DNA of 64,000 nt, from assembly GCA_020347565.1 (NCBI GenBank), contig CP070732.1, positions 960,847-1,024,846 on the forward strand, given 5' to 3'. Numbering within the stretch: the stretch's first letter is position 1; each line of letters starts with the position of its first letter. Under the pieces are notes generated by a model. That model searched no databases, was not told where the DNA came from, and saw only the letters and a program-made list of their open reading frames with translations. The position numbers and the translations under genes were made by a program. The stretch is from Methanobacteriota archaeon (GTDB lineage Archaea; Thermoplasmatota; Thermoplasmata; UBA10834). This document shows positions 1-64,000 of the stretch, piece after piece.

Positions 1-615
1 ATCGACTGAGAGGCCTGCCCCACAGCTCTTGCACTTATAGGATATCGCTAAACCGCCGTCACGAACTCTGTCCAGTAAGTCATTCAGATTCACATTGACG
101 TGCTTCACAGTCGTTGACGATCCTTTCTCTCGCACGTTCCCGGCTTCCTTCCACATAGCTATACTCTCATACTCCTTGGCCGCGTCTTCGAATCTTCTTG
201 CCAGTGATAGGTTCTTGGCCCGAGTGACACATTTATCCCATTGACAGATTCTCTCATATGAGTTAACGTCCACATTCATCCTGCCACTGAACTCGGTCAG
301 CCCCAACTGTGTCATGATCTTCGGCCGAAGCTCTGGATGTCGACCTATGACCTCACTCACTGTCATTGCTCTTCTCTGGTCCTCCATCTCTCGCTCATAG
401 GCAAGCTGCCTAGCGTGCTGTTCATCACATTCCTTGCATGTCTGCTTCTTGTCCAAAAGGGAGTCAGCGAACGGAAGTCGCTTCCCGCACTTGGCACAGG
501 TGAGTCTCATCGACTTCTTACCTTGCCCTGGTTGGGTCATACGAGTCCCACAATACGCGCATGCAACGCTACCAGGCGACGTGTGTCGTCCGCATTTGGG
601 GCAAAATGCCGCCAT
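1..615 (-). CDS. Zinc-ribbon protein, 3' end cut by window
   Basis: A reading frame runs leftward off the window edge, with about 205 codons visible and no stop. It begins MAAFCPKCGRHTSPGSVACA, so the N-terminus is a double zinc ribbon (CPKC...CAYC), followed by CAKC...CKEC. After a helical, charged middle (REMEDQRRAMTVSEVI) comes a third zinc ribbon near the cut end (YKCKSCGAGLSVD). I chose the ATG at 615 because the double-Cys motif follows at once and GAGGAGA lies just upstream; an in-frame ATG at 645 and a GTG at 702 are alternatives. Codon use looks less G/C-biased than in the neighbouring genes. Function unknown; zinc-ribbon arrays of this kind usually bind nucleic acid or protein. Confidence 0.7.
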   Translation of the reverse strand, partial: MAAFCPKCGRHTSPGSVACAYCGTRMTQPGQGKKSMRLTCAKCGKRLPFADSLLDKKQTCKECDEQHARQLAYEREMEDQRRAMTVSEVIGRHPELRPKIMTQLGLTEFSGRMNVDVNSYERICQWDKCVTRAKNLSLARRFEDAAKEYESIAMWKEAGNVREKGSSTTVKHVNVNLNDLLDRVRDGGLAISYKCKSCGAGLSVD

Positions 616-974
616 TCTCCTCGACCCAAGCCCGAATCGCCTCATGCGCCTTAAGGGCTTCTCTCCGCCCCTATGGCCTCTTCTCTGACGACCATCGACC
701 ACCGAGAAACACTATTGCCGAAAAGACGCCGGTATCGCTAGGCTTGAGATCGCTGATGCCCTGGCGAAACCTGCAACGGCTCCGGCCCCTCAATCCGCCG
801 TGATTGAAAAGAATCCGCCACTTCCTGGCTATGCTTGAACTGTCTCCGCTCGGAGACTGTGAGTGAACCACCCATGGCGGGCAGATTAACTGGGATTTCT
901 CTATTTATAACGCTCTGTCACATGCAACGGTCAGCGCACCCGAGACGGCGCTTGCACTGCGCGGTCGGCCCCGA
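616..974. other. Gap between zinc-ribbon and MFS genes
   Basis: No convincing gene. A TATA-like element, GTTATAAATAG read on the minus strand, lies at about 901-911 and could drive leftward transcription. A 66-codon minus frame at 671-871 begins roughly 8 bases after the expected transcription start, but its codon use is not gene-like and I do not recognise the product. It may instead be the leader of the zinc-ribbon gene. Confidence 0.4.
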
Positions 975-2240
975 TCAGCCCTTCGACTCCCTGACGTACA
1001 CCTGGACGAGGGTTATCGCAGCCAATCCAAGGGCGCCCGAGATAGCGAACGGCACCAGCGTGCCGTCCAACGCGCCAGGAAGGCCTATGTCGGCGCCGTA
1101 GAAGTGGTCGAATATGATGCCTCCGATCGGGGCACCTATGACCGCGCCGAGGGCCGACATCGATTCGAGAACCCCTATGAGCCTCCCCCTCACGTCCTCC
1201 GGGACGATGTCCGCCTGAAGCGCTCGCAGTGCCGGACTTGCGACCTGGAACGCCATGCTACGGAGTCCCAGGAAGAGGACCACTAGGACCAACGACCACG
1301 TGGTCGGTATGAGAATGGTGGCGACGAAGGCGAAGCTCCCGCCGACGACGAACAGCTTCTTCCGGCCCACCTTGTCCGAGAGCCTCCCAGACGGGAAAGC
1401 GACCAACGCTCCAAGACCCATAGCGATGCCCACCAGAAGGGAGATGTGTTCCCCACCCAGCTCGAACCTCCACAGGAGGAACAGGGCCATCAGTGGGCCG
1501 ATGCTCGAGAACGAGAACCCCTCCATCATCGCGTTCAGATAGAGCACATTCAGATTCCTGACGCTTTCCGGCTTGGCGCCATCCGGTCGGAATATCTTCC
1601 TGAGGCTGAGCTTCGCCTTCTTGGTCTCCGGAGTCCTCGCATCGGTGACGTATAGCCAGACGAGTATAGTCCCCGCAAGGGCGAGGAGCGCGGTGAAGTA
1701 GAAAGGGAATCTGTAGCTGTCCATCTCGGAGAAGTTCAAGAGCTCCTTCGCGAACATGACCAGGCCGCCGCCGGCGAACGGGCCGATGACGAACCCCAGG
1801 TTGGACGACATGACTATCTTGCCCATCGCTGCGCCCCTCTGTTTCGACGGCGTCGAGTCGATCACGAGGGCCTCGCTGACGGGCCATACCATCGCGCTGG
1901 CCACGCCCTGGAACCCTCTCACGAGGACGAGGCCGTACCATGTGTCAGGGAAGGTGAACAGTATCGCGAAGACCACGTAGAGCGAGCTTCCGACGAGGAT
2001 GAGCCGCTTGCGCCCGACCCTGTCCGAGAGGTCTCCGAAGTAGGTCGACAGAGCCGCCCTGGTCAATACGAACGCGGAGAACATCAAACCGATCTCCAGC
2101 GCGCCCGCGCCGAGGTTCTCTGCATAGACCGGGAATAGCGGGAAGATGAGTCCGAACCCCAGGCTTACGATGAAGTCGAGCGAGGCGAGGTAGTTCACGT
2201 TCATCCTCGCTTCGTCCTCACTGAGCAGGTACGAAGCCAT
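975..2240 (-). CDS. MFS transporter
   Basis: A 421-residue, 12-segment major facilitator superfamily membrane protein. The duplicated MFS motif A is visible in both halves (GDLSDRVGRKRLI after helix 2, GRLSDKVGRKKLF after helix 8), as is the motif-C-like glycine-rich helix 5 (GFVIGPFAGG). These place it among drug/metabolite proton antiporters; the substrate cannot be read from sequence. It starts at ATG 2240, 24 bases after the stop of the MetE-like gene, so the two are probably co-transcribed. An internal Met at residue 13 is a possible alternative start. The coupling to a methyltransferase is suggestive of amino-acid or methyl-donor traffic, but that is inference only. Confidence 0.85.
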   Translation of the reverse strand: MASYLLSEDEARMNVNYLASLDFIVSLGFGLIFPLFPVYAENLGAGALEIGLMFSAFVLTRAALSTYFGDLSDRVGRKRLILVGSSLYVVFAILFTFPDTWYGLVLVRGFQGVASAMVWPVSEALVIDSTPSKQRGAAMGKIVMSSNLGFVIGPFAGGGLVMFAKELLNFSEMDSYRFPFYFTALLALAGTILVWLYVTDARTPETKKAKLSLRKIFRPDGAKPESVRNLNVLYLNAMMEGFSFSSIGPLMALFLLWRFELGGEHISLLVGIAMGLGALVAFPSGRLSDKVGRKKLFVVGGSFAFVATILIPTTWSLVLVVLFLGLRSMAFQVASPALRALQADIVPEDVRGRLIGVLESMSALGAVIGAPIGGIIFDHFYGADIGLPGALDGTLVPFAISGALGLAAITLVQVYVRESKG

Positions 2241-2264
2241 CGGTCACATCCCCAAGAGCGGTGG

Positions 2265-3194
2265 TCACCCTCGGCCGAAAAGGTCGACTCCGGCACGAAG
2301 GTTTCTCAATATGATTGCGACCAAGGATTTGCCGGTTACCCTGAGACCACAATCGGGGTGAGCATAGGCTATCGAATCCGGACCGACCGCCCTAGCCGTC
2401 GACTCGAGAAGAGCGCACACGGACTCCGCGTCGCCGACCTCATTCTCGCTCATCGGTGTCACAGCGATGCATCCGGCTCCGAGGAGCTTGCCGTTATCCG
2501 AGAACCGAGCGTCCCCAAGGACGTCCATGTTGGGCCGCTCCTGCCGACCCGCAAAGCCGAGGCTGACGACCGACACGTTCTCCAGCCTCATCAGGTGCGA
2601 CAGCACGCCGTACCGTCCGACGTATCCGCATACATGTACGCTCGTCCGCTCGACCGGCAGGCCGTCCGCTATCCTGTCGAGGAGGGCCACGCGCTCCTTA
2701 ATGTCCCCGTAACCCTGAGAGAGGAACGGCTCGTCGATCTGGACATGGGCGCCCAGGTCGGCCAGGGACTCCGCTATCGGGGCCAAGGCATCCGCGATGT
2801 CTTCGTAAAGCGTGAAATCTCTGAGGCCGCCGTAGTGCGACCCCGCACTCCTGCTGCCGCAGGTCATGCCCAGCGTCGTCGGGCCTGTTATGGCGACCTT
2901 CACATCCATGTCCGGATGCTTGGACCGTATGTACGCGAGATCCTTCACCTTCGAGAAATCCGAAGCGTCACCTTTCAGCTCGACCTTGTCTGCTATGAAC
3001 GGCACGCCGTTGGAAACGCTCAGACCAGACAAGGACTCTGCGAAATATGACACCATATCAGTCCTCTGCTCGCCGTCGGATATGATATCCATCCCGAGGC
3101 TGCTTTGGAACGCTATCGCTTCGTCTATTGACTCGAGCAGGTCCTCCCTGAACCGATAGAGGCTGCCGATCGTGGTCGTCCTCAGCGTTGCCAT
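2265..3194 (-). CDS. MetE-like (C-terminal domain) methyltransferase
   Basis: A 309-residue protein of the cobalamin-independent methionine synthase catalytic-domain family (COG0620), the short archaeal form lacking the N-terminal MetE half. Visible hallmarks are the opening TTTIGSLYR, DGEQRTDMV, the QIDEP motif, the zinc-ligand region HVCGYVG and the late HPDCGL cysteine. Archaeal members transfer a methyl group from a methyl-corrinoid or related donor to homocysteine through zinc; the donor here is unknown. The frame stays open far upstream, but that part lies antisense to dtdA, so the start is ATG 3194, where family homology begins. The MFS gene follows downstream. Confidence 0.75.
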   Translation of the reverse strand: MATLRTTTIGSLYRFREDLLESIDEAIAFQSSLGMDIISDGEQRTDMVSYFAESLSGLSVSNGVPFIADKVELKGDASDFSKVKDLAYIRSKHPDMDVKVAITGPTTLGMTCGSRSAGSHYGGLRDFTLYEDIADALAPIAESLADLGAHVQIDEPFLSQGYGDIKERVALLDRIADGLPVERTSVHVCGYVGRYGVLSHLMRLENVSVVSLGFAGRQERPNMDVLGDARFSDNGKLLGAGCIAVTPMSENEVGDAESVCALLESTARAVGPDSIAYAHPDCGLRVTGKSLVAIILRNLRAGVDLFGRG

Positions 3195-3293
3195 GGCTAG
3201 CCTTTGACAGGGTCGTGGCCGATTAAGCCTTTTCGGTCGCGGCGCTCTGGAACCGTGGGAAACCGTTAATACTGATACGGCGTCCCGGGGCGC

Positions 3294-4115
3294 GTGCGAC
3301 TTGTCGTCACGTCCTCGGAGGACGCAGCATCGATGAACATACGCAAGCGGCTGATCGAGCGGCGCGACTGGAACGAGAGCGGAAGCTTCGCGGATAACCC
3401 TGTGCTCACAGCGGGCGACTACATCATGGTCGGGACCGACAGGATACACCTGTTGGAGGACCACATCGACGGCAGGGTGGCCGACGTCACTGGCAGGAAG
3501 ATAGACGTGACCATCTTCGCCTCCCGCCACAGTGCCGCCTCTGGCATACCGACGCTGACCGTGCACCCGATAGGCAACTACTCCACGGCGGAGTTCGGTG
3601 GGGAGTCTGGGCGACTGCCACCAGCGTCGCCTCAGATCATGACGGAGGCGCTGCGCATACTGCGCCGGAGGTCGGAGGGAATGGAATTCAAGGTGTCGTT
3701 CGAGACCACGCATCACGGACCGCTCACGGACGGGCCCGCCTTCTTCATCGAGATTGGGAGCGACGAGGGCTACTGGGAGCGCGAAGATGCTTCGGACGCG
3801 ATAGCGGATACGATCCTGTCCATCGAGGAGACGCGGCACCCCGCGATCGTCTGCGTAGGCGGGGGCCACTACGCTCCCCGATTCACCGACCTCGCCCTGT
3901 CGCGCAAGGTGGCGATCGGCCACATGGCGGCGAACTACGCGCTCGAGTCACTCGACGATGAGATGATAGGGCAGATGGCGTCGGCGAGCATGGCGGCAGA
4001 CAAGGTGTACTTCAACAAGAAGGGGATGCCGAAACCGAAGTACCGCGAGCTAAGGGGGCGATTCGCGTCGTGCGGGATCTCTGAGATAAGCAGCGACGAC
4101 CTCGAGCCGCTTTAG
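3294..4115 (+). CDS. dtdA: D-aminoacyl-tRNA deacylase (archaeal DtdA/DTD2)
   Basis: A 273-residue homologue of the archaeal/plant D-aminoacyl-tRNA deacylase, which hydrolyses D-amino acids mischarged onto tRNA. Diagnostic blocks are FASRHSAASGIPTLTVHPIG, the ETTHHGP motif and GGGHYAPRFTDLA, with conserved histidines thought to bind metal. The start is a GTG at 3294, about 25 bases after a TATA-like GTTAATACTG at 3264-3273, implying an essentially leaderless transcript. It is divergent from the MetE-like gene and convergent with pyrH, one base from that stop codon. Sequence fit to the family is strong across the full length. Confidence 0.88.
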   Translation: MRLVVTSSEDAASMNIRKRLIERRDWNESGSFADNPVLTAGDYIMVGTDRIHLLEDHIDGRVADVTGRKIDVTIFASRHSAASGIPTLTVHPIGNYSTAEFGGESGRLPPASPQIMTEALRILRRRSEGMEFKVSFETTHHGPLTDGPAFFIEIGSDEGYWEREDASDAIADTILSIEETRHPAIVCVGGGHYAPRFTDLALSRKVAIGHMAANYALESLDDEMIGQMASASMAADKVYFNKKGMPKPKYRELRGRFASCGISEISSDDLEPL

Positions 4116-4116
4116 G

Positions 4117-4797
4117 TCAGTGGACCGTCGTGCCGTCGAAGTCCTGCCCCAAAAGGGCCGACCTGAGGTTCTCCAGGCGCCTGCCGTCTACTATCGCGAG
4201 GGTTATGTTGGACCGCTCGGCCACGCGCGCGCCCGTCGGGTCGAACACGACGTTCGGACCGGCGCCTGCCGGCGTCCCCGCGACGAGCTTCACCAGCGCC
4301 TCGTGGGACATCTCGGGGATTCGCTTCGCTGCGCTGTCCTTGCGGGGATCCGACGTGTACGCGCCGTCGACCGAGGTGGCGTTCACCAGCAGCCGGGCAC
4401 CGGCGCGCTCCGCAAGCGTCGCGGAGACGGCGTCCGTCGTGATACCCGGCGCGACGCCGCCCATAACCACTACGGAGTGCGACCCAGCGGCCGACACCGC
4501 CTCGTCGTAGTCCTCGGGGATGGTCTGGCTCGCCCTATCGCCCAGCGCCAGGGCCAGCAAGCGCGCGTTGAGGCGGGTGACGGCTATGCCCATCTCGTCC
4601 AGGACATCCTCGGACGCTCCCAACTCGCGGGCTGAGCGGATGTAATGACGCGCAATCCTCCCGCCGCCCGTGACGACCATCACCTTCCTCGATTCCGAGA
4701 CCTCGACGAGCATCTTCGAGAGGTCGCGGATGTATGCGACATCGTCGCCATCGGTGATCAGAACAGAGCCGCCCAGCGACAGGACTACTGGTTCCAT
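4117..4797 (-). CDS. pyrH: UMP kinase, archaeal type
   Basis: A 226-residue amino-acid-kinase fold protein that phosphorylates UMP to UDP in pyrimidine synthesis. The phosphate-binding LSLGGSVL near the N-terminus, VTGGGRIARHYI, the GGVAPGITTDAV segment and NATSVDGAYTSDP match archaeal UMP kinases, which are shorter than bacterial PyrH. I place the start at ATG 4797 (MEPVVLSLGG); a TTG three codons earlier is the longest alternative. It is divergent from the aRF1 gene with only 64 bases between the starts, so their promoters overlap. Dihydroorotase of the same pathway is elsewhere in the window. Confidence 0.85.
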   Translation of the reverse strand: MEPVVLSLGGSVLITDGDDVAYIRDLSKMLVEVSESRKVMVVTGGGRIARHYIRSARELGASEDVLDEMGIAVTRLNARLLALALGDRASQTIPEDYDEAVSAAGSHSVVVMGGVAPGITTDAVSATLAERAGARLLVNATSVDGAYTSDPRKDSAAKRIPEMSHEALVKLVAGTPAGAGPNVVFDPTGARVAERSNITLAIVDGRRLENLRSALLGQDFDGTTVH

Positions 4798-4807
4798 CGT
4801 GGTCAAC

Positions 4808-4817
4808 CTTTATAATG
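4808..4817 (+). promoter_or_regulatory. TATA box of the aRF1-argS operon
   Basis: CTTTATAATG lies about 50 bases before the aRF1 ATG, giving a predicted leader of some 20-25 bases. It sits between divergent pyrH and prf1. Confidence 0.55.
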
Positions 4818-4861
4818 GCGAACGCGCTAACCAGTACAAAAGGCTTCGGACCGGTTCTGAG

Positions 4862-6088
4862 ATGACCGAGCTGACAGACCTGCAGAAATACGAGTTCCGC
4901 AGAAGCCTTGAGGAAGTTGGCAGGCTTTCGGGAAGGGGCACGGAACTGATCTCCCTCTACATACCGCCGACGAGACAGGTGTCGGATGTCGCGGGCTATC
5001 TTAGAAACGAGTACTCGCAATCATCGAACATCAAGTCGGCCAGCACACGCAAGAACGTGCAGGCCGCGATATCGTCGATCCTCTCGCGCCTGAAGAACTT
5101 CAAGCAGCCCCCGGAGAACGGCCTCGTGTTCTTCGTTGGCCACAGATCGGTAGGCGCGGACCAGACGAGCATGGTCCAGTTCGTGTTGGAGCCGCCCGAC
5201 CCGGTCCAGACATTCGTGTATCGCTGCGACTCGTCGTTCTACACAGAGCCGCTGCAGCAGATGCTGGAGGTCAAGGAGAAGTACGGACTGATCGTCATCG
5301 ACAGGAGCGAGGCCACCATTGGCATGCTGAACGGCAAGAGGATAGTCCCCATCAAGAACCTGCAGTCGCTCGTGCCGAGCAAGCACGGGCGCGGCGGCCA
5401 GTCGGCCAGGAGGTTCGAGAGAGTCATCGAGGTGGCCGCCCACGAGTACTACAAGAAGGTGGCAGACATCGCGAACGGAGCCTTCCTCGAGGAGAAGGAC
5501 CTGAAGGGCATGATCGTCGGAGGGCCAGGACCGACGAAGGACTTCTTCGTCAAAAGCGAGTACCTCCACCACGAGCTGCAGCGTAAGGTGATCGAGTCGT
5601 TCGACACCGGCTACACGGACGAGTACGGGCTGAAGGAGCTGGTCGAGAAGGCGAGGGGCACGCTCAGGAGCCTCGACCTGATGAGGGAGAAGGATGTCAT
5701 ACAGAAGCTCTTCGAGGAGATCCGAAGGCCCGAGGGAGGCCTGGCAGTTTATGGGGAGGATGAGGTGAAGAACGCCCTGATGATCGGCGCCGTCGACACA
5801 CTAATAGTATCCGAGGACCTCCGCAAGAAGAGGTTCAAGCTCGTCTGCCCGTCCTGCGGCAGCTCGCAGGAGCTGTTCGCCGAGGAAACACCTGACAACC
5901 CGAGGTGCGACCGATGCGGGGAGCCGGCTAAGGTCGAGGAAAGCGTAGACCTCGTCGAGGAGCTGCACAAGATGGCGGATGCCAACAGCACGAAGGTGGA
6001 GTTCATCTCTGCCGAGTCCGAGGAGGGGGAGCTGCTGGTCAAGGCGTTCGGAGGTCTTGCGGGAATACTCAGGTTCAGGGTGAGCTGA
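4862..6088 (+). CDS. prf1: Peptide chain release factor aRF1
   Basis: A 408-residue class I release factor that reads all three stop codons and triggers peptidyl-tRNA hydrolysis. The stop-decoding NIKS motif is at residues 56-59, followed by the YxCxxxF-equivalent region. The catalytic GGQ is near residue 178 (GRGGQSARR), and a C-terminal minidomain has two CxxC pairs (CPSC, CDRC). Length is normal for archaea. The ATG at 4862 (MTELTDLQKY) fits family N-termini. The stop codon overlaps the argS start as TGATG at 6086-6090, so translation is probably coupled. Confidence 0.95.
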   Translation: MTELTDLQKYEFRRSLEEVGRLSGRGTELISLYIPPTRQVSDVAGYLRNEYSQSSNIKSASTRKNVQAAISSILSRLKNFKQPPENGLVFFVGHRSVGADQTSMVQFVLEPPDPVQTFVYRCDSSFYTEPLQQMLEVKEKYGLIVIDRSEATIGMLNGKRIVPIKNLQSLVPSKHGRGGQSARRFERVIEVAAHEYYKKVADIANGAFLEEKDLKGMIVGGPGPTKDFFVKSEYLHHELQRKVIESFDTGYTDEYGLKELVEKARGTLRSLDLMREKDVIQKLFEEIRRPEGGLAVYGEDEVKNALMIGAVDTLIVSEDLRKKRFKLVCPSCGSSQELFAEETPDNPRCDRCGEPAKVEESVDLVEELHKMADANSTKVEFISAESEEGELLVKAFGGLAGILRFRVS

Positions 6089-7827
6089 TGGACGACGCTG
6101 GCGATCCGCTTTCCGCATTCCGCGAAGAGGCCGCCCGCGCGCTCAGGGCAGCGCTGGCCAAGGTGGGCGCCGCCGAGGCGGACCTATTGCTCGAGAGGCC
6201 GCCCGAGGGCATGGGTGACATCGCGCTCCCGTGCTTTTCGATCTCGAAGCTGCTGAGGAAGGCGCCGGACGCGATCGCCAAAGAGATCGTCTCCGTGATG
6301 ACGTCTGGCGAGGAGATGGAGAGGGCGGAGGCGGTAGGCGGATACGTCAACATACACGCCAGGTTCGACAGACTGGCCGAGAGGGCCTTCACCGCAGCTC
6401 TCTCCGACGGCATGGAGTACGGCTCAGGGGCCCCGAGAGGCGAGCGCGTGCTGCTGGAGCACACGAGCGTGAACCCGACCGGCCCCGTCCACATAGGCAG
6501 AGCGCGCAACCCGATCATAGGCGATACCATAGCGAGGATAATGCGCCTCGCGGGCTACAACGTCACGACGGAGTTCTACGTCAACGACGTCGGGAGGCAG
6601 GTGGCGACGATGACGTGGGGCGTGAAGAACCTGAGGGTTGCCGAAGAGCCCGAGAGGGACAAGGACGACCACAGGTTCGTATCATACTATCGCGAGGCGA
6701 ACAGGAAGTGCGAGGAAGACCCGGAGGCGCAGGCGCAGGTCAACGAGCTCCTGTTCAAGCTCGAGCACGGAGACCCAGAGACTGTGAGCTTGAACAGGCA
6801 GACGAGCGAGCGCGTTCTCAACGGCATGCTTGCGAGCCTCGCGGACATCAACGTGCACATAGACGGCTTCATGTGGGAGTCGAAGCTCGTGGAGGACGGC
6901 AGCGTCGACCGGGTGATCGATAGGCTCAAGGGATCGCGCTTCTGCCACGAGTCCGACGGCGCCCGCCATCTCGAGCTGGAGTCGTTCGGGATCACGGGGC
7001 GGGACACCAAATGGGTGTTCACGAGGGCTGACGGCACCTCCCTGTACACGACCAGGGACCTCGCCTATCACCTCGACAAGTTCTCCAGGTCGGACGTGGC
7101 GATAAATGTTCTGGGCGAGGACCAGAAGCTCGGCATGCAGCAGCTCGCTGCCGCGTTGAGCATCATCGGCTCCGAGAGGGCGCCCGAGACCGTCTTCTAT
7201 TCCTTCGTCTCCCTCCCCGAGGGCAGGATGTCCACGAGGAAGGGCACGGTCGTGACGCTTGACGACCTCGTCGATGAGGCGAAGGAGAGGGCGTACGAGG
7301 AGGTCAGGAAGCGCAGGAAGGACCTGCCCGAGGAGAGGATGCGCGAGATAGCCAGGATCGTCGGCACGGGCGCTCTCAGATACAATATCGCGCGAATACA
7401 GGCGGAGAAGCAGATCGTGTTCAGGTGGGAGGAGGCGCTCAACTTCGAGGGGAGCAGCGCGCCCTTCGTTCAGTACGCCCACGCACGGGCGTGTTCGATA
7501 ATGAGGAAGGCCAGCGCCGCCGTATCGCCCGACAGAGCCGCCGCCTGCGTCGGGAAGTTGACGACCGACCACGAGCGCGCGCTACTGAAGCTGATAGCGG
7601 CGTATCCGGCGACAGTGCGGGAGTGCGCGGAAGCCCGGAGGGTGCATACCGTGGCATCGTTCGCACAGGATCTCGCATCGCAATTCAATCAGTTCTACAG
7701 GTACGTTCCGGTCCTCAAGGCGGAAGGGGACACACGGGATGCGCGCATCGCGCTCGTCGAGGCGGCCAGGCGGACTCTGAGGAGCGCTCTGGGATGTCTC
7801 GGCCTCGAAGCCCCGGAGGAGATGTAG
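6088..7827 (+). CDS. argS: Arginyl-tRNA synthetase
   Basis: A 579-residue class I synthetase charging tRNA-Arg. An N-terminal arginyl-specific domain precedes the HIGH-like motif HIGRARN near residue 130 (HTSVNPTGPVHIG). The KMSK equivalent MSTRKG is near residue 380, and a helical DALR-type anticodon-binding domain closes the protein (FEGSSAPFVQYAHARA onward). It begins one base inside the aRF1 stop region, forming a two-gene translation operon. It converges with the lipoate ligase gene, with one base between the two stop codons. Confidence 0.95.
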   Translation: MDDAGDPLSAFREEAARALRAALAKVGAAEADLLLERPPEGMGDIALPCFSISKLLRKAPDAIAKEIVSVMTSGEEMERAEAVGGYVNIHARFDRLAERAFTAALSDGMEYGSGAPRGERVLLEHTSVNPTGPVHIGRARNPIIGDTIARIMRLAGYNVTTEFYVNDVGRQVATMTWGVKNLRVAEEPERDKDDHRFVSYYREANRKCEEDPEAQAQVNELLFKLEHGDPETVSLNRQTSERVLNGMLASLADINVHIDGFMWESKLVEDGSVDRVIDRLKGSRFCHESDGARHLELESFGITGRDTKWVFTRADGTSLYTTRDLAYHLDKFSRSDVAINVLGEDQKLGMQQLAAALSIIGSERAPETVFYSFVSLPEGRMSTRKGTVVTLDDLVDEAKERAYEEVRKRRKDLPEERMREIARIVGTGALRYNIARIQAEKQIVFRWEEALNFEGSSAPFVQYAHARACSIMRKASAAVSPDRAAACVGKLTTDHERALLKLIAAYPATVRECAEARRVHTVASFAQDLASQFNQFYRYVPVLKAEGDTRDARIALVEAARRTLRSALGCLGLEAPEEM

Positions 7828-7828
7828 G

Positions 7829-8566
7829 TCATATCCTGAGGTTCCACTCCCTCCGCGAGTAGCACTCCCTCACGGACGAACCGACCAGCTCGCGCTCCCT
7901 GTCCACGAGCGACCCGGTCCTCAGCTCCGCATGGAACACGGAGCCGATCGACTCGGCCATCGCCGACTTCAGGTCGCCCATGCTGGGCGGCTGCGGGAGC
8001 AGGGAGGCGAGCGTGGTGACCCTCGCAGACGGCCTGGGTCCCGCCCCTCTGAGCACGGCGTCCATGGCATCGATGTCGCTGTCCACGATCACCGTGCCGT
8101 GGTGCAGCACCGACTCGTGCCTACGGAGTTGAGCGCTGCCCGAGACCTTGCGTCCCCCCACCTCAACGTCGTTCACTGGCCTGTGCCTCGCGTCGATGCC
8201 GAAGGAGCGGAGGGCGTCCGCGACAGCGCCGCAAACGCGCGAAAAGGCGTTCGCTCCCCCGCGTGCGACCTCCTCGACAGGCGCGATCACGGCGAACACG
8301 AGCTGTCCCTGATCGGTGTATATCGTGCTGCCGCCGGAGCGCCTTCGCACGATAGCCACGCCCCTCCGCGCACACTCCTGCAAGTCCAGCGCCTCCTCCG
8401 CCCTCTGGAAGTAGCCTATGGAGACCGTCGGCGTCGACCGCACGTAGAAGTGAAGCGTGTTCGGTACGGCGCCATCGGCGTGGCATGTCAGTATCGCATC
8501 GTCCATCGCGGCCGACTCCGGCGGCCCGACCTGCCCGCTGTCGATGAGCCTCCAAGCGTTGCTCAT
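7829..8566 (-). CDS. lplA: Lipoate-protein ligase A-like protein
   Basis: A 245-residue biotin/lipoate A/B ligase-fold protein. The lipoyl-AMP loop RRRSGGSTIYTD matches the RRxSGGG(T/A) signature, and NDVEVGGRKVSGSAQ holds the catalytic lysine, followed by LHHGT. It would attach lipoate, or octanoate, to E2 or GcvH proteins. Length indicates the catalytic domain plus a short C-terminal extension, so it may need a separate accessory domain as in other archaeal two-part ligases. No lipoylated partner is in the window. Octanoyltransferase activity is an alternative reading. Confidence 0.8.
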   Translation of the reverse strand: MSNAWRLIDSGQVGPPESAAMDDAILTCHADGAVPNTLHFYVRSTPTVSIGYFQRAEEALDLQECARRGVAIVRRRSGGSTIYTDQGQLVFAVIAPVEEVARGGANAFSRVCGAVADALRSFGIDARHRPVNDVEVGGRKVSGSAQLRRHESVLHHGTVIVDSDIDAMDAVLRGAGPRPSARVTTLASLLPQPPSMGDLKSAMAESIGSVFHAELRTGSLVDRERELVGSSVRECYSRREWNLRI

Positions 8567-8656
8567 GCGTCACGACCATGGCAAAACAGGCGTAAAAGAG
8601 GTTTGGAGGGAAGTGGTTTGGCGCTCGGCCCTGGGACACGGCGCAGTGGAGCCCGC

Positions 8657-11600
8657 CTATTCCTTCTCCTGGCGCTGCTTCTCCTTCTGCTCCCTCTTGC
8701 GCTCCTTGCGCTCCCTCTTCTCCTTCTCCTTGCGCTCCTTCATCTCGGCCTTGTCCAAGCTCTTGCCCCTGTCGCGCCTCGGTCCCCTGCGCTCACGCCT
8801 CGACCATCTGCCTCTGAGGTAGAGGAGCAGCGGCACGAGTATGATCACGGCCGCGATACCGCCCCAGAGGGCGGCCTTCTTCCACGGAGCCTCCTTGACG
8901 ACAAGAGACTCGTCGGCACGCGTGGTATAGGTGTCGACCGTGAGCTGGTTGTTGCTGGTCACGTTCAGCTTCAGCTTGTAGGTTCCCTGCTTGTCCGGTG
9001 TCCACTTGAACCTGACCTGCACGGTCTCGCCGATGTCTATCTGGACAACCGGCACGGTGCCGTTCCAGAGCTCGCTCGTGGAGCCGATGAGGGTGTCCTG
9101 GTCCCCGCCGACGATGTATACGCTCACCACCACGCCCGTGGCCACGGCGCTGCCCTTGTTCGTGAGATTGATTATGATCAGGCCCTGGTCGCCTTCGGTG
9201 AACTCCGCGGGCTCGTAGTACGGGCTGCCGTCGAACTGGACATCCGGCCTGGCACTCGGGTCTATCTTCACAGCGCGCTTGATGAAGGCGCTGTTGTTCG
9301 ATGTGTCCGTGACGTTCAGCTCGACCGAGAAGGTTCCGACCTTGGTGAACACGTGCGTCACGTTCCACAGGCCGGTGCCGTTCAGCCAGGAGTCGGCGCC
9401 GAGGTCGTCCGCGAAGTACCAGACGAAGTACATGTCCTCCTTCTCGTCCAGGTTGTCGTCCGTGGCGTTGGCGTCAAGGATTATCGTCTCGTTCTCGATC
9501 AGGCTCGTGCCATATGTTGCGTTCTTGACGACGAAGCTCACGCTCGGAGCGGCCGAGTCGTTTACCTTGACAGTGAGGGTGGTGTTCTTCCAGTGTCCCG
9601 CCACGTCCGTCACGTTCAGCACGACTTCGTATGTCCCCGATTCGGCGAACGCATGCGTCACGTTCTTCTCATCGTCAGTCCAGTAGACCCTGCCAGACTC
9701 GTTCCCGTCGCCGTATTGGAACTCGAAGAAGTCGATCGTGCCGAGGGAGTCGCCGGTCGTCACCGCGTCATCCGTCGACGACGTCGCGTTGAACCACACC
9801 GCCTGTCCCTGGTCTACCTCGAGTTCGCCTGAGGTCTCGTTCACCTCAAGGTCCTTGATGCTTATCTCCGGGTCGGGGTCCATGCCGTCGGCCAAGACAT
9901 ATATCTCCGTCCAGTTGACGAGTCCGACGCTGTCGGTCACGGTCAAGTTGACCGTGTAGTTCGCCGCAGCGCTCGTGTAGTTGTGACCGACCGTCTTGTT
10001 GGCCGTCGTGACGTTCTCCGAGCCGTCACCGAAGCTCCATGTGTAAATCATCGGGTTGCGGTTCGGGTCCTCCGAGTCCTTCGCGGAGAAGTTCACCTCG
10101 GACCCCACGCGCACGATGTAACCCGTGACGTTGCCGCCGTCATCCTTCACGACGTACACGAGGCCCTGCTCGGCCTCCATGCTCGCGACTGCTGACGGCC
10201 CCTGGGAGGCTTCGAATGCGAGCGAGACCGCCTCCGGCCCGCCTATGTACTCCTCGGGGTCCACGACGAATGTCTCATAGCCCGAGACGACGACGTGCGA
10301 ACTCGGGTCTCCGCTGCTGTTGTCCACGAGCTCGTAGCCCGTCGGCAGGGTCACGGAGTAAGTGCGGTTCATCGACGCTGTGTCGTAGGCCGCGAACAGC
10401 CATGCGGTGTAATCGTCGGCGCCGACGTCCATCTCCTCGCCGTCCTCCTCGTGCACGGTGTACGCGCACGAGTACGAGTAGTTAACGCTGCCCCTGTCGA
10501 GGACGGATGCGGCGCCAAGGTCGAGGGCGAACGAGCTGAGCGTGTCGTCAGCCATGTAGAAGTAGGTCTCGTTCACGATCAACATCTGAGAAGTGGTGAT
10601 GTACTTCGCTCCGAAACCCTCCACCTTGTTCACGAAGGACGCCGCCTCGCTCACGTCGACCATGCCGTCCGGCACGGCCGAGTTGAGGTCGATCTGCATC
10701 CTGAGGCTCCCGACATCGCTGTAGTCTAGACCCGGGTATGCCTCATCGAAGGGCCACACGACGCTCTCGCTCAGCACGAAAGACTTGTAGTCGCCGCCGT
10801 ACACTATCGCCACGTCGTCCCTGTCCTGGACCTGGTCGTTCAGCTGCATCGACTCGTCGTGGATGGAGCCTGGCGTCTCCAGAGTCAGGTCGAGCGGCAT
10901 GATCTCCGCCGACGCACCGTCCGCGTCGACGCAGAGTGTGAAGTCTCCCGGGTAGGCATCGAACGTGAAGAACGTGCCCTCCTCGCTCCTGAGCAGCCTC
11001 TTAATCCATGGGACGGAGTCGTCCTGGCAGAGCAGGTAGGCGATCACGTTCGAGGCCGGGCCGCCCTCCGAGTCGGTGATGAAGCCGCTTACCCTCACGG
11101 ACCTCGTCATGTTGACTACCAGTGCGTCATCCGATGTTACGGAGACTGGCTGCATGACGTTCATCTCGTATAGGTTCGCCTTGACCACGAGCGCGAAGTT
11201 CGCCGACACCCCGGTGTCCCACATGTCCAATGACGCCCAGCCGAGAGCATTCGTGGTGGCCGAAGAGACGACCTCCCTGTTGGCCATGTCGTAGAACAGG
11301 ACTTCGGCGCCCGTTATCGTGAGGCCCGTGGAGGGGTTCCTCACGGTGACGTTCCACTCCCACTGCTTGGTCGGGAACTCGGTCAGCGATATCGCGGGGC
11401 TGATGGTCTTGGACGTCAGACCTGTGAACGGCAGCTCAGCGACGTTGAGGGCGTCATAATGGTCCTCCGCGACGACATCGATTCTGTAATACCCCGAAGG
11501 AGCGTTGTCGACGACGTACAGCTTCATGTCAGAGGAAAACTCCGCGACGAGGACTCCCCCGGTATGAACGTTCGTGAGGGTGACAGTCACGCCTGTGGAG

Positions 11601-11737
11601 ACAGGAGACCCGTTCGAAGTCACGGGCACATATATCGTGTTCGTTCCCAGCGTCTCCGCCTCGGCATCTCCCAGTGGGATAACCAAGGTGGAGAGTACTA
11701 CGACCAGCGCAAAAACGCTGGCTGAAAGCTTGCTCAT
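8657..11737 (-). CDS. PKD/CARDB cell-surface protein with C-terminal membrane anchor
   Basis: A 1026-residue exported protein. The start at ATG 11737 is supported by GAGGAGAG six bases upstream, and gives a signal peptide (MSKLSASVFALVVVLSTLVI) ending near ALA-like GDAEA. A prealbumin/CNA-like N-terminal half is followed by three PKD-type domains at about residues 550-625, 645-730 and 745-825 (WSFGDGS, FQYGDGN, YVWYFAD-like). A CARDB domain spans about 830-930 (NLTNKGSAVATGVVVSVYIV). One membrane helix (LWGGIAAVIILVPLLLYL) near residue 960 precedes a cytoplasmic tail of about 50 Lys/Glu/Arg residues. Many N-x-S/T sequons suggest glycosylation. Probably an S-layer or envelope protein. Confidence 0.8.
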   Translation of the reverse strand: MSKLSASVFALVVVLSTLVIPLGDAEAETLGTNTIYVPVTSNGSPVSTGVTVTLTNVHTGGVLVAEFSSDMKLYVVDNAPSGYYRIDVVAEDHYDALNVAELPFTGLTSKTISPAISLTEFPTKQWEWNVTVRNPSTGLTITGAEVLFYDMANREVVSSATTNALGWASLDMWDTGVSANFALVVKANLYEMNVMQPVSVTSDDALVVNMTRSVRVSGFITDSEGGPASNVIAYLLCQDDSVPWIKRLLRSEEGTFFTFDAYPGDFTLCVDADGASAEIMPLDLTLETPGSIHDESMQLNDQVQDRDDVAIVYGGDYKSFVLSESVVWPFDEAYPGLDYSDVGSLRMQIDLNSAVPDGMVDVSEAASFVNKVEGFGAKYITTSQMLIVNETYFYMADDTLSSFALDLGAASVLDRGSVNYSYSCAYTVHEEDGEEMDVGADDYTAWLFAAYDTASMNRTYSVTLPTGYELVDNSSGDPSSHVVVSGYETFVVDPEEYIGGPEAVSLAFEASQGPSAVASMEAEQGLVYVVKDDGGNVTGYIVRVGSEVNFSAKDSEDPNRNPMIYTWSFGDGSENVTTANKTVGHNYTSAAANYTVNLTVTDSVGLVNWTEIYVLADGMDPDPEISIKDLEVNETSGELEVDQGQAVWFNATSSTDDAVTTGDSLGTIDFFEFQYGDGNESGRVYWTDDEKNVTHAFAESGTYEVVLNVTDVAGHWKNTTLTVKVNDSAAPSVSFVVKNATYGTSLIENETIILDANATDDNLDEKEDMYFVWYFADDLGADSWLNGTGLWNVTHVFTKVGTFSVELNVTDTSNNSAFIKRAVKIDPSARPDVQFDGSPYYEPAEFTEGDQGLIIINLTNKGSAVATGVVVSVYIVGGDQDTLIGSTSELWNGTVPVVQIDIGETVQVRFKWTPDKQGTYKLKLNVTSNNQLTVDTYTTRADESLVVKEAPWKKAALWGGIAAVIILVPLLLYLRGRWSRRERRGPRRDRGKSLDKAEMKERKEKEKRERKERKREQKEKQRQEKE

Positions 11738-11828
11738 TGCATCTCTCCTCATTCGTATGTCCCCTCCCTCTCTGGGAGTCTGAACGTCGACCCCGGTCAA
11801 GAAGGGTACTCCGGCGAATAGATTGCCC

Positions 11829-11840
11829 CTTTATAAGCTT
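11829..11840 (-). promoter_or_regulatory. TATA box of the PKD surface-protein gene
   Basis: GCTTATAAAGG on the minus strand, about 95 bases before the chosen ATG, predicts a leader of roughly 70 bases carrying the GAGGAGAG ribosome binding site. Confidence 0.6.
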
Positions 11841-11898
11841 TAGGATGCGCTGAAGGGGCGAGCCAGCACGCCAGGATGACCGATTATCAACACGTCCA

Positions 11899-13068
11899 TC
11901 ACGTGACGATCCTGTCGACCTGCCCCGTCTCGATGGCCCGTCGGATCTCCACTGCCAACCGTCGGCCGGTGCTCATGTTCGTGCGCCAGGTCGTGTTGCC
12001 GTACGGGTGTCCCACCCACATGTGCACGTTCGTGCCTCCGCCCACGCGCGGTGCGACATCATAGATGTGGAACCTGAGGTCCTTGTCGACGCAGGTCTGG
12101 AGGCAGAACGGGCCGATTATGCCTGTATCGTAGTGCTCCTGCGTCGCCTTCACATACTTCTCCGCGAGCGCGAAGGCCCCCTCTATCAGGGATTCGCGCA
12201 TCGTCGCGGAGTTGTGCCCGCAGACGGTGTACTCGGGCGTGGCCTGCTCGCCCTGTAGCGTCATCTGCTGCGGAGCGGGCAGCCTGACATGTCCGTCCAG
12301 CGACGATTCGAACCGCCAGTCGACGCCGAGCAGCTCTATGCGGTCCATCTTGGACTCGAGCGGCGAATAGAAGAAGTCAAGGTTGAACACAGGACCGACC
12401 ACGTACTCCTCCACACGGGCCAGGGCGAGGTCCTCTTCCGTGATGACATCTGCTGCGATAAGCGCCTTGTACTTCTTCACGTACTCCTCAAACGACGACG
12501 CCGTGAAGAAGCCACGCTCCAGCTTCTTGACCTTGTGATGGAGCTTGACGATCACGAGCCCTTCTATCTCCTTCGGGTCCACTATCCGCTTCGGATATGG
12601 CAGACCGGCCTTTTCGAGCAGCCAGTAGTAGTCCCGCTCCTCCCCGCGCTCCTCGCTTCTCAAGAGGTCTCTTGAGCCCACCATGGGGACGGCGAAGTCC
12701 TCTTCTATGTCTCTGAGGTCGATGTACGATGTGAACGACCTGTTCGGCACGAACAGGACATTCTCGCGGCGGAGGCGTTCCTGAAACGCGGGGTCCATGA
12801 TCTCCTTGAACTCCTTCAGCACCCAGCACTCATCGACTACGCCACGGAGAACTTTGCCGGAGCCGTCCCGCTGGCACTTGAAAAATCTGCTGTAGGTCTT
12901 CTCGCGCCCCTCCTGACACACGCCCACGGTCCGGAAGCCCTCCTCGACGGCGCCGTCACAGACGTCCAGGGCGGAATGGGACGCTATCATACCCACCTTC
13001 GCCTTGTCGAGGTCGTAGTCCTCAAGCGATGCGATTATCCTCTTCCTGTCGATCATAGGCCAGGTCAT
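11899..13068 (-). CDS. purP: PurP, formate-dependent FAICAR synthetase
   Basis: A 389-residue ATP-grasp ligase that makes FAICAR from AICAR, formate and ATP, the archaeal route for the penultimate purine step. The N-terminal IASHSALDVCDGAVEEGF, the SFTSYIDLRDIEE segment and the C-terminal GGGTNVHMWVGHPYGNTTW region are typical. The C-terminal part carries the AICAR/phosphate contacts. ATG 13068 (MTWPMIDRKRI) or the ATG four codons later could start it; GGATGA precedes the latter. A minus-strand TATA (GATATATCA) is at 13115-13125. It lies immediately downstream of a GNAT gene on the same strand. Confidence 0.88.
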   Translation of the reverse strand: MTWPMIDRKRIIASLEDYDLDKAKVGMIASHSALDVCDGAVEEGFRTVGVCQEGREKTYSRFFKCQRDGSGKVLRGVVDECWVLKEFKEIMDPAFQERLRRENVLFVPNRSFTSYIDLRDIEEDFAVPMVGSRDLLRSEERGEERDYYWLLEKAGLPYPKRIVDPKEIEGLVIVKLHHKVKKLERGFFTASSFEEYVKKYKALIAADVITEEDLALARVEEYVVGPVFNLDFFYSPLESKMDRIELLGVDWRFESSLDGHVRLPAPQQMTLQGEQATPEYTVCGHNSATMRESLIEGAFALAEKYVKATQEHYDTGIIGPFCLQTCVDKDLRFHIYDVAPRVGGGTNVHMWVGHPYGNTTWRTNMSTGRRLAVEIRRAIETGQVDRIVT

Positions 13069-13114
13069 CCCCCGAACAGATATCGCCTGTTGTTGGCGCG
13101 AGAGATAGGGACTG

Positions 13115-13125
13115 ATGATATATCT
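13115..13125 (-). promoter_or_regulatory. TATA box of purP
   Basis: TAGATATATCATC on the minus strand, about 50 bases before the purP ATG, overlaps the stop region of the upstream GNAT gene. purP can therefore be transcribed separately. Confidence 0.5.
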
Positions 13126-14143
13126 ACCTTGAGGGGGGTGGAGTCAGCGACACCTCGTCCAGGCGTATCACCAGATGAGACGAAACGACCCTGAAGCCGA
13201 ACTTCTCGTACAGCCTCTTGGCCCGCGGGTAGCTCGTGTGCAGATACACCTTGTCGACGCGCCCTGAGAGAAAATCCAAAGCACACTTCATCAGCTCGCT
13301 CCCGATGCCCCGCTCCTGATCCGAGGGCGTGACGTAGATGTCGTAGATGAGGCCGCTGTTACCGTCCCGCCGGACGATCACGAACCCCCCTTTGGTGACG
13401 AAGACCGAGTAGGCCCTATCCGTCATCATCTTCCTGAGTCGAAGGTGCGCTGCGAGCCGTCCTTCGTCGTAGTACTCCGAGAAGAGGGCCAACACCTCGC
13501 CGCGGGTCCCCCGAGACAGCGGGTTGACCGAATGCTCGTACTTCTGAGGCGAGTCGAGCTCCATGCGGTAGGTGAGCGTCGGCTGGAACTGTCTCACCAT
13601 AGGACCGAGGTCGGCGGAGAACACCGCCCACGACTTCTTCGCTGTGGCGAAGAACCTCACGAGCTGGTCGGCCGCGAGCTGGGTGTCCTCCTCGCTGAAA
13701 CCGGCGAACATGCCTGTGCGCCTATCCCCGGAGGGGAGTACCCTTGCAGCGTCGCCCTCGTCGGAGTAGAACGCCCACGCCTTGCGGCCGTCGAGCCCCA
13801 GCTCGAGACCGACCATGTGCCCCGTGTTCGTCAGATCGAGCGGCTTGCCGGAATGGTCTATCAGGTCCTCCTCCAACGGGAGGTCGCTGGTCGCGACGAG
13901 GGTGTACCGGCGTTCCACGCGCGGGTCGATGGCCTTCTTCACCGTCCACTCCTCGGCCGATAGGACTCTCTCCAGAAACCTCGACTTGTTGTCCTGGACC
14001 AGTATGCTGGAGAAACCGGCTCCCGCGAGTGATTCGCTCAGCCGCCGCGCGCTCTCATCATCCAAACGCAGGTTTCTCGGCGAACATCTGAGGAACGCCC
14101 TGGCCGTCTCATCTGAGATTGGCAGCATCTCAAGGGTCGCCAC
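13124..14143 (-). CDS. GNAT-family acetyltransferase, two-domain
   Basis: A 339-residue protein whose C-terminal third is a GNAT domain: IYDIYVTPSDQERGIGSEL is the acetyl-CoA pyrophosphate loop (Q/RxxGxG/A), and YPRAKRLYEKFGFRVVSSHL is the terminal strand-helix. The N-terminal 200 residues look like a degenerate or second GNAT-like domain. The only conventional start is the GTG at 14143. The frame stays open for 29 more codons up to the neighbouring stop at 14231 but has no start codon there. Substrate unknown; protein N-acetylation, small-molecule acetylation or antibiotic modification are all possible. Confidence 0.65.
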   Translation of the reverse strand: MATLEMLPISDETARAFLRCSPRNLRLDDESARRLSESLAGAGFSSILVQDNKSRFLERVLSAEEWTVKKAIDPRVERRYTLVATSDLPLEEDLIDHSGKPLDLTNTGHMVGLELGLDGRKAWAFYSDEGDAARVLPSGDRRTGMFAGFSEEDTQLAADQLVRFFATAKKSWAVFSADLGPMVRQFQPTLTYRMELDSPQKYEHSVNPLSRGTRGEVLALFSEYYDEGRLAAHLRLRKMMTDRAYSVFVTKGGFVIVRRDGNSGLIYDIYVTPSDQERGIGSELMKCALDFLSGRVDKVYLHTSYPRAKRLYEKFGFRVVSSHLVIRLDEVSLTPPPSR

Positions 14144-14230
14144 GCCCTCATCGGTGCGGACGGAAACGACGTCGCACCTCCGACCTTCCGTGAGAACACC
14201 TCCGTGACCGTGCCGCGAGACCCCGTATCC

Positions 14231-14959
14231 TCAGAAGAAGTAGAAGCCCACTCCGTTCTCCTTCGCACAGCCGGCCATCGCCTCGAGCCTGTTCAGGGTG
14301 CCGTCTATCCTGCGGACCATCATCTTGCCTTCCGCCGGCGTCTTCTCACGTAGGACCTTGACCTCCTTCAGAAGCGCTTCGGCGTCCTCGGATGTAAGCA
14401 CCTTCTTCTTCGATGCCAGGTTCTCCACGTTCGACAGTATGTTGAGCTTGAACTTCTTGGCGAGGTCGGGCACGGGCGACGTCGACGGGCCGAAGTTGCC
14501 AACACAGCCCTTCTTGTTGTCCCATGACAAGCCGCACTTCGCACACGTCTCGTACATCTCGTCGAACTCGAGTAGGTCCCATTCCGTCACCGAGTTCTCC
14601 AGGACGGACGCCTCGAGGACCGCCTCCTTCCTGGCCTTGGGCACGTTGCTCATCACGATCCAGTTCGTCTTGACCGCCTTGGCGAACGGCGAGAGAGCCT
14701 TCCGGTCGGCTTCTTCCTTCACCTTCTCCATGTACAGCTCGTTCCCCTCTACCTTGACCCTCGAGCGCTTCAGGATTTCCTCGACCCTGTCCTCGCCCAG
14801 CTTCTTCCTCGCGGCTGCAAGGTCGACGATGGTGTCCACCTCGACCAGATCCGCCCATTTGGACGGGTCGTTCACGTAGACCTTCGCCATCGTAAGCTTC
14901 CTGTCCCTGCAGAGCGACTTCGGAGACTCGATTTCGGTCAATGCCATGTTCAGGCCCAT
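14231..14959 (-). CDS. Conserved hypothetical protein with CxxC
   Basis: A 242-residue soluble, lysine/glutamate-rich protein that I do not recognise. It has a cysteine cluster (ETCAKCGLSWDNKKGCVG) near the middle that could hold a metal or Fe-S cluster, a long amphipathic C-terminal helix region (AEALLKEVKVLREKTPAEGK), and ends GVGFYFF. ATG 14959 is preceded by GGTG at a good distance; a GTG three codons earlier and ATG at 14947 are alternatives. It lies upstream of the GNAT gene on the same strand. I assign no function. Confidence 0.6.
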   Translation of the reverse strand: MGLNMALTEIESPKSLCRDRKLTMAKVYVNDPSKWADLVEVDTIVDLAAARKKLGEDRVEEILKRSRVKVEGNELYMEKVKEEADRKALSPFAKAVKTNWIVMSNVPKARKEAVLEASVLENSVTEWDLLEFDEMYETCAKCGLSWDNKKGCVGNFGPSTSPVPDLAKKFKLNILSNVENLASKKKVLTSEDAEALLKEVKVLREKTPAEGKMMVRRIDGTLNRLEAMAGCAKENGVGFYFF

Positions 14960-15177
14960 TTCAGGCACCTTCTAGAGCACAAGGGAGGAGCCATCAAGAT
15001 GTAAAATGTTTCGCAGGCGAAAGGATGAGGGAGAGCGTCTCTCGACCGTGGTCCTGAGCCCTGCGACGCGAGGCACGCCTGGGGATACTTAGTTCTACTT
15101 GACGCGTCATTTGGGTTCCCCGGAAGGCCGGCGGCACATTCTTCCGTGCGCGCCGTGCGCAAGCAGGTGGTAACCGG
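14960..15177. other. Intergenic region between divergent genes
   Basis: A 218-base spacer between the CxxC hypothetical gene and the MttB homologue. GGTGG at about 15166 is the ribosome binding site of the latter. I see no RNA gene or clear strong TATA box here. Confidence 0.4.
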
Positions 15178-16632
15178 ATGACCAAAGCCACTATGAACGT
15201 GCTGTCCAGCCGCGACATCGAGAAGGTTCACGACGCCTCTCTGCGCATACTGGCGGAGGTGGGGGTGCGGATAGACAGCCGGGCGGTCAGAGACCTCCTG
15301 AGGGACGCTGGAGCGAAGGTCGATAACGATGGGACGACCTTCATCGACGAGGTCCTCGTGAACAGGTCGATCGAGATGGCCCCTGAGACCGTCAGGATCT
15401 GTTCCAGAGGAGGCATGGACCACATCATACCCGACAACGATGTGCAGCTGGTATCGACGGACGGGCAACCACCAGCCGTACTCGATCCGTCCACGGGCGA
15501 GAAGAGGGCTTCGACGCTCCAGGACCTGAAGGAACTCACGACGCTGGCCGACGCGCTCCCTGAGGTGGGGTTCTACTGGCCCATGGTGATAGCGAATGAC
15601 ATACCCCCGGACCGCTCGTCGTTCTACGAGTTCCTCGCCTCCATCGCGTACACGTCGAAACATGTGCAGCACGGAGCAGCCTCCGCGGATGAGGCCGACT
15701 ATCAGGTCGAGCTCTGCTCCGCCATACTCGGATCCAGGGAAGCGCTCAGGGAGCGCCCCATATTCTCAGACGTCTGCACGCCGATATCGCCGCTGAGGTA
15801 CGACGCTGGCGAGGCCGATGCGATCGCCGTACTGGCCAATGCAGGCGTGCCTGTCATCCACCTGTCCATGGGAATCGCGGGGGCCGTGACGCCGGCGTCG
15901 GTCGCCGGCTCTCTGGCGGTGATCAACGCCGAGAACCTCTGCGGGATGGCGATGTCCCAGGCGGCCTCTGAAGGGGCTCCGTCGATCTACTCGTCCTTCT
16001 CTGGCGTCATGGACCTGAGGACCGGCGTCTTTCTCTGCGGCACGCCCGAGGGCGTGCTGATGGACTCCGCCGCGGTCCAGATGGCCAGGCACTACAAGGT
16101 GCCTTCCTGCGCGGGGGGGCCTTCGAATGCGGCAAGGTCGCTGTCGTCGGAAGCGGGAAGCGAAAGCGCCATAACCGCGATGGGGGCCCTGCTGACGGGC
16201 GCGGACATGATGGTGGGCCTCGGCGGGCTGGACAGGGCCGGCGTCATGTCCAAGGAGAAGCTCGTCATGGACTGCGAGACGTGGAGATGGCTCGAGCGAA
16301 TCCGCAGCGGAATAGATGTGAGCGATGACACGCTGGGGGTAGACGCCGTGGTCAGGCGAGGACCGGGAGGCACGTTCCTGTCGGACGTGCACACGGCCAG
16401 GTTCATCCGAAAGGAGTTCCTCATCCCGCAGATTACCGCGCACCACTCGGAGCGGGATCCCGACGGCGTGGAGGACGAGCTCCTCACCTACGCGAAAGCC
16501 CGTGTGAGAGAGCTGTTGGCATCGCACGAGCCTCGGCTGCTGGAGGGCGAGGTTGCGCGGAGGGTCGGAGAGGTCGCCAAGAAGCACGGCGTGCTCATGC
16601 CGGACGGGTCGCAGATATTCGACCACGGATGA
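15178..16632 (+). CDS. MttB-superfamily methyltransferase (no pyrrolysine)
   Basis: A 484-residue protein of the trimethylamine methyltransferase superfamily (COG5598), a TIM-barrel family that moves methyl groups from quaternary or tertiary amines to a corrinoid protein. Family blocks include VHDASLRILAEVGVRID at the N-terminus, PIFSDVCTPISPLRYD, and GVMDLRTGVFLCGTPEG. The frame has no internal TAG, so it belongs to the non-pyrrolysine subgroup (for example the glycine-betaine demethylase MtgB) rather than true MttB. No corrinoid protein or reactivase gene is adjacent. GGTGG precedes ATG 15178. The substrate is unknown; a quaternary amine is the best guess. Confidence 0.78.
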   Translation: MTKATMNVLSSRDIEKVHDASLRILAEVGVRIDSRAVRDLLRDAGAKVDNDGTTFIDEVLVNRSIEMAPETVRICSRGGMDHIIPDNDVQLVSTDGQPPAVLDPSTGEKRASTLQDLKELTTLADALPEVGFYWPMVIANDIPPDRSSFYEFLASIAYTSKHVQHGAASADEADYQVELCSAILGSREALRERPIFSDVCTPISPLRYDAGEADAIAVLANAGVPVIHLSMGIAGAVTPASVAGSLAVINAENLCGMAMSQAASEGAPSIYSSFSGVMDLRTGVFLCGTPEGVLMDSAAVQMARHYKVPSCAGGPSNAARSLSSEAGSESAITAMGALLTGADMMVGLGGLDRAGVMSKEKLVMDCETWRWLERIRSGIDVSDDTLGVDAVVRRGPGGTFLSDVHTARFIRKEFLIPQITAHHSERDPDGVEDELLTYAKARVRELLASHEPRLLEGEVARRVGEVAKKHGVLMPDGSQIFDHG

Positions 16633-16636
16633 CGGC

Positions 16637-18328
16637 TCACACGCGTCTCTTGAAGAGCTTCTCGAGGTCCGCCGGCGATAGGACTATCATCGTGGGCCTC
16701 CCGTGCTCGCACGTATATGGGCTTTTGGTCGACACCAGGTCGGAGACCAGCTGCCTCATCTGCTGGTGCGAGAGTCTCTGACCCGCACGGATCGATGTAT
16801 GGCAAGCCACCCTCCATATGAATTCCTGTCCCATCCGTTTCGGCACGCTCATATCGGCGAGGTCCGACAGGATGTCCCTCAGCGACCTCTCGCCCTGAGC
16901 CTCCCCCAGCACCGTCGGCACGGACCTTAACGAGTATGAATCGCCGCCGAAGGGCTCCGCCTCGAAGCCCACCTCCGCGAGTCTTTCACGGTTCTCCTCG
17001 AGCACTCTCGCCTCTGTGGGCGTGAGCGAGAGCACAAGCGGCGAAAGCAGCTCCTGGGACGTCTCCCGCTCGCCATCGACAGCCTGCAAGAGTCGCTCGT
17101 ACACGACCCTCTCGGACGCAGCATGCTGGTCTATCAGTATGAGGTCGCTCCCCGAATCTGCCAGTATGTACGTGTCCATTATCTGGGCCAGAGGACGAAT
17201 GCCAAGGCGGTCACCCTCGGCCTCCTGGCCGCCCAGCGGCAATATGGACTGCGCAGCGCTGGCGCCAAGGGCGCTGGCCGCAGGGATCGAGGGCTCGAAC
17301 GACTCGGAGAAGCGCGTGAGGTCGTACCTGTAGGTCAGATCTGGACCTTCGAGGGCGTCGAGGAGGCTCCTCTCGACGGCGTCGAGTACGACCGCTTCAT
17401 CGTCGAATCTGACCTCCCTCTTCGTCGGATGCACGTTCACGTCCAAGGAGGCGGCGTCGACATCGATCTTGATCACCCCGACGGGATACCTATCCTTCAT
17501 CATGCGGGAGCCGGAAGCGCTGGTGACTGTCGACAAGATCGCCCTGCTCCTGACAGGTCTGTGGTTCACGAACAGGTGCAGCCCCGAGGCCGACGAGACG
17601 GAGTGCTCCAGTCTCCCGATGTGTACCTCGACCCTCATCTCGTCGCCTTCGAACTGACCGTGCAACATGGCGGACGCCACGCCATGCCCGAAGGTCAGAG
17701 CCAGCGCGCCCTCCATGCCTTCCGAGGACGCATGGGCGAAGAGGAGCTCGCCATCGGCCGAGAGCTTGAACGATATGGCCGGCCTGCAGAGGACGAAGTC
17801 GGTGAGGACCTCCCTGCAGTGCGACTTCTCGACTGAGGGGGACTTCATTTGCTTCCCGCGCGCGGGCATGTTGTAGAACAGGTCCTCGACTATCACTTCA
17901 GTCCCCGCGGGACAGCCCACTGGCGAAGACGACACGAGGGCGCCCCCCTCGTGTATCACCTCCGTGCCCTCGGAAGCGCCATGCTGCTTCGTCCTAAGGG
18001 TCACCTTCGACACGGATGATATCGACGACAGCGCCTCTCCGCGGAAACCATAGCTGTCCAGGGCTCGAAGGTCTTCTATCTCGGTCATCTTGCTCGTTGC
18101 GTGGCGGGCGAACGCCAGCTTGGCGTCCTTGTCGGACATGCCGCAGCCGTTGTCCATGACCGACACACGCTTCCTCCCGCCCTCCTCGACGGACACCGCG
18201 ATCGCGCTGGCACCCGCGTCGAGAGCGTTCTCCAGGAGCTCCTTGACGACCGAGGACGGGCGCTCTACGACCTCGCCCGCGGCGATCCTGTCGACCGTCC
18301 CCTCGTCAAGTACCCTTATCCTCTCCAC
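16637..18328 (-). CDS. mutL: DNA mismatch repair protein MutL
   Basis: A 563-residue MutL. The GHKL ATPase motifs are intact at the N-terminus (DRIAAGEVVERP, ELLENALDAGA, DNGCGM, GFRGEALSSI). The C-terminal endonuclease motif is present near residue 400 (DQHAASERVVYE, matching DQHAx2Ex4E), with the later ACHTS and CEHGRP metal-site blocks. It is therefore a nicking-type MutL. I prefer GTG 18328 because GGTGG sits about 10 bases upstream and the protein then begins at the usual position; GTG 18337 is possible. It overlaps the 3' end of mutS, so the pair is an operon. Confidence 0.9.
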   Translation of the reverse strand: MERIRVLDEGTVDRIAAGEVVERPSSVVKELLENALDAGASAIAVSVEEGGRKRVSVMDNGCGMSDKDAKLAFARHATSKMTEIEDLRALDSYGFRGEALSSISSVSKVTLRTKQHGASEGTEVIHEGGALVSSSPVGCPAGTEVIVEDLFYNMPARGKQMKSPSVEKSHCREVLTDFVLCRPAISFKLSADGELLFAHASSEGMEGALALTFGHGVASAMLHGQFEGDEMRVEVHIGRLEHSVSSASGLHLFVNHRPVRSRAILSTVTSASGSRMMKDRYPVGVIKIDVDAASLDVNVHPTKREVRFDDEAVVLDAVERSLLDALEGPDLTYRYDLTRFSESFEPSIPAASALGASAAQSILPLGGQEAEGDRLGIRPLAQIMDTYILADSGSDLILIDQHAASERVVYERLLQAVDGERETSQELLSPLVLSLTPTEARVLEENRERLAEVGFEAEPFGGDSYSLRSVPTVLGEAQGERSLRDILSDLADMSVPKRMGQEFIWRVACHTSIRAGQRLSHQQMRQLVSDLVSTKSPYTCEHGRPTMIVLSPADLEKLFKRRV

Positions 18329-20930
18329 CCGTACCACCAGCCTTCCTCTTGAGTTCGTTGAGCTTGATGTACGCCTCCATCGGCGTCAGGGAGCCGAGGT
18401 CGAGCCTCTTCAGCGCGTCCGCCAGCCCACCGTCGCGATCCCCCGGCTCGAGGGCGAACCTCATCTGAGCCCGTATCTTCCTGCCTGCCTTCACTTCAAT
18501 CGCGTTGTTCTCCTCTATGTCCGCGAGGATCTCCTCGGCTCGGGAGACCACCGGCTGGGGCACGCCTGCGAGCTTCGCCACCTGGATGCCGTAGCTCTTG
18601 TTCGCCTTCCCCTGAACGACCCTACGGAGGAACACCACCTCCGAGCCCTGCTCCTTGACGGCCATGGAGTAGTTGGCGGCGCCGTCCAGAGAGTCGGCCA
18701 GCTCGGTCAGTTGGTGATAGTGCGTCGCGAAGAGCGACTTGGCGGAGGAGCCGCCGTCGTCGTGCAGGTGCTCGGCAACGGCCCATGCTATGGCGAGGCC
18801 GTCGAACGTGCTGGTGCCCCGACCCACCTCGTCGAGCAGGACCAGGCTCCTCTTCGTGGCGCAGTTGAGTATGTTGGCTAGCTCGGTCATCTCGACCATG
18901 AAGGTCGACTGCCCTCTGGAGAGGTCGTCGAACGCCCCCACGCGCGTGAAGATCCGATCCACCAGTCCTATCCGCGCCTCCGCAGCGGGCACGAACGAAC
19001 CTGCCTGTGCCATGACGACAATGAGCGCGATCTGGCGTAGGTATGTCGACTTGCCTGCCATGTTGGGGCCCGTCAGTATGTTCAATCTGTTGAGACCGGT
19101 GTCCAGGTGGGCGTCGTTGGGAACGAACGAGTTGCCCAGGACGCGCTCCACGACCGGGTGCCGCGCATCCTTGAGCACGATCGAGTCGCCCTCGTCGACT
19201 GCGGGGCGCGAGTACCTGCATGCCACCGCGGACTCGGCGAACGATCGCAACACGTCAGCGGCGGCGATGGCGCCTGCTACCTGCCTGATCGCCTCGCCAT
19301 GGTCGGACACCGCGTTTCTCACACGCAGGAAGATGTCGAGTTCGAGCGTGTTCATGCGCTCCTGGGCGGATAGGATGGACTCTTCCTTCTCCTTCAGCTC
19401 CGGAGTGACGTAGCGTTCGCCTGTGCTCAGAGTTTGCTTACGCTGGTAGTCCGACGGGACGTTCCTCAAGTTCGCCTTCGAGACCTCGATGTAGTATCCG
19501 AACACGTTGTTGAACCCGAGCTTCAGGCCCTTGATCCCCGTGCGCTCGCGCTCTGACTTTTCAAGCGCAGCGATCCACCTTCTTCCTTCGGTGGCTGTCC
19601 TCCGCAGCCCGTCGAGCGCAGTGTCGAAGCCGTCGCGGATCAGGCCTCCGTCCTTCAGAGTGACAGGAGGCTCGTCGGAGATCGCCCGCCGTACCAGGTC
19701 GACGACTTCGGATACATCGGGCATATCGTCCGCGAGCTTCCTCAGCTTCGATGTGGATGACGACGCCAGCGCCGTCCTTATGGCGGGGACCTCGGCGAGG
19801 CAGTCCTTGACAGCGACCACCTCCCTCGCATTGGCGCTTCCATGGTTGACGCGCCCGATCAGCCGTTCGAGGTCTCTCACCCTTCCGAGCGATTCCTCGA
19901 GCTCGAGCCTATTGGTCGTATCGGATACGAGCTCCCCGACGGCGTCCAGCCTGGCATCTATCTCATCGACGGACATGGATGGCTCCGTCAACCACCGCCG
20001 CAGCGCACGCGAGCCCATCGGCGTCAGCGTCCTGTCCAGGACCGAGACGAGCGTGTTCTCCTTTGAGCCGTCCCTGACGTTCCTAACGACCTCGAGGTTG
20101 CGCAGCGTCGCCTGGTCCAGCGAGAGTCTGTCGGATGCGGAGACGAACCTGGGCTTCGAAACAAAGCCCAGAGCCCTCTTCTGCGTGGACTCCAGGTACC
20201 TCAGGATGGCGCCGGCGCTGGATATCGCCAGCGTCTTGTCCGACAGCCCTATGCCTTCGACCGACTGGAGCTTGAAGTGCCGCTTCAGAAGCGACTCAGC
20301 TGAATCCGACAGGAAGCAGTAGTCCTCCACCCTCGTTAGGCTCGCGTCGCTGCGGACGAACTCCCTCTTGAGCCGCTCCGACGCGAAGCCCTCAGGCATA
20401 AGCACCTCCTTCGGCGCCCTGTGGACGAACTCGGTCAGTACCTTGCCTTCAGCATCCGCCCCTTCGGCCTCGGTCGCGAGGAACTCGCCCGTGGAGATGT
20501 CCACGAACGCCATCCCGAACGCGCCACCCCGTTCGACGACCGACATCAGGTAGTTGTTCGACCTGCTATCGAGGGCTGAACTCTCGAGGACCGTGCCAGG
20601 CGTGACGATCCTGACTACTTCCCTTTCGACGAGCCCTTTCGCCTTGCTCGCATCCTCGACCTGCTCGCAGATCGCAACCCTGTATCCCTTGCGGAGCAGC
20701 TTGGGAAGGTAGGAGTCGAGCGAGTGCCAAGGGACTCCACAGAGCGGTATCTTCTCCTTCTTGCCCTTGTCCCTCGAGGTGAGCGTGATGTCGAGCTCCT
20801 TCGATCCGATGACCGCATCCTCGCCGAACATCTCGTAGAAGTCGCCAAGCCGGAAGAGCAGCAGGCAGTCTCTGTGCTGCTCCTTCATGCGGAAATACTG
20901 GTCCATCATAGGCGTGGTGGCCTTCGCCAC
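18306..20930 (-). CDS. mutS: DNA mismatch repair protein MutS
   Basis: An 874-residue MutS1. The mismatch-reading Phe-x-Glu is in GDFYEMFGED near residue 30. Connector and lever domains follow, and the ABC ATPase has Walker A GPNMAGKSTYLR near residue 618, the Q-loop/signature region and Walker B LVLLDEVGRGTS. The GTG at 20930 (then AKATTPMMDQYF) is favoured because GGGGGAG lies 7 bases upstream and homology begins there; a GTG ten codons earlier is the longer option. It is the first gene of the mutS-mutL operon, divergent from rnhA. MutS1/MutL are found only sporadically in archaea, and acquisition from bacteria is the usual explanation. Confidence 0.92.
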   Translation of the reverse strand: MAKATTPMMDQYFRMKEQHRDCLLLFRLGDFYEMFGEDAVIGSKELDITLTSRDKGKKEKIPLCGVPWHSLDSYLPKLLRKGYRVAICEQVEDASKAKGLVEREVVRIVTPGTVLESSALDSRSNNYLMSVVERGGAFGMAFVDISTGEFLATEAEGADAEGKVLTEFVHRAPKEVLMPEGFASERLKREFVRSDASLTRVEDYCFLSDSAESLLKRHFKLQSVEGIGLSDKTLAISSAGAILRYLESTQKRALGFVSKPRFVSASDRLSLDQATLRNLEVVRNVRDGSKENTLVSVLDRTLTPMGSRALRRWLTEPSMSVDEIDARLDAVGELVSDTTNRLELEESLGRVRDLERLIGRVNHGSANAREVVAVKDCLAEVPAIRTALASSSTSKLRKLADDMPDVSEVVDLVRRAISDEPPVTLKDGGLIRDGFDTALDGLRRTATEGRRWIAALEKSERERTGIKGLKLGFNNVFGYYIEVSKANLRNVPSDYQRKQTLSTGERYVTPELKEKEESILSAQERMNTLELDIFLRVRNAVSDHGEAIRQVAGAIAAADVLRSFAESAVACRYSRPAVDEGDSIVLKDARHPVVERVLGNSFVPNDAHLDTGLNRLNILTGPNMAGKSTYLRQIALIVVMAQAGSFVPAAEARIGLVDRIFTRVGAFDDLSRGQSTFMVEMTELANILNCATKRSLVLLDEVGRGTSTFDGLAIAWAVAEHLHDDGGSSAKSLFATHYHQLTELADSLDGAANYSMAVKEQGSEVVFLRRVVQGKANKSYGIQVAKLAGVPQPVVSRAEEILADIEENNAIEVKAGRKIRAQMRFALEPGDRDGGLADALKRLDLGSLTPMEAYIKLNELKRKAGGTGGEDKGT

Positions 20931-21068
20931 TTGACTGCTCCCCCTCAGACTGAAAAACACTGGACTTGGTATTTCAATCTATGCAGAAGCGCGGGGTCGC
21001 TGGAGGTGCACGCATCATTTTTATCCGCAGGTCGCGTTATACATGGCACAAGGGTCGGAGCGACTGAA

Positions 21069-21494
21069 TTGCCCGATAGTCCTAACGTACTCGTCTACTC
21101 GGATGGTGCCGCAAGGGGAAACCCGGGCCCCGCGGCAATCGGTTATGCCATGTTCAATGTGTCGGGGAAATGCCTGGAGAGAAACGGCCGATTCATCGGC
21201 GAGCACACGAACAACGTGGCGGAGTACGAGGCGCTCCTATGGGCGCTCGACCGTGCCTCCAGCTACACGAAGGAGGCGGTGAGGTTCCATTCCGACAGCG
21301 AGCTTGTGGTGCACCAGGTCAACGGGGTGTATCAGGTCAAGAAGGAGCACCTCAGGAAGTACGTAGAGCGGATCCAGCAGGGGCGAAAGATGTTCAGGTC
21401 GTTCAGGCTGATACATGTCCCGAGGGAGAACCCACGGCTCCAGGTCGTGGACAACATCGTGAACAAGGTGCTCGACGAACGAGAAGGAGGATAG
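21069..21494 (+). CDS. rnhA: Ribonuclease HI
   Basis: A 141-residue type 1 RNase H that cleaves the RNA strand of RNA-DNA hybrids. The four acidic catalytic positions are visible in YSDGAARGNPGP, NVAEYEALLWAL, FHSDSELVV and VVDNIVNKV. The frame is open upstream but lies antisense to mutS there. The TTG at 21069, with GGAG about 9 bases before it and a TATA-like ATTTTTATCC at about 21017, is the best start. It is followed closely by a 70-codon gene and is divergent from mutS, so DNA-maintenance genes cluster here. Confidence 0.82.
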   Translation: MPDSPNVLVYSDGAARGNPGPAAIGYAMFNVSGKCLERNGRFIGEHTNNVAEYEALLWALDRASSYTKEAVRFHSDSELVVHQVNGVYQVKKEHLRKYVERIQQGRKMFRSFRLIHVPRENPRLQVVDNIVNKVLDEREGG

Positions 21495-21502
21495 GTGGGC
21501 TC

Positions 21503-21715
21503 ATGGCTTCTCCGAATAGATCCAGGGTAGGCATTGAAGGCATGTCCCGTCTGGACGATTTCGGCGCGGTCAAGGACACATGCGCAAGGTATCGGGACTA
21601 TGCGTCAGCAGCGTCGAAGCTCCATCCGCACGAGCGCGCCGCTTGGTGGCGTGACGTCTTCCGCAGAGACCCCGAAATGCTGGACTATGTCAACGGGAAC
21701 GCGAGGAGACGGTAG
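21503..21715 (+). CDS. Small hypothetical protein (70 aa)
   Basis: Begins MASPNRSRVGIEGMSRLDDF after a good ribosome binding site (GGTGG) 9 bases upstream, 8 bases after the rnhA stop. The product is basic and helical with ERAAWWRDVFRRDPEML. No family is recognised. The tight spacing suggests co-transcription with rnhA. Confidence 0.55.
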   Translation: MASPNRSRVGIEGMSRLDDFGAVKDTCARYRDYASAASKLHPHERAAWWRDVFRRDPEMLDYVNGNARRR

Positions 21716-21774
21716 GGCTGTTGGACCGCAATCGCCGTCGCGCATAGACACTCGGCACGGACGGACCGACGAGA

Positions 21775-23631
21775 TCACTCCGGTGGAGGAGGCACTTCTC
21801 CTTCGTCGGCGCCACCGTCTTCTTCGGCCTTCCGCCTCAGGCCAAGGTACATCGCCAGCGAGACTATCGAGACCAGCGCGAACGCAGCAACTGCAATCCC
21901 AAGCACCATAATCTGGGATGCCAGCGTGTCGATCCGTTCATTGGCATCCTCCAAGTCCTCACGAGCGTCCGCGAGGTCATCCTTCGTCTCGTCGAGGCTT
22001 TCCAGCGCTTCCTCGAGCTCGTCCATCAACGCGGCGTCAGCAGGTTCGCGTGTGACCGTGACTGATGCGCTCGCAGAGTTGTCCGCCGCATCCGTTGCCG
22101 TCGCAGTTATCGTGTTCTCTCCTTCCACAAGGGCTATTACGCAGCTGAACGAGCCGTCCTGCTCTACGCCGACCACGATACCGTTCACGACGAGGTGGGC
22201 GCCCTGCTCAGTCTGTCCTGATACGACTATGGTAGTCGAGTTGACTGCTGCTCCGTCTTCCGGGCTTTCGATGAAGACGTCGGGGGGCGTCTCGTCAGGT
22301 CCCAGGTACCGCGCTGACCATAAGCTCACCTTGCTGCCGTCATCCTGGCACCAAAGGGCGATTCCGTTGCCGTCATCGCCGATTACCACTCGGGATCTGA
22401 AGATGTTGCCGAGGGCCTCCTTGGTCAGCTGCTCCGAAGGCAGCCAACCTCCTTCTGGGTTGCGGACCGCTCCTCTCATATCATCGGAGTCGCCATTATC
22501 ACGAGCGAAGATGCACAGCGTATCCCCGTCGCTGTTCATCGCGACATCCGGGAGGTATACGTCGCCGTAGTAATCGCTGCTTACCGTGACATTCTCTCCC
22601 CAACCCTCCGAAGCGTCGTAGAATCGTGAGTAGATGCCATCCTGCATTCCACCAGATCTGATCCAGACCACCGCTCCGTTGCCTTCGCCGTCAATAGCCA
22701 CGCGAGGGCTGTAGTGGTTCGTGTTGGCGTTCGAGCCCATGACGGCCGGGGCAGACCAGCCGACGCCGGCCTCGTACGCGCAGCACCACACCTCGTAGAA
22801 TCCTGTTCCGTCCATATGGTGCCAAGTGCACAGCGCGTCCCCTCCGTCTCCGGCCACCACCTGAGGCTGTGCGAGCACCCCATTATCAGACAGCTCCTCA
22901 GCATCCTCCCAGCCCTCCGCGGCGTCGTATCGCTTCGCACAGATCGAGGGTTGCGACATCTCCCACTGACTCCACACGACGATGAAGTCATCGTCTCCGG
23001 TGACGGTTACGGACGGGAAGCTCGAATCGGCCATTTCGTTATCATCGAGGAAGACCGGGTCGCCCCAACCGGCTCCAACCTCATACTTGCTGGCCATAAC
23101 ATCGATGGCCGTCTCGTATCGAGTCCACACGACCATTGCGTTGTCAGCGCCGTCCATCGCGACAGCGATGACTCTGTCCTCGGCCGAGCTGTTGTCTTCG
23201 ACACGCTCTGGCCCAAGCCAGCCGACGCCTTTCATATAACGGTTGGACCAGACATCCCTCTTGGACGTCGAGTCATTCATCTGGGCCCAAGCCGCAACAG
23301 CGTTCCCAGCCTCGTTCATAGCGACCTTCGGGGTACTGACCTCTTCGCTACTGTACTCAATGAGCTCCGCATCCAGCCATCCATGGTCTCTATCGCACAG
23401 TGCGGCGGAAATGCTCGATCCCGGACTCTCGAATTGAATCCACACGGCCATGAAGCTGCCATTGCCATCGGTGGCACACTCCGGGTCGGACACGCCCGCC
23501 AAGTCGTACGTCTCCGCCAGAACCGGTTCATCCCAGCCGACTGTGTATTCCGCCGATACGCTGCAGACAGATGATATCGGCGCCAGAAGAGACATCGCTA
23601 TGACGGCTCCGATTACACTCCTTGTCCTCAT
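21775..23631 (-). CDS. Exported BNR-like propeller protein with Ig-like domain and membrane anchor
   Basis: A 618-residue surface protein. A signal peptide (MRTRSVIGAVIAMSLLAPIS) starts at ATG 23631, with GGTGGGG seven bases upstream. About nine repeats of a 50-residue unit follow. Each ends in variants of VAMNEAGNAVAAW or VTGDDDFIVVWSQW, the pattern of sialidase/BNR-type propeller blades with conserved Trp and Asp. Next comes a glucodextranase-B/Big_9-like Ig domain (PDVFIESPEDGAAVNSTTIV), a short acidic coiled coil (LDETKDDLADAREDLEDANE), one membrane helix and a short acidic proline-rich tail (EGEVPPPPE). The frame upstream overlaps the M24 gene, so the later start is right. A role in the envelope is inferred. 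Confidence 0.72.
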   Translation of the reverse strand: MRTRSVIGAVIAMSLLAPISSVCSVSAEYTVGWDEPVLAETYDLAGVSDPECATDGNGSFMAVWIQFESPGSSISAALCDRDHGWLDAELIEYSSEEVSTPKVAMNEAGNAVAAWAQMNDSTSKRDVWSNRYMKGVGWLGPERVEDNSSAEDRVIAVAMDGADNAMVVWTRYETAIDVMASKYEVGAGWGDPVFLDDNEMADSSFPSVTVTGDDDFIVVWSQWEMSQPSICAKRYDAAEGWEDAEELSDNGVLAQPQVVAGDGGDALCTWHHMDGTGFYEVWCCAYEAGVGWSAPAVMGSNANTNHYSPRVAIDGEGNGAVVWIRSGGMQDGIYSRFYDASEGWGENVTVSSDYYGDVYLPDVAMNSDGDTLCIFARDNGDSDDMRGAVRNPEGGWLPSEQLTKEALGNIFRSRVVIGDDGNGIALWCQDDGSKVSLWSARYLGPDETPPDVFIESPEDGAAVNSTTIVVSGQTEQGAHLVVNGIVVGVEQDGSFSCVIALVEGENTITATATDAADNSASASVTVTREPADAALMDELEEALESLDETKDDLADAREDLEDANERIDTLASQIMVLGIAVAAFALVSIVSLAMYLGLRRKAEEDGGADEGEVPPPPE

Positions 23632-23670
23632 GCGAAACCCCACCATCGCTCGATACACTAACGCGCCATA

Positions 23671-23684
23671 TGCATTAAAAGGTA
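23671..23684 (-). promoter_or_regulatory. TATA box of BNR-like surface-protein gene
   Basis: CTTTTAATGCATATG read on the minus strand, about 45 bases before ATG 23631, inside the 116-base spacer to the M24 gene. Confidence 0.45.
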
Positions 23685-23747
23685 TCAGCGAGCTGCTGTC
23701 TCGCCAAATACACCAGGAACCGCTCCCTTCAGTCCAGTCGACCAAGA

Positions 23748-24995
23748 TCACTGAACAACAATCAAGTCGTTGGGAATCTGGCTCAGAATCCTGGCAGAGT
23801 CCTTCGAGAATGCGAGCGTGTTGATTATGGCCGAGCATCCCCCGTTGTTCGGGAGGTAGAAGTTGCTCTCGAAGTTGACAATGGTTCCAGGAACGAAGTG
23901 TCTTCCGCCACTATCAAAGGACGGGTCGTACACGAACGAGCCGACCCAATCTGGGGGAAAAGCGATCCCCAGCTCGTAGCCTCCGACCCACCACCTGAGG
24001 CCATCGTCAAGACCGGCCCCTTCGTAGTAGGCCTTCATCTCCCTGTTCAGAGCATCCACCGCCATGCCCGGTTCTATCAGGTCTGCCAAGCGGTCGAAGC
24101 CAGCTGCCGATCGTCTCACGATGTCCGCCACGGCCGGATCCGGTTCTCCAATCGAGAATGTTCTCGCCAGGTTCGCGTGGTATCTGTTGTACACGCCGCA
24201 AACGTCGACCACCACGATCTCGCCGTCCCGTATCTTCTTCCTTGAAGCAAGAGCGTGGAAGCACGCGCTCTTTGCGCCAGATACGACTGGGAGCGTTATT
24301 CCCGGGTTCTCGCCGCCAGCGTCTGCCATGGCCTTCACGATGGCCCCGTACACCTGCAGCTCGGTGACCCCTGGACTCATCGCATCTCTCGCCGCCTGGA
24401 TGCCTACATCTGCAATCGTGGCCGCTCTCGCGACATACTCCAATTCCTTCGGCGACTTGACAGACCTACACTCGGAGACCATGTCAGTCCCATCAACCAC
24501 ATCGCACCCAGCACTCTCGAGACGGGCCTGGAACATCTCGCTCACGACCCTGTTCGGCCTGTAGCTCCTCATCTCGAGGGCTACCTTGCACGGAATCCAT
24601 CGCTCCTTCTTCAGCTCGTCGACGATCCAGCCGAGCATGTCGCTCTGCTTCTCCTCCGCGAATATCCTGATGTCCTTCGCGATGGTCGCGTACTTGCACA
24701 TCACGGCCTCTTCCTCGTTGTCGAAGAGTATGAAATCCTCATGGTCGACGTGTACGGCGATCCCTCCGACCGGAGGGAAGTCAGGCGGGCTCTGGGCCTG
24801 ATACCATTCGGCCTTGTAACCGCTCACGTAGTACAGGCTCTCCGGCGCGGACAGATACAGCATCTGGACGCCCGGCTCGGCCATCCTGCGCTTGATCTGG
24901 ACGAGTCGCTGGGCGTACTCGGCCGCCGAGAACGGTATCTCCTTCTCTGGCACGCATCGTTCCAGTATCTGCTCCTTGATGCTCCCGCCTTTCAT
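23748..24995 (-). CDS. Creatinase/Xaa-Pro dipeptidase-like M24 protein with degenerate metal site
   Basis: A 415-residue pita-bread-fold protein with a creatinase N-terminal domain and an M24 C-terminal domain. The usual five metal ligands are incomplete: the D-x10-D pair reads VVVDVCGVYNRYHAN with Asn as the second ligand, the usual GHG is GGYELG, and the last Glu is missing. GYELGIAFPPDW resembles the creatinase and ectoine-hydrolase (DoeA) branch, where metal is weak or absent. The catalytic-type histidine in SACFHALASRKK is kept. The likely reaction is hydrolysis of a C-N bond in a small amidine or cyclic amino acid, or else binding only. Classical prolidase activity is unlikely. Confidence 0.72.
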   Translation of the reverse strand: MKGGSIKEQILERCVPEKEIPFSAAEYAQRLVQIKRRMAEPGVQMLYLSAPESLYYVSGYKAEWYQAQSPPDFPPVGGIAVHVDHEDFILFDNEEEAVMCKYATIAKDIRIFAEEKQSDMLGWIVDELKKERWIPCKVALEMRSYRPNRVVSEMFQARLESAGCDVVDGTDMVSECRSVKSPKELEYVARAATIADVGIQAARDAMSPGVTELQVYGAIVKAMADAGGENPGITLPVVSGAKSACFHALASRKKIRDGEIVVVDVCGVYNRYHANLARTFSIGEPDPAVADIVRRSAAGFDRLADLIEPGMAVDALNREMKAYYEGAGLDDGLRWWVGGYELGIAFPPDWVGSFVYDPSFDSGGRHFVPGTIVNFESNFYLPNNGGCSAIINTLAFSKDSARILSQIPNDLIVVQ

Positions 24996-25226
24996 CCGAT
25001 CTACCCCGTGTCAACCTTCGTCGTGGAGGAGTCGCTTCTTCGGTATGCGGCACGGCCTGCCGACGGCCCCAGCCCTGCGGCAGCCGTGGACGCGATGAAC
25101 GAGTCGCGCGCGAAACGCGTCTCTGAAGAACCCCTGCCCTCCATGTCACGGTCACCAACGGATTGACTCACTGATAAGGGTTTTCCGGGCAGCGGCAGCT
25201 GGAGCGGGCACCGCATGGGTGGAAGG
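24996..25226. other. Intergenic region between M24 gene and tRNA-Gln
   Basis: A 231-base spacer with minus-strand genes on both sides. I see no RNA or protein gene. It holds the promoter region of the M24 gene, but no single clear TATA box. Confidence 0.35.
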
Positions 25227-25321
25227 TAGCCCCGGGAGGATTCGAACCTCCGTCGCAAGATCTCTCCTCGGGAGAATCACAATCCAGAGTCTCGCATGAT
25301 TGACCGCTACACTACGGGGCT
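25227..25321 (-). tRNA. tRNA-Gln (CUG) with intron
   Basis: A full cloverleaf can be drawn on the minus strand: acceptor AGCCCCG/CGGGGCT, a D-arm typical of archaeal Gln/Glu tRNAs, T-arm GGAGG-TTCGAAT-CCTCC and discriminator A. The anticodon stem CGAGA/TCTTG closes only if 22 bases at about 25262-25283 are removed. They sit in the canonical position after base 37 and can form a bulge-helix-bulge. The anticodon is then CTG at 25285-25287. The CCA end is not encoded. GTG within the intron could be misread as a His anticodon, but A73 and the missing G-1 argue against that. Confidence 0.8.
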
Positions 25322-25355
25322 GATCAGATGGATGAGCCTATCCAGGTCCCCATAT

Positions 25356-26018
25356 TTAATGGGTTTCGGCTTGCGTCTGCCCGGAGAGGCCGTCGATGGC
25401 CCTGACCATCTGGTCGAAGACGCCGTCTATACCGGCAGATCCGTCGATGTCTACGAGGTTCCCTTTCGTCCTGAAGTGCTCGATGAGAGGTGCCGTCTGG
25501 TCCATGTACACCTTCAGCCTGTTTCGCACCGTATCCTCCCTGTCGTCATCCCGCTGGGTAAGAGGAGACTCGCACCTGTCACACCTGCCGTCCACACGCG
25601 GCGGATTCGACTTCACGTTGAATACGGCAGCGCACTGGGGGCATATCCTGCGACCGACGGCGCGCCCCACGAGCTCCTCGAACTCCACGACTATGTTCAG
25701 CACGAGGTCAACCTCGGTCATTCTCTCAAGTTCGCGAGCCTGTCCCATGGTCCTCGGGAACCCGTCGAGTATGTAGCCTTCCGAACAGTCCGGTTCGGCC
25801 ACTCTCTCGGATATCAGCTGCACGATGAGGTCGTCCGGCCCGAGCCTGCCCGTGTCGAGATAGGACTTTATCTTCATGCCCAGCGGAGTCTGCCTGACGA
25901 CCGCCTCTCTGAGCAGGTCGCCCGTCGCGATCTGCGGGATACCGTACTTCTTCGAGAGCCTCTGAGCCTGCGTGCCCTTCCCGGCGCTCGGAGGGCCGAA
26001 TATGATGAGCTTCAACAT
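25356..26018 (-). CDS. adk: Adenylate kinase with zinc-binding lid
   Basis: A 220-residue bacterial-type adenylate kinase that balances AMP, ADP and ATP. The P-loop GPPSAGKGTQ is at the N-terminus, ATGDLLRE is the AMP-binding segment, and DGFPRTMGQA follows. The lid carries four cysteines (CPQC...CDRC) for structural zinc, and DRED is present. Many archaea use a different, trimeric adenylate kinase, so this type points to the Thermoplasmatota and some other euryarchaea, or to transfer. I use ATG 26018; a GTG two codons earlier is possible. A minus-strand TATA-like AGCAATAAGTA lies at about 26049-26060. Confidence 0.9.
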   Translation of the reverse strand: MLKLIIFGPPSAGKGTQAQRLSKKYGIPQIATGDLLREAVVRQTPLGMKIKSYLDTGRLGPDDLIVQLISERVAEPDCSEGYILDGFPRTMGQARELERMTEVDLVLNIVVEFEELVGRAVGRRICPQCAAVFNVKSNPPRVDGRCDRCESPLTQRDDDREDTVRNRLKVYMDQTAPLIEHFRTKGNLVDIDGSAGIDGVFDQMVRAIDGLSGQTQAETH

Positions 26019-26130
26019 CCGCACTACCGACGAGCCATCCGAAAGGACGTACTTATTGCTTCCTCAGCTGCCACGTGGCCCTGTCGGTGGTGGACCGGAG
26101 GGCTACGGCGGCGTCGGAATCCGAGAAAAC

Positions 26131-26140
26131 GATTTTATCC
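26131..26140 (+). promoter_or_regulatory. TATA box of the GlcD-type oxidase gene
   Basis: GATTTTATCC ends 21 bases before the ATG at 26161, so the transcript should be leaderless or nearly so. Confidence 0.55.
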
Positions 26141-26160
26141 GCCGGCGGCATTAGCGTCCG

Positions 26161-27633
26161 ATGGTTCACATGAAGAAGGAGATCGTGGACGAAATAGAGG
26201 GGATTGTCGGCAGGGAGCGTTACTCGACGGACACGGCGGACCTCTACGTCTACGGCTTCGACGCGTCGATACATCACAAGACGCCCGATATAGTCGTCCG
26301 ACCGACCACCACAGCACAAGTGTCGGATATCGTGAAGCTCGCCAACAAGACGCTGACGCCGATCGTTCCAAGGGGGGCGGGCACGGCGATGTGCGGACAC
26401 ACAGTGCCCCTCAAGGGCGGTATCATACTGGACCTCACGGCGATGAACAAGATCAAGGAGCTCAGAATCGAAGACCTGTACTGCGTAGTCGAGCCCGGCG
26501 TCGTCTACGACGCACTCAACTCCGAGCTGGGGAAGCGAGGCTTCTGGTTCCCGACTACGCCTGGAAGCGCGGAGGCGTGCACAATCGGGGGGATGGTCGC
26601 GACGAACGCCTCCGGGATGAGGGCGATCAAGTACGGCGCCACGAGGGATTATGTGCTCGGGCTCGAGGTCGTGCTGCCGACTGGTGAGGTAATTCACACC
26701 GGCACGCGTACGCTGAAGAACTCGTCTGGGTACCAGCTCGACCGCCTCATGGTGGGGAGCGAAGGCACCCTTGGGGTGATAACCGAGGTGACACTCAGGT
26801 TCGCCGTGAAACCGAGGGCTTCGGCCATGACCCTGGCGGCCTTCAACTCGCTCGTGGACGCGGGCCAATGCGTGTCGAACATAATCGCCAAGCCGCTGCT
26901 GCCATCCGCAATCGAGCTGATGGACTCCGTCACGATACAGGCCGTCAACAAGTGCATGAACGTAGGCCTGCCTGACTGCGAGGCGATATGCATGATCGAG
27001 GTCGACGGACATCCGGCTGCCGTCGAGGAGGAGATGAAGGTCGTCGAGGAGATCGCGAGGAAGAGTGGGGCGTTCTCGACCGAAGCCTCGAGCGACAAGA
27101 AGAGGATCAGCGAGTGGACGCAGGCGAGGAAAGCCATACTCCCGTCGCTGAGCAGATACGGCGAGAAGTACGTCTCCGTCGCCCTCGCGGACGACATGTC
27201 GGTCCCGATATCGAGGATCCCGGAGGCCGTGGAGGCGTTCCAGAAGATAGCCGAGGCCAACGGCGTCATCGTCGGCACGTACGGCCACTCGGCCGACGGC
27301 AACCTTCACACGAAGATGCTTGTGGAGCCGTACTCGGAGGAAAGCTGGAAGGCGGGCGAGAGGGCCGTCGGCCAGATATACGACAAGGTCCTCGAGCTCG
27401 GAGGGACCGTAACGGGGGAGCACGGCGTTTCCATCACGAAAGCACCGTACATGCAGAAGGAGCGACGGGACTCCCTGGGCGCGATGAGAGCGATCAAGAG
27501 GGCGCTCGACCCGAACGACATAATGAACCCCGGCAAGATATTCGACTGGGAGGGGAGCATCATATCGCATCTGAGGTATCCAGCGTTCACCGAAGGAGGC
27601 TGCTCGTGCTCCCAGACATGTGATCAGGGTTGA
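26161..27633 (+). CDS. FAD-binding oxidase, glycolate/D-lactate dehydrogenase (GlcD) type
   Basis: A 490-residue FAD enzyme. The N-terminal FAD-binding PCMH domain shows RPTTTAQVSDIVKLA, VPRGAGTAMCGHTVP and PGSAEACTIGGMVATNASG. The C-terminal FAD-oxidase domain carries the metal/substrate histidines in YGHSADGNLHTKM and TGEHGVSITKA and ends ALDPNDIMNPGKIF. It should oxidise a 2-hydroxy acid such as D-lactate or glycolate. The last residues are unusual, CSCSQTCD, a compact cysteine motif that might bind metal or link to an Fe-S partner. No glcE or glcF gene is adjacent. ATG 26161 or 26170 could be used. Confidence 0.85.
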   Translation: MVHMKKEIVDEIEGIVGRERYSTDTADLYVYGFDASIHHKTPDIVVRPTTTAQVSDIVKLANKTLTPIVPRGAGTAMCGHTVPLKGGIILDLTAMNKIKELRIEDLYCVVEPGVVYDALNSELGKRGFWFPTTPGSAEACTIGGMVATNASGMRAIKYGATRDYVLGLEVVLPTGEVIHTGTRTLKNSSGYQLDRLMVGSEGTLGVITEVTLRFAVKPRASAMTLAAFNSLVDAGQCVSNIIAKPLLPSAIELMDSVTIQAVNKCMNVGLPDCEAICMIEVDGHPAAVEEEMKVVEEIARKSGAFSTEASSDKKRISEWTQARKAILPSLSRYGEKYVSVALADDMSVPISRIPEAVEAFQKIAEANGVIVGTYGHSADGNLHTKMLVEPYSEESWKAGERAVGQIYDKVLELGGTVTGEHGVSITKAPYMQKERRDSLGAMRAIKRALDPNDIMNPGKIFDWEGSIISHLRYPAFTEGGCSCSQTCDQG

Positions 27634-27696
27634 GGGCTATCGCTCGAGCATGAGAGGCACGAAGCTTATTAGACAAGGAGCCATAGCTCGATTCCT

Positions 27697-29625
27697 ATGC
27701 GCACGGGCAGGACCGGAACGAGGCTCTACTGGTGCGACCAGTGCAACGTCCCGCTCATAGGCTCCAGCTGCGGCAAGTGCGGGAGCGGCGGCAGGAGGGT
27801 CCCGCTCTCGCCGCCGGGCGATGTGCGGCTGGCGCTCGAGGGCACGAGGAAGAAGCTGCAGTATCTGTTCCTGAGGGACTTCGGCGTGAGGCAGATGGTG
27901 CGCGATGTGGTGCTGCTGAACAAGACCTCGGGGGACGACCGGGCAGAGGAAGTGATAGTCGACGGCCAAAGAGTGGCCCAGCTGCGCTACGACCTCGAGT
28001 CGAGAGAGCACGAGCTCATACTGAGACTGGGCGGCGCGAGGATGCTCGCGAGCCTGAACTCCAGGAAGCAGGTTACGCTTCGGAAGGCCGAGGGGCACAT
28101 GAAGGGCAAGTACCTTCCGCCCGATTCGATCGAGTCCGTCGACCCTGACATCAGGGCAGGCGACGAAGTCGTTATAAGGATGGGGAAGTTCACCGGGTGC
28201 GGCACGGCCAAGGTCGATGCCGGTGCGATTCGTCGTTCGGAGAAGGGCGTCAAGGTCAGGGATTTCGCCAAGGAGCCACCTTTTCCTCCCAGCGGCAAGA
28301 AGGTCTGGACCAGGATGCTCGTGAAGGCGAACCAGCCCCACCTCGTCGCCAAGAAGGCCAAGGCGGAGCGCGAGATACGCGAGGCCGTCTCCTCTCGGAA
28401 GCTGCCGCTCACGGTGTCGTTCAGCGGAGGAAAGGACAGCCTCGTGGTCCTGGACCTTGCGAGGGCAGTCACGCGTGAGCTGACGGTCATCTTCATCGAC
28501 ACCGGGCTCGAGCACAGGCACACGCGGGACTATGTCGAGACGTTCGCGAGGGAGAACGGCATCCGCCTGTTGCGGGCGAGCGCAGGGAGCGCGTTCGACG
28601 ACAACTTCGACGTCTTCGGCCCGCCGGCAAAGGACTTCCGATGGTGCTGCAAGGTCTGCAAGCTCGCACCGGTGTCCGCGCTCGTAGAGGAGAAGTACCC
28701 GAAAGGCACCGTCACGGTGGAGGGGAACAGGCGGCTCGAGTCGTTCGCGCGGTCGCACATTACGACGGTGGGAGACAACCCGTTCGTGCCCAGGCAAGTG
28801 ACCGTCAACCCGATACGCGACTGGACGGCCCTCGACGTATGGCTATACATCATATGGCGCGAGCTCAAGTACAACCCGTTGTACGACGAGGACGTGGAGA
28901 GGGTCGGATGCTGGATGTGCCCATCCGCCCTCGCATCCGAGTTCGAGGAGATCTCCAAGACCTTGCCTGAACTGGCGCGATGGTGGGAGTTGAGGCTGCT
29001 GGCGTGGGCGGACGAGCACCAACTCCCTCCCGAATTCGTCAGGCACGGCTTCTGGCGGTGGAAACAGCCGCCGCCCAAGATGAGGGCCCTGGCCAGCAGG
29101 TTGAACATCGATGTGAAGCCCGTCAGGGCGGACACGATGAGGCTCCGGGTCCTCAAGGGCGTCAGCCCGTGCGCCGCCGGCGGTTACTCCGTCGAGGCCG
29201 TCCTCGAGATGCCAAAGGAGCCCACGCTCGAGAGAGTAGGAGAGATGCTTAAGGTGATTGGCGAAGTCAGGCTGTCCGAGGAATTCGGTGTGGCCATGGT
29301 CGATTCTGGGACGGCCAGGCTGAGAGTGTTCTCAGGCGGCCAGATAGCCGCCGTAGGCAGGACGCCCGACGAGGCGGAAGCGCTGTTCGGCAGCGCAGCA
29401 CGCGCCGCGCTCAGAGCAGGGATGTGCACGAAATGCAGCATATGCGAGAAGGCGTGCAGGCATGGCGCGATATCCGTACGCGATGACGTGACAATCTCTG
29501 AAGACCTGTGCACGCACTGCGGAGAGTGCGTGGAGAGCTGCGTGGTCGCCCACTACCTGGACAAACTCGCTGCGGACCAGCCAGGGACGTCAGCCGCCAG
29601 CGGCAGGCGCAGGAGGAAGAGGTGA
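27697..29625 (+). CDS. Zinc ribbon-PUA-PAPS reductase-ferredoxin fusion
   Basis: A 642-residue four-part protein. Residues 1-40 hold a zinc ribbon (WCDQC...CGKC). About 115-190 is a PUA-like RNA-binding domain (MKGKYLPPDSIESVDPDIRA). About 240-430 is a PAPS-reductase-type PP-loop domain with SFSGGKDS, CCKVCKLAP and a GCWMCPSAL cysteine pair. The C-terminus, about 575-625, is a 2[4Fe-4S] ferredoxin (CTKCSICEKAC, CTHCGECVESC). The family occurs in methanogens and relatives. Sulfate reduction is unlikely given the RNA-binding domain, and an RNA thiolation or other sulfur-transfer role seems more plausible, which is inference. AAGCTTATTAG at 27662 is a TATA-like element close to ATG 27697. Confidence 0.8.
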   Translation: MRTGRTGTRLYWCDQCNVPLIGSSCGKCGSGGRRVPLSPPGDVRLALEGTRKKLQYLFLRDFGVRQMVRDVVLLNKTSGDDRAEEVIVDGQRVAQLRYDLESREHELILRLGGARMLASLNSRKQVTLRKAEGHMKGKYLPPDSIESVDPDIRAGDEVVIRMGKFTGCGTAKVDAGAIRRSEKGVKVRDFAKEPPFPPSGKKVWTRMLVKANQPHLVAKKAKAEREIREAVSSRKLPLTVSFSGGKDSLVVLDLARAVTRELTVIFIDTGLEHRHTRDYVETFARENGIRLLRASAGSAFDDNFDVFGPPAKDFRWCCKVCKLAPVSALVEEKYPKGTVTVEGNRRLESFARSHITTVGDNPFVPRQVTVNPIRDWTALDVWLYIIWRELKYNPLYDEDVERVGCWMCPSALASEFEEISKTLPELARWWELRLLAWADEHQLPPEFVRHGFWRWKQPPPKMRALASRLNIDVKPVRADTMRLRVLKGVSPCAAGGYSVEAVLEMPKEPTLERVGEMLKVIGEVRLSEEFGVAMVDSGTARLRVFSGGQIAAVGRTPDEAEALFGSAARAALRAGMCTKCSICEKACRHGAISVRDDVTISEDLCTHCGECVESCVVAHYLDKLAADQPGTSAASGRRRRKR

Positions 29626-29904
29626 TCAGCCTTCCTCGTCCTTCAGCTTCTTGGCCACGCCGAGCGTTTCCTTCTTCGCCCTCGATATGCCCTTCCTGCC
29701 GACGCCGACTGCCTTCTTGAACAAGGGCTTGGTCTCGCGGACCACCGTCTCGGTCGCCCGCACGCCGACCTCGATGACCTCGCCCGTTGCGCTGGCCACC
29801 TTCTTCGCGCCGTGATCAACGACCCCCCTGTCCGAGGTGTCATCGCAATGAGGGCAGCTGGGCGAGTCACCGATCTCTCTGCCACATCTAGAACACTTCG
29901 ACAC
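29626..29904 (-). CDS. Small zinc-ribbon protein
   Basis: A 92-residue protein beginning at GTG 29904, with an ideal GGAGGT seven bases upstream. It opens with a zinc ribbon (KCSRCGREIGDSPSCPHC) and continues as a lysine-rich, apolar-patched helix region (GEVIEVGVRATETVVRET). No membrane helix. Function unknown. It is convergent with the PAPS-reductase fusion and divergent from the PrsW-like gene, with which it shares a TATA-rich spacer (CTATAAAGATATC at 29940-29952). Confidence 0.65.
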   Translation of the reverse strand: MSKCSRCGREIGDSPSCPHCDDTSDRGVVDHGAKKVASATGEVIEVGVRATETVVRETKPLFKKAVGVGRKGISRAKKETLGVAKKLKDEEG

Positions 29905-29994
29905 TGTCCATACCTCCGATGCGGTACCCTCACCCAACCCTATAAAGATATCATCGGCGTTTACGACTGGTAAGTGCCAGAAGGCGTGGATCCG

Positions 29995-30720
29995 ATGGCC
30001 GACATCGTCATGATAGTCAGCGCGATAGCGGGGTTCGCCCCCTCCATGGGGCTGATGTTCTACACCCTCAGGGACTACACTTTCCCGAGCGTGGAGAAGC
30101 CGTTCTTCGACGACAGGAAGATATTCGCCTTCTTCGCACTCGGCATAGTGATCGGCATGGCCCTCTTCGCCTTCGAAGAGTGGGGCAGGACGGCGTCGGC
30201 AGCCGAGACGATGCTCGCCTTGATCGTCGGCTTCGCGCTGATGGAGGAGGCGCTGAAGCTGATGATACTCAACTTCCCGAGGTTCCAGAGGAAGGTCGAT
30301 ACAGCGTTCTACGGCCTCTCTTTCGGGCTTGGTCTATCGGCCACCTTCACATTCGCGACCGTGTACGCCAGCGCGCTGGGCGTCGAGAGCCCGTCGGCGG
30401 TGGACATGACCGCTTTCGCCCTCCTTGGCGTGCAGTTCGTGCTGCTCCACGGGGCTACGACGGCGTTCATCGGGATAGGCGTCGCCAGAGGGGAAGTCAA
30501 GCCATACTTCGCAGAGGCCGTCCTGATCCACATAGGCTACAACCTGTTCATGGTGCCGTTCTTCATGTACGACGTGTTCGAACCGCCACTAAACCTCATA
30601 GGCCTCGGAGCGGCGTACATCGTCGTGATATACGGCTACTACAAGGTCCACAGGTTGTCTCTCCCGGTCCTCATCCAGGACGCGAAGAAGCTGTCGGGGC
30701 AGAAGAGAAGGAAGAAGTGA
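29995..30720 (+). CDS. PrsW-like intramembrane protease family protein
   Basis: A 241-residue polytopic membrane protein with about seven helices. The family's putative active-site motifs are present: LMEEALKLMIL (EExxK), LLHGATTAFIGIG and LIHIGYNLFM. In Bacillus, PrsW cleaves an anti-sigma factor; archaea lack sigma factors, so the substrate must differ. ATG 29995 follows GGCGTGG. A GTG at 29974, just after the predicted transcription start, could add seven residues. A basic tail (KKLSGQKRRKK) faces the cytoplasm. Confidence 0.72.
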   Translation: MADIVMIVSAIAGFAPSMGLMFYTLRDYTFPSVEKPFFDDRKIFAFFALGIVIGMALFAFEEWGRTASAAETMLALIVGFALMEEALKLMILNFPRFQRKVDTAFYGLSFGLGLSATFTFATVYASALGVESPSAVDMTAFALLGVQFVLLHGATTAFIGIGVARGEVKPYFAEAVLIHIGYNLFMVPFFMYDVFEPPLNLIGLGAAYIVVIYGYYKVHRLSLPVLIQDAKKLSGQKRRKK

Positions 30721-30722
30721 CC

Positions 30723-31175
30723 TCAGACGGCCCTGTACCGGCCCCCGCCCACCTCGTAGACCATGTTGGCCTCCGTCAGCCGTCTGACCAGGTCCTCGGG
30801 GTCGTTTGAGCCCAACACGGCGAGGACGCGCCTGAGCTCATCCAAGCCGAACTCGCCGAGCTCGTCCGTGAGCCCCCTCGCGATGGCCTCGCCCCTCTGG
30901 ACCGGGTCCTTCAAGGTCATGCATGCCCGTGCGACGCGCACGAACGGGTCCTCGGACTCCTTCGCCTTGCGCCGCCTGAACTTCTTGCCAGATGAGAGCT
31001 GCTCGTTCGCCTGGCCGACCATCTCCGCCAGCTCCTTCGGCGAGTCGGTCTCGAACTTGATCATCGACCTCCGGAGCTTCACTCTGCGTCCGCAGGAGCA
31101 CGAGGTTGTCTTCCGACTGGTCTCCACGCCTCGCGCCCGGCCGCAGGACGGGCAGATGACGAGGCCGTACTTCAC
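30723..31175 (-). CDS. Zinc-ribbon plus winged-helix protein (DUF1922-like)
   Basis: A 150-residue soluble protein. The N-terminal zinc ribbon (ICPSCGRARGVET...CSCGRRVKLRRS) resembles archaeal DUF1922. A basic linker (KKFRRRKAKESED) leads to a C-terminal helical domain ending LVRRLTEANMVYEVGGGRYR, typical of a winged helix with its wing. DNA or RNA binding is likely. GTG 31175 is preceded by GGAGGGTGA. It sits 29 bases downstream of the V4R-DUF835 gene in the same direction, so it is probably the third gene of that operon. Confidence 0.68.
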   Translation of the reverse strand: MKYGLVICPSCGRARGVETSRKTTSCSCGRRVKLRRSMIKFETDSPKELAEMVGQANEQLSSGKKFRRRKAKESEDPFVRVARACMTLKDPVQRGEAIARGLTDELGEFGLDELRRVLAVLGSNDPEDLVRRLTEANMVYEVGGGRYRAV

Positions 31176-31204
31176 GAACTCACCCTCCTCCAGTCTAGAT
31201 CATC

Positions 31205-32137
31205 CTAGAACGAGCGAAGCTCCTTCTCTAGCATCTTGAGGTCCTGCTCCAGGAGCGTCAGCGGGCTGATGGGTACAAGCATGGTAGAATCCGTGACGGC
31301 CACCCTGTCGTTCAGGTGCTGCAATAGCTTCAGCACCTTGGGGAACCCGTTCTGCGATATCAGGTACTCCGTGCCCGATAGGAGCACGAGCGAGCCCTGG
31401 TTCTCCGTCAGGAAGGTCTTGATGTCGGAATACAACAGCGCGAGATTGGAGGGGTCGCGCGAGAAGGTCTTCTGCTGGTCCATGGACAGCCACAGGAAGG
31501 GCGTCCCATGGAGTCCGTAGCGCTCCTTGACCTTCTCGGGATACTCCCTGGCGACGCACAGCGACGGAACGCCGTGCTTGCTGGCGTCCACGAAGATGTC
31601 GAAGGATTGGTCGGGTATCTCCTCCTTGATCAGGTACGAGTATCCTGTCTCCAGCGAGTACTTCCTCGCTGTCTGCGCCTCCACCTGCGCGGCAGGCTTC
31701 AGGTTGTCCACGACCTCATACACCTGGAGGACGCATGAGAGGTATCCCCTGCTCACGCACTCTATCTCATCGACCTCGAAGCGCTTCGATGTCAGCTGCG
31801 AGACGATGCCAGACAGATATCCCCTCGCGAAGTCGCAGCCGTTGCCCTCCTTGGCCTCCACGGACTCCTCGAGGTTGACTATCATCTCCGTCTCCTCTGC
31901 GGACTCGACCCTTATGCGGCTCAGTCCGGCCTCCATCCACACCGGTCCTATCACCGATCTGACGTCCATGAGGTTGGAGCATTCCAGGCCGTAGCTGCCG
32001 ACCAGCGCCCTGCCGCACCTCTGCCCGTACCTGTACAGCATGGTCTGCGCCCTGTGGTCGCCTTCAGTTATCTCCAGCTCCTCCCGCAGGTGGGCGAGGG
32101 CGACCCCAGGCATGACGAAGAACGGTATCGTCTTCAT
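31205..32137 (-). CDS. V4R domain-DUF835 protein
   Basis: A 310-residue protein. The N-terminal half is a V4R (4-vinyl reductase) small-molecule-binding domain ending in its usual cysteine motif (EIECVSRGYLSCVLQV). The C-terminal half is a DUF835-like domain (YGLHGTPFLWLSMDQQ, NQGSLVLLSGTEYLISQNGF), found in archaeal signalling proteins. ATG 32137 overlaps the stop of the small GTPase gene as ATGA, so the two are translationally coupled. I infer that it is a sensor or effector for that GTPase. Confidence 0.75.
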   Translation of the reverse strand: MKTIPFFVMPGVALAHLREELEITEGDHRAQTMLYRYGQRCGRALVGSYGLECSNLMDVRSVIGPVWMEAGLSRIRVESAEETEMIVNLEESVEAKEGNGCDFARGYLSGIVSQLTSKRFEVDEIECVSRGYLSCVLQVYEVVDNLKPAAQVEAQTARKYSLETGYSYLIKEEIPDQSFDIFVDASKHGVPSLCVAREYPEKVKERYGLHGTPFLWLSMDQQKTFSRDPSNLALLYSDIKTFLTENQGSLVLLSGTEYLISQNGFPKVLKLLQHLNDRVAVTDSTMLVPISPLTLLEQDLKMLEKELRSF

Positions 32138-32646
32138 CCGGACATCTCCACCATCTTCTTCGCCATCAGCAGGAACGCCTCCTCGACGTTCTCGCCCGTC
32201 TTGGCGCTCGTCTCCAAAACCGCCGAGCCGATGGAGTCGGCGAACGCCTTGACGTCGTCGACAGAGTAGGTCTTGTCCAGGTCGGACTTGTTCACCAGGA
32301 TCGTGACCGGCATCTCGCCGGCGACGGATGCGAACCCGTCGATCCACGACGAGAGCGAATGCATGGTCTCGGGGCGCGTGAAGTCGCAGACCGCGAGCGC
32401 GCCAGCGGCGCCCCGGTAGTAGGCGGCGTGGAGCGTCTTCTGCGCCTTCTGCCCCAGTATGTCCCAGATCATGAGGTCGACCTCGACTTCGTCGAAGAGG
32501 ATCACCTTCTTCGTCACCTTGGTGCCGAAGGACATCAGATACTTGTCGTCGAAGGCGTCGAAGACGAACCGACGTACCAGGCTGGTCTTGCCTACAGCTC
32601 CGTCGCCCAGCAGGCAGAGCTTCAATATATACTTGTCCGGGGGCAT
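32134..32646 (-). CDS. Ras-superfamily small GTPase (Rab/Arf-like)
   Basis: A 170-residue stand-alone GTPase with all G motifs: G1 GDGAVGKTS, G2/switch I threonine near FGTKVTKK, G3 WDILGQ (WDxxGQ as in eukaryotic Rabs), G4 NKSD and G5 ETSAKTG. The DILGQ variant keeps the catalytic glutamine position. No lipid-attachment cysteine is at the C-terminus (KKMVEMSG). It heads a three-gene operon with the V4R-DUF835 and zinc-ribbon/winged-helix genes; a TATA (GATTAAATAG, minus strand) is at 32676-32686. The switch regions suggest an MglA-like or Rup-like regulator. Confidence 0.88.
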   Translation of the reverse strand: MPPDKYILKLCLLGDGAVGKTSLVRRFVFDAFDDKYLMSFGTKVTKKVILFDEVEVDLMIWDILGQKAQKTLHAAYYRGAAGALAVCDFTRPETMHSLSSWIDGFASVAGEMPVTILVNKSDLDKTYSVDDVKAFADSIGSAVLETSAKTGENVEEAFLLMAKKMVEMSG

Positions 32647-32675
32647 TCGAGAACAGTCCGCTAATGCCTCGGAGT

Positions 32676-32686
32676 CTATTTAATCG
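32676..32686 (-). promoter_or_regulatory. TATA box of the GTPase operon
   Basis: CGATTAAATAG on the minus strand, about 35 bases before ATG 32646, gives a near-leaderless start. Confidence 0.55.
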
Positions 32687-32773
32687 TTGATGGGCCACAG
32701 GTCGAAGGCGCCCGCCGCGACGTTCCCGGGGCGATGGCGCCGGATAAGGAGCGGGCGGCGGGAGGACCGCAGA

Positions 32774-32782
32774 GGATATATG
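32774..32782 (+). promoter_or_regulatory. TATA box of the TetR-ABC operon
   Basis: GGATATATG lies 24 bases before ATG 32806. It directly abuts the palindromic operator, so repressor binding would block initiation. Confidence 0.6.
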
Positions 32783-32785
32783 CAT

Positions 32786-32797
32786 GTAAGTGCTTAC
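32786..32797. promoter_or_regulatory. Probable TetR operator palindrome
   Basis: GTAAGTGCTTAC is a perfect 12-base palindrome placed between the TATA box and the tetR start codon. Its sequence is of the kind bound by many TetR/AcrR repressors, which points to autoregulation of the efflux operon. Confidence 0.65.
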
Positions 32798-32805
32798 TTT
32801 CATCA

Positions 32806-33429
32806 ATGGCGGGTGGCAAGGCGAGGAAGCCAGCAGGACCCTCGGCCCGCGAGAGGATACTCGATGCGAGCCTGCAGCTCTTCGCCCAGAAGGGCTTCGC
32901 CGCCACCGCCACGAAGGACATCGCAAAGAAGGCTCGCGTGAACGAGGTGACCCTGTTCCGGTTGTTCGGCACAAAGAGGGCGCTGTTCGCTGCGACGATA
33001 TCCGAGCGATCGCCGGTGATCGAGATAGGGAGAACCGAGTCGTTCGACATGGACCGGCCGGTCGAGGAACTGCTCATGCGCAACGCGCAGGCCGTGCTCT
33101 CGATACTCCGCGAGAACAGGGATTTCTTCATGATGTCCCTCGGCGACGCGTGGAGAATGCCGAAGCTCAAGGGCGCCTTGAGCGAGTCGGGCGTCGAACG
33201 CGGGATGGAGCTGGCCAGTGGGCTGATGCGGGCGCTGATGGACGCCGGGAGGATACGCAGGACGGACCCACACATCGCGGCCCGGTCGCTGTTCGGGATG
33301 ATCCTGTCGTACTTCCTGACCGCCGACCTGCTGGCGGGGAGAACGCCGGATTCCGAGGAGGATGAGAGGATGCTGAGGGGGTTCGTGAGCATATTCCTGG
33401 AGGGCGTCAGCGGAGGTGTGAGCGAATGA
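32806..33429 (+). CDS. TetR-family repressor
   Basis: A 207-residue regulator with a classical N-terminal TetR helix-turn-helix (RERILDASLQLFAQKGFAAT, KKARVNEVTLFRLFGTKRAL) and an all-helical ligand-binding C-terminal domain. ATG 32806 is nearly at the predicted transcription start. The stop overlaps the ABC ATPase start as ATGA, so regulator and exporter are co-expressed and presumably autoregulated through the palindrome at 32786-32797. The inducing ligand is unknown. Confidence 0.88.
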   Translation: MAGGKARKPAGPSARERILDASLQLFAQKGFAATATKDIAKKARVNEVTLFRLFGTKRALFAATISERSPVIEIGRTESFDMDRPVEELLMRNAQAVLSILRENRDFFMMSLGDAWRMPKLKGALSESGVERGMELASGLMRALMDAGRIRRTDPHIAARSLFGMILSYFLTADLLAGRTPDSEEDERMLRGFVSIFLEGVSGGVSE

Positions 33430-34178
33430 GTGAAGGCACGGAAGACGGAGAAGACAGGCCAGCGGTCGTGACGAGGGGGCTCGGCAAGTCGTTCGGCGAC
33501 GTAGTCGCCGTCCGCGACCTGAACCTCGAGATAGGAAGGGGCGTCATGTACGGCCTCATAGGACCGAACGGCTCCGGCAAGACGACCATCATAAGGATCC
33601 TCAGTGGGCTGTTGAGCGCCTCGACAGGCGAGGCCTGGCTTCTGGGCGAGCGGGTGCCCGCAAGGGCCAACCGCCCCCGCATCGGATACATGCCCCAGGA
33701 GATGGCGATCTACACGGACCTCACCGTCCACGAGAACATCGACCTCTTCGGCGAGATGTACTCCATCCCCGCGGAGGAGAGAGCGGAGAGGGAGGACTCG
33801 CTCCTCGCGATGATAGGTCTCAAGGAGAGGAGGGACTCGCTCGTGTCGAACCTCAGCGGAGGGATGAAGCACAGAGTTTCGCTCGCATGCGCCCTGGTGC
33901 ACGACCCGGAGCTGGTCTTCCTCGACGAGCCGACCGTCGGGGTCGACCCAGAGCTTAGGAAGGGCTTCTGGGACTACTTCGCGAACCTCAAGGCGCGCGG
34001 CAAGACGGTCGTGCTCACGACCCACTACATGGACGAGGCCGTCAGGTGCGACGCGGTCGGCATGATGCGCCTCGGGAGGATGATCGCGGAGGGCGCCCCC
34101 ATGGAACTCATCGAGTCGACCGAATCGGCCACGCTGGAGGACGCCTTCATCGCGAAGGCGCGGGAGGAGTCCGCATGA
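33426..34178 (+). CDS. ABC-2 type exporter, ATP-binding subunit
   Basis: A 250-residue ABC ATPase of the drug/daunorubicin-resistance type. Walker A is GPNGSGKTT, the signature is NLSGGMKHRVSLA and Walker B LVFLDEPTVGVDPELR, followed by the H-loop VVLTTHYMDEA. It is coupled to the repressor upstream and the permease downstream by 4-base ATGA overlaps. It would power export of a hydrophobic compound by the adjoining permease. Confidence 0.92.
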   Translation: MSEGTEDGEDRPAVVTRGLGKSFGDVVAVRDLNLEIGRGVMYGLIGPNGSGKTTIIRILSGLLSASTGEAWLLGERVPARANRPRIGYMPQEMAIYTDLTVHENIDLFGEMYSIPAEERAEREDSLLAMIGLKERRDSLVSNLSGGMKHRVSLACALVHDPELVFLDEPTVGVDPELRKGFWDYFANLKARGKTVVLTTHYMDEAVRCDAVGMMRLGRMIAEGAPMELIESTESATLEDAFIAKAREESA

Positions 34179-35317
34179 ACGTGCGGAGGATGATGGGCGT
34201 CGCGAGGAAGACCCTGCGCTCGCTCAGGCACGACAGGAGGACGGCCGGGTTCCTGGTGTTCATGCCGTTGTTCATGATAGCAATATTCGGCTACACCTTC
34301 GGTGGGGACCTCAAGGACGTCGACGTCGTGATCGTCAACCTCGACGCCGGCGGAGAGAACGGTTCCATGTCGGCCATGATCATAGAGGAGCTGTCGTCGG
34401 GGGAGACGCTCAGGCTCACGGTGCTGGAAGGCGCTGGCGCCGTCGACGGCGAGCAACTGGTGCGGGACGCCGATGCCTGGGCCGCGATCGTGTTCGCATC
34501 GGACTTCACCGCCAGAGCGGACGCCGCCGTCGACGCGATGCGCGCTGGCACGACGGCATACCCCGGCGTGCTCAGCGTATACCTGGACGGCACGAACCCG
34601 AACATCGCGCAGGCCGTGCTTACCGAGATCGCGACGACCATGCAGAGGGTCCTTCTCGCGCAGTACGGCCTGATGCCGCCGATAGCCGTCAGCGGCGAGA
34701 TGATCTACGGCGAGGACGCCGAATTCATCGACTTCTTCGCCCCTGGCGTGATGGGGTTGGCCGCCATGATGGTGACCTTCATGCTCTCGATCATATCCTT
34801 CGTCCACGAACGGACGACGGGGACGCTCGACAGGCTGCTCACGACGCCCGCGACGGAGGGCGAGATAGTGGGAGGCTACGCGGCAGCGCTCGGGCTCGTT
34901 GCGCTCGTCCAGTCGGTGGTGATACTCGTCACTGCCGTGCTGCTGTTCGATGTGGAGGTCGAGGGCAGCATACTGCTCGTTTTGGCCACGATACTGCTCC
35001 TCGGCATAGGCAGCCAGGGGCTCGGCTTTCTGCTGTCGTCGATAGCGAAGACGGAGTTCCAGGCGGTGCAGTTCATGCCCATCATCCTCTTCCCGTCGAT
35101 CCTCCTCGCCGGCGTCTTCTGGCCGATAGAGGCGGTTCCGGAGCTGCTCAGGCCGGTGTCCTACTTCATACCGCTCACCTACGCCGTCGAGGCGTGCAGG
35201 TCGGTGATGATACGCGGCTGGGACCTCGGGGACGTATGGCCGCAGCTGCTCGTGCTGGCCGCCTTCGCGGCTGCGATGTTGATCCTCAGCGCCTACAGCC
35301 TGAAGAGGAGGAGGTGA
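34175..35317 (+). CDS. ABC-2 type exporter permease
   Basis: A 380-residue membrane subunit. After the first helix (LVFMPLFMIAIFGYTF) comes a large extracytoplasmic loop of about 170 residues (DVDVVIVNLDAGGENGSMSA onward). A five-helix ABC-2 membrane domain then carries the family motif HERTTGTLDRLLTTP and ends VSYFIPLTYAVEACRSVMI. This layout is that of YhgE/DrrB-like drug exporters. ATG 34175 overlaps the ATPase stop. The far longer frame starting upstream lies inside the ATPase gene and is not real. Confidence 0.88.
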   Translation: MNVRRMMGVARKTLRSLRHDRRTAGFLVFMPLFMIAIFGYTFGGDLKDVDVVIVNLDAGGENGSMSAMIIEELSSGETLRLTVLEGAGAVDGEQLVRDADAWAAIVFASDFTARADAAVDAMRAGTTAYPGVLSVYLDGTNPNIAQAVLTEIATTMQRVLLAQYGLMPPIAVSGEMIYGEDAEFIDFFAPGVMGLAAMMVTFMLSIISFVHERTTGTLDRLLTTPATEGEIVGGYAAALGLVALVQSVVILVTAVLLFDVEVEGSILLVLATILLLGIGSQGLGFLLSSIAKTEFQAVQFMPIILFPSILLAGVFWPIEAVPELLRPVSYFIPLTYAVEACRSVMIRGWDLGDVWPQLLVLAAFAAAMLILSAYSLKRRR

Positions 35318-35323
35318 CTGCCC

Positions 35324-36145
35324 GTGACGACATCTCCAAGGGTGATACTCGTGACCGACGAAGGCGAGGTCACCTACAGGCAGCTGGAAGCGCTGTTCGC
35401 GGTGAGGAGGGAGGGCAGCATGAAGAAGGCCGCGACCGCCCTGGGCATATCCGCGCCCGTGCTGCACAAGTACGTCAAGGAAGCGGAGGAGCGTTGCGGC
35501 GAGAGGCTCGTGAGGTCGGACAGCACCGGCACGAAGCTCACCACCGCCGGCGCCGCCCTGCTTGCGAGGTTGGAGGCGATCAGGCTCCGCGCGGAGGACA
35601 GGCCATCGCTACACGTCGCCGGCACGCTCGTGTCGGAGCTGTGCCTGCTCAGCGCGGCGTCGGCGATGGCCCAGCGGGGAAGGGACTGCCGCGTGACCGT
35701 GTCGACTGACGACGAGAACCTCAGGGCGATGGAGGAGATGAGGGTCGACTGCGTCATCCTGGACGACCCGCTGCGAGCGATGGAGCTCGCCGAGAGGTTC
35801 GATAGCGTGGAGATCGCCCCCGACATGCTGCTCCTGCGGCGCTCAGGACCGGAGTTCGTCAAGCTCGAGTTCGGCGCGCAGAGGCTCGGGTTCAGGTACC
35901 TCGAACAGGAGGGCATCGAGCACCGCGTGACAAGGAGGTTGTTCGAGCCTGCGCTCCTTGACACGACGGACCTCAGCTACTTCGTCAACCGCAGCCTCGT
36001 CAGGAGAGGCATACTCGCCGCCGAGGGCGCGGGGGAGCAGAGATGGTCCGTCCACTCGATTATGGCGCTTTCGTGCTCGGAACATCCCGATGCCGGCGAG
36101 TTTCTCGCACATGCCAGGAGGACGGGGGTTTATCCTAAAAGATAA
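35324..36145 (+). CDS. LysR/ModE-like winged-helix regulator with ligand domain
   Basis: A 273-residue protein. The N-terminal winged helix (TYRQLEALFAVRREGSMKKA, HKYVKEAEERCGERLV) is of LysR/ModE type. The rest resembles a degenerate periplasmic-binding fold (VDCVILDDPLRAMELAERF). GTG 35324 follows GAGGTGA. It lies 6 bases after the permease stop, so it is the fourth gene of the TetR-ABC operon; it could also regulate the HdrCB genes that follow. The ligand is unknown. Confidence 0.68.
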   Translation: MTTSPRVILVTDEGEVTYRQLEALFAVRREGSMKKAATALGISAPVLHKYVKEAEERCGERLVRSDSTGTKLTTAGAALLARLEAIRLRAEDRPSLHVAGTLVSELCLLSAASAMAQRGRDCRVTVSTDDENLRAMEEMRVDCVILDDPLRAMELAERFDSVEIAPDMLLLRRSGPEFVKLEFGAQRLGFRYLEQEGIEHRVTRRLFEPALLDTTDLSYFVNRSLVRRGILAAEGAGEQRWSVHSIMALSCSEHPDAGEFLAHARRTGVYPKR

Positions 36146-36170
36146 TGCTATACCCTTTTCAGCAAAACCC

Positions 36171-36180
36171 CTATATACGG
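36171..36180 (+). promoter_or_regulatory. TATA box of the hdrCB operon
   Basis: CTATATACGG is 31 bases before the TTG start of hdrC. An earlier in-frame ATG at 36145 lies upstream of this element, and this decides the start. Confidence 0.55.
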
Positions 36181-36210
36181 CGGCCCCCGTCCACCGATCA
36201 GGTGAGAGCT

Positions 36211-36726
36211 TTGACAGAAGCAAGGGAGCCAAAACCGGCGTTCACAAGAAAGGTCATCGAAGGAGGAGGCAGGACGGTCAATCTCTGCTTCCAATGCGGG
36301 ACGTGCACCGGAAGCTGCCCGTCCGGGAGACAGACGGCCTTCAGGATACGGAAGCTGGTCCGCAGGGCACAGCTGGGGTTCGAGGAGGACGTCCTGCCTT
36401 CGGACGATCTCTGGCTGTGCACGACGTGCTTCACGTGCTACGAGAGATGCCCGAGAGGCGTCGAGATAGTCGACATCGTCATGGCGCTGCGGAACCTGGC
36501 GGTCAGGGCGGGCCACATGGCCGAGCCGCACAGGAAGGTCGCGGAGCTGATATCGAAGACGGGGCACCTCGTCTCCCTGAGGGACGAGGACAAGGCCCTG
36601 AGGGGCAAGCTGGGGCTCGACGAGACGCCGCCGACCGTCTTCTCCGACACGAAGGCGCAGGAGGAGGTCGTGAAGATCGCGTCTATATGCGGCTTCGACA
36701 AGCTCATCGCAGAGGGGGGCAAGTGA
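36211..36726 (+). CDS. hdrC: Heterodisulfide reductase-like subunit C
   Basis: A 171-residue iron-sulfur protein with two [4Fe-4S] motifs (CFQCGTCTGSCP and CTTCFTCYERCP), as in HdrC. It passes electrons to HdrB. I start it at TTG 36211, preceded by GGTGAGAG; the longer form from 36145 would begin before the promoter. It is followed one base later by hdrB. No hdrA is next to it. The pair could serve a methanogenic CoM-CoB heterodisulfide reductase or an Hdr-like complex of a non-methanogen. Confidence 0.85.
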   Translation: MTEAREPKPAFTRKVIEGGGRTVNLCFQCGTCTGSCPSGRQTAFRIRKLVRRAQLGFEEDVLPSDDLWLCTTCFTCYERCPRGVEIVDIVMALRNLAVRAGHMAEPHRKVAELISKTGHLVSLRDEDKALRGKLGLDETPPTVFSDTKAQEEVVKIASICGFDKLIAEGGK

Positions 36727-36727
36727 G

Positions 36728-37579
36728 ATGGCCAAGTACGGATTCTTCTTGGGATGCATCATGCCGCTCAGGTACCCCGGCATCGAGAGCTCGACCCGGA
36801 CCGTCGCGGAGACGCTCGGCATCGAGCTGGTCGACCTGAACGGCGCGAGCTGCTGTCCCGCGCCCGGAGTCATGAGGTCTTTCGACCAGACGTATTGGAT
36901 GGCCGTCGCCGCGAGGAACCTAGCGATCGCCGAGAAGATGGGCGTTGACATCGTGACTATATGCAACGGCTGCTTTGACACGCTGTTCGAGGTGGCCCAC
37001 AAGCTGAACCACGACGAGGAGCTCAGAGCCAAGGTCAACAAGATACTCAAGGAGGCCTCTGGCATGGAGTACGGGGGCACCGTCAACGTCAGGCACTTCG
37101 TGGAGCTGCTCTACAAGGACGTCGGTGTCGATGCAATACAGGCGAAGGTGAAGGGCGGGAGGAAGCTCAAGGCCGCGGTGCACTACGGTTGCCACTTCCT
37201 CAAGCCGAGCAACATAAAGAATATCGACGACGCGGAGAGGCCGCACATATTCGACGACCTCGTCGAGGCCGCCGGGATGGAGAGCCTCGAGTACAAGGAC
37301 AAGGGCAGCTGCTGCGGCGCCGGCGGAGGCGTGAGGGCGAGGACCCCGGACGTGGCGCTGAAGATGACGAAGGAGAACCTGGACAACATGACCGATGCCG
37401 GCGCCGAGGTCATCGTGGACTGCTGTCCGTTCTGCCACCTTCAGTACGACGTCAGCCAGCCGCAGCTCAAGGAGTACAGCATACCGGTGCTGCACCTGTC
37501 GCAACTGCTCGGCCTGGCCTTCGGCCTTGAGAAGGACAAGCTGGGGCTCGAGAGCCACAAGGTGAAGGTAGAGCTCTGA
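36728..37579 (+). CDS. hdrB: Heterodisulfide reductase-like subunit B
   Basis: A 283-residue protein with two CCG domains: GCIMPLRYP...ASCCPAPG...CNGC, and YGCHFLKPS...GSCCGAGG...CCPFCH. In HdrB these bind the two non-cubane [4Fe-4S] clusters that cleave disulfides, and all these cysteines are intact. It begins just after hdrC and ends 20 bases before a small unknown gene. The substrate in this organism cannot be known without seeing the rest of the metabolism. Confidence 0.88.
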   Translation: MAKYGFFLGCIMPLRYPGIESSTRTVAETLGIELVDLNGASCCPAPGVMRSFDQTYWMAVAARNLAIAEKMGVDIVTICNGCFDTLFEVAHKLNHDEELRAKVNKILKEASGMEYGGTVNVRHFVELLYKDVGVDAIQAKVKGGRKLKAAVHYGCHFLKPSNIKNIDDAERPHIFDDLVEAAGMESLEYKDKGSCCGAGGGVRARTPDVALKMTKENLDNMTDAGAEVIVDCCPFCHLQYDVSQPQLKEYSIPVLHLSQLLGLAFGLEKDKLGLESHKVKVEL

Positions 37580-37599
37580 AACCCTGGAGGCGTCCGGAG

Positions 37600-37869
37600 A
37601 TGCACGTCGCGAGGCTGGTTGCGATCACGGAGGTCCGCAATGTGCCTCCGGACATCCGACCCTTCGTGGATTTCCGCGCCGCGATGGAGGAGCGCGAGGT
37701 CGATGAGGACGAGAAGGTGGCCATACTCGTCATCGAGACCACGAGCTGCTACATACCAGTGTTCCTGAGAGACCCGGTCGGACTGAAGGAGCTCGAGGAC
37801 CGGCTCGCGGAGCAGGACGCGAAGCTCGCGGCCGACTCCAGAGACGCCCTGGCACAGCACCTCGCATAG
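37600..37869 (+). CDS. Small acidic hypothetical protein (89 aa)
   Basis: Begins MHVARLVAITEVRNVPPDIR, 20 bases after hdrB, with CTGGAGG upstream. The product is acidic with alternating strand and helix and ends AADSRDALAQHLA. No family recognised. Its position suggests co-transcription with hdrCB. Confidence 0.5.
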   Translation: MHVARLVAITEVRNVPPDIRPFVDFRAAMEEREVDEDEKVAILVIETTSCYIPVFLRDPVGLKELEDRLAEQDAKLAADSRDALAQHLA

Positions 37870-37936
37870 GGCGGCGAACGGACAAGTTCATTATGTCGGT
37901 CCGCTTTCCGGGTGACGACGACGCTGGTGACCGGCG

Positions 37937-38074
37937 ATGAGAAGACGCTACAAGTGCTTTGTGTGTGGCAGGCTGTACGACAGCGAAACGCGCGCCACGG
38001 AGTGCCACGGCGCGCCGGTCCAGTCCGTGAAGGAAGACGAGAGGCGGCGCAAGCCGAGATTCCTCGGAAACTGA
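37937..38074 (+). CDS. 45-residue zinc-finger protein
   Basis: A very short gene. ATG 37937 has GGTGA about 8 bases upstream, and the frame encodes RRRYKCFVCGRLYDSETRAT then ECHG, a C-x2-C...C-H zinc knuckle, with a basic C-terminus (DERRRKPRFLGN). The strong ribosome binding site and complete metal motif make it credible. Function unknown; perhaps nucleic-acid binding. Confidence 0.55.
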   Translation: MRRRYKCFVCGRLYDSETRATECHGAPVQSVKEDERRRKPRFLGN

Positions 38075-38087
38075 GCGCGACGACGCC

Positions 38088-38096
38088 CTTTTTACA
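38088..38096 (+). promoter_or_regulatory. TATA box of the M20 peptidase gene
   Basis: CTTTTTACA, about 35 bases before ATG 38129. Confidence 0.45.
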
Positions 38097-38128
38097 TCCG
38101 GGAAGAGGCCGCAGCAGGGGACGAGAAG

Positions 38129-39532
38129 ATGTCGATAGAGTCGTTGCATGCCGAGATAGACAGACTCTGGCCGAAGCACCTGAGCGAGACCAGGAGGATG
38201 CTGAGGATCCCTAGCGTGTCGATGACGGGAGAGGGTATACAGGAGACCGCCGAGGCGCTATCCGAGATGCTCTCGGAAATGGGAACGAAGGCCAGGCTTT
38301 TCAGGGCTGGGCCCAAGAGCCACCCGCTTGTCGCCGGCCGACTGGACGTCGGGGCGAAGAGAACGGGAATAGTCTACGGGATGTACGATGTGCAGCCAGT
38401 AGGCGACCTGGAAGCGTGGGACCACCCGCCGTTCGAAGCGACCATAGTCAGGAAGAAGCCACACGGTGAGGTGCTGATAAACCGAGGGGTCTGCAACTCC
38501 AAGGGATCGCTGGTCGGCAACCTGCTGGCCTTCAAGACGATGCTCGATAAGGGGGAGCTTCCCGTCAACCTTGAGTTCGTTCTGGAGGGAGAGGAGGAGC
38601 TCGGCGGGCCCAGCTTTCCGAAATACATACACAAGAACAAGGCGAAGCTGTCGAAGGCGGATTTCGCTCTCGGCCTGGACTACGGAGAGAACTCCAAGGG
38701 CGTGCCGATGATAGCCCTCGGGCTGAAGGGGTGCGTCTACTTCGACCTCACAGTCAGGGGATCGGAGAGGGGAGGGCCCACGAAGGGCGAGATTCACAGC
38801 AGCGACGCTGTGATAGTCGAGAGCCCGGTCTGGAGGCTTGTGAAGGCGCTCAACACCCTCGTCGACGAGGACCAGGATCCCGCGGTCGACGGACTGTGGG
38901 ACAGCGTACGCGAGCCCTCCGAAGAGGATTTGGCGCTGCTGAAGAAGCTTGTGAAGGTCTTCGACGCGGAATCCTATGCCGGCGACATAGGCGTGAAGCG
39001 GTTCAAGGTGAAGGGTTCGAAGCAGAAGCTCCTTAGGAAGTACCTCTTCGAACCGTCGCTGAACATCGACGGCGTGATAGCGGGATACACGGAGGAGGGC
39101 ACGAAGACCGTCCTCCCGGACAGTGCCAAGGCCAAGATAGACGTCCGCCTCGTTCCCGATATGACCATAGAGGAGACGCGCGCCAAGATCATGGCGCACC
39201 TGCGGAGGCGCGGCTTCACGGACATCGAGATGAGGAACTACGAGGACTACCCCTGGTCCAAGGTGTCCGTAAACGAGACGATATCGCAGGCGTCCATAGC
39301 GGCGATGAGGTACCACGGCAAGGAGCCTGAGGTCTGGCCGCTGACCGCGGGGTCCGCGCCGTTCTACCTGTTCGACCAGGTTCTGGGGATCCCGTGGGGA
39401 GGCGCTGGCCTCGGACACGCGGGCCGGCCGCACGCCCCGAACGAGTACGCTGTCGTCAAAGGCATGAAGGACTTCGAGAAGAGTGCGATAACCCTGGTAT
39501 GCAAGTATGTCGAGATGGCGGACTGCGGCTAG
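38129..39532 (+). CDS. M20-family metallopeptidase, first zinc ligand substituted
   Basis: A 467-residue carnosinase/DapE-like peptidase. Most zinc-site motifs are present (EGEEELGGPSF, GLDYGEN, HAPNEY at the end, and a dimerisation domain between). But the first ligand motif, normally GHxDVQP, reads VYGMYDVQPVG, with Met replacing His. The DNA is unambiguous there (GGG ATG TAC GAT). It may use one metal or have altered activity. ATG 38129 fits the predicted promoter. It would otherwise hydrolyse dipeptides or N-acyl amino acids. Confidence 0.82.
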   Translation: MSIESLHAEIDRLWPKHLSETRRMLRIPSVSMTGEGIQETAEALSEMLSEMGTKARLFRAGPKSHPLVAGRLDVGAKRTGIVYGMYDVQPVGDLEAWDHPPFEATIVRKKPHGEVLINRGVCNSKGSLVGNLLAFKTMLDKGELPVNLEFVLEGEEELGGPSFPKYIHKNKAKLSKADFALGLDYGENSKGVPMIALGLKGCVYFDLTVRGSERGGPTKGEIHSSDAVIVESPVWRLVKALNTLVDEDQDPAVDGLWDSVREPSEEDLALLKKLVKVFDAESYAGDIGVKRFKVKGSKQKLLRKYLFEPSLNIDGVIAGYTEEGTKTVLPDSAKAKIDVRLVPDMTIEETRAKIMAHLRRRGFTDIEMRNYEDYPWSKVSVNETISQASIAAMRYHGKEPEVWPLTAGSAPFYLFDQVLGIPWGGAGLGHAGRPHAPNEYAVVKGMKDFEKSAITLVCKYVEMADCG

Positions 39533-39617
39533 GGCGACGGAATCCGGCGAATACGCGTTCGACGCGACAGCCAGCGTGTCCGAGCAGGCACTTGCTCGCG
39601 CGTCGCCTTCACGGCAA

Positions 39618-39628
39618 GCTTAAAATAC
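39618..39628 (+). promoter_or_regulatory. TATA box of the eS1 gene
   Basis: GCTTAAAATAC, about 50 bases before ATG 39678, in a 145-base spacer. Confidence 0.55.
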
Positions 39629-39677
39629 GGAAATCCATTATCCAGCCTGCTCGGCCGATTGCTCAGAGAGGTATCAA

Positions 39678-40466
39678 ATGGCTCAGAAGACCAGGACGGC
39701 GGCCAAGAAGGTCAAGGACAAGTGGCGTGTGAAGGAGTGGTACAAGGTCTACGCCCCAGATATGTTCAGCCGCATGCAGCTGGGGGAGACGCCTGCGGAG
39801 GGCCCCGACCTCCTTGCCGGCAGGGTGACGGAGGCCACGGTCCAGGACCTGACAGGGGACTTCTCGAAGATGCACATCAAGCTGAAGTTCAAGGTGCACG
39901 ACGTGAGAGGGCTCGACGTCCACACCATGTTCGCCGGGCACGACCTCACTAGCGACTACGTCAGGAGGCTCACGAGGAGGAAGCGGACCAAGACGGACAC
40001 CGTCGTGAAGGTCGCGACGAAGGACGGTTGGGAGCTGGTCGTGAAACCCATGGCCGTCTCCGAGCAGCGCATACAGGCGTCCCAGGAGACGGCGATAAGG
40101 ACCATAATGGACGAGGAGGTTCGGAGGGTCGCGTCCGAGTCGACGATCGGCGAGTTCGTGAAGAAGCTCATAATGGGGGATCTCTCCCGGGCGGTATCGG
40201 ACGCGTCGAGGAAGATCGTGCCCATCAAGAGGATAGAGATACGCAGGAGCGAGGTCACTGGAATAGGCAGGCTGCCGGAACCGGGCGACGAGACCCCGAT
40301 AAACGCCCCGGAACCGAAGGAGGAGGCTCCGGAGGAGGAGACACCCAAGGCAGACGACGAGCCGGAGAGTAAGGCCGAAGGGGCCGAGCCCGAGGCAGAG
40401 AAGGGGGCTCCTGCTGAGACGGAGACGACGGAGGAGAAGGCCTCGGAGGGAGAGGAGAAGGGGTAG
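39678..40466 (+). CDS. rps3ae: 30S ribosomal protein S3Ae (eS1)
   Basis: A 262-residue archaeal/eukaryotic small-subunit protein eS1. The N-terminal AQKTRTAAKKVKDKWRVKEW and WYKVYAPDMFSRMQLGETP are typical, as are GRVTEATVQDLTGD and TKTDTVVKVATKDGW. The last 60 residues are a long Glu/Pro/Ala-rich acidic tail not found in most relatives. It is followed by the tRNA-Met gene. The tail might tune ribosome interactions in a salty or unusual cytoplasm; this is speculation. Confidence 0.93.
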   Translation: MAQKTRTAAKKVKDKWRVKEWYKVYAPDMFSRMQLGETPAEGPDLLAGRVTEATVQDLTGDFSKMHIKLKFKVHDVRGLDVHTMFAGHDLTSDYVRRLTRRKRTKTDTVVKVATKDGWELVVKPMAVSEQRIQASQETAIRTIMDEEVRRVASESTIGEFVKKLIMGDLSRAVSDASRKIVPIKRIEIRRSEVTGIGRLPEPGDETPINAPEPKEEAPEEETPKADDEPESKAEGAEPEAEKGAPAETETTEEKASEGEEKG

Positions 40467-40512
40467 GCGGATCCGCCCCTGCTCCGTCGCATGCTATCAG
40501 TTGTACGCAAAT

Positions 40513-40620
40513 GTCGGGGTGGCTCAGCCTGGTGGAGCGTCGGACTCATAGGGAGTTCTTCTGACCAGATGCTCCTCGGACATCCGAAGGTCACGGGTTC
40601 GAACCCCGTCCCCGACACCA
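40513..40620 (+). tRNA. Elongator tRNA-Met (CAU) with intron, CCA encoded
   Basis: Acceptor GTCGGGG/CCCCGAC, D-arm, T-arm ACGGG-TTCGAAC-CCCGT and anticodon stem TCGGA/TCCGA are all visible. The anticodon CAT is at 40547-40549. A 31-base intron at 40551-40581 sits in the canonical position after base 37. The mature 3' CCA is encoded at 40618-40620. The acceptor and arms match archaeal elongator tRNA-Met; a tRNA-Ile2 needing C34 modification is the alternative. Confidence 0.85.
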
Positions 40621-40660
40621 TTATCGAGGGGCAGCGTGTTCACGGTTCCCTTGGGAGGCG

Positions 40661-41920
40661 GTGAGGACGAGGGTCATAATATACACCGGCAAGGGCGGCG
40701 TGGGCAAGACCTCGATTGCCGCCGCCACGGCGATCAGGTCCGCCGAGATGGGGCACCGAACGGTCGTGATAAGCACCGACTCGGCCCACAGCCTTTCCGA
40801 CTCACTCGATATGCAACTGAGCGGGAAGCTCAAGCGCATAGATGACAACCTCGATGGCATAGCGGTCGACATGCAGCTGGAGCTGGAGACGCGCTGGAAG
40901 GAGATACAGACCTACTTCTCGGACTTCCTCGCGTCGCAGGGGATGGACGGCGTGACGGCGAAGGAGATGGCCGTCTTCCCCGGGATGGAGCTCATGTCGG
41001 CGCTGTTCTACGTCGAGGAGTTCCACAGGGAGGGCTCCTACGACGTTGTCATCATGGACACGGCCCCGACTGCGGACACGCTCCGACTCCTTGCCTTCCC
41101 TGACATAGCCAACTGGTACTTCGACCACCTGTTCCACATGGTGAAGAACGTCATAAGGATCGCGAGGGCGACGGTGGGGAGGCTGATGACTGCTCCGATA
41201 CCCTCGGAACGCTTCCTTGACGACCTCGAGAGCCTCAGGAAGCGGCTGATCGTCGTACGTGACTTGCTGACCGACCCGGAGATGACCTCGGTCAGGCTCG
41301 TGCTGAACCCGGAGCAGATGGTCATCACGGAGACGCAACGAGCATACACGTACCTGTGCATGTACGGCTACACCGTCGAAAGCCTGGTCATAAACAGGGT
41401 CATACCCGACGATCTCAAGGAACCGTTCTTCCAGGCCAGGCTCGAGGAGCAGAGGAGGCACCTGCGGACGATCGACGAGGTCTTCGCCCCGCTCAGGACC
41501 ATGAGGGCTCACCTCATGCCGAAGGAGGTGCTTGGCCAGGACGCGCTCCGCCTGCTGGCAGACGAGATCTTCGGAGACGACGACCCTTCGGCCACCTATT
41601 CCACCGAATCGCCGATGAAGATCTTCGAGAGGGGCGACGAGGTGGTCGTAGCGGTTAAGCTCCCATTCGTGATGAAACAGAAACTAGAGCTATATACGCG
41701 CAAGGATTTCCTCATGCTGCAGCTGGGGGCGTTCAAGAAGTCGATAAGCCTGCCATACGCGCTCTCGGGCAGGTCGGTGGTGAGCGCGGACCTCGAGGGC
41801 GAATGGCTGAACATAGTGTTCGAGGGTGAGGAGATTGGCAAGAAGAAAGGTCGAAGACGGCGTGGAAGCGGCGATAAGGCTGGAAAGGCACCTCGAAGAG
41901 ATAGCGACAAAGATGGCTAG
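40661..41920 (+). CDS. ArsA/Get3-family ATPase
   Basis: A 419-residue P-loop ATPase with the deviant Walker A GKGGVGKTS, STDSAHSLSD as switch I and DTAPTADTLRLLAFPD as switch II. Archaeal single-domain members are closer to Get3, which delivers tail-anchored membrane proteins, than to arsenite pumps, and no arsB or arsR gene is nearby. The last 100 residues form an extra domain (ERGDEVVVAVKLPFVMKQKL) like the alpha-crystallin-type extension known in some family members. The C-terminus is basic. GTG 40661 follows GGGAGGCG, 40 bases after tRNA-Met. Confidence 0.85.
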   Translation: MRTRVIIYTGKGGVGKTSIAAATAIRSAEMGHRTVVISTDSAHSLSDSLDMQLSGKLKRIDDNLDGIAVDMQLELETRWKEIQTYFSDFLASQGMDGVTAKEMAVFPGMELMSALFYVEEFHREGSYDVVIMDTAPTADTLRLLAFPDIANWYFDHLFHMVKNVIRIARATVGRLMTAPIPSERFLDDLESLRKRLIVVRDLLTDPEMTSVRLVLNPEQMVITETQRAYTYLCMYGYTVESLVINRVIPDDLKEPFFQARLEEQRRHLRTIDEVFAPLRTMRAHLMPKEVLGQDALRLLADEIFGDDDPSATYSTESPMKIFERGDEVVVAVKLPFVMKQKLELYTRKDFLMLQLGAFKKSISLPYALSGRSVVSADLEGEWLNIVFEGEEIGKKKGRRRRGSGDKAGKAPRRDSDKDG

Positions 41921-42158
41921 CGAGGAGACGATGACCCACTTCGTCAGCGCGGGCATGGAGGTCGTCCAGGCAGCCAACGCGGCGGTGGGCCAGCTGGATG
42001 TGCCCGAGGAGACGAAGGTGCGCATCCACAAGGCGGAGCGCGAGGTCCTGCTCGCCATGAGGGGCATGATAGATGCGGTCCTGACGGAGATCGACAAGGA
42101 GGTCCCGAAGGACGACCGGGAGCTGAAGAAGGTGCCCATCAAGCGGAAGTCGAAGTAG
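41835..42158 (+). CDS. Small helical protein overlapping get3 (107 aa)
   Basis: Lies in another frame over the last 86 bases of the Get3 gene. TTG 41835 is preceded by GGTGAGG four bases upstream, the best start; GTG 41826 and GTG 41862 are alternatives. The product is fully helical (EAAIRLERHLEEIATKMASE, TKVRIHKAEREVLLAMRGMI) with a basic end (KKVPIKRKSK). No family recognised. The overlap suggests coupled translation with Get3 and perhaps a shared role in membrane-protein targeting. Confidence 0.6.
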   Translation: MARRKVEDGVEAAIRLERHLEEIATKMASEETMTHFVSAGMEVVQAANAAVGQLDVPEETKVRIHKAEREVLLAMRGMIDAVLTEIDKEVPKDDRELKKVPIKRKSK

Positions 42159-42190
42159 ACCTCCGATATCGGCAATGCGCGAGTGATATA

Positions 42191-42199
42191 GCTTTATTA
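42191..42199 (+). promoter_or_regulatory. TATA box of the ferredoxin-AOR operon
   Basis: GCTTTATTA, about 52 bases before ATG 42251, which also has a GGAGG ribosome binding site. Confidence 0.5.
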
Positions 42200-42250
42200 C
42201 GTGTAGGACGTTGCATGCTCTGTCGAGTTGCCTGAAGGAGGCTGTGCGAG

Positions 42251-42697
42251 ATGCCCAAGATGTTGGTACCGTACCCGGACAAGTGCACGGGCTGCAGGTT
42301 CTGCGAGATGGCCTGCTCCCTGTTCCATGAGGGGAAAATAAACCATGCTGACGCGAGGCTCCAGGTGCACAAGGGGGACGTGAAGACGGACTTCCCGGTC
42401 GTGTGCACCAATTGCGTCGCCTGTGGTGAGGAGTGCTGCGTGAACGCGTGCCCGACGGAGGCGATATCGGTCGTGGACGGAATAGTGAAGGTGGACGAGG
42501 ACGAGTGCACCGCATGCGGTGAATGCGTGGAGGCATGCCCGTTCGGGGTGATGCGCATGGAGGAGACCGCCTTCAAGTGCGACCTGTGCGGCGGAGACCC
42601 CACATGCGTGAAGTTCTGCCCCATGGGGGCAATCAAGTACGAGGAGCCGAACGAGGCGCAGTACAACGTCGTGAAGAAGCTGCTGGAGGGCGTGTGA
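42251..42697 (+). CDS. Polyferredoxin, AOR electron partner
   Basis: A 148-residue iron-sulfur protein of the HycB/AOR-associated type with four cysteine groups: CTGCRFCEMAC, CTNCVACGEECCVNACP, CTACGECVEACP and CDLCGGDPTCVKFCP. It would hold up to four [4Fe-4S] clusters. It is two bases upstream of the AOR gene, so it most likely accepts the electrons AOR takes from aldehydes. ATG 42251 has GGAGG about 12 bases before it. Confidence 0.88.
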   Translation: MPKMLVPYPDKCTGCRFCEMACSLFHEGKINHADARLQVHKGDVKTDFPVVCTNCVACGEECCVNACPTEAISVVDGIVKVDEDECTACGECVEACPFGVMRMEETAFKCDLCGGDPTCVKFCPMGAIKYEEPNEAQYNVVKKLLEGV

Positions 42698-42699
42698 CC

Positions 42700-44529
42700 A
42701 TGAAGGCCTATCACGGGAGGATACTGAAGGTAGATCTGACGACGGGCAAGTCGTCGGTCAAGACCTTCGATGAGAAGTACGTGAGGAGCTACCTTGGAGG
42801 GCAGGGGTTCGCAGTCGAGCTCGTCTATCACGGCACCCCGGAGGGGACCGACGCCCTCGCCCCCGAGAGCGTCCTGGCCATGGCCGGTGGGCTGTTCGCC
42901 GGGTTCCCCGTGCCCACAGGCGGCAAGACCGCCTTCGCGGCCAAATCGCCGCAGACGGGCACGCTCGCAGAGAGCATAATGGGCGGGGTGATCGGTGCTG
43001 AGCTGAGGCATGCCGGTTACGATGCCCTGGAGATAGTTGGCAGGGCCGAGAAGCCGTCCTACCTGTTCATAAACGACGACACCGTCGAGGTGGAGGACGC
43101 CTCCGAGCTATGGGGCAAGAGCACTAGGGATGTCCCGAAGATGCTCAAGAAGGACCTCGGCTGGGACGTCAAGGTCGCCTGCATAGGCGTCGCTGGAGAG
43201 AGGCTCGTCAGGTTCGCGTGCATCGACTGCGAGGAGCGCCAGGCCGGAAGGGCCGGCCTGGGAGCCGTCATGGGGTCGAAGAACCTCAAGGCGATCGCGA
43301 TAAGGGGTGCTAAGGACCTCGAGCCGGCCGACCCGGGCGCGCTGCTCGAAATCGCCCTGAGGTACCAGAAGATCATGGAGGACGCCCCCTCGTTCAAGGA
43401 GGACACGGTCTACGGCACCGGGGAGTTCCTCGGGTGGATCAACAAGGAGAAGGGCGTGTTCCCGACGAGGAACTGGCAGCAGGGAGTGTTCGAGGAGAGG
43501 GAGGAGATCGACCCATACCACTGGGCGACGCGGTACGTGTCGAAGAACAAGGCGTGCTTCTCGTGCACGAAGCCCTGTGGGAAGCTGTTCGAGGTGAAGG
43601 ACGGCGAGTTCGCGGGCGTCGCCATCGACGGGCTGGAGTACGAGACGCTGTACTCGCTCGGCGGCGCGTGCGGCAACAGGAGCATCGAGGCGGCCGCGAA
43701 GGGCAACGAGATATGCGACGTCCTGGGCATGGACACGATATCGGCGGGCGTCACGATCGGCTTCGCCATGGAGCTCGTCCAGAGGGGTATCGTCACGGAG
43801 CAGGAGGCCGGGATGAAGCTCACCTTCGACAACGCCGAGGAGGCCATGCCGCGGATGCTGGAGCTCATGGGCAGGCGGGAAGGATTCGGGGATGTGCTCG
43901 CCGACGGCGTCAGGTGCGCCGCCGAGAGGATTGGCAAGGGGGCCGGCAGATACGCGATACACACGAAGGGCATGGAACCGCCCGCGTACGACGTCAGAGG
44001 CATGAAGGGCCACGGACTGGCATACATGACTTCCACGAGGGGCGCGTGCCACCTGCGCGCGGGCTTCTATGCCCCGGAGCTCGTGGGCAAGTTCTGGCGC
44101 TGGGAGGGTATAGACAGGCAGTCGCCGGAGGGCAAGGGCGCGATGGTCGCCACCATGGAGGACTTCATGTGCGTGTACGACTCCGTGGGCCTGTGCAAGT
44201 TCTCCAGGGGCTTCTTCCTGATAGAGAAGCTCTGCGAGGTCATCGAGGCGACCACGGGCCTCGAGTTCACGGAGGACGAACTGCTCAGAATCGGCGAGAG
44301 GATCCACAACATGAAGGGGCACTTCAACCACAGGGAGGGCGTGACCCGCAAGGACTGGCTGCTGCCCGTCAGGATAAGGGAGGAACCGATACCGGAGGGA
44401 CCGTCGAAAGGCAGCCTTATAACCAATGAGCAGATGAACAGCATGCTGGACGACTACATGAGGGCCCGCGGTTGGACGGACGACGGCGAGCCGAAAGCGG
44501 AGAAGCTCCGAGAGCTGGGCATATCCTGA
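42700..44529 (+). CDS. aor: Aldehyde:ferredoxin oxidoreductase (AOR family)
   Basis: A 609-residue tungsten enzyme of the AOR family, which oxidises aldehydes to acids with ferredoxin. The N-terminal YHGRILKVDLTTGK, AESIMGGVIGAELRHAGYDA and GPVMGSKNLKAI-like RAGLGAVMGSKNLKAI are pterin-binding motifs. The proximal cluster cysteines are CFSCTKPCG and the later C in YDSVGLCKF. It is coupled to the polyferredoxin upstream. The substrate aldehyde cannot be told. Length is normal. Confidence 0.92.
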   Translation: MKAYHGRILKVDLTTGKSSVKTFDEKYVRSYLGGQGFAVELVYHGTPEGTDALAPESVLAMAGGLFAGFPVPTGGKTAFAAKSPQTGTLAESIMGGVIGAELRHAGYDALEIVGRAEKPSYLFINDDTVEVEDASELWGKSTRDVPKMLKKDLGWDVKVACIGVAGERLVRFACIDCEERQAGRAGLGAVMGSKNLKAIAIRGAKDLEPADPGALLEIALRYQKIMEDAPSFKEDTVYGTGEFLGWINKEKGVFPTRNWQQGVFEEREEIDPYHWATRYVSKNKACFSCTKPCGKLFEVKDGEFAGVAIDGLEYETLYSLGGACGNRSIEAAAKGNEICDVLGMDTISAGVTIGFAMELVQRGIVTEQEAGMKLTFDNAEEAMPRMLELMGRREGFGDVLADGVRCAAERIGKGAGRYAIHTKGMEPPAYDVRGMKGHGLAYMTSTRGACHLRAGFYAPELVGKFWRWEGIDRQSPEGKGAMVATMEDFMCVYDSVGLCKFSRGFFLIEKLCEVIEATTGLEFTEDELLRIGERIHNMKGHFNHREGVTRKDWLLPVRIREEPIPEGPSKGSLITNEQMNSMLDDYMRARGWTDDGEPKAEKLRELGIS

Positions 44530-44541
44530 CGACCTGCTTCG

Positions 44542-44895
44542 TCAGATCAGTTTGATCGTCTCAGCCAGCTCCTCGAGCTTGGCCCTGGCGGCGTTGCAGT
44601 CCGCCTCGCGCGGCATGACGGCGACGATGAGCGCTTTTCTACCAGCGCCCACCAGGATCATGGTCGAGTCCTCGCTGTCGACGACGACGCCGTTCGGCGT
44701 GCCCGTCTTGAGCTCGGAGTGGGCGGTCGACGCGGCGCCCAGGAGGGTCGCGCACATGATGCCGAACGTCTCGCTCGACACGTCCTCAGGTATATCGCCT
44801 GCCATGATAAGTCCGTCCCTGCTGACGATCGCCGAGGCGAACGCGCCGAACTCATGCCTGAGAGCGCGAAGCGCAGGCTTCAGTTCCGTTTCAAT
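44542..44895 (-). CDS. Roadblock/LC7-domain protein (MglB-like), unusual start
   Basis: The domain (ALRHEFGAFASAIVSRDGLI, IMCATLLGAASTAHSE, MILVGAGRKALIVAVM) is a full-length roadblock of about 117 residues only if translation begins near 44895. There the codon is ATT, overlapping the V4R stop as ATTGA, or CTG at 44883; the first ATG is at 44805, inside the domain. GGAGAGG lies just upstream. Either a rare start codon is used or the assembly has a base error. Roadblock proteins act as partners or GAPs of small GTPases (MglB-MglA). The V4R gene upstream is in the same operon. Confidence 0.72.
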   Translation of the reverse strand: METELKPALRALRHEFGAFASAIVSRDGLIMAGDIPEDVSSETFGIMCATLLGAASTAHSELKTGTPNGVVVDSEDSTMILVGAGRKALIVAVMPREADCNAARAKLEELAETIKLI

Positions 44896-45304
44896 CCTCT
44901 CCTTCCTTTTCTATCTTGAAGACGCAACGGCCATCGCCTCGGCTGGCGCATTCGACCTCCTCGCAGTGCACCCGCTTGCGCAGCTGGCCCTCGTACATCT
45001 TTCGAATCATGCCCCTCAGCCTGTGACATGTGGCCTCGTCGGACGAGCCGACGACCTCGAACGAGCCTTCCACCACAGCGCTCGATTCCTGGAATACGAT
45101 GTTGTCGACCCAGCCCTTGGCACGCAGCAGGTTGGCGCATATCTCGAAGTACTTCTCAGGCTCCTGCATGGCGATCTTTGAGATCTCGTCCCCCAGTATC
45201 ATGCCCTCCCGGAAGAACAGCCCGTGACACGCCTGTGCCATCACGCCTTCGTAGAGCTTCCTTATCTCCTCGAATTCCGCCTGGGAGAACTTCACGAACT
45301 TCAT
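44891..45304 (-). CDS. V4R-domain protein
   Basis: A 137-residue stand-alone V4R domain beginning MKFVKFSQAEFEEIRKLY and ending with the family cysteine motif EEVECASRGDGRCVFKI. V4R domains bind small hydrocarbons or chlorophyll-like molecules and serve as sensors in archaea. It overlaps the start of the roadblock gene, so the two form a signalling unit parallel to the V4R-GTPase operon at 31-32.6 kb. A minus-strand TATA (ATTAAATATCC) is at 45332-45343, giving a short leader. Confidence 0.8.
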   Translation of the reverse strand: MKFVKFSQAEFEEIRKLYEGVMAQACHGLFFREGMILGDEISKIAMQEPEKYFEICANLLRAKGWVDNIVFQESSAVVEGSFEVVGSSDEATCHRLRGMIRKMYEGQLRKRVHCEEVECASRGDGRCVFKIEKEGED

Positions 45305-45331
45305 GCGAACCTGTCCGTGGATTCGAGTGGA

Positions 45332-45343
45332 GGATATTTAATG
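45332..45343 (-). promoter_or_regulatory. TATA box of the V4R-roadblock operon
   Basis: ACATTAAATATC on the minus strand, about 30-40 bases before ATG 45304. Confidence 0.6.
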
Positions 45344-45469
45344 TTTGGTCCCCAGTTCGATGGCCTGGCTCCTCCGGTTCCTACTTAGAGTCGCCTCCGA
45401 ATGCTGCGCGTCGGCCCGGGTCTCGCAGGTTGAAAGCTTCTTATTCGACCTGGGCCATACGATGGTAGC

Positions 45470-46096
45470 ATGACGATGTTCTCGGACGACGACGGGAGGC
45501 GGGCCGTGGAGATCGCGAGGACGGTCGTTGAGAAGCATGTGAGGAGAGAGCGCATTCCGGAAATGGACTTCCCCGAAGGCTTCAGGGAGAAATCGGGCGT
45601 GTTCGTAACGCTCACGACCTTTCCGGACGACGGCCTTCGCGGATGCATTGGCTACCCGGAGCCAGTATCGCCGCTGATCGAGGCTCTCATGGATTCCGCC
45701 GTCAGCGCCGCATCGAGGGATCCAAGGTTCGACTCCGTGCGGCCCGATGAGCTCGACGTCATCCGTGTGGAGGTCAGCTTGCTGACGCCGCCGAAGGAGA
45801 TCACGCCAGGAGAGCCCTCTGAGCTGCCAGGCCTGGTCCGCGTGGGGGAGGACGGCCTTATCGTCCAGCGGGCCGGCTTCAGAGGGCTGCTGCTCCCCCA
45901 GGTTCCCGTAGAACTCGGCTGGGACGCGGATGAGTTCCTCGGTCAGACCTGCATGAAGGCTGGGCTGTCCCCCGATTCGTGGCTTCTGCCGGATACGAAG
46001 ACCTTCAGCTTCAGCGCCGAGGTCTTCTCTGAGACGAGTCCTCGGGGCAAGGTGGTTCGACGCAATCTGAGTGAGCGACATGGACGCGATCGTTAG
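45470..46096 (+). CDS. AMMECR1-family protein
   Basis: A 208-residue protein of the AMMECR1/TIGR00296 family. The signature LRGCIG is in DDGLRGCIGYPEPVSPL, and RVGEDGLIVQRAGFRGLLLP and WDADEFLGQTCMKAGL are typical. Biochemical function is unsettled; links to radical-SAM and MEMO1 proteins are known in other species. TTCTTATTCG at about 45438 is a TATA-like element 25 bases before the ATG, so it is near leaderless. It overlaps the dihydroorotase start by 26 bases. Confidence 0.88.
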   Translation: MTMFSDDDGRRAVEIARTVVEKHVRRERIPEMDFPEGFREKSGVFVTLTTFPDDGLRGCIGYPEPVSPLIEALMDSAVSAASRDPRFDSVRPDELDVIRVEVSLLTPPKEITPGEPSELPGLVRVGEDGLIVQRAGFRGLLLPQVPVELGWDADEFLGQTCMKAGLSPDSWLLPDTKTFSFSAEVFSETSPRGKVVRRNLSERHGRDR

Positions 46097-47339
46097 GGGC
46101 AGGTGCTACACTGACGGACGGCCCGTGCAGCAGTGCATAGGCATCAGCGACGGCAAGATAGCTGCCGTCTCTGGAAGTCTGGACGGAGATATCGTCTACG
46201 ACTTCGGCAGTAAGCTTGTCATCCCCGGTGCCGTGGACATCCACGTGCATATGCGCGAGCCAGGAGCCACGCAGAAGGAGGATTTCGCTTCGGGTTCCCT
46301 GGCGGCCCTCCACGGGGGCGTAACGTGCCTGCTCGACATGCCGAACACGAACCCCCCCACGACGACCTCAAAGACGTTGAGGGAGAAGAAGGAGCTCGCC
46401 GCATCCAGAAGCTACGCAGATTTCGGCCTGTTCGCAGGCGTACAGGCGGGGAGCGACATCGAGGCGCTCTCCAGAGAAGGTGCCGTCGGGGTCAAGCTCT
46501 ACATGGCGGGGACCACCGGAGACCTTGCTGCGACGTCTCCAGAGAGCCTGAAGGAGGAGCTGGCTGCCGTCGCGAAGACTGGGAAGGTCCTTGCGGTCCA
46601 TGCTGAGGACGAGAGTCTCCGCGGAAGGGGCTCTGAATCCTCGCTCGCCGACCACCTCAAGAACCGGCGCAACGAATGCGAGACGAGCGCAATAAGGAGG
46701 TTGCTGGAACTCTCGGCCGAGGGGCTGAGGGTACACATCTGTCACGTATCGGCAAGGGAGTCGATACCCCTCATAGCGAACGCCCGAAACGTGACTTCGG
46801 AGGTCACGCCGCATCACCTGCTCCTCGACAAAGATGCGATGCTGGGTTCGTTCGGTAAGGTGAACCCTCCCCTGAGGAGGAGGGAGGACCGGCAGGCCCT
46901 CTTCGCGGCGCTCAAGGAGACGCGCTTCGACGCCATAGCATCCGACCACGCACCCCACACGACGGAGGAGAAGGAAGAGGACTTCGACTTCGCACCGAGC
47001 GGCATGCCAGGGGTGGAGACGACTCTCCCGTTGATGATCCAGCTCGTCAGGGAACGGCATCTGACGCTGGAGGACGTCGTGAGGCGAACAAGTCGTCGAC
47101 CGGCTGAGATGTTCGGGCTCAACAAGGGCAGGATTGCGGTCGGATACGACGCGGACCTCGTCATCATAGACCCTGCCACGAGCAGGGAGATCAGGGCGGA
47201 CGATCTGCACTACAGGTGCGCCTGGACGCCATACGAGGGCAGGCTTGGCGTATTCCCGAAGGCGGTCTTCCTCAGAGGAGAGATCATGATCGAAGACGGC
47301 TCCCTGATAGGGGAGCGCAGTGGAAGGGACGTCGTTTGA
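46071..47339 (+). CDS. pyrC: Dihydroorotase
   Basis: A 422-residue amidohydrolase that cyclises carbamoyl aspartate in pyrimidine synthesis. The metal motif VDIHVHMREPG, the carboxylated lysine region GVKLYMAG, VHAEDESLRG, HICHVSAR and SDHAPHT are all present. This is the type I, long form. GTG 46071 or ATG 46080 begins it inside the AMMECR1 gene, so the two are coupled. Its stop overlaps the next gene as TTGA. Confidence 0.92.
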   Translation: MSDMDAIVRGRCYTDGRPVQQCIGISDGKIAAVSGSLDGDIVYDFGSKLVIPGAVDIHVHMREPGATQKEDFASGSLAALHGGVTCLLDMPNTNPPTTTSKTLREKKELAASRSYADFGLFAGVQAGSDIEALSREGAVGVKLYMAGTTGDLAATSPESLKEELAAVAKTGKVLAVHAEDESLRGRGSESSLADHLKNRRNECETSAIRRLLELSAEGLRVHICHVSARESIPLIANARNVTSEVTPHHLLLDKDAMLGSFGKVNPPLRRREDRQALFAALKETRFDAIASDHAPHTTEEKEEDFDFAPSGMPGVETTLPLMIQLVRERHLTLEDVVRRTSRRPAEMFGLNKGRIAVGYDADLVIIDPATSREIRADDLHYRCAWTPYEGRLGVFPKAVFLRGEIMIEDGSLIGERSGRDVV

Positions 47340-48502
47340 GTGGCGATGGCAGCTGCAACAGGATCGTCGAGGTCGACCTGTCGGAGCTGACAGGGAGGAC
47401 CTACAGGTGCATCGATGGCTGCGCCCTCTGCTGCCTGTGCCAGCCCGAGCTCCTCCCCCGCGAGGAGGAGGCGTTCAGGAAGGACCCGAAGCTGTCAGCC
47501 GGCGTCACGCAGAGCCACATATCGCCCGAAGTGAAAGGTGCCGCGATCGATCTCAAGGGGAGCCACGGGGCCTGTCACTTCCTGACCGACAGGCGCTGCT
47601 CGATATACGATGCGAGACCACACTTCTGCAGATCTTTCCCGCTGAACGTCTTCGTCGGCTGGCGCATCCAGGTCAACGTCAACCTGTCGTGCAAGGGCGT
47701 CGGCCTCCGTGGGGAGGACCTCGAGGCACGCGGGAGAAGGCTCGTCGAAGAATACGGCCAGGAGAGGCTGAGCGACGAGGTGCGCACGTCGAAGGCCGTG
47801 TTCGACGAGTTCATGAGGAACGCACGAGATGCTTTGGTGGCGCAGCCGTTCTCATCTGCGAGGCAGGCCGCCGCGCTCCTCAGAGAGGAGCTCACGGACC
47901 TCGTCGGACTCAGCAGGGTGATGACCTACGCTGAGTACGGAAGGACCCGGCAGGACTCCCCGCCCGTCGACATAGTACGCAGGGTCCGGGAGACGGAGGC
48001 GGAGGCGGACGTGGCCGAGAGGGCCATGATGGACGGGATAGAGTTGTTCGACCTGCCCGAACTGAGCCTGCTGCCCGTTCACGTCGGCGAGGAACTGACA
48101 TGGAGCATCTTCAGGCTTGTGGGCAGCAACATCGTAGGATACCACCTGGCCGAGGATGGAGGCCTGTCGGAGACCTCCAGAACGGAGCCGTCGTCGGTTG
48201 ATCTGCTGCCCGTGGAGCCGGAGGGGCTGTCGCGCTTCGGCGAGTATCTCGAACTCGTGAATCGCAGAGACTGCTTCGCGGGGCACGCAGCATATCTGTG
48301 CAGTATCGAAGGTTACGAGTACAACCTGGCCCAGGTCTACCTCGGGGCTATCGCGAACAACATGGTGGACCTGTGGTGGAGGTCGTCTCTGCTGGCTGGG
48401 CTGAAGGGCTCTGAGTCCATAGGATCCAGGGAGGCTGGCGAGGGAATCGCGTTCTTCGACATGGACCTGCTCGACCTCCCTACCATAGGCGCGTTCATGT
48501 GA
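47336..48502 (+). CDS. YkgJ-type cysteine-cluster protein with large C-terminal domain
   Basis: A 388-residue protein. The first 130 residues are a YkgJ/Fe-S-type cysteine cluster domain (CIDGCALCCLCQPELLP, then CHFL...CSIYDARPHFCRSFPL). The remaining 250 residues are helical with no recognised fold. TTG 47336 overlaps the pyrC stop (TTGA) with GGAAGGG upstream. A start in the pyrC gene would be antifamily, so the TTG is chosen. YkgJ domains may bind zinc or Fe-S; the function is unknown. Confidence 0.72.
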   Translation: MSGDGSCNRIVEVDLSELTGRTYRCIDGCALCCLCQPELLPREEEAFRKDPKLSAGVTQSHISPEVKGAAIDLKGSHGACHFLTDRRCSIYDARPHFCRSFPLNVFVGWRIQVNVNLSCKGVGLRGEDLEARGRRLVEEYGQERLSDEVRTSKAVFDEFMRNARDALVAQPFSSARQAAALLREELTDLVGLSRVMTYAEYGRTRQDSPPVDIVRRVRETEAEADVAERAMMDGIELFDLPELSLLPVHVGEELTWSIFRLVGSNIVGYHLAEDGGLSETSRTEPSSVDLLPVEPEGLSRFGEYLELVNRRDCFAGHAAYLCSIEGYEYNLAQVYLGAIANNMVDLWWRSSLLAGLKGSESIGSREAGEGIAFFDMDLLDLPTIGAFM

Positions 48503-48519
48503 AAGCGCCTGAGACGCGG

Positions 48520-48771
48520 TCAGTCCTTCTCGTTCTCGAGTCGGTCCAGGGTGAAGTGGCCCTCCCGCACTTCCATCCTCTTCGTTACGAAGAGGTACGG
48601 TATGCTGAGCAATGCAGCGACTGCGACGACCGTCGCGACGACCACTAGTATCACGAGCGCCAGAAGCCCGATCAACGCGATGATCGCGGCGATGACGCCG
48701 AACAGCTCCAGTGCCAGGACTATGACGACCGCCACGGCGACCAGCAGCAGGACCGCGACGAGCCTTCCCAT
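48520..48771 (-). CDS. Small two-helix membrane protein (83 aa)
   Basis: Two long hydrophobic helices (LVAVLLLVAVAVVIVLALEL and a second at about 28-58) followed by a charged cytoplasmic end (TKRMEVREGHFTLDRLENEK). It lies 11 bases after the AIM24 gene and is probably co-transcribed. No family recognised. Confidence 0.65.
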   Translation of the reverse strand: MGRLVAVLLLVAVAVVIVLALELFGVIAAIIALIGLLALVILVVVATVVAVAALLSIPYLFVTKRMEVREGHFTLDRLENEKD

Positions 48772-48782
48772 CCCACATCACC

Positions 48783-49493
48783 TCATCGGCCGAACGGGAT
48801 GCCCGAGCCACTGCTCTGCTGCGAAGGCAAGAACGGCACGAGCGCTCCAGCCAGCTTCGGCAGCGTCAGCGACTGCAGAAGCACCTTGCCGGGTCCGGTG
48901 AGGGTGGTGACGAACAGACCCTCGCCGCTGAAGAGCGCGCTCCTGATGGATCCTACACTCTCGATGCTGTACTGGACGGACCCTTCCCAGCCGACGACGT
49001 TCCCTGTGCTCACGCGGACCGTCTCCCCGGGCTTCAGGTCCATCGATATGAAGTCGCCGGCTCCGTGAACGAACACCATGCCTTCTCCAGTCAGCCTTTG
49101 GATTATCAGGCCCTCCCCGCCGAAGAACACTGCGCCCAGCTTCTTCTGGAAGGCGATGTCGAGGGTGACCGCCCCCTCGGCGCACAGGAAGGCGTCCTTC
49201 TGCACGAGCCAGGTCTTTCCCCCTCTCAGATCGATCGAGTGTATCTTGCCCGGTACGTTGCCCGAGAAAGCGACGACGCCGGGACCGCCGGCCGACGTGA
49301 ACTCGGTAACGAAGAAGCTCTCGCCCGAGAGCTTCCTCTTCAGGCCAGCCATGAGGCCGCCTCTCGCCCGAGCGGTCATGGAGATGTTCGAACTCATGTA
49401 GGTCATGGTTCCCGCCTCGGCGAACAGGAGCTCGCCGGGGCCCATTTCGCAATGCACGAACTGCAGGTTGTCTCCGGTTACGTTGTACTTCAT
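48783..49493 (-). CDS. AIM24/TIGR00266-family protein
   Basis: A 236-residue beta-rich protein with glycine-turn repeats (GPGELLFAEAGTMTYMSSNI, GGEGLIIQRLTGEGMVFVH). The family is widespread and its function is unknown; the yeast member acts in mitochondrial membrane organisation. ATG 49493 (MKYNVTGDNLQFVHCEMG) is correct: the longer frame lacks homology, and a TATA (CATAAAATACC, minus strand) sits at 49523-49533, about 30 bases before it. The small membrane gene follows. Confidence 0.85.
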   Translation of the reverse strand: MKYNVTGDNLQFVHCEMGPGELLFAEAGTMTYMSSNISMTARARGGLMAGLKRKLSGESFFVTEFTSAGGPGVVAFSGNVPGKIHSIDLRGGKTWLVQKDAFLCAEGAVTLDIAFQKKLGAVFFGGEGLIIQRLTGEGMVFVHGAGDFISMDLKPGETVRVSTGNVVGWEGSVQYSIESVGSIRSALFSGEGLFVTTLTGPGKVLLQSLTLPKLAGALVPFLPSQQSSGSGIPFGR

Positions 49494-49727
49494 GAGTATC
49501 GAAGTATTCACAACTTGGCTCGGTATTTTATGGTTTCGGGCTGGGAGCCTGCAATCGATAGCGACGATCCGGACGGACCCAGGCGGGGGTTCGATCGACG
49601 CGCTGTCAAGCCTCCCGCGCCGTCGGGAAGTCGGTTCGTGAAATCTCAATTCGAAATGGAAGCGGCGAAAGCGTTATCATTCAGAATTTCATGTAGTCTT
49701 TTCGAACATTCTAAGAGGGGGACCGTG

Positions 49728-50198
49728 ATGAACAAGCAAGATGCAGTAGTGCTGGACAAGAGCGACAAGACCATATTGAAAATGCTTCAAGAGGACTGCA
49801 ACGTCAGCCTCAAGAAGATCGGCGAGAAGACCGGGCTCTCCTCATCGACCGTCCACTACCGCGTCAACCGCCTGATGGAGGACGGCGTCATAACGGGCTT
49901 CAAGGCCTGCGTCGACCCTCTGAAGGTGGGCAAGGAGATACTCGCCATCGCGCTGATAACCGGCCGCTACGGTCCAGATTACTCGAAGAAGATCGGGGAG
50001 AAGATCGCGAAGATCCCAGGAGTTTGGGCGGTGTATTTCCTGCTCGGCAACATCGACTTCGCCGTTCTGCTGCGGGCCTCGTCCAGAGAGGAACTCAAGA
50101 ACATCGTCGACTCGTTCATCAGGATAGACGAGGTCGAAAGGAGCAACACATACCTCATCCTCGACAGGCACAAGGAAGACCTCACGGTCCAGCTCTGA
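49728..50198 (+). CDS. Lrp/AsnC-family regulator
   Basis: A 156-residue regulator with an N-terminal winged helix (LDKSDKTILKMLQEDCNVSL, GLSSSTVHYRVNRLMEDGVI) and a C-terminal RAM ligand domain (ALITGRYGPDYSKKIGEKIA, WAVYFLLGNIDFAVLLRA). GAGGGGG lies just before ATG 49728. These proteins form octamers and respond to amino acids. Its targets are unknown; it lies between metabolic genes and the archaellum region. Confidence 0.9.
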   Translation: MNKQDAVVLDKSDKTILKMLQEDCNVSLKKIGEKTGLSSSTVHYRVNRLMEDGVITGFKACVDPLKVGKEILAIALITGRYGPDYSKKIGEKIAKIPGVWAVYFLLGNIDFAVLLRASSREELKNIVDSFIRIDEVERSNTYLILDRHKEDLTVQL

Positions 50199-50222
50199 CG
50201 GCTGCTGCGCCTCCGGGGAGAG

Positions 50223-51359
50223 CTACCTGGCCCGCCTCGCACGCGAGAGAGACACGAGGTAGTCCTCTATCCTCTTGACCCGCCTGGACACGTTCTCTAT
50301 GTTCTCGGAGAGCTCCTCGTACTCCTCGGTGAGGTTCGGGGGAGCGGGAGCCTCCGCCGTCCCGCCGCGCGATTCGGCGACGGTCTGCCTAAGGCTCTCC
50401 AGCGCGGACTTCAGGCCCTCTATCTTTTCGGCGAACTCATCGATCCTGGGGTCCGGCTCATACTCACCAGGCTCTGATTCCTCGAGCTCTGAGATCGCCT
50501 CCTTGATGGACTCGATCTCCTCCTCGAATCCGGAGAAGGCGCCGATGGTCTTGTCTATCTTCCTGTCCGTGGTGGTGAGGATTACCCCCAGACCCTTGGC
50601 CATCTTCCTGTCGAGCTCGGACTTGAAGTTCTTGACCTCCTGCCTCAGCTCCGACTCGACCTCCACAATCCTCGCCGAGTGGGCCTCTGCCGACCCGACC
50701 GCCTTCTCGAGGGCCTCCAGCTCGGAAGCCACCTCACCGATGAGCTTGAGCCCCTCCCCGTCGAGCGTCATCCTGACCGGCGCCGGAGGGTACCGCCTCA
50801 CGGCGTCGACGGTAGCCATCATGTCCATGGAGGGGCCGGTCCTGAGGATCGCCTGCCTGATCGGCTCGAGACGGGAAATCGCGTACTCGGCCATCTTGAC
50901 AGGATTCTTGGACCACTGGGCTGTGTCGCGCAACTCGGCTATCAGCTTCTCGAGCTGTCTCGAGGAGTCGGCGATGTCCGAGCTCTCGAGTGCTCTGATG
51001 TCTCTAATCGCGTCCCTTCTGCCCTTGATGGACGCGTCGTCCGCCGTCATCCCCTCGTGCGAATACACCGTCGCGATGTAGCTGACGCCGGACATGACCC
51101 TGCCCATCACATAGCCCCAATCCTTGTTCCCCACGGTTATCGAAGCCGTGTCGGATTTCTCGAACAACATGCAGAAGCTCGAGTTGGGCATGATGCAGAT
51201 CTCGATGCTGTAAGGGTGATTCCTGAAGAACGAAGGCACGTGCTCCGGGCTCTCGGTCTCGACTGCCAGCAGATACGACCTGACGTATGCCCTCGCGTAC
51301 TCCGCCAGGTCGACATCCGTTGGACTCGTGCCTATCTCGTCGCTCTCCTGTGAGTTCAT
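50223..51359 (-). CDS. Coiled-coil protein of unknown function (378 aa)
   Basis: The first 110 residues look globular (EYARAYVRSYLLAVETESPE, MLFEKSDTASITVGNKDW). The middle is helical. From about residue 215 on there is a long coiled coil interrupted by a GLGVILTTTDRK segment, ending in a basic tail (SLSRARRAR). No membrane helix and no known family. Its place next to the archaellum regulators hints at a motility or surface role, but I cannot support that from sequence. Confidence 0.6.
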   Translation of the reverse strand: MNSQESDEIGTSPTDVDLAEYARAYVRSYLLAVETESPEHVPSFFRNHPYSIEICIMPNSSFCMLFEKSDTASITVGNKDWGYVMGRVMSGVSYIATVYSHEGMTADDASIKGRRDAIRDIRALESSDIADSSRQLEKLIAELRDTAQWSKNPVKMAEYAISRLEPIRQAILRTGPSMDMMATVDAVRRYPPAPVRMTLDGEGLKLIGEVASELEALEKAVGSAEAHSARIVEVESELRQEVKNFKSELDRKMAKGLGVILTTTDRKIDKTIGAFSGFEEEIESIKEAISELEESEPGEYEPDPRIDEFAEKIEGLKSALESLRQTVAESRGGTAEAPAPPNLTEEYEELSENIENVSRRVKRIEDYLVSLSRARRAR

Positions 51360-51523
51360 GGCCGCACCAGTCAGGGTGTCTGCTGAGGTGCTCAGCGCGC
51401 CGACATGCGAAAGGCAGGCGGTGTTTTGAACATCCTCTGAGTTGTGGAAATATGTTTCCGGTCAAATTTCGACGGTGATTATCAGCGATGTTCTACCACG
51501 TATACTGTAGAAGGGATATGAAT
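51360..51523. other. Gap between coiled-coil gene and regulator gene
   Basis: A 164-base spacer between two minus-strand genes. AT-rich parts around 51440-51500 could hold the promoter of the coiled-coil gene; nothing else is evident. Confidence 0.35.
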
Positions 51524-51865
51524 CTAGACCGCCGCCGTCGGTTCCCAATCGTCCGACCACATGACCTGGCCCGTCTTGAGCTCGAACTTCAGCCTCACCT
51601 TGCCTTCGTCGAAGATGACCTGCGCCCGCCTGACCTGTGAGACGTACAGCTTCGTCCACTTGCCTCTCGGGGTCAGGACCTTGCCCTCGCAGCTCAGAAG
51701 ACCTTCAGCGACCAGGCTGTTCACCCTGCGATAGCCCTGCGTGACGGGAATGTCCATCTTCTCGCACATCTCCTGTACCGTTCTGGGCCTATCGCTCGCG
51801 CAAGTGAGTATCTTCGTGGAGTACTCGTCTATCAGGAGTTTCGAGAGTTCATATGCATTCATCAT
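51524..51865 (-). CDS. Winged-helix regulator, archaellum-linked paralogue 1
   Basis: A 113-residue MarR/ArsR-like winged-helix protein (SKLLIDEYSTKILTCASDRP, EMCEKMDIPVTQGYRRVNSL, GLLSCEGKVLTPRG as the wing) with a beta-rich C-terminus (VIFDEGKVRLKFELKTG). It starts at ATG 51865 or the following ATG. It shares its layout with the divergent gene at 52172-52528 (same order: recognition helix, LT-DGK-like wing, then K-V-YxS-x and a beta strand with K-x-LxF/LKVDL). A TATA-like TTCTTTATGAAT is at 51906-51917. A role in controlling the archaellum genes is inferred from position. Confidence 0.72.
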   Translation of the reverse strand: MMNAYELSKLLIDEYSTKILTCASDRPRTVQEMCEKMDIPVTQGYRRVNSLVAEGLLSCEGKVLTPRGKWTKLYVSQVRRAQVIFDEGKVRLKFELKTGQVMWSDDWEPTAAV

Positions 51866-52171
51866 GGTGGATATCCGTCTGGCCACGTGTATTTGGAGCT
51901 CTACATTCATAAAGAATCTGACACAATTCCAACGGGAGAATATCAAAGACGATTGCATACACACAGCGGTGCAAAGCGGCTCGACCGATCCCCGGACACG
52001 CCTGTTGAGACGTCGCCTGGAGTGAGAAGCTCAAGTGATTCTCAACTTCTATAAACAAATGGACAAATATTTATAACCAGAAATAGTTGACCAGAGTAGC
52101 TGACGGAAAGGGATGCACTCCAGATATAATCGGAGGGGGTTTCCACGGCTACCCAGGCTACCGAATCTGCA
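51866..52171. promoter_or_regulatory. Divergent promoter region of the two winged-helix genes
   Basis: A 306-base spacer. The minus-strand TATA is at about 51906-51917; the plus-strand TATA, AATATTTATAACC, is at 52066-52077, leaving a leader of about 70 bases for the plus gene with GGAGGGGG at 52131. The AT-rich stretch 52040-52090 stands out from its surroundings and is a likely site for regulation by either protein. Confidence 0.6.
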
Positions 52172-52528
52172 ATGAGCAAGCACGAGCTAGGAATAGCTCA
52201 GATACTGACTGACCAGTACAACATGAACATTCTTGCCGCCACCAGCCACAAGGCGAGGAGCGCCCGAGAGCTCGCTTTCATGTTCGACATACCGCTGGCG
52301 AGCTGCTACCGAAAACTGCGAGAGCTAGCTTCGGCGGGCCTCGTGGAACAGGAGGGCAGCGAGCTGACAGCGGACGGCAAGCGGTACAAAGTCTACAGGT
52401 CGAAGATAGGATGCGTGACTCTCACTTACGAGAAGGGCATACTCCACATGAAGGTCGATCTGAACTACCGCTCAGCGCCGCTCGAGATAACGCAGAACAT
52501 GGCCACGCCAAAGCCCAGAGAGCTGTAG
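52172..52528 (+). CDS. Winged-helix regulator, archaellum-linked paralogue 2
   Basis: A 118-residue winged-helix protein (SKHELGIAQILTDQYNMNIL, RELAFMFDIPLASCYRKLRE, GLVEQEGSELTADGKRYK) paralogous to the divergent 51524-51865 gene. It resembles the size and fold of EarA, the archaellum regulator of Methanococcus, but direct orthology is not shown. ATG 52172 is the only clear start; a GGAGGGGG 34 bases upstream fits no in-frame start codon, so the start could lie earlier at a non-standard codon. Together with its partner it is the best candidate regulator of the downstream arl genes. Confidence 0.72.
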   Translation: MSKHELGIAQILTDQYNMNILAATSHKARSARELAFMFDIPLASCYRKLRELASAGLVEQEGSELTADGKRYKVYRSKIGCVTLTYEKGILHMKVDLNYRSAPLEITQNMATPKPREL

Positions 52529-52940
52529 CGGTTGGAGCGGCGCGGACTTCTACGAGGTCAGGAAGGTTCACATCACCGGCAGGTCTATCGAAGGGCGGCC
52601 TCTCATGCCCGGCGCTGCGAGCCGGAGCCATGTCATTTCCTTTGAAGAAAATGACGACATAACGCTTTTCTATCGTGCATGATTATCAATCCTTGCTCTC
52701 AGAGGCGGTAACACGTCTCGGAGAACGACGCTTGGACTATCCACAGGGCATGCGGGATCTCCTCGGGAGTGAGAGAGAAGGAAAAGGCCGTGCGGACAGG
52801 CGGAAGCTGATTCTGTAACGATGTACGAGCATCTGCACAGAGGGCAGGCAACCGGTTCGATTGAGCCTCCCAGCGAGTCAATCGGTGCACGATCCCGGCG
52901 ACCGCCGCACGTCCGCAGGAAATGAAGGAGGAGAACGAAA
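52529..52940. promoter_or_regulatory. Leader/promoter region of archaellin 1
   Basis: A 412-base gap. The first 150 bases contain a short gene-like frame ending at 52682 (ADFYEVRKVHITGRSIEG) without a start codon, perhaps a remnant. A weak TATA-like GATTATCAA is at 52681-52689. The shared archaellin-leader motif ACTATCCACAGGGCATG follows at 52736-52752, about the same distance from the TATA as in the 54.2-kb leader. GGAGGAG precedes the archaellin ATG. The region is predicted to fold strongly. Confidence 0.55.
52736..52752 (+). repeat. Archaellin-leader repeat, copy A (17-bp core)
   Basis: ACTATCCACAGGGCATG, identical to the core of copies B (54279-54295, same direction) and C (56304-56320, opposite direction). 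Found upstream of archaellin 1. Confidence 0.85.
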
Positions 52941-53555
52941 ATGGATAAGTTGCCCAAGCCAAGGAAGGTAAGGATGGGCGAGGACGCGGAGATGGGCGTG
53001 GGGACACTGCTCATCTTCATCGCGATGATTCTTGTCGCGGCGGTCGCCGCAGGCGTCCTCGTCCAAACGGCCTATCAGCTACAGCAACAGGCAGAAGCCA
53101 CGGGCGATCAGGCTCTGATGGAGATATCGACCGGTCTGAAGACGCTTGCCGCGTACGGGATGACCGACTCGAACCTCACCGTCATCACAGACCTGTACCT
53201 CAAGGTGTCGTTGTCAGCGGGAAGTCCAGTAATAAACCTCGTGCACGTAGTGATTGAGATATCCACAGGGGACGTTGACGACTCACTTGTCTTCGGAGTG
53301 AACGGCTCTGCCGCAGGGACTTTCGGGGCAAGCCAGATTAGGGACACGTTCCCCACGAACATCTGGTCGTCCACCGATGTGGGGCTCACGCAGGGAGACA
53401 TCGCGTTGGTCCATATTGACCTGGCAACCAATAACATGACTCTCGTGACCCAGCAGGTGGCGAATCTGCTGCTGATACCGAAGCATGGGATACCGACATA
53501 TGTGGACCTGGTCACACCGTCCGTATATTCAAATGCGTACGAGATACTGACGTGA
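52941..53555 (+). CDS. arlB1: Archaellin 1 (major-type filament subunit)
   Basis: A 204-residue archaellin. A basic class III signal peptide (MDKLPKPRKVRMGEDAE) is followed by the cleavage site and the hydrophobic helix [21 protein letters not shown] beta-sandwich C-terminal domain carries the family end motif LLLIPKHGIPTYVDLVTP. Prepilin-type peptidase would cleave before MGVG. GAAGGAGGAG precedes ATG 52941. The core motif repeat lies 190 bases upstream. It shares the helix and the C-terminal motif almost identically with archaellin 3. Confidence 0.92.
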   Translation: MDKLPKPRKVRMGEDAEMGVGTLLIFIAMILVAAVAAGVLVQTAYQLQQQAEATGDQALMEISTGLKTLAAYGMTDSNLTVITDLYLKVSLSAGSPVINLVHVVIEISTGDVDDSLVFGVNGSAAGTFGASQIRDTFPTNIWSSTDVGLTQGDIALVHIDLATNNMTLVTQQVANLLLIPKHGIPTYVDLVTPSVYSNAYEILT

Positions 53556-53566
53556 GGCCATAGCAC

Positions 53567-54061
53567 ATGCCAGAGGATGGTAGATTGGACGAAGAACAGG
53601 AAAGGCCGCCCGTCGTGGACACGATCGATGCGGATTCCAAGACCAACATGGTCGTGATGAGGTGGATCAGGTTCCTGCTCGACCGGATGGAGCCGGACGC
53701 CCTCCCTGAGCTGTTCCGCTACTACGCTAGGATAGGATGGATCAGCGAGGACGTCGAAGGCTATCTTGTCATGGTCTCGGAGGGGACGAGGCCACCGGAG
53801 GAGGAGCCCGAGCCGGAGCTCCTGTACGAGGAGGTACGAGACCAGAGCCTGCTCGTCACCAAGAAGGAACCGAAGAGGAAGTCCAAGAAGGGACGAAGGC
53901 CTGCCGATGAGGGTTGGAAGCTGACTCCAGAAGATCATCTCAAATCGTGGATGTTCGTCTTGGAGATAGCGGGCATCAGCACCGACCGGAACCTCTGGTG
54001 CGAGCTGGGTCAGAAGATAGACATGTTCGAGGACGGGCTCGACGAGTACTGCAGGATATGA
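53567..54061 (+). CDS. Stand-alone ArlD/E-type archaellum protein
   Basis: A 164-residue protein with the ArlD/E domain (NMVVMRWIRFLLDRMEPDAL, YYARIGWISEDVEGYLVMVS) and the C-terminal motif WKLTPEDHLKSWMFVLEIAG. The same two blocks appear in the long ArlCDE at 57391-58551 (VMRWIEFMFERVPRDKM, WRLSADDHLKSLLFIQKIAG). ArlD/E help couple the motor to chemotaxis. It lies 11 bases after archaellin 1, apart from the main motor operon, so it is probably co-expressed with that archaellin. Confidence 0.78.
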   Translation: MPEDGRLDEEQERPPVVDTIDADSKTNMVVMRWIRFLLDRMEPDALPELFRYYARIGWISEDVEGYLVMVSEGTRPPEEEPEPELLYEEVRDQSLLVTKKEPKRKSKKGRRPADEGWKLTPEDHLKSWMFVLEIAGISTDRNLWCELGQKIDMFEDGLDEYCRI

Positions 54062-54435
54062 GCCCGCCCTCGACGGACATCGTCTGACCTATGGGCTGGA
54101 GAGGCTATGCCGTCACGAGGCATTCCAAGCGTCGCAGAACGACCGGGCCACACTAAACCCCTTAACCGCCACTCTTTTCGCATTCTGCGCTGATTCTCTC
54201 ATTTGAAAATCACTGCTGATGGCCTTATATAAATATCAGGTAGATAAGAGAGCGAGAGCCTCCAACGCATCTCGAGGCACTATCCACAGGGCATGTAGAC
54301 TGTAGACTCTCGTCTGAACGACGGGAGGGCGATTCGCCTCGAAGGGCGGCAGCATTCTGATAGTGCCTCACCGTTGGAGAGGGCTATCTCGACTCGCGTC
54401 CAGTCCCATGCCCGAACCCAGGAGACAGGATCGGG
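54062..54435. promoter_or_regulatory. Promoter and structured leader of the FN3 archaellin gene
   Basis: A TATA (TTATATAAATAT) at 54224-54235 predicts transcription from about 54250. The leader holds a nested stem: outer CTCCAACG 54260-54267 with CGTTGGAG 54372-54379, inner GAGGCACTAT 54274-54283 with ATAGTGCCTC 54360-54369. The inner left arm is part of the 27-base repeat (copy B). GGAG and GGATCGGG precede ATG 54436. Such a leader could regulate translation or mRNA life. Confidence 0.7.
54274..54300 (+). repeat. Archaellin-leader repeat, copy B (27 bp)
   Basis: Contains the core ACTATCCACAGGGCATG and extends to 27 bases that are perfectly reverse-complementary to copy C at 56299-56325. The two copies flank the FN3 archaellin gene. 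Confidence 0.9.
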
Positions 54436-56154
54436 ATGGGGCTCAAGAAGTTCAAGACGAACATCTGTGACGACGAAGAGGCAGACATCGGCATTGGCAC
54501 GCTCATCATCTTCATAGCCATCGTCCTTGTCTCAGCCATAGCTGCGTCTCTGATGCTATATGCAGCAGCGCTGCTCCAACAGCAGGCGCAGAAGACCGTG
54601 GACGACGCCGTCTCAGACGTCTCCGGAGGCATATCGGTCGTGAACGTAGCGGGCGACCGGAACCCGGAGGGCGAGGCGACTTCGATCGTCTCAGGCTACA
54701 TGCCCCCGAGAGATGACCAACCACCTAGCGGAGGCGCGTTATGGGACGTGACTTGCTCGGCGGATGGCGTGTCACCCCTCAACATGGTTCTGAACTGGAC
54801 CTCTGCGGTCGATTACGGATCGGGTCTATCGGAGGAGATCGTGTACAGGACTGAAGTGTACGACCCCACGAACCCCGCATCTTTCAATGAGCAAGTCGCC
54901 CGAAACAGGCTCCTCACGCTCGAGCAGCTGAACCCGACCTATGAGCTGGTGCGTCTGACCCCCGATCCTGGACAGAGTGGACAGTACACGGACTATAGTG
55001 TAAGGGATGACAACTCCACATCCTACGCCTATGCCATCGTCGGCGTGGACAAAGCAGGCAATCGCGCACTCTACAACGCCGTGGATAGCTCGGCGTCTAC
55101 TGACAGCTCGACCCTCGATGAGGACGTGACCGCTCCGATCGGAGGCTCGATGACCAACACGGCAGCGATCGACGACTACACACTGGCCGTCTTCTGGGTT
55201 CCGGCCTCCGATGTTGGCAGTGGCGTCCTAGAGCAACACCTCTACCGCAGCGAGAGCCCTATCGGCGTAGTGCCAACACAGATCCTGGACGGACGGACCG
55301 TTCTGGCGATTCCCAACGCCACGCTTCTGGCCGTGTTCAACTCAACCACATCAAGCTATGTGGACGCGCCCCCCGCACCAGGTGGCTACTACTACTTCGT
55401 AGTGGCGCATGACAGATCGGGCAATCAAGCGCTTCTTGGCTCGCTGATGTACTCGGCAGAATCCGCAGACATGATCCCGCCGACCGCTGCGAGCAGCGTC
55501 TCGGCCAGACAGGCCGTGCAATCCGTCGCGTTGACCTGGGGCGAGGCGGCCGACGGGGAGACGACGATCGCGAAGTACCTTGTATTCAGAAGCACCGCAT
55601 ACTCGGCCCTTGACAGCGTGGAGGAGCTGATGAGCATGGAACCGCTCGCAGAACTCGACAGCGACACATTCGCTTACGCGGACTACTCGGGCGCGACGGG
55701 ATATCTGTACTACTACACAGTCATAGGCGTCGACCTCGCTGGCAATTATGCTCAGCCCGTGACACCGTCGAACACGGTACAGATGATAGAGATCAAGGTG
55801 GAGACGGTACCTGGAAGCAAGCCGATCCTCTTCACGTCGCTGATGATCGAGATCACCGATGGGGAAACCGATGCAACGTTATCGTTCAACCCGAACGTGC
55901 TCGGGCCAGCAGGTGCGACGGGAACCGCATACTCTGTCGAGATACTCAGGGATATCAACGGCGTCTTCGCGTCGACCTACTCGCTGAGCGACAGCGGCCT
56001 CGTCAAGATATTCATAGACGCCGGAGAGATAGGCTTGAACCTCCATGCACAGTCGTCGTTCTCGCTCAAGTTCATACCCACAATCGGTCAACCGACCTTG
56101 GAGGAGTGCAAGATACCGTATCTGGGATCCTATAGGTACGTCACTCTCGTGTGA
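54436..56154 (+). CDS. arlB2: Archaellin with three inserted FN3-like domains
   Basis: A 572-residue archaellin, nearly three times normal size. Residues 1-75 give a class III signal (CDDEEAD, cut before IGIG) and the archaellin helix IGIGTLIIFIAIVLVSAIAA. Three fibronectin-III-like domains follow at about 103-215, 245-340 and 348-445, each with the LxWxxA...GxxYYxV(V/I)GVDxAGN pattern (AIVGVDKAGNR, VVAHDRSGNQ, VIGVDLAGNY). Residues 450-572 are the archaellin beta domain, alignable with archaellin 3 (SKPILFTSLMIEI, SFSLKFIPTIGQPTLEE). The FN3 block is therefore inserted between helix and beta domain. Four N-x-S/T sites are present. It may be a minor, tip or adhesive subunit. Confidence 0.85.
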   Translation: MGLKKFKTNICDDEEADIGIGTLIIFIAIVLVSAIAASLMLYAAALLQQQAQKTVDDAVSDVSGGISVVNVAGDRNPEGEATSIVSGYMPPRDDQPPSGGALWDVTCSADGVSPLNMVLNWTSAVDYGSGLSEEIVYRTEVYDPTNPASFNEQVARNRLLTLEQLNPTYELVRLTPDPGQSGQYTDYSVRDDNSTSYAYAIVGVDKAGNRALYNAVDSSASTDSSTLDEDVTAPIGGSMTNTAAIDDYTLAVFWVPASDVGSGVLEQHLYRSESPIGVVPTQILDGRTVLAIPNATLLAVFNSTTSSYVDAPPAPGGYYYFVVAHDRSGNQALLGSLMYSAESADMIPPTAASSVSARQAVQSVALTWGEAADGETTIAKYLVFRSTAYSALDSVEELMSMEPLAELDSDTFAYADYSGATGYLYYYTVIGVDLAGNYAQPVTPSNTVQMIEIKVETVPGSKPILFTSLMIEITDGETDATLSFNPNVLGPAGATGTAYSVEILRDINGVFASTYSLSDSGLVKIFIDAGEIGLNLHAQSSFSLKFIPTIGQPTLEECKIPYLGSYRYVTLV

Positions 56155-56298
56155 CCTTGACGGGAGCGGCGAGAAGCTGATGGGGCCTCGACCGTCCCCT
56201 CAGCAAATCATCAATGAGAATCAGCACTAGTTATTCCGCTGGAGATTTGTATAATAGTTTTTAAGATATATTTACTGGATAAGTTAGCTTCGAGAGAG

Positions 56299-56325
56299 GT
56301 CTACATGCCCTGTGGATAGTGCCTC
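56299..56325 (-). repeat. Archaellin-leader repeat, copy C (27 bp, inverted)
   Basis: Perfect 27-base reverse complement of copy B. It sits just after the predicted transcription start of the archaellin 3 gene and shares its right end with the CCTCCCAAA hairpin. Confidence 0.9.
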
Positions 56326-56345
56326 CCAAACCCGGCTTTGGGAGG
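56322..56345 (+). promoter_or_regulatory. Leader hairpin, archaellin 3
   Basis: CCTCCCAAA and TTTGGGAGG form a 9-bp stem around a CCCGGC loop. It begins within the last bases of copy C, so the repeat and hairpin may compete in folding. Confidence 0.7.
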
Positions 56346-56662
56346 TACATCTCTCTCACTCCCTGCCCCTAGATGAGGCGGTGGCCGCACAGGAGGTGAG
56401 GTGGACAAACCATGCGATGATGATGAAGCGGTGCGGTCCTGAGCTCGCCCTGAACGACGCCCCCGGACGGCACTGCGACTGATTGTGGGGGGCGTGCAAA
56501 CGTGAAGTTTTGACAGACCTCGGGCAGCGGAAGCTCTCGAAGTCCTGCCGCTAGGTGGGAGAGCGAAGATCGGCTCGGATGATCTCCTCTTTCGGGCAGG
56601 TAGCCCGGACGTCCCCAGGTACGGAACCTGGGAAGAGAGATGCGAAGTTGGAGGAGAAAGAA

Positions 56663-57280
56663 ATGGAAAAGCTAGCGTGGAAGAAGAGAAGAAAGGAAGA
56701 GGGAGGCGAGATGGGTGTAGGAACCCTTCTCATCTTCATCGCCATGATACTCGTCGCCGCAGTGGCTGCGGGCGTCTTGGTTCAGACTGCATACAAGCTG
56801 CAGCAGCAGGCTGAGAGTACTGGCGACGAGGCAATCGCGGACGTAGCGACTGGCTTCAAGGTGCTCGCCACCTGGGGTACAACTGATGCCAACGCGGTGA
56901 TCGACAATGTGTACCTCAAGATTGCCCTTACCGCTGGCAGCCCTGGTGTCAATCTCGCGAACACCACGATTGAAGTGATAAAGACAATCGGTGGTTCGAC
57001 GTCCAGTGAGGTGACTCTAGTATACGCCGCCGCGGCGAGCGCCACGGAGTTCACAGCAACTGAGCTCCGAGACATGCCACCCTCGACGACTGCTGCTATG
57101 ATGACATCGGGAGACATATTCCAGGTGCAGATCGACCTTACGTCAGCCACTGGGATAGACATGGCACTCGATGTCCAGGAGCGACTCTCGCTCGTGTTGA
57201 TGCCGAAGCACGGCGTCCCCACCTTGGTGGAGATAACGGCACCACCAACACTGGAAGCCAGCAGCGTTGTGGTGCTGTAG
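56663..57280 (+). CDS. arlB3: Archaellin 3 (major-type filament subunit)
   Basis: A 205-residue archaellin. The signal peptide [16 protein letters not shown] leads to [20 protein letters not shown], identical in this stretch to archaellin 1, and the protein ends with the [20 protein letters not shown] motif of the family. GGAGGAGA precedes ATG 56663; the in-frame open stretch before it belongs to the leader. Directly upstream of the motor genes, it is the likely main filament subunit. A strong hairpin follows the stop (57318-57353). Confidence 0.92.
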
Positions 57281-57317
57281 AGACACTAGCCTCTGCAATG
57301 TCCCTGACAGGGAGCAT

Positions 57318-57353
57318 CTCTCTCCCTACCAACATTTTATTGTAGGGAGAGAG
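57318..57353 (+). terminator. Hairpin between archaellin 3 and arlCDE
   Basis: CTCTCTCCCTAC (57318-57329) and GTAGGGAGAGAG (57342-57353) form a perfect 12-bp stem with a T-rich 12-base loop. A smaller TCCCT-GAC-AGGGA hairpin lies just before (57301-57313). It is probably a partial terminator or a 3'-end stabiliser that makes archaellin mRNA more abundant than motor mRNA. Confidence 0.65.
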
Positions 57354-57390
57354 CCCCTGATAGAACAGCACGGGGATTAGGTGTTGCGAT

Positions 57391-58551
57391 ATGGTCGCCC
57401 TGTTCCGAAAGAAGCCAGCTAAAGGCGAATCCTCCAGCCGAAGGAAGCTGAAGGACTTCGAGGATAGGTATGGCGAGGGGACGGAAGAGGAGGCCTATGA
57501 GGAGCTTCGACAGGAGGAGAGCGGCCAAGGCGATTGGCCGCCTCAAGAGGGCGAGGACGACTACGCGTACGAAGGAGAGGACAGCGACGCACTCTCTGGA
57601 GTGAAGGAACTCAGTGAGATACTTGGCCGCCTCGAGGAAATCGAGGACAAGATCGGGAGAATAGACTCCGCTCTGACAACGGAGAAGAGCGAAGGCGCCA
57701 AGGATCGAGAGCGACTGAACCAGATGGAGCAGGACATAAGGAAGCTCCTTTCCGTATACGAGGTCGTCTCCGCCAAGTTCAATCCATTCATCGATGTCTC
57801 CGAAGATGGAACTCCAAGGCCGGTGACGAAGGCGCAGCCTTCGAATGGCATTGAATTCCCGGAGATCAAACTGGATGGAGACCTGCCGGAGTTCAGGCCC
57901 CTCGGAGACGAAGGCGAGGAACAGCCTTTCGAGAGCGGAAGGCCTTCTGAAGCCACTCGGGACACCACCCCGTGGGAGCCAGGGACGCCGACCGAGACCC
58001 TGTTGACCGTGAAACAGAAGACGAGGACGCCGTCACCCCCGCCCCGACTCAACAAGGAGTCGCGGGACGCAGACTACGAGATGGAGGTACGCGCAGCTGC
58101 TAGAAGCAAGCACAACAAGAAGCCGCTGCTGGCCTACATACCCTATGACTACCTCACGCTCGTGCTCGTCATGCGATGGATAGAGTTCATGTTCGAGCGA
58201 GTGCCGAGAGACAAGATGTCGCTCGTACTGGACTACTACGTTGATGTCGGGTTGATAAGCGAGGACGTGAAGTCGGAATTCATGTCCTATGCGAGAGGGG
58301 AGATGCAGGACGTCACCAAGTACATGGGATACGAAGAGGCTCGGGAAGAGGTCTTCAAGGACCTACCAGCTCCTCAGGCCGCTCCGTACAAGAAGGTGGA
58401 GGACTGGAGACTGTCGGCCGATGATCATCTCAAATCCCTGCTCTTCATCCAGAAGATCGCGGGTCTCGAGATCGACAAGGATCGGCTAAACTCCCTAGAA
58501 CAGAACATCTCGAAGTTCAAGGAGAGCTTGGAGGGCTTTCATGGGGTTTAG
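57391..58551 (+). CDS. arlCDE: ArlC/D/E fusion-type archaellum protein
   Basis: A 386-residue cytoplasmic protein. The N-terminal 130 residues are charged with a coiled coil (LGRLEEIEDKIGRIDSALTT, ERLNQMEQDIRKLLSVYEVV) like ArlC/D. A Pro/Glu-rich linker follows. The C-terminal 150 residues are an ArlD/E domain (LVLVMRWIEFMFERVPRDKM, DWRLSADDHLKSLLFIQKIA). These proteins link the motor to the chemotaxis adaptor CheF and switch complex. GGTG precedes ATG 57391. Its stop overlaps the arlF start by 11 bases. Confidence 0.85.
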   Translation: MVALFRKKPAKGESSSRRKLKDFEDRYGEGTEEEAYEELRQEESGQGDWPPQEGEDDYAYEGEDSDALSGVKELSEILGRLEEIEDKIGRIDSALTTEKSEGAKDRERLNQMEQDIRKLLSVYEVVSAKFNPFIDVSEDGTPRPVTKAQPSNGIEFPEIKLDGDLPEFRPLGDEGEEQPFESGRPSEATRDTTPWEPGTPTETLLTVKQKTRTPSPPPRLNKESRDADYEMEVRAAARSKHNKKPLLAYIPYDYLTLVLVMRWIEFMFERVPRDKMSLVLDYYVDVGLISEDVKSEFMSYARGEMQDVTKYMGYEEAREEVFKDLPAPQAAPYKKVEDWRLSADDHLKSLLFIQKIAGLEIDKDRLNSLEQNISKFKESLEGFHGV

Positions 58552-59734
58552 TGTCTCGGCAACAATGGCGATATTCTTCGCCACCTTTCTCATCCTTTTT
58601 TCTATACTCTACTCCTCGGTAGACGATGCTTTCGAAACCGTCTCCGAATCATTCGACGACAGATACGAGTACTTGAGCGAAAGGGCACAGACAGACCTGG
58701 ACATCATTTGCCTATCATACTTCAAGGACACTGACACTTTCGAAGCGCGACTGCGGAACTCCGGGAGCGTTGCCTTGGACACAGACAAGGTGCGGCTGCT
58801 CCTGGACGGAGTCTTACAGACGGGCGCGACGGCGGAGGTCACAGGCGAGACGACGGACTTATGGCTACCTTCGGAGGCACTGGCCATAGCGCTCGAGGAG
58901 CCGAACCTGACATTCGACCCGTCGGTATCGATCAGGACGCACGCCTTCAGTGACGCCGGCCTCTCGGGTCCGTCAAACATATCGGTCGGCCACTCGGTCT
59001 ACGTTATCGATGGGACGCACGTGGACGTGTTCACACTCGACGGCGTCTTCGACTACACGATATCCGATTCGACGAACATCGTTTCACCATCGGACATCAA
59101 GGCGTATGGGGACTATCTGTATGTGCTCGACGAAGGCACGCACATAGACCGCGTTGATCTTGACGGAGATTGGGTGGACCGCCACGTGTACGACCTGACC
59201 AACACGTCGACCCCGACATCGTTTGCCGTCGACTCCTCGTACATGTATGTCATAGACAACAGCGCCCACGTAGACCGGTACAACCTGACCACTGGACTCT
59301 TCGTCGACCAGCTCATCGCCAACGGAGGGTCGATGAGCGCGCCACAGGACATATCAGTTGGCGCGTACCTCTTCGTCATCGACGAGTCGTCAGGCAGCCA
59401 TCATATGGACAGATACTATCTTGACGGGACGGGCGGGGTGCAGATAGTGACTTCGGCAATGCTTTCCTCGCCCACGGACGTCTCGGCATCGGCGTCACAA
59501 CTCTACGAGAGGTACGTATACGTCGTGAACAACAGCAGGGAGATCCTGGTGCTCAACGAAACCGGGGCACCAGTCGCAAGAGTGGACAGCGGTTTGAGCG
59601 ACTCCGTCTCGGGAGTCGACGTGACGGGTAGGATATTCGTCTCAGATGGAACGAATGGCCTCGTGATCGAATACCTCGGCACGAGCGTGAAGATAGTTGC
59701 AGAGAACGGCGTCTCAGAGGTTGCATTGTTATGA
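58541..59734 (+). CDS. arlF: ArlF with inserted six-bladed beta-propeller
   Basis: A 397-residue ArlF; usual length is about 130-170. Residues 1-25 are the membrane helix (MAIFFATFLILFSILY). About 55-142 is the ArlF beta-sandwich (LRNSGSVALDTDKVRLLLDG, WLPSEALAIALEEPNL). About 145-380 is an insert of six repeats of about 40 residues (YVIDGTHVDVFTLDG, YVLDEGTHIDRVDLDGD, YVIDNSAHVDRYNL, FVIDESSGSHHMDRYYLDG and so on), a beta-propeller. The last ArlF strand, VKIVAENGVSEVALL, resumes at the end, as shown by VQVTTENGVTDT at the same place in ArlG. ArlF binds the S-layer outside the membrane, so the propeller would face outward. Confidence 0.82.
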   Translation: MGFSVSATMAIFFATFLILFSILYSSVDDAFETVSESFDDRYEYLSERAQTDLDIICLSYFKDTDTFEARLRNSGSVALDTDKVRLLLDGVLQTGATAEVTGETTDLWLPSEALAIALEEPNLTFDPSVSIRTHAFSDAGLSGPSNISVGHSVYVIDGTHVDVFTLDGVFDYTISDSTNIVSPSDIKAYGDYLYVLDEGTHIDRVDLDGDWVDRHVYDLTNTSTPTSFAVDSSYMYVIDNSAHVDRYNLTTGLFVDQLIANGGSMSAPQDISVGAYLFVIDESSGSHHMDRYYLDGTGGVQIVTSAMLSSPTDVSASASQLYERYVYVVNNSREILVLNETGAPVARVDSGLSDSVSGVDVTGRIFVSDGTNGLVIEYLGTSVKIVAENGVSEVALL

Positions 59735-59749
59735 CAGGATGTGTGTGAT

Positions 59750-60187
59750 ATGGGCGCAAGTGGAAGCACTACTCAATTGGTGTTCTTCGTCTCCGCGATA
59801 ATCGTAGCCACCGCAGTGGTGGCAGTGGCCGCAAACAGCGTGTACGAACTTACGACGGGGATAGACGACAGGAGCAATCAGATAAGCGATGAGATGTCTA
59901 CGCGCATAGAGATCATCAACGACCCGTCTTCGGTCCCGAACAACCCCGTCCTGATATACGTTCAGAACCAGGGCACAACCGTGCTCAACCATAACTATAT
60001 CATTGCGATGTTGGATGGTACTGCAGTGGTCGACCCTGATCTGTCGCTAACTGGGAACATTACCACGCACTGGGACCCGTCCAGCATACTGACAATTTCC
60101 ATCGACCAGAACCTGGCGTCAGGGGACCACATCGTGCAGGTGACCACCGAGAACGGGGTCACGGACACGATGAGCTTCCGAATATGA
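59750..60187 (+). CDS. arlG: ArlG, archaellum stator protein
   Basis: A 145-residue protein of normal ArlG size: N-terminal membrane helix (LVFFVSAIIVATAVVAVAAN) and a beta-sandwich with PVLIYVQNQGTTVLNHNYII and the closing HIVQVTTENGVTDTMSF. ArlG filaments with ArlF anchor the motor to the S-layer. ATG 59750 is preferred; a GTG three codons earlier is possible. It lies 15 bases after arlF. Confidence 0.88.
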   Translation: MGASGSTTQLVFFVSAIIVATAVVAVAANSVYELTTGIDDRSNQISDEMSTRIEIINDPSSVPNNPVLIYVQNQGTTVLNHNYIIAMLDGTAVVDPDLSLTGNITTHWDPSSILTISIDQNLASGDHIVQVTTENGVTDTMSFRI

Positions 60188-60206
60188 AGTGGAGGTGGAT
60201 CCCCCC

Positions 60207-60905
60207 TTGGGCGACACCTACAGGCTACAGATACCGAGAGACGACCTGCATGACCAGCTAGGCCAAGGCCTTCCGGCAGGTACGATAACGCTCATGGAAG
60301 GGGCCAAGGGGTCTGGAAAGAGCGCGGTTGTCCAGCGGATGATCTACGGATTCCTCTCGAACCAGTACACCGTAACGTCCATATCGACCGAGCTAACGGT
60401 CAAGGACTTCATAAACCAGATGTACTCTCTGGACTATCCTATCGCTTCATGGCTACTCGATGGAAAGCTGAAGTTCGTCCCAGTCTATCCGCTCGTCGGG
60501 AACGCCAGGAGCAGGGTCGACTTCCTCGGTATGCTGATGAGTTCGCGCGACCTTTACACGAGCGATGTGATAGTCATAGACACCTTCTCGAGCCTTGTAA
60601 GCAACAGCTTGCGAGGCGAGGAAAACAGCATCAAGGTCCTTTCGTTCTTCAAGAGACTAGCAGGCATGAACAAGAGCATCGTCATAACCATCGATCCAGA
60701 GGAGATGAACGGCAAGGTCCTCGCGCCGTTCGAGTCGGACAGTCACGTCTACCTGAGCCTCGTAGTGTCCCAGGTGGGAGGCATAATATCAAGGAGCATA
60801 ATGGTCAAGAGGTTCGCCAGCACTCAGTACAGAGTGTCACCGATGATAGGCTTCCGAATCGAGCCCAACGTGGGCATGGTCATCGAGATAACCTCCGTGG
60901 TGTGA
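60207..60905 (+). CDS. arlH: ArlH, KaiC-like archaellum motor ATPase
   Basis: A 232-residue RecA/KaiC-type protein. Walker A is EGAKGSGKSAV and Walker B VIVIDTFSSL, followed by LRGEENSIKVLSFFKRLAGM. ArlH forms a ring around ArlI and probably acts as a regulator switching by ATP binding. TTG 60207, with GGAGGTGG eight bases before it, is the best start; GTG 60189 and GTG 60195 are alternatives. It follows arlG by a few bases. Confidence 0.88.
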   Translation: MGDTYRLQIPRDDLHDQLGQGLPAGTITLMEGAKGSGKSAVVQRMIYGFLSNQYTVTSISTELTVKDFINQMYSLDYPIASWLLDGKLKFVPVYPLVGNARSRVDFLGMLMSSRDLYTSDVIVIDTFSSLVSNSLRGEENSIKVLSFFKRLAGMNKSIVITIDPEEMNGKVLAPFESDSHVYLSLVVSQVGGIISRSIMVKRFASTQYRVSPMIGFRIEPNVGMVIEITSVV

Positions 60906-60906
60906 G

Positions 60907-62547
60907 GTGATCACCATTCCGACGAGGCTGAGCAAGGTCCTGCAGAGGAACCCGCACCTCAGCCTATACCTCCAGAAATACGCTCAAGAGACTAAGGAGA
61001 CGCCGAAGTTCATGGACGCCCTCTCTAAGGACATCGGAAAGGAGAGTGAGGTCAACGTTGTGTATCCTGTGGGTGATCCCATTTTCATCCACCTGCACGG
61101 GTCGAAGGACGAGGGACAGCACTACGACGTCATTGAGCCACTCATGGAAGAGGAAGTCGAGGATAGCTACAAGCAGATCGTCGAGAAGATATTCCTGCTA
61201 TCGGGAAAGGAGAGGGTGCACGTGACCGACGAGGAGTTCAACGAGGTACTGGACCGGCTCCTCGAGGACATCGTCGTGGTCTCCGACAGAGGGGGCCCCT
61301 CCAAGCTCGTCCAGCTCATCAAACCAAGTTCGAAGATATTCATGGGCCACGAGGATTATGAGATCGTCAAGTACTATGTGAAGAGGGACATACTGCAGAA
61401 CGGCATACTCGAGCCGGTGCTTCGCGATCCATACATAGAGGATATACACTGCGTTGGCGCTCGAGAGATCAACCTCTACCACAAGATTCTGGGCATGGTG
61501 GAGACGAACATACAGTTTGGTGACGTCGAGAGGCTCGACAGGTATACGAAGAGCATGAGCGACAGGATGGGAAGACCGGCATCTATCTCCAGACCCATCA
61601 TCGACGGCGCACTTCCTGACGGTTCACGTATCAACATAATCTACGCGGACGATGTGAGCGTCAGTGGGCCGACCTTCACCATCAGGAAGTTCTCGACAGA
61701 GCCCCTGAGCGCCGCCCAGCTGGCCGGCTGGAAGACCATATCGCCTCAGGAAGCCGCCTACCTCTGGCTCTGCCTCGAGAACGGCATGAGCGTCTTTGTC
61801 TGCGGTGAGACGGCGTCAGGAAAGACGACTCTGCTCAACGCGATATTCCCATTCATCCGATACGACCAGAAAATCTTCTCGGCGGAGGACACGCTCGAGG
61901 TGCAGCCGCCGCATTCGGTATGGCAGCAGCTATCCACGAGGGAGTTCGGGCCTGAGGAGAGCAAAGTCGACACCTTCGCGCTTCTGAGGTCAGGTCTGAG
62001 GTCGAGACCGAACTACATCGTCGTGGGCGAGATAAGGGGGAAGGAGGGGAATGTGGCCTTCCAGGCCATGCAGACGGGCATTCCCGTCATGGCGACCTTC
62101 CACGCGGCGTCAATCAAGAGAATGATCCAGAGGTTCACGGGATCGCCGATCAACGTGCCCGTGACGAGCATGGACAACCTCAACGTGGCAGTGTTCCTGG
62201 CTGGCGTCTACAGGGACGGCAAGCTGATAAGGCGTGCGCTTTCCATCGAGGAAATCCTCGGCTACAGCGAGTCCATGGGGGGCGTGATGACGAGGGCCGT
62301 CTTCGTCTGGAACCCGGTGAATGACCAACACCTCTTCCGCGGTATGAACAACTCGTACATACTCGAGGAGAGGATCGCCGTGAAGCGCGGCTACAAGGAC
62401 AAGCGGGACATCTACAAGGAGCTTGCCCTCAGGGCGAGGATCATCGACAAGATGATCGAGATGAACATGACCAACTACAAGACGGTAAACGACATATTGA
62501 GGGCATTCCAGAAGGAAGGCGTCTCCGGCCTGCCGTTCACGGTATGA
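60907..62547 (+). CDS. arlI: ArlI, archaellum assembly and rotation ATPase (copy 1)
   Basis: A 546-residue secretion-type hexameric ATPase that both assembles and turns the archaellum. Visible motifs: LRDPYIEDIHCVGAREI, GRPASISRPIIDGALPDGSR, Walker A CGETASGKTTLLNA, the Asp box AEDTLEVQPPHSVWQQ, Walker B YIVVGEIRGKEG and His box MATFHAAS. GTG 60907 follows the arlH stop by one base, with GGTGTGA upstream. A closely related second copy follows. Confidence 0.93.
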   Translation: MITIPTRLSKVLQRNPHLSLYLQKYAQETKETPKFMDALSKDIGKESEVNVVYPVGDPIFIHLHGSKDEGQHYDVIEPLMEEEVEDSYKQIVEKIFLLSGKERVHVTDEEFNEVLDRLLEDIVVVSDRGGPSKLVQLIKPSSKIFMGHEDYEIVKYYVKRDILQNGILEPVLRDPYIEDIHCVGAREINLYHKILGMVETNIQFGDVERLDRYTKSMSDRMGRPASISRPIIDGALPDGSRINIIYADDVSVSGPTFTIRKFSTEPLSAAQLAGWKTISPQEAAYLWLCLENGMSVFVCGETASGKTTLLNAIFPFIRYDQKIFSAEDTLEVQPPHSVWQQLSTREFGPEESKVDTFALLRSGLRSRPNYIVVGEIRGKEGNVAFQAMQTGIPVMATFHAASIKRMIQRFTGSPINVPVTSMDNLNVAVFLAGVYRDGKLIRRALSIEEILGYSESMGGVMTRAVFVWNPVNDQHLFRGMNNSYILEERIAVKRGYKDKRDIYKELALRARIIDKMIEMNMTNYKTVNDILRAFQKEGVSGLPFTV

Positions 62548-62747
62548 GGGAGCGATTGCTCGTCGTTCTACGCGCACTTCGTGTCGCTGATAGTCAGGGG
62601 TGAGAATTGACCGACAACGCTTATAACGGTCAGCCCCGGATTTCAATATGAGGCCACCGAGCACAGGCTCCGCAGATCGCCTTCCAGCGGCACGACAAAC
62701 CAGACCTGGAAAGGTGATGCTGCCCGCGCCTCAGGGATGGGCGAGAG
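62548..62747. promoter_or_regulatory. Promoter region of the second arlI
   Basis: A 200-base spacer. CGCTTATAACG at 62617-62627 is a good TATA, giving a leader of about 100 bases with GGATGGGCGAGAG before ATG 62748. Copy 2 can therefore be expressed independently of the main operon. Confidence 0.6.
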
Positions 62748-64000
62748 ATGCCGGGGTACGATGCGGGTTTGAAGAAGGCAGTGCGCAACAACCCGCACCT
62801 AATGGAATACGTTCAGGACTTCGTGGGGGAGCACAGAACCTACCCCGAATTCCGATCCGAGCTCGAAAGGGAGCTGGGCGACGAAGACATCGTCAACGTC
62901 ATCTACCCGCTTGGTGACCCTCTCTTCGTGCACATATTCTCCACCAAGAGCATCCCGATAAGCTATACCTCGGTTCAGCCACCGCTGAAAGGGAGGGTCC
63001 AGGAGAAGTTCAACAAGATAATCCAGCAAGTCTATAACAAGGCCGTCTACAAAGCACCGCACAAGTCGGCGAAAGAGTTCGAAGAGAGCCTGGTCAAGCT
63101 CATCGAGGAGTCTACCACGGCCGCAGAGGAGGGCGAGGAGGACGGAAAGAACCTGTTCGGAGACCTATTCGCAGAGCCGAGGATTCGCGTGACCGCAAGG
63201 GAGCTGGACCTTGTGAAATATCACGCCGTGCAAAACATCATACTAAGCGGTCCGCTCCAACCCCTGCTCCGAGATCCGTACATCGAGGATATCCATTGCA
63301 TCGGCCACGACAACGTTTCCATAGTCCACAAGATCTTCCAGTCGATGCCGACGAACATCCGCTTCGATTCCATGGAAGAGCTGGACAACTACGTCAGGGC
63401 CCTCAGCGAGAGGATAGGCAGGCCCGCTTCCATGGCCCGTCCCATCGTCGATGGCACACTGGAGGACGGTTCGAGGATAAGCCTTGTCTACGCGGACGAC
63501 GTGAGCGTCCGGGGCCCTAGCTTCTCGATACGCAAGTTCTCCGAGGAGCCAATAAGCATAACGCAGCTGATCAAATGGAATTCCATAAGCTCCCAAGAAT
63601 CAGCCTACATATGGCTCTGCCTCGAGGAGGGTATGAGCATATTCTTCTGCGGTGAGACCGCGTCGGGGAAGACGACGACGATGGGCGCCGTACTGCCATT
63701 CATCAAGTACGACAGCAAGGTGTACACAGCCGAGGACACAATTGAGATGCAGGTGCCACACAGCGTTTGGCAACGGCTCGCCACGAGGGATTTCGGACCC
63801 CAGGAGAGCCGCGTCGACACCTTCGCACTGCTCAAGGCAGCTCTGAGGTCGCGCCCGAACTACATCATTGTGGGCGAGATCAGAGGCATCGAAGGGAGCG
63901 TAGCCTTCCAGGCGATGCAGACCGGACATCCCGTACTCTCGACGTTCCACGCTGCATCCACGAGAAAGCTCATACAGAGGTTCACCAGCGATCCGATAAA
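62748..64000 (+). CDS. Second ArlI-like ATPase, 3' end cut by window
   Basis: About 417 codons are visible, beginning MPGYDAGLKKAVRNNPHLME. It aligns to copy 1 throughout: LRDPYIEDIHCIGHDNVSIV, GRPASMARPIVDGTLEDGSR, Walker A CGETASGKTTTMGA, Asp box AEDTIEMQVPHSVWQR, Walker B YIIVGEIRGIEG, His box LSTFHAAS. The main difference is a longer acidic linker (STTAAEEGEEDGKNLFGDLF). With its own promoter it may serve a second filament, such as an adhesive pilus, or alternate with copy 1. The matching arlJ must lie beyond the window. Confidence 0.88.
   Translation, partial: MPGYDAGLKKAVRNNPHLMEYVQDFVGEHRTYPEFRSELERELGDEDIVNVIYPLGDPLFVHIFSTKSIPISYTSVQPPLKGRVQEKFNKIIQQVYNKAVYKAPHKSAKEFEESLVKLIEESTTAAEEGEEDGKNLFGDLFAEPRIRVTARELDLVKYHAVQNIILSGPLQPLLRDPYIEDIHCIGHDNVSIVHKIFQSMPTNIRFDSMEELDNYVRALSERIGRPASMARPIVDGTLEDGSRISLVYADDVSVRGPSFSIRKFSEEPISITQLIKWNSISSQESAYIWLCLEEGMSIFFCGETASGKTTTMGAVLPFIKYDSKVYTAEDTIEMQVPHSVWQRLATRDFGPQESRVDTFALLKAALRSRPNYIIVGEIRGIEGSVAFQAMQTGHPVLSTFHAASTRKLIQRFTSDPI

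Follow-up and report, generated by a model that had tools for sequence, protein, structure and literature searches.

Examination of the 64,000-nucleotide stretch of DNA considered here (the window) revealed an archaellum gene cluster containing an ORF at 58541..59734 on the forward strand, free of internal stop codons and encoding a protein of 397 residues. Upstream, archaellin and an arlCDE fusion (57391..58551, +; Pfam FlaC_arch and Arch_fla_DE) are encoded, with the end of the latter overlapping the start of the ORF by 11 bases. Downstream lie, in turn, arlG, of ordinary length (59741..60187, +; NCBIfam ArlG, 87.5 bits), arlH (60189..60905, +; NCBIfam ArlH, 242.5 bits), and arlI, encoding the motor ATPase (60907..62547, +; NCBIfam archaellum motor, 730.9 bits). 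As such, the ORF occupies the position in the gene order by which arlF is recognized.

The arlI gene is followed by a second, tandem gene for an archaellum motor ATPase (ArlI), extending from about 62748 to beyond 64000. The Walker A motif (GETASGKTT) is intact in both ArlI proteins, each of which scores more than 700 bits against the archaellum motor model; the other genomes of the order that have an archaellum share the tandem, and in one of these (G019) both copies are contained within a single open frame of 1157 aa. The archaellin encoded at 54436-56154 (572 aa) represents a second elaborated subunit of the operon, its N-terminal archaellin helix and archaellin-like C-terminal end being separated by some 370 residues that resemble fibronectin/Ig-type repeats. 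At the upstream end of the cluster, a small winged-helix regulator (52172-52528) could be a local motility regulator. Beyond the window, downstream of the gene in the arlJ position, a secreted protein of 1040 aa with BNR-like, CARDB, and NPCBM-associated domains is encoded beside the archaellum operon (L099:6244-9363) and is a possible candidate surface partner.

When the 397-residue protein was compared with the NCBIfam ArlF model, residues 1-120 were matched (100.7 bits, E 7e-29), with the match ending at position 121 of the 137 in the profile. This score is below the NCBI curated cut-off of 110 bits, a shortfall that coincides with the split of the last strand considered below; the corresponding protein of Aciduliprofundum boonei reaches only 32.1 bits. 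Automatic annotation using that model would therefore miss these proteins. Such divergence could be taken to mean that the protein has lost its role in the stator and become a specialized minor archaellin or tip protein, a reading rendered very improbable by the position of the gene beside arlG, by a match to ArlF that is far better than that to ArlG, and by the fact that no other arlF was found in those genomes of the order that encode this form of ArlF. Indeed, the helix, the β-sandwich, and the conserved last strand seen in ArlF are all present, as judged from an AlphaFold2 model and a splice test. The identification of the protein as ArlF, offered in an earlier note made from the sequence alone, was thus supported by operon position, alongside the profile match below cut-off. 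The product of 58541-59734 is a genuine ArlF, the last β-hairpin loop of which is expanded by a predicted six-bladed NHL/YWTD-type β-propeller.

According to AlphaFold2 and DSSP, residues 5-49 (58553..58687, +) form the N-terminal membrane helix. Residues 50-133 (58688..58939, +) comprise the ArlF β-sandwich up to its penultimate strand, as delineated by the profile match and by the strands of the model (53-61, 66-73, 85-88, 99-101, and 113-119). The last ArlF strand and the C-terminus, namely, residues 382-397 (SVKIVAENGVSEVALL; 59684..59731, +), were assigned on the basis of conservation and the splice test, in which residues 1-120 were joined to every 17-residue segment of the remainder of the protein and scored against an HMM built from 19 short ArlF sequences of the phylum. 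The highest score, 108.8 bits, was obtained with residues 377-393, as compared to a mean of 93.7 bits (SD 2.3; 261 segments). As this best segment is C-terminal, the tail corresponds to the missing last ArlF strand. Within it, K384, V386, and G390 are invariant in both lineages that carry the propeller, i.e., this order and Aciduliprofundum. The split fold proposed in the earlier note is hence confirmed, and the match drawn there between the C-terminal strand and the neighboring ArlG is supported; the extra residues preceding that strand, put at about 235, number about 248 (134-381). Profile alignment places the insertion in the loop joining the TLTII and ATVVIV strands of Sulfolobus FlaF (4p94), with the alignment of the tail being weak when taken alone.

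The inserted region, residues 134-381 (58940..59683, +), was assigned as a six-bladed NHL/YWTD-like β-propeller by modeling of the isolated domain, Foldseek, and a repeat test. Internal repetition was strongest at a lag of 42 residues, with a diagonal score of 59, whereas none of 300 column shuffles exceeded 23.4. AlphaFold2 modeling of the whole protein, performed with seven homologues (mean pLDDT 80, pTM 0.75; mostly 80-93 in the insert), predicted a 45-residue helix, the sandwich, a six-bladed propeller, and the final strand, in that order; when modeled alone, the insert yielded a pLDDT of 88.4 and a pTM of 0.88. The isolated model contains 23 strands: five of the blades have four strands each, one has three, and a short closing strand lies close to the N-terminus. 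Judging from this predicted secondary structure, the pattern would be that expected of a six-bladed propeller in which a single borrowed strand completes the ring. When the isolated insert was compared to the PDB by Foldseek, NHL domains came first, with Brat (E 2.6e-11, TMq 0.75), TRIM71 (0.79), and Mei-P26 (0.78) being identified; the YWTD propellers of LRP6 were among the matches as well. The propeller originally posited, for which a comparison with NHL or YVTN structures had been suggested, is thus predicted, with good confidence, to be six-bladed and to be closest to NHL domains.

The description of six regular repeats, each containing Y-V-I/L-D and H-x-D-R, held only in part. The sixfold repetition is present, and five blades have the Y-V-I/L-D strand, with a loose version of it (IFVSD) in the remaining one, but the complete H-x-D-R motif occurs in only three of the six (201-204, 243-246, and 288-291). 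H201, D203, R204, H243, D245, R246, H288, and D290 are invariant across the eight homologues from the order. As these residues are not conserved in Aciduliprofundum, any binding site at this motif would be lineage-specific. Pfam returned no match of the protein to the NHL or YWTD repeat families, and the LVIVD scores obtained with the protein (12.4 bits) and with its best homologue (18.4 bits) are both below the cut-off of 20.2 bits. With all Pfam matches being below cut-off, no close sequence family with a known ligand was found for the propeller, and a PDB search with the sequence of the whole protein yielded only weak matches to TolB propellers. No paralogue of the propeller was found in the same genome, which therefore offers no local donor of the domain; nor were relatives found in viral contigs.

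To consider ArlF lengths among relatives, as had been suggested, 21 genomes of the order were surveyed, with an archaellum motor being called above the curated cut-off. Each of the eight genomes with a motor encodes the long, propeller-containing ArlF, and the other 13 lack both. ArlF-like matches were found in 68 of 400 genomes across the class; elsewhere in the surveyed Thermoplasmatota, ordinary ArlF comprises some 140 aa, with the exceptions being the propeller forms and two genomes with different modules. In a second family (f14; 13 genomes), ArlF comprises about 355 aa, and a homologous propeller is inserted at the corresponding point. One of these genomes (G032) we take to be the finished isolate genome of the cultured A. 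boonei T469; it encodes a single ArlI. The inserts of the two lineages match one another (98.8%, E 1e-16, 196 columns), as do the full-length proteins (E 2.9e-27, 343 columns), with the propellers aligning blade by blade and gaps falling in loops.

These distributions speak to the possibility that the insert arose through faulty assembly, chimerism, or a frameshift, with a join at about residue 143 or 380 having been named earlier as grounds for doubt. Eight independent assemblies, in which the proteins share 48-61% identity, present the same length and boundaries, and the propeller is also found in the 13 genomes of the second family, one of them the finished genome of an isolate. An artefact is thus ruled out, with next to no probability being left to it.

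The phylum survey of 390 genomes further revealed an ArlF of 398 aa in a genome of another class (G446), encoded in the same operon and with a propeller-like insert at the corresponding position. Taken alone, this insert shows weak similarity (84%, E 8e-6 pairwise), and a common operon clade including G446 was not rejected (p 0.39); on sequence grounds, its propeller is possibly homologous to that of the window's order. In G408, three PKD domains are appended after a complete ArlF fold (L091:1868-3115), and the adjoining ArlG (L091:3105-4151) consists of three ArlG/CARDB-like units. In G456, a large insert within the ArlF fold includes a laminin-G domain, with the gene apparently being split over two contigs (L097:3-374 and L092:1-1209); a DUF2341-like start of this insert, seen by eye, was not confirmed by Pfam. 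G456 also contains the ArlI tandem. A genome with a propeller-containing ArlF locus harbors, in addition, a second and different archaellum locus encoding a short ArlF of 144 aa (L070; G205:C13:46000-49500).

The insert is under purifying selection, with a dN of 0.039 as compared to a dS of 0.276 for the closest pair and a dN/dS of about 0.1 within Aciduliprofundum. In the ArlH tree, the window's order and the Aciduliprofundum family are grouped (88/93); species-like groupings were not significantly rejected by ArlH (p 0.09 and 0.13). By contrast, RpoB strongly rejected the two as sisters forming a single vertical clade (AU p 2e-12). Either the operon was transferred or a single ancient insertion was followed by losses, both origins being possible.

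In the current view, ArlF caps the stator filament formed by ArlG and binds the S-layer; motility is reported to depend on ArlF and ArlG together, with loss of S-layer contact bringing swimming to a stop (PMC8667602, PMC12024892, PMC13319060). Anchoring of the motor to the envelope by the propeller is plausible. The N-terminal helix would serve as the membrane anchor of the propeller-containing ArlF, which would cap the ArlG filament, as in Sulfolobus. On the outer side, the rigid disc of the propeller would bind a cell-surface protein or glycoprotein, whether of the S-layer or other. In this way, the propeller would take over or add to the contact surface that the bare sandwich normally provides, and the static hold against the torque of the motor would be made wider or stronger. 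Adaptation of the archaellum to the envelope would then fall to ArlF. No binding partner of the propeller was found, and the PKD or BNR proteins of the genome, named in the earlier note, are at most hypothetical partners.

We infer this contact because of the S-layer binding reported for ArlF and the need for ArlF-ArlG in motility, and because other ArlF proteins of the phylum carry extracellular binding modules, i.e., the three PKD domains of G408 and the laminin-G domain of G456. A genuine ArlF with a propeller in its last hairpin that provides or strengthens envelope contact is the best explanation, given that the propeller is kept in all archaellated genomes of the order, is under purifying selection, and has a homologue in a second family; overall, we consider it somewhat probable. 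That the propeller instead serves as a spacer or bearing, arranging ArlF and ArlG around the filament or occupying the space that separates the membrane from the surface layer, with no binding of the envelope, is unlikely, since ArlG of the same operon is ordinary in size and sequence, offering no matching change in the known partner, and since other elaborated ArlF proteins use typical extracellular binding domains. This is so even though propellers are frequent protein-protein scaffolds, the insertion sits in a hairpin loop of an oligomerizing subunit, and the surface motif is not common to both propeller lineages.

The propeller could also be an adhesin or a lectin-like sensor at the base of the motor, contacting glycans of the cell's own envelope or outside surfaces and leaving the stator role to the sandwich alone. 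The acidic nature of the domain (pI 4.1), the six N-glycosylation sequons across the whole protein, and the laminin-G module in one other ArlF are consistent with such a role, which is nonetheless quite improbable, as the propeller occurs only with the motor, within the stator operon, and nothing in it was recognized as a known catalytic or lectin signature. STT3, an enzyme of N-glycosylation, is present in genomes with and without an archaellum and is therefore not discriminating. In this order and in Aciduliprofundum, STT3 domains (405 positions; G000:C1:143865-145034 and equivalents) lie within frames of about 2,100-2,200 aa.

Returning to envelope anchoring, the earlier idea that the propeller reflects a different envelope has been weakened. 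A. boonei, with the same propeller, reportedly has an S-layer, such that the propeller is not simply a substitute for contact with a missing S-layer. The S-layer-less Thermoplasmatales examined in PMC12448462, in turn, have a plain ArlF, so that, in the known cases, presence of the propeller does not track absence of the S-layer. Predicted S-layer genes of A. boonei are cited in PMC3750248. In a broader and more tentative reading, which may well be wrong but deserves consideration, ArlF would be an exchangeable envelope adaptor into or onto which lineages insert or append a propeller, PKD repeats, or laminin-G, so that a single kind of motor is coupled to a variety of surface layers, with the propeller form being a distinct stator anchor of this order and Aciduliprofundum.

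No paper linking the archaellum stator with NHL was found in the full-text literature, with an earlier remark in subscription literature being possible; papers mentioning both the archaellum and a β-propeller do not, by their titles and abstracts, have ArlF as their subject, and a census of archaeal pili makes no mention of a propeller. What holds the archaellum motor still is an open question, raised for S-layer-less archaea (PMC12448462) and for archaellated bacteria (PMC13319060). A conserved large domain within the presumed contact subunit, in a cultivated species, renders this question directly testable, as the propeller can be produced alone as bait for a partner and is big enough for cryo-tomography.

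ArlF (FlaF) of Sulfolobus acidocaldarius (PDB 4p94, 5tug, and 6pbk) shares with the protein considered here the N-terminal helix and β-sandwich, the position beside arlG, and the last-strand motif, yet contains a short loop (4p94) where the latter contains a 248-residue propeller. NHL propellers (Brat, 4zlr and 5ex7; TRIM71, 8j72; Mei-P26, 7nyq) share the six-bladed fold (TM 0.75-0.79, isolated domain) but are only 14-19% identical to the insert and are intracellular, RNA-binding domains; the Pfam NHL model gives no match to the window protein and scores far below cut-off for two homologues. The LRP6 YWTD propellers (3s2k, 3s8v) and LVIVD (PF08309) share the Y-x-D ... I-x-R-x-x-L-D-G pattern, with matches to LVIVD being weak; the LRP6 propeller is 18% identical to the insert and is accompanied by an EGF-like domain that the window protein lacks. 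ArlF of the S-layer-less Thermoplasmatales belongs to the same phylum and has the same proposed stator role, but contains no extra domain and shows minor structural differences from other ArlF proteins (PMC12448462). Finally, A. boonei ArlF (G032, L009:1855-2919; 355 aa) shares the homologous propeller, the insertion point, the terminal strand, and the arlG-arlH-arlI neighbors, and differs in that its insert is some 30 residues shorter and without H-x-D-R, and in that no arlCDE lies between archaellin and arlF.
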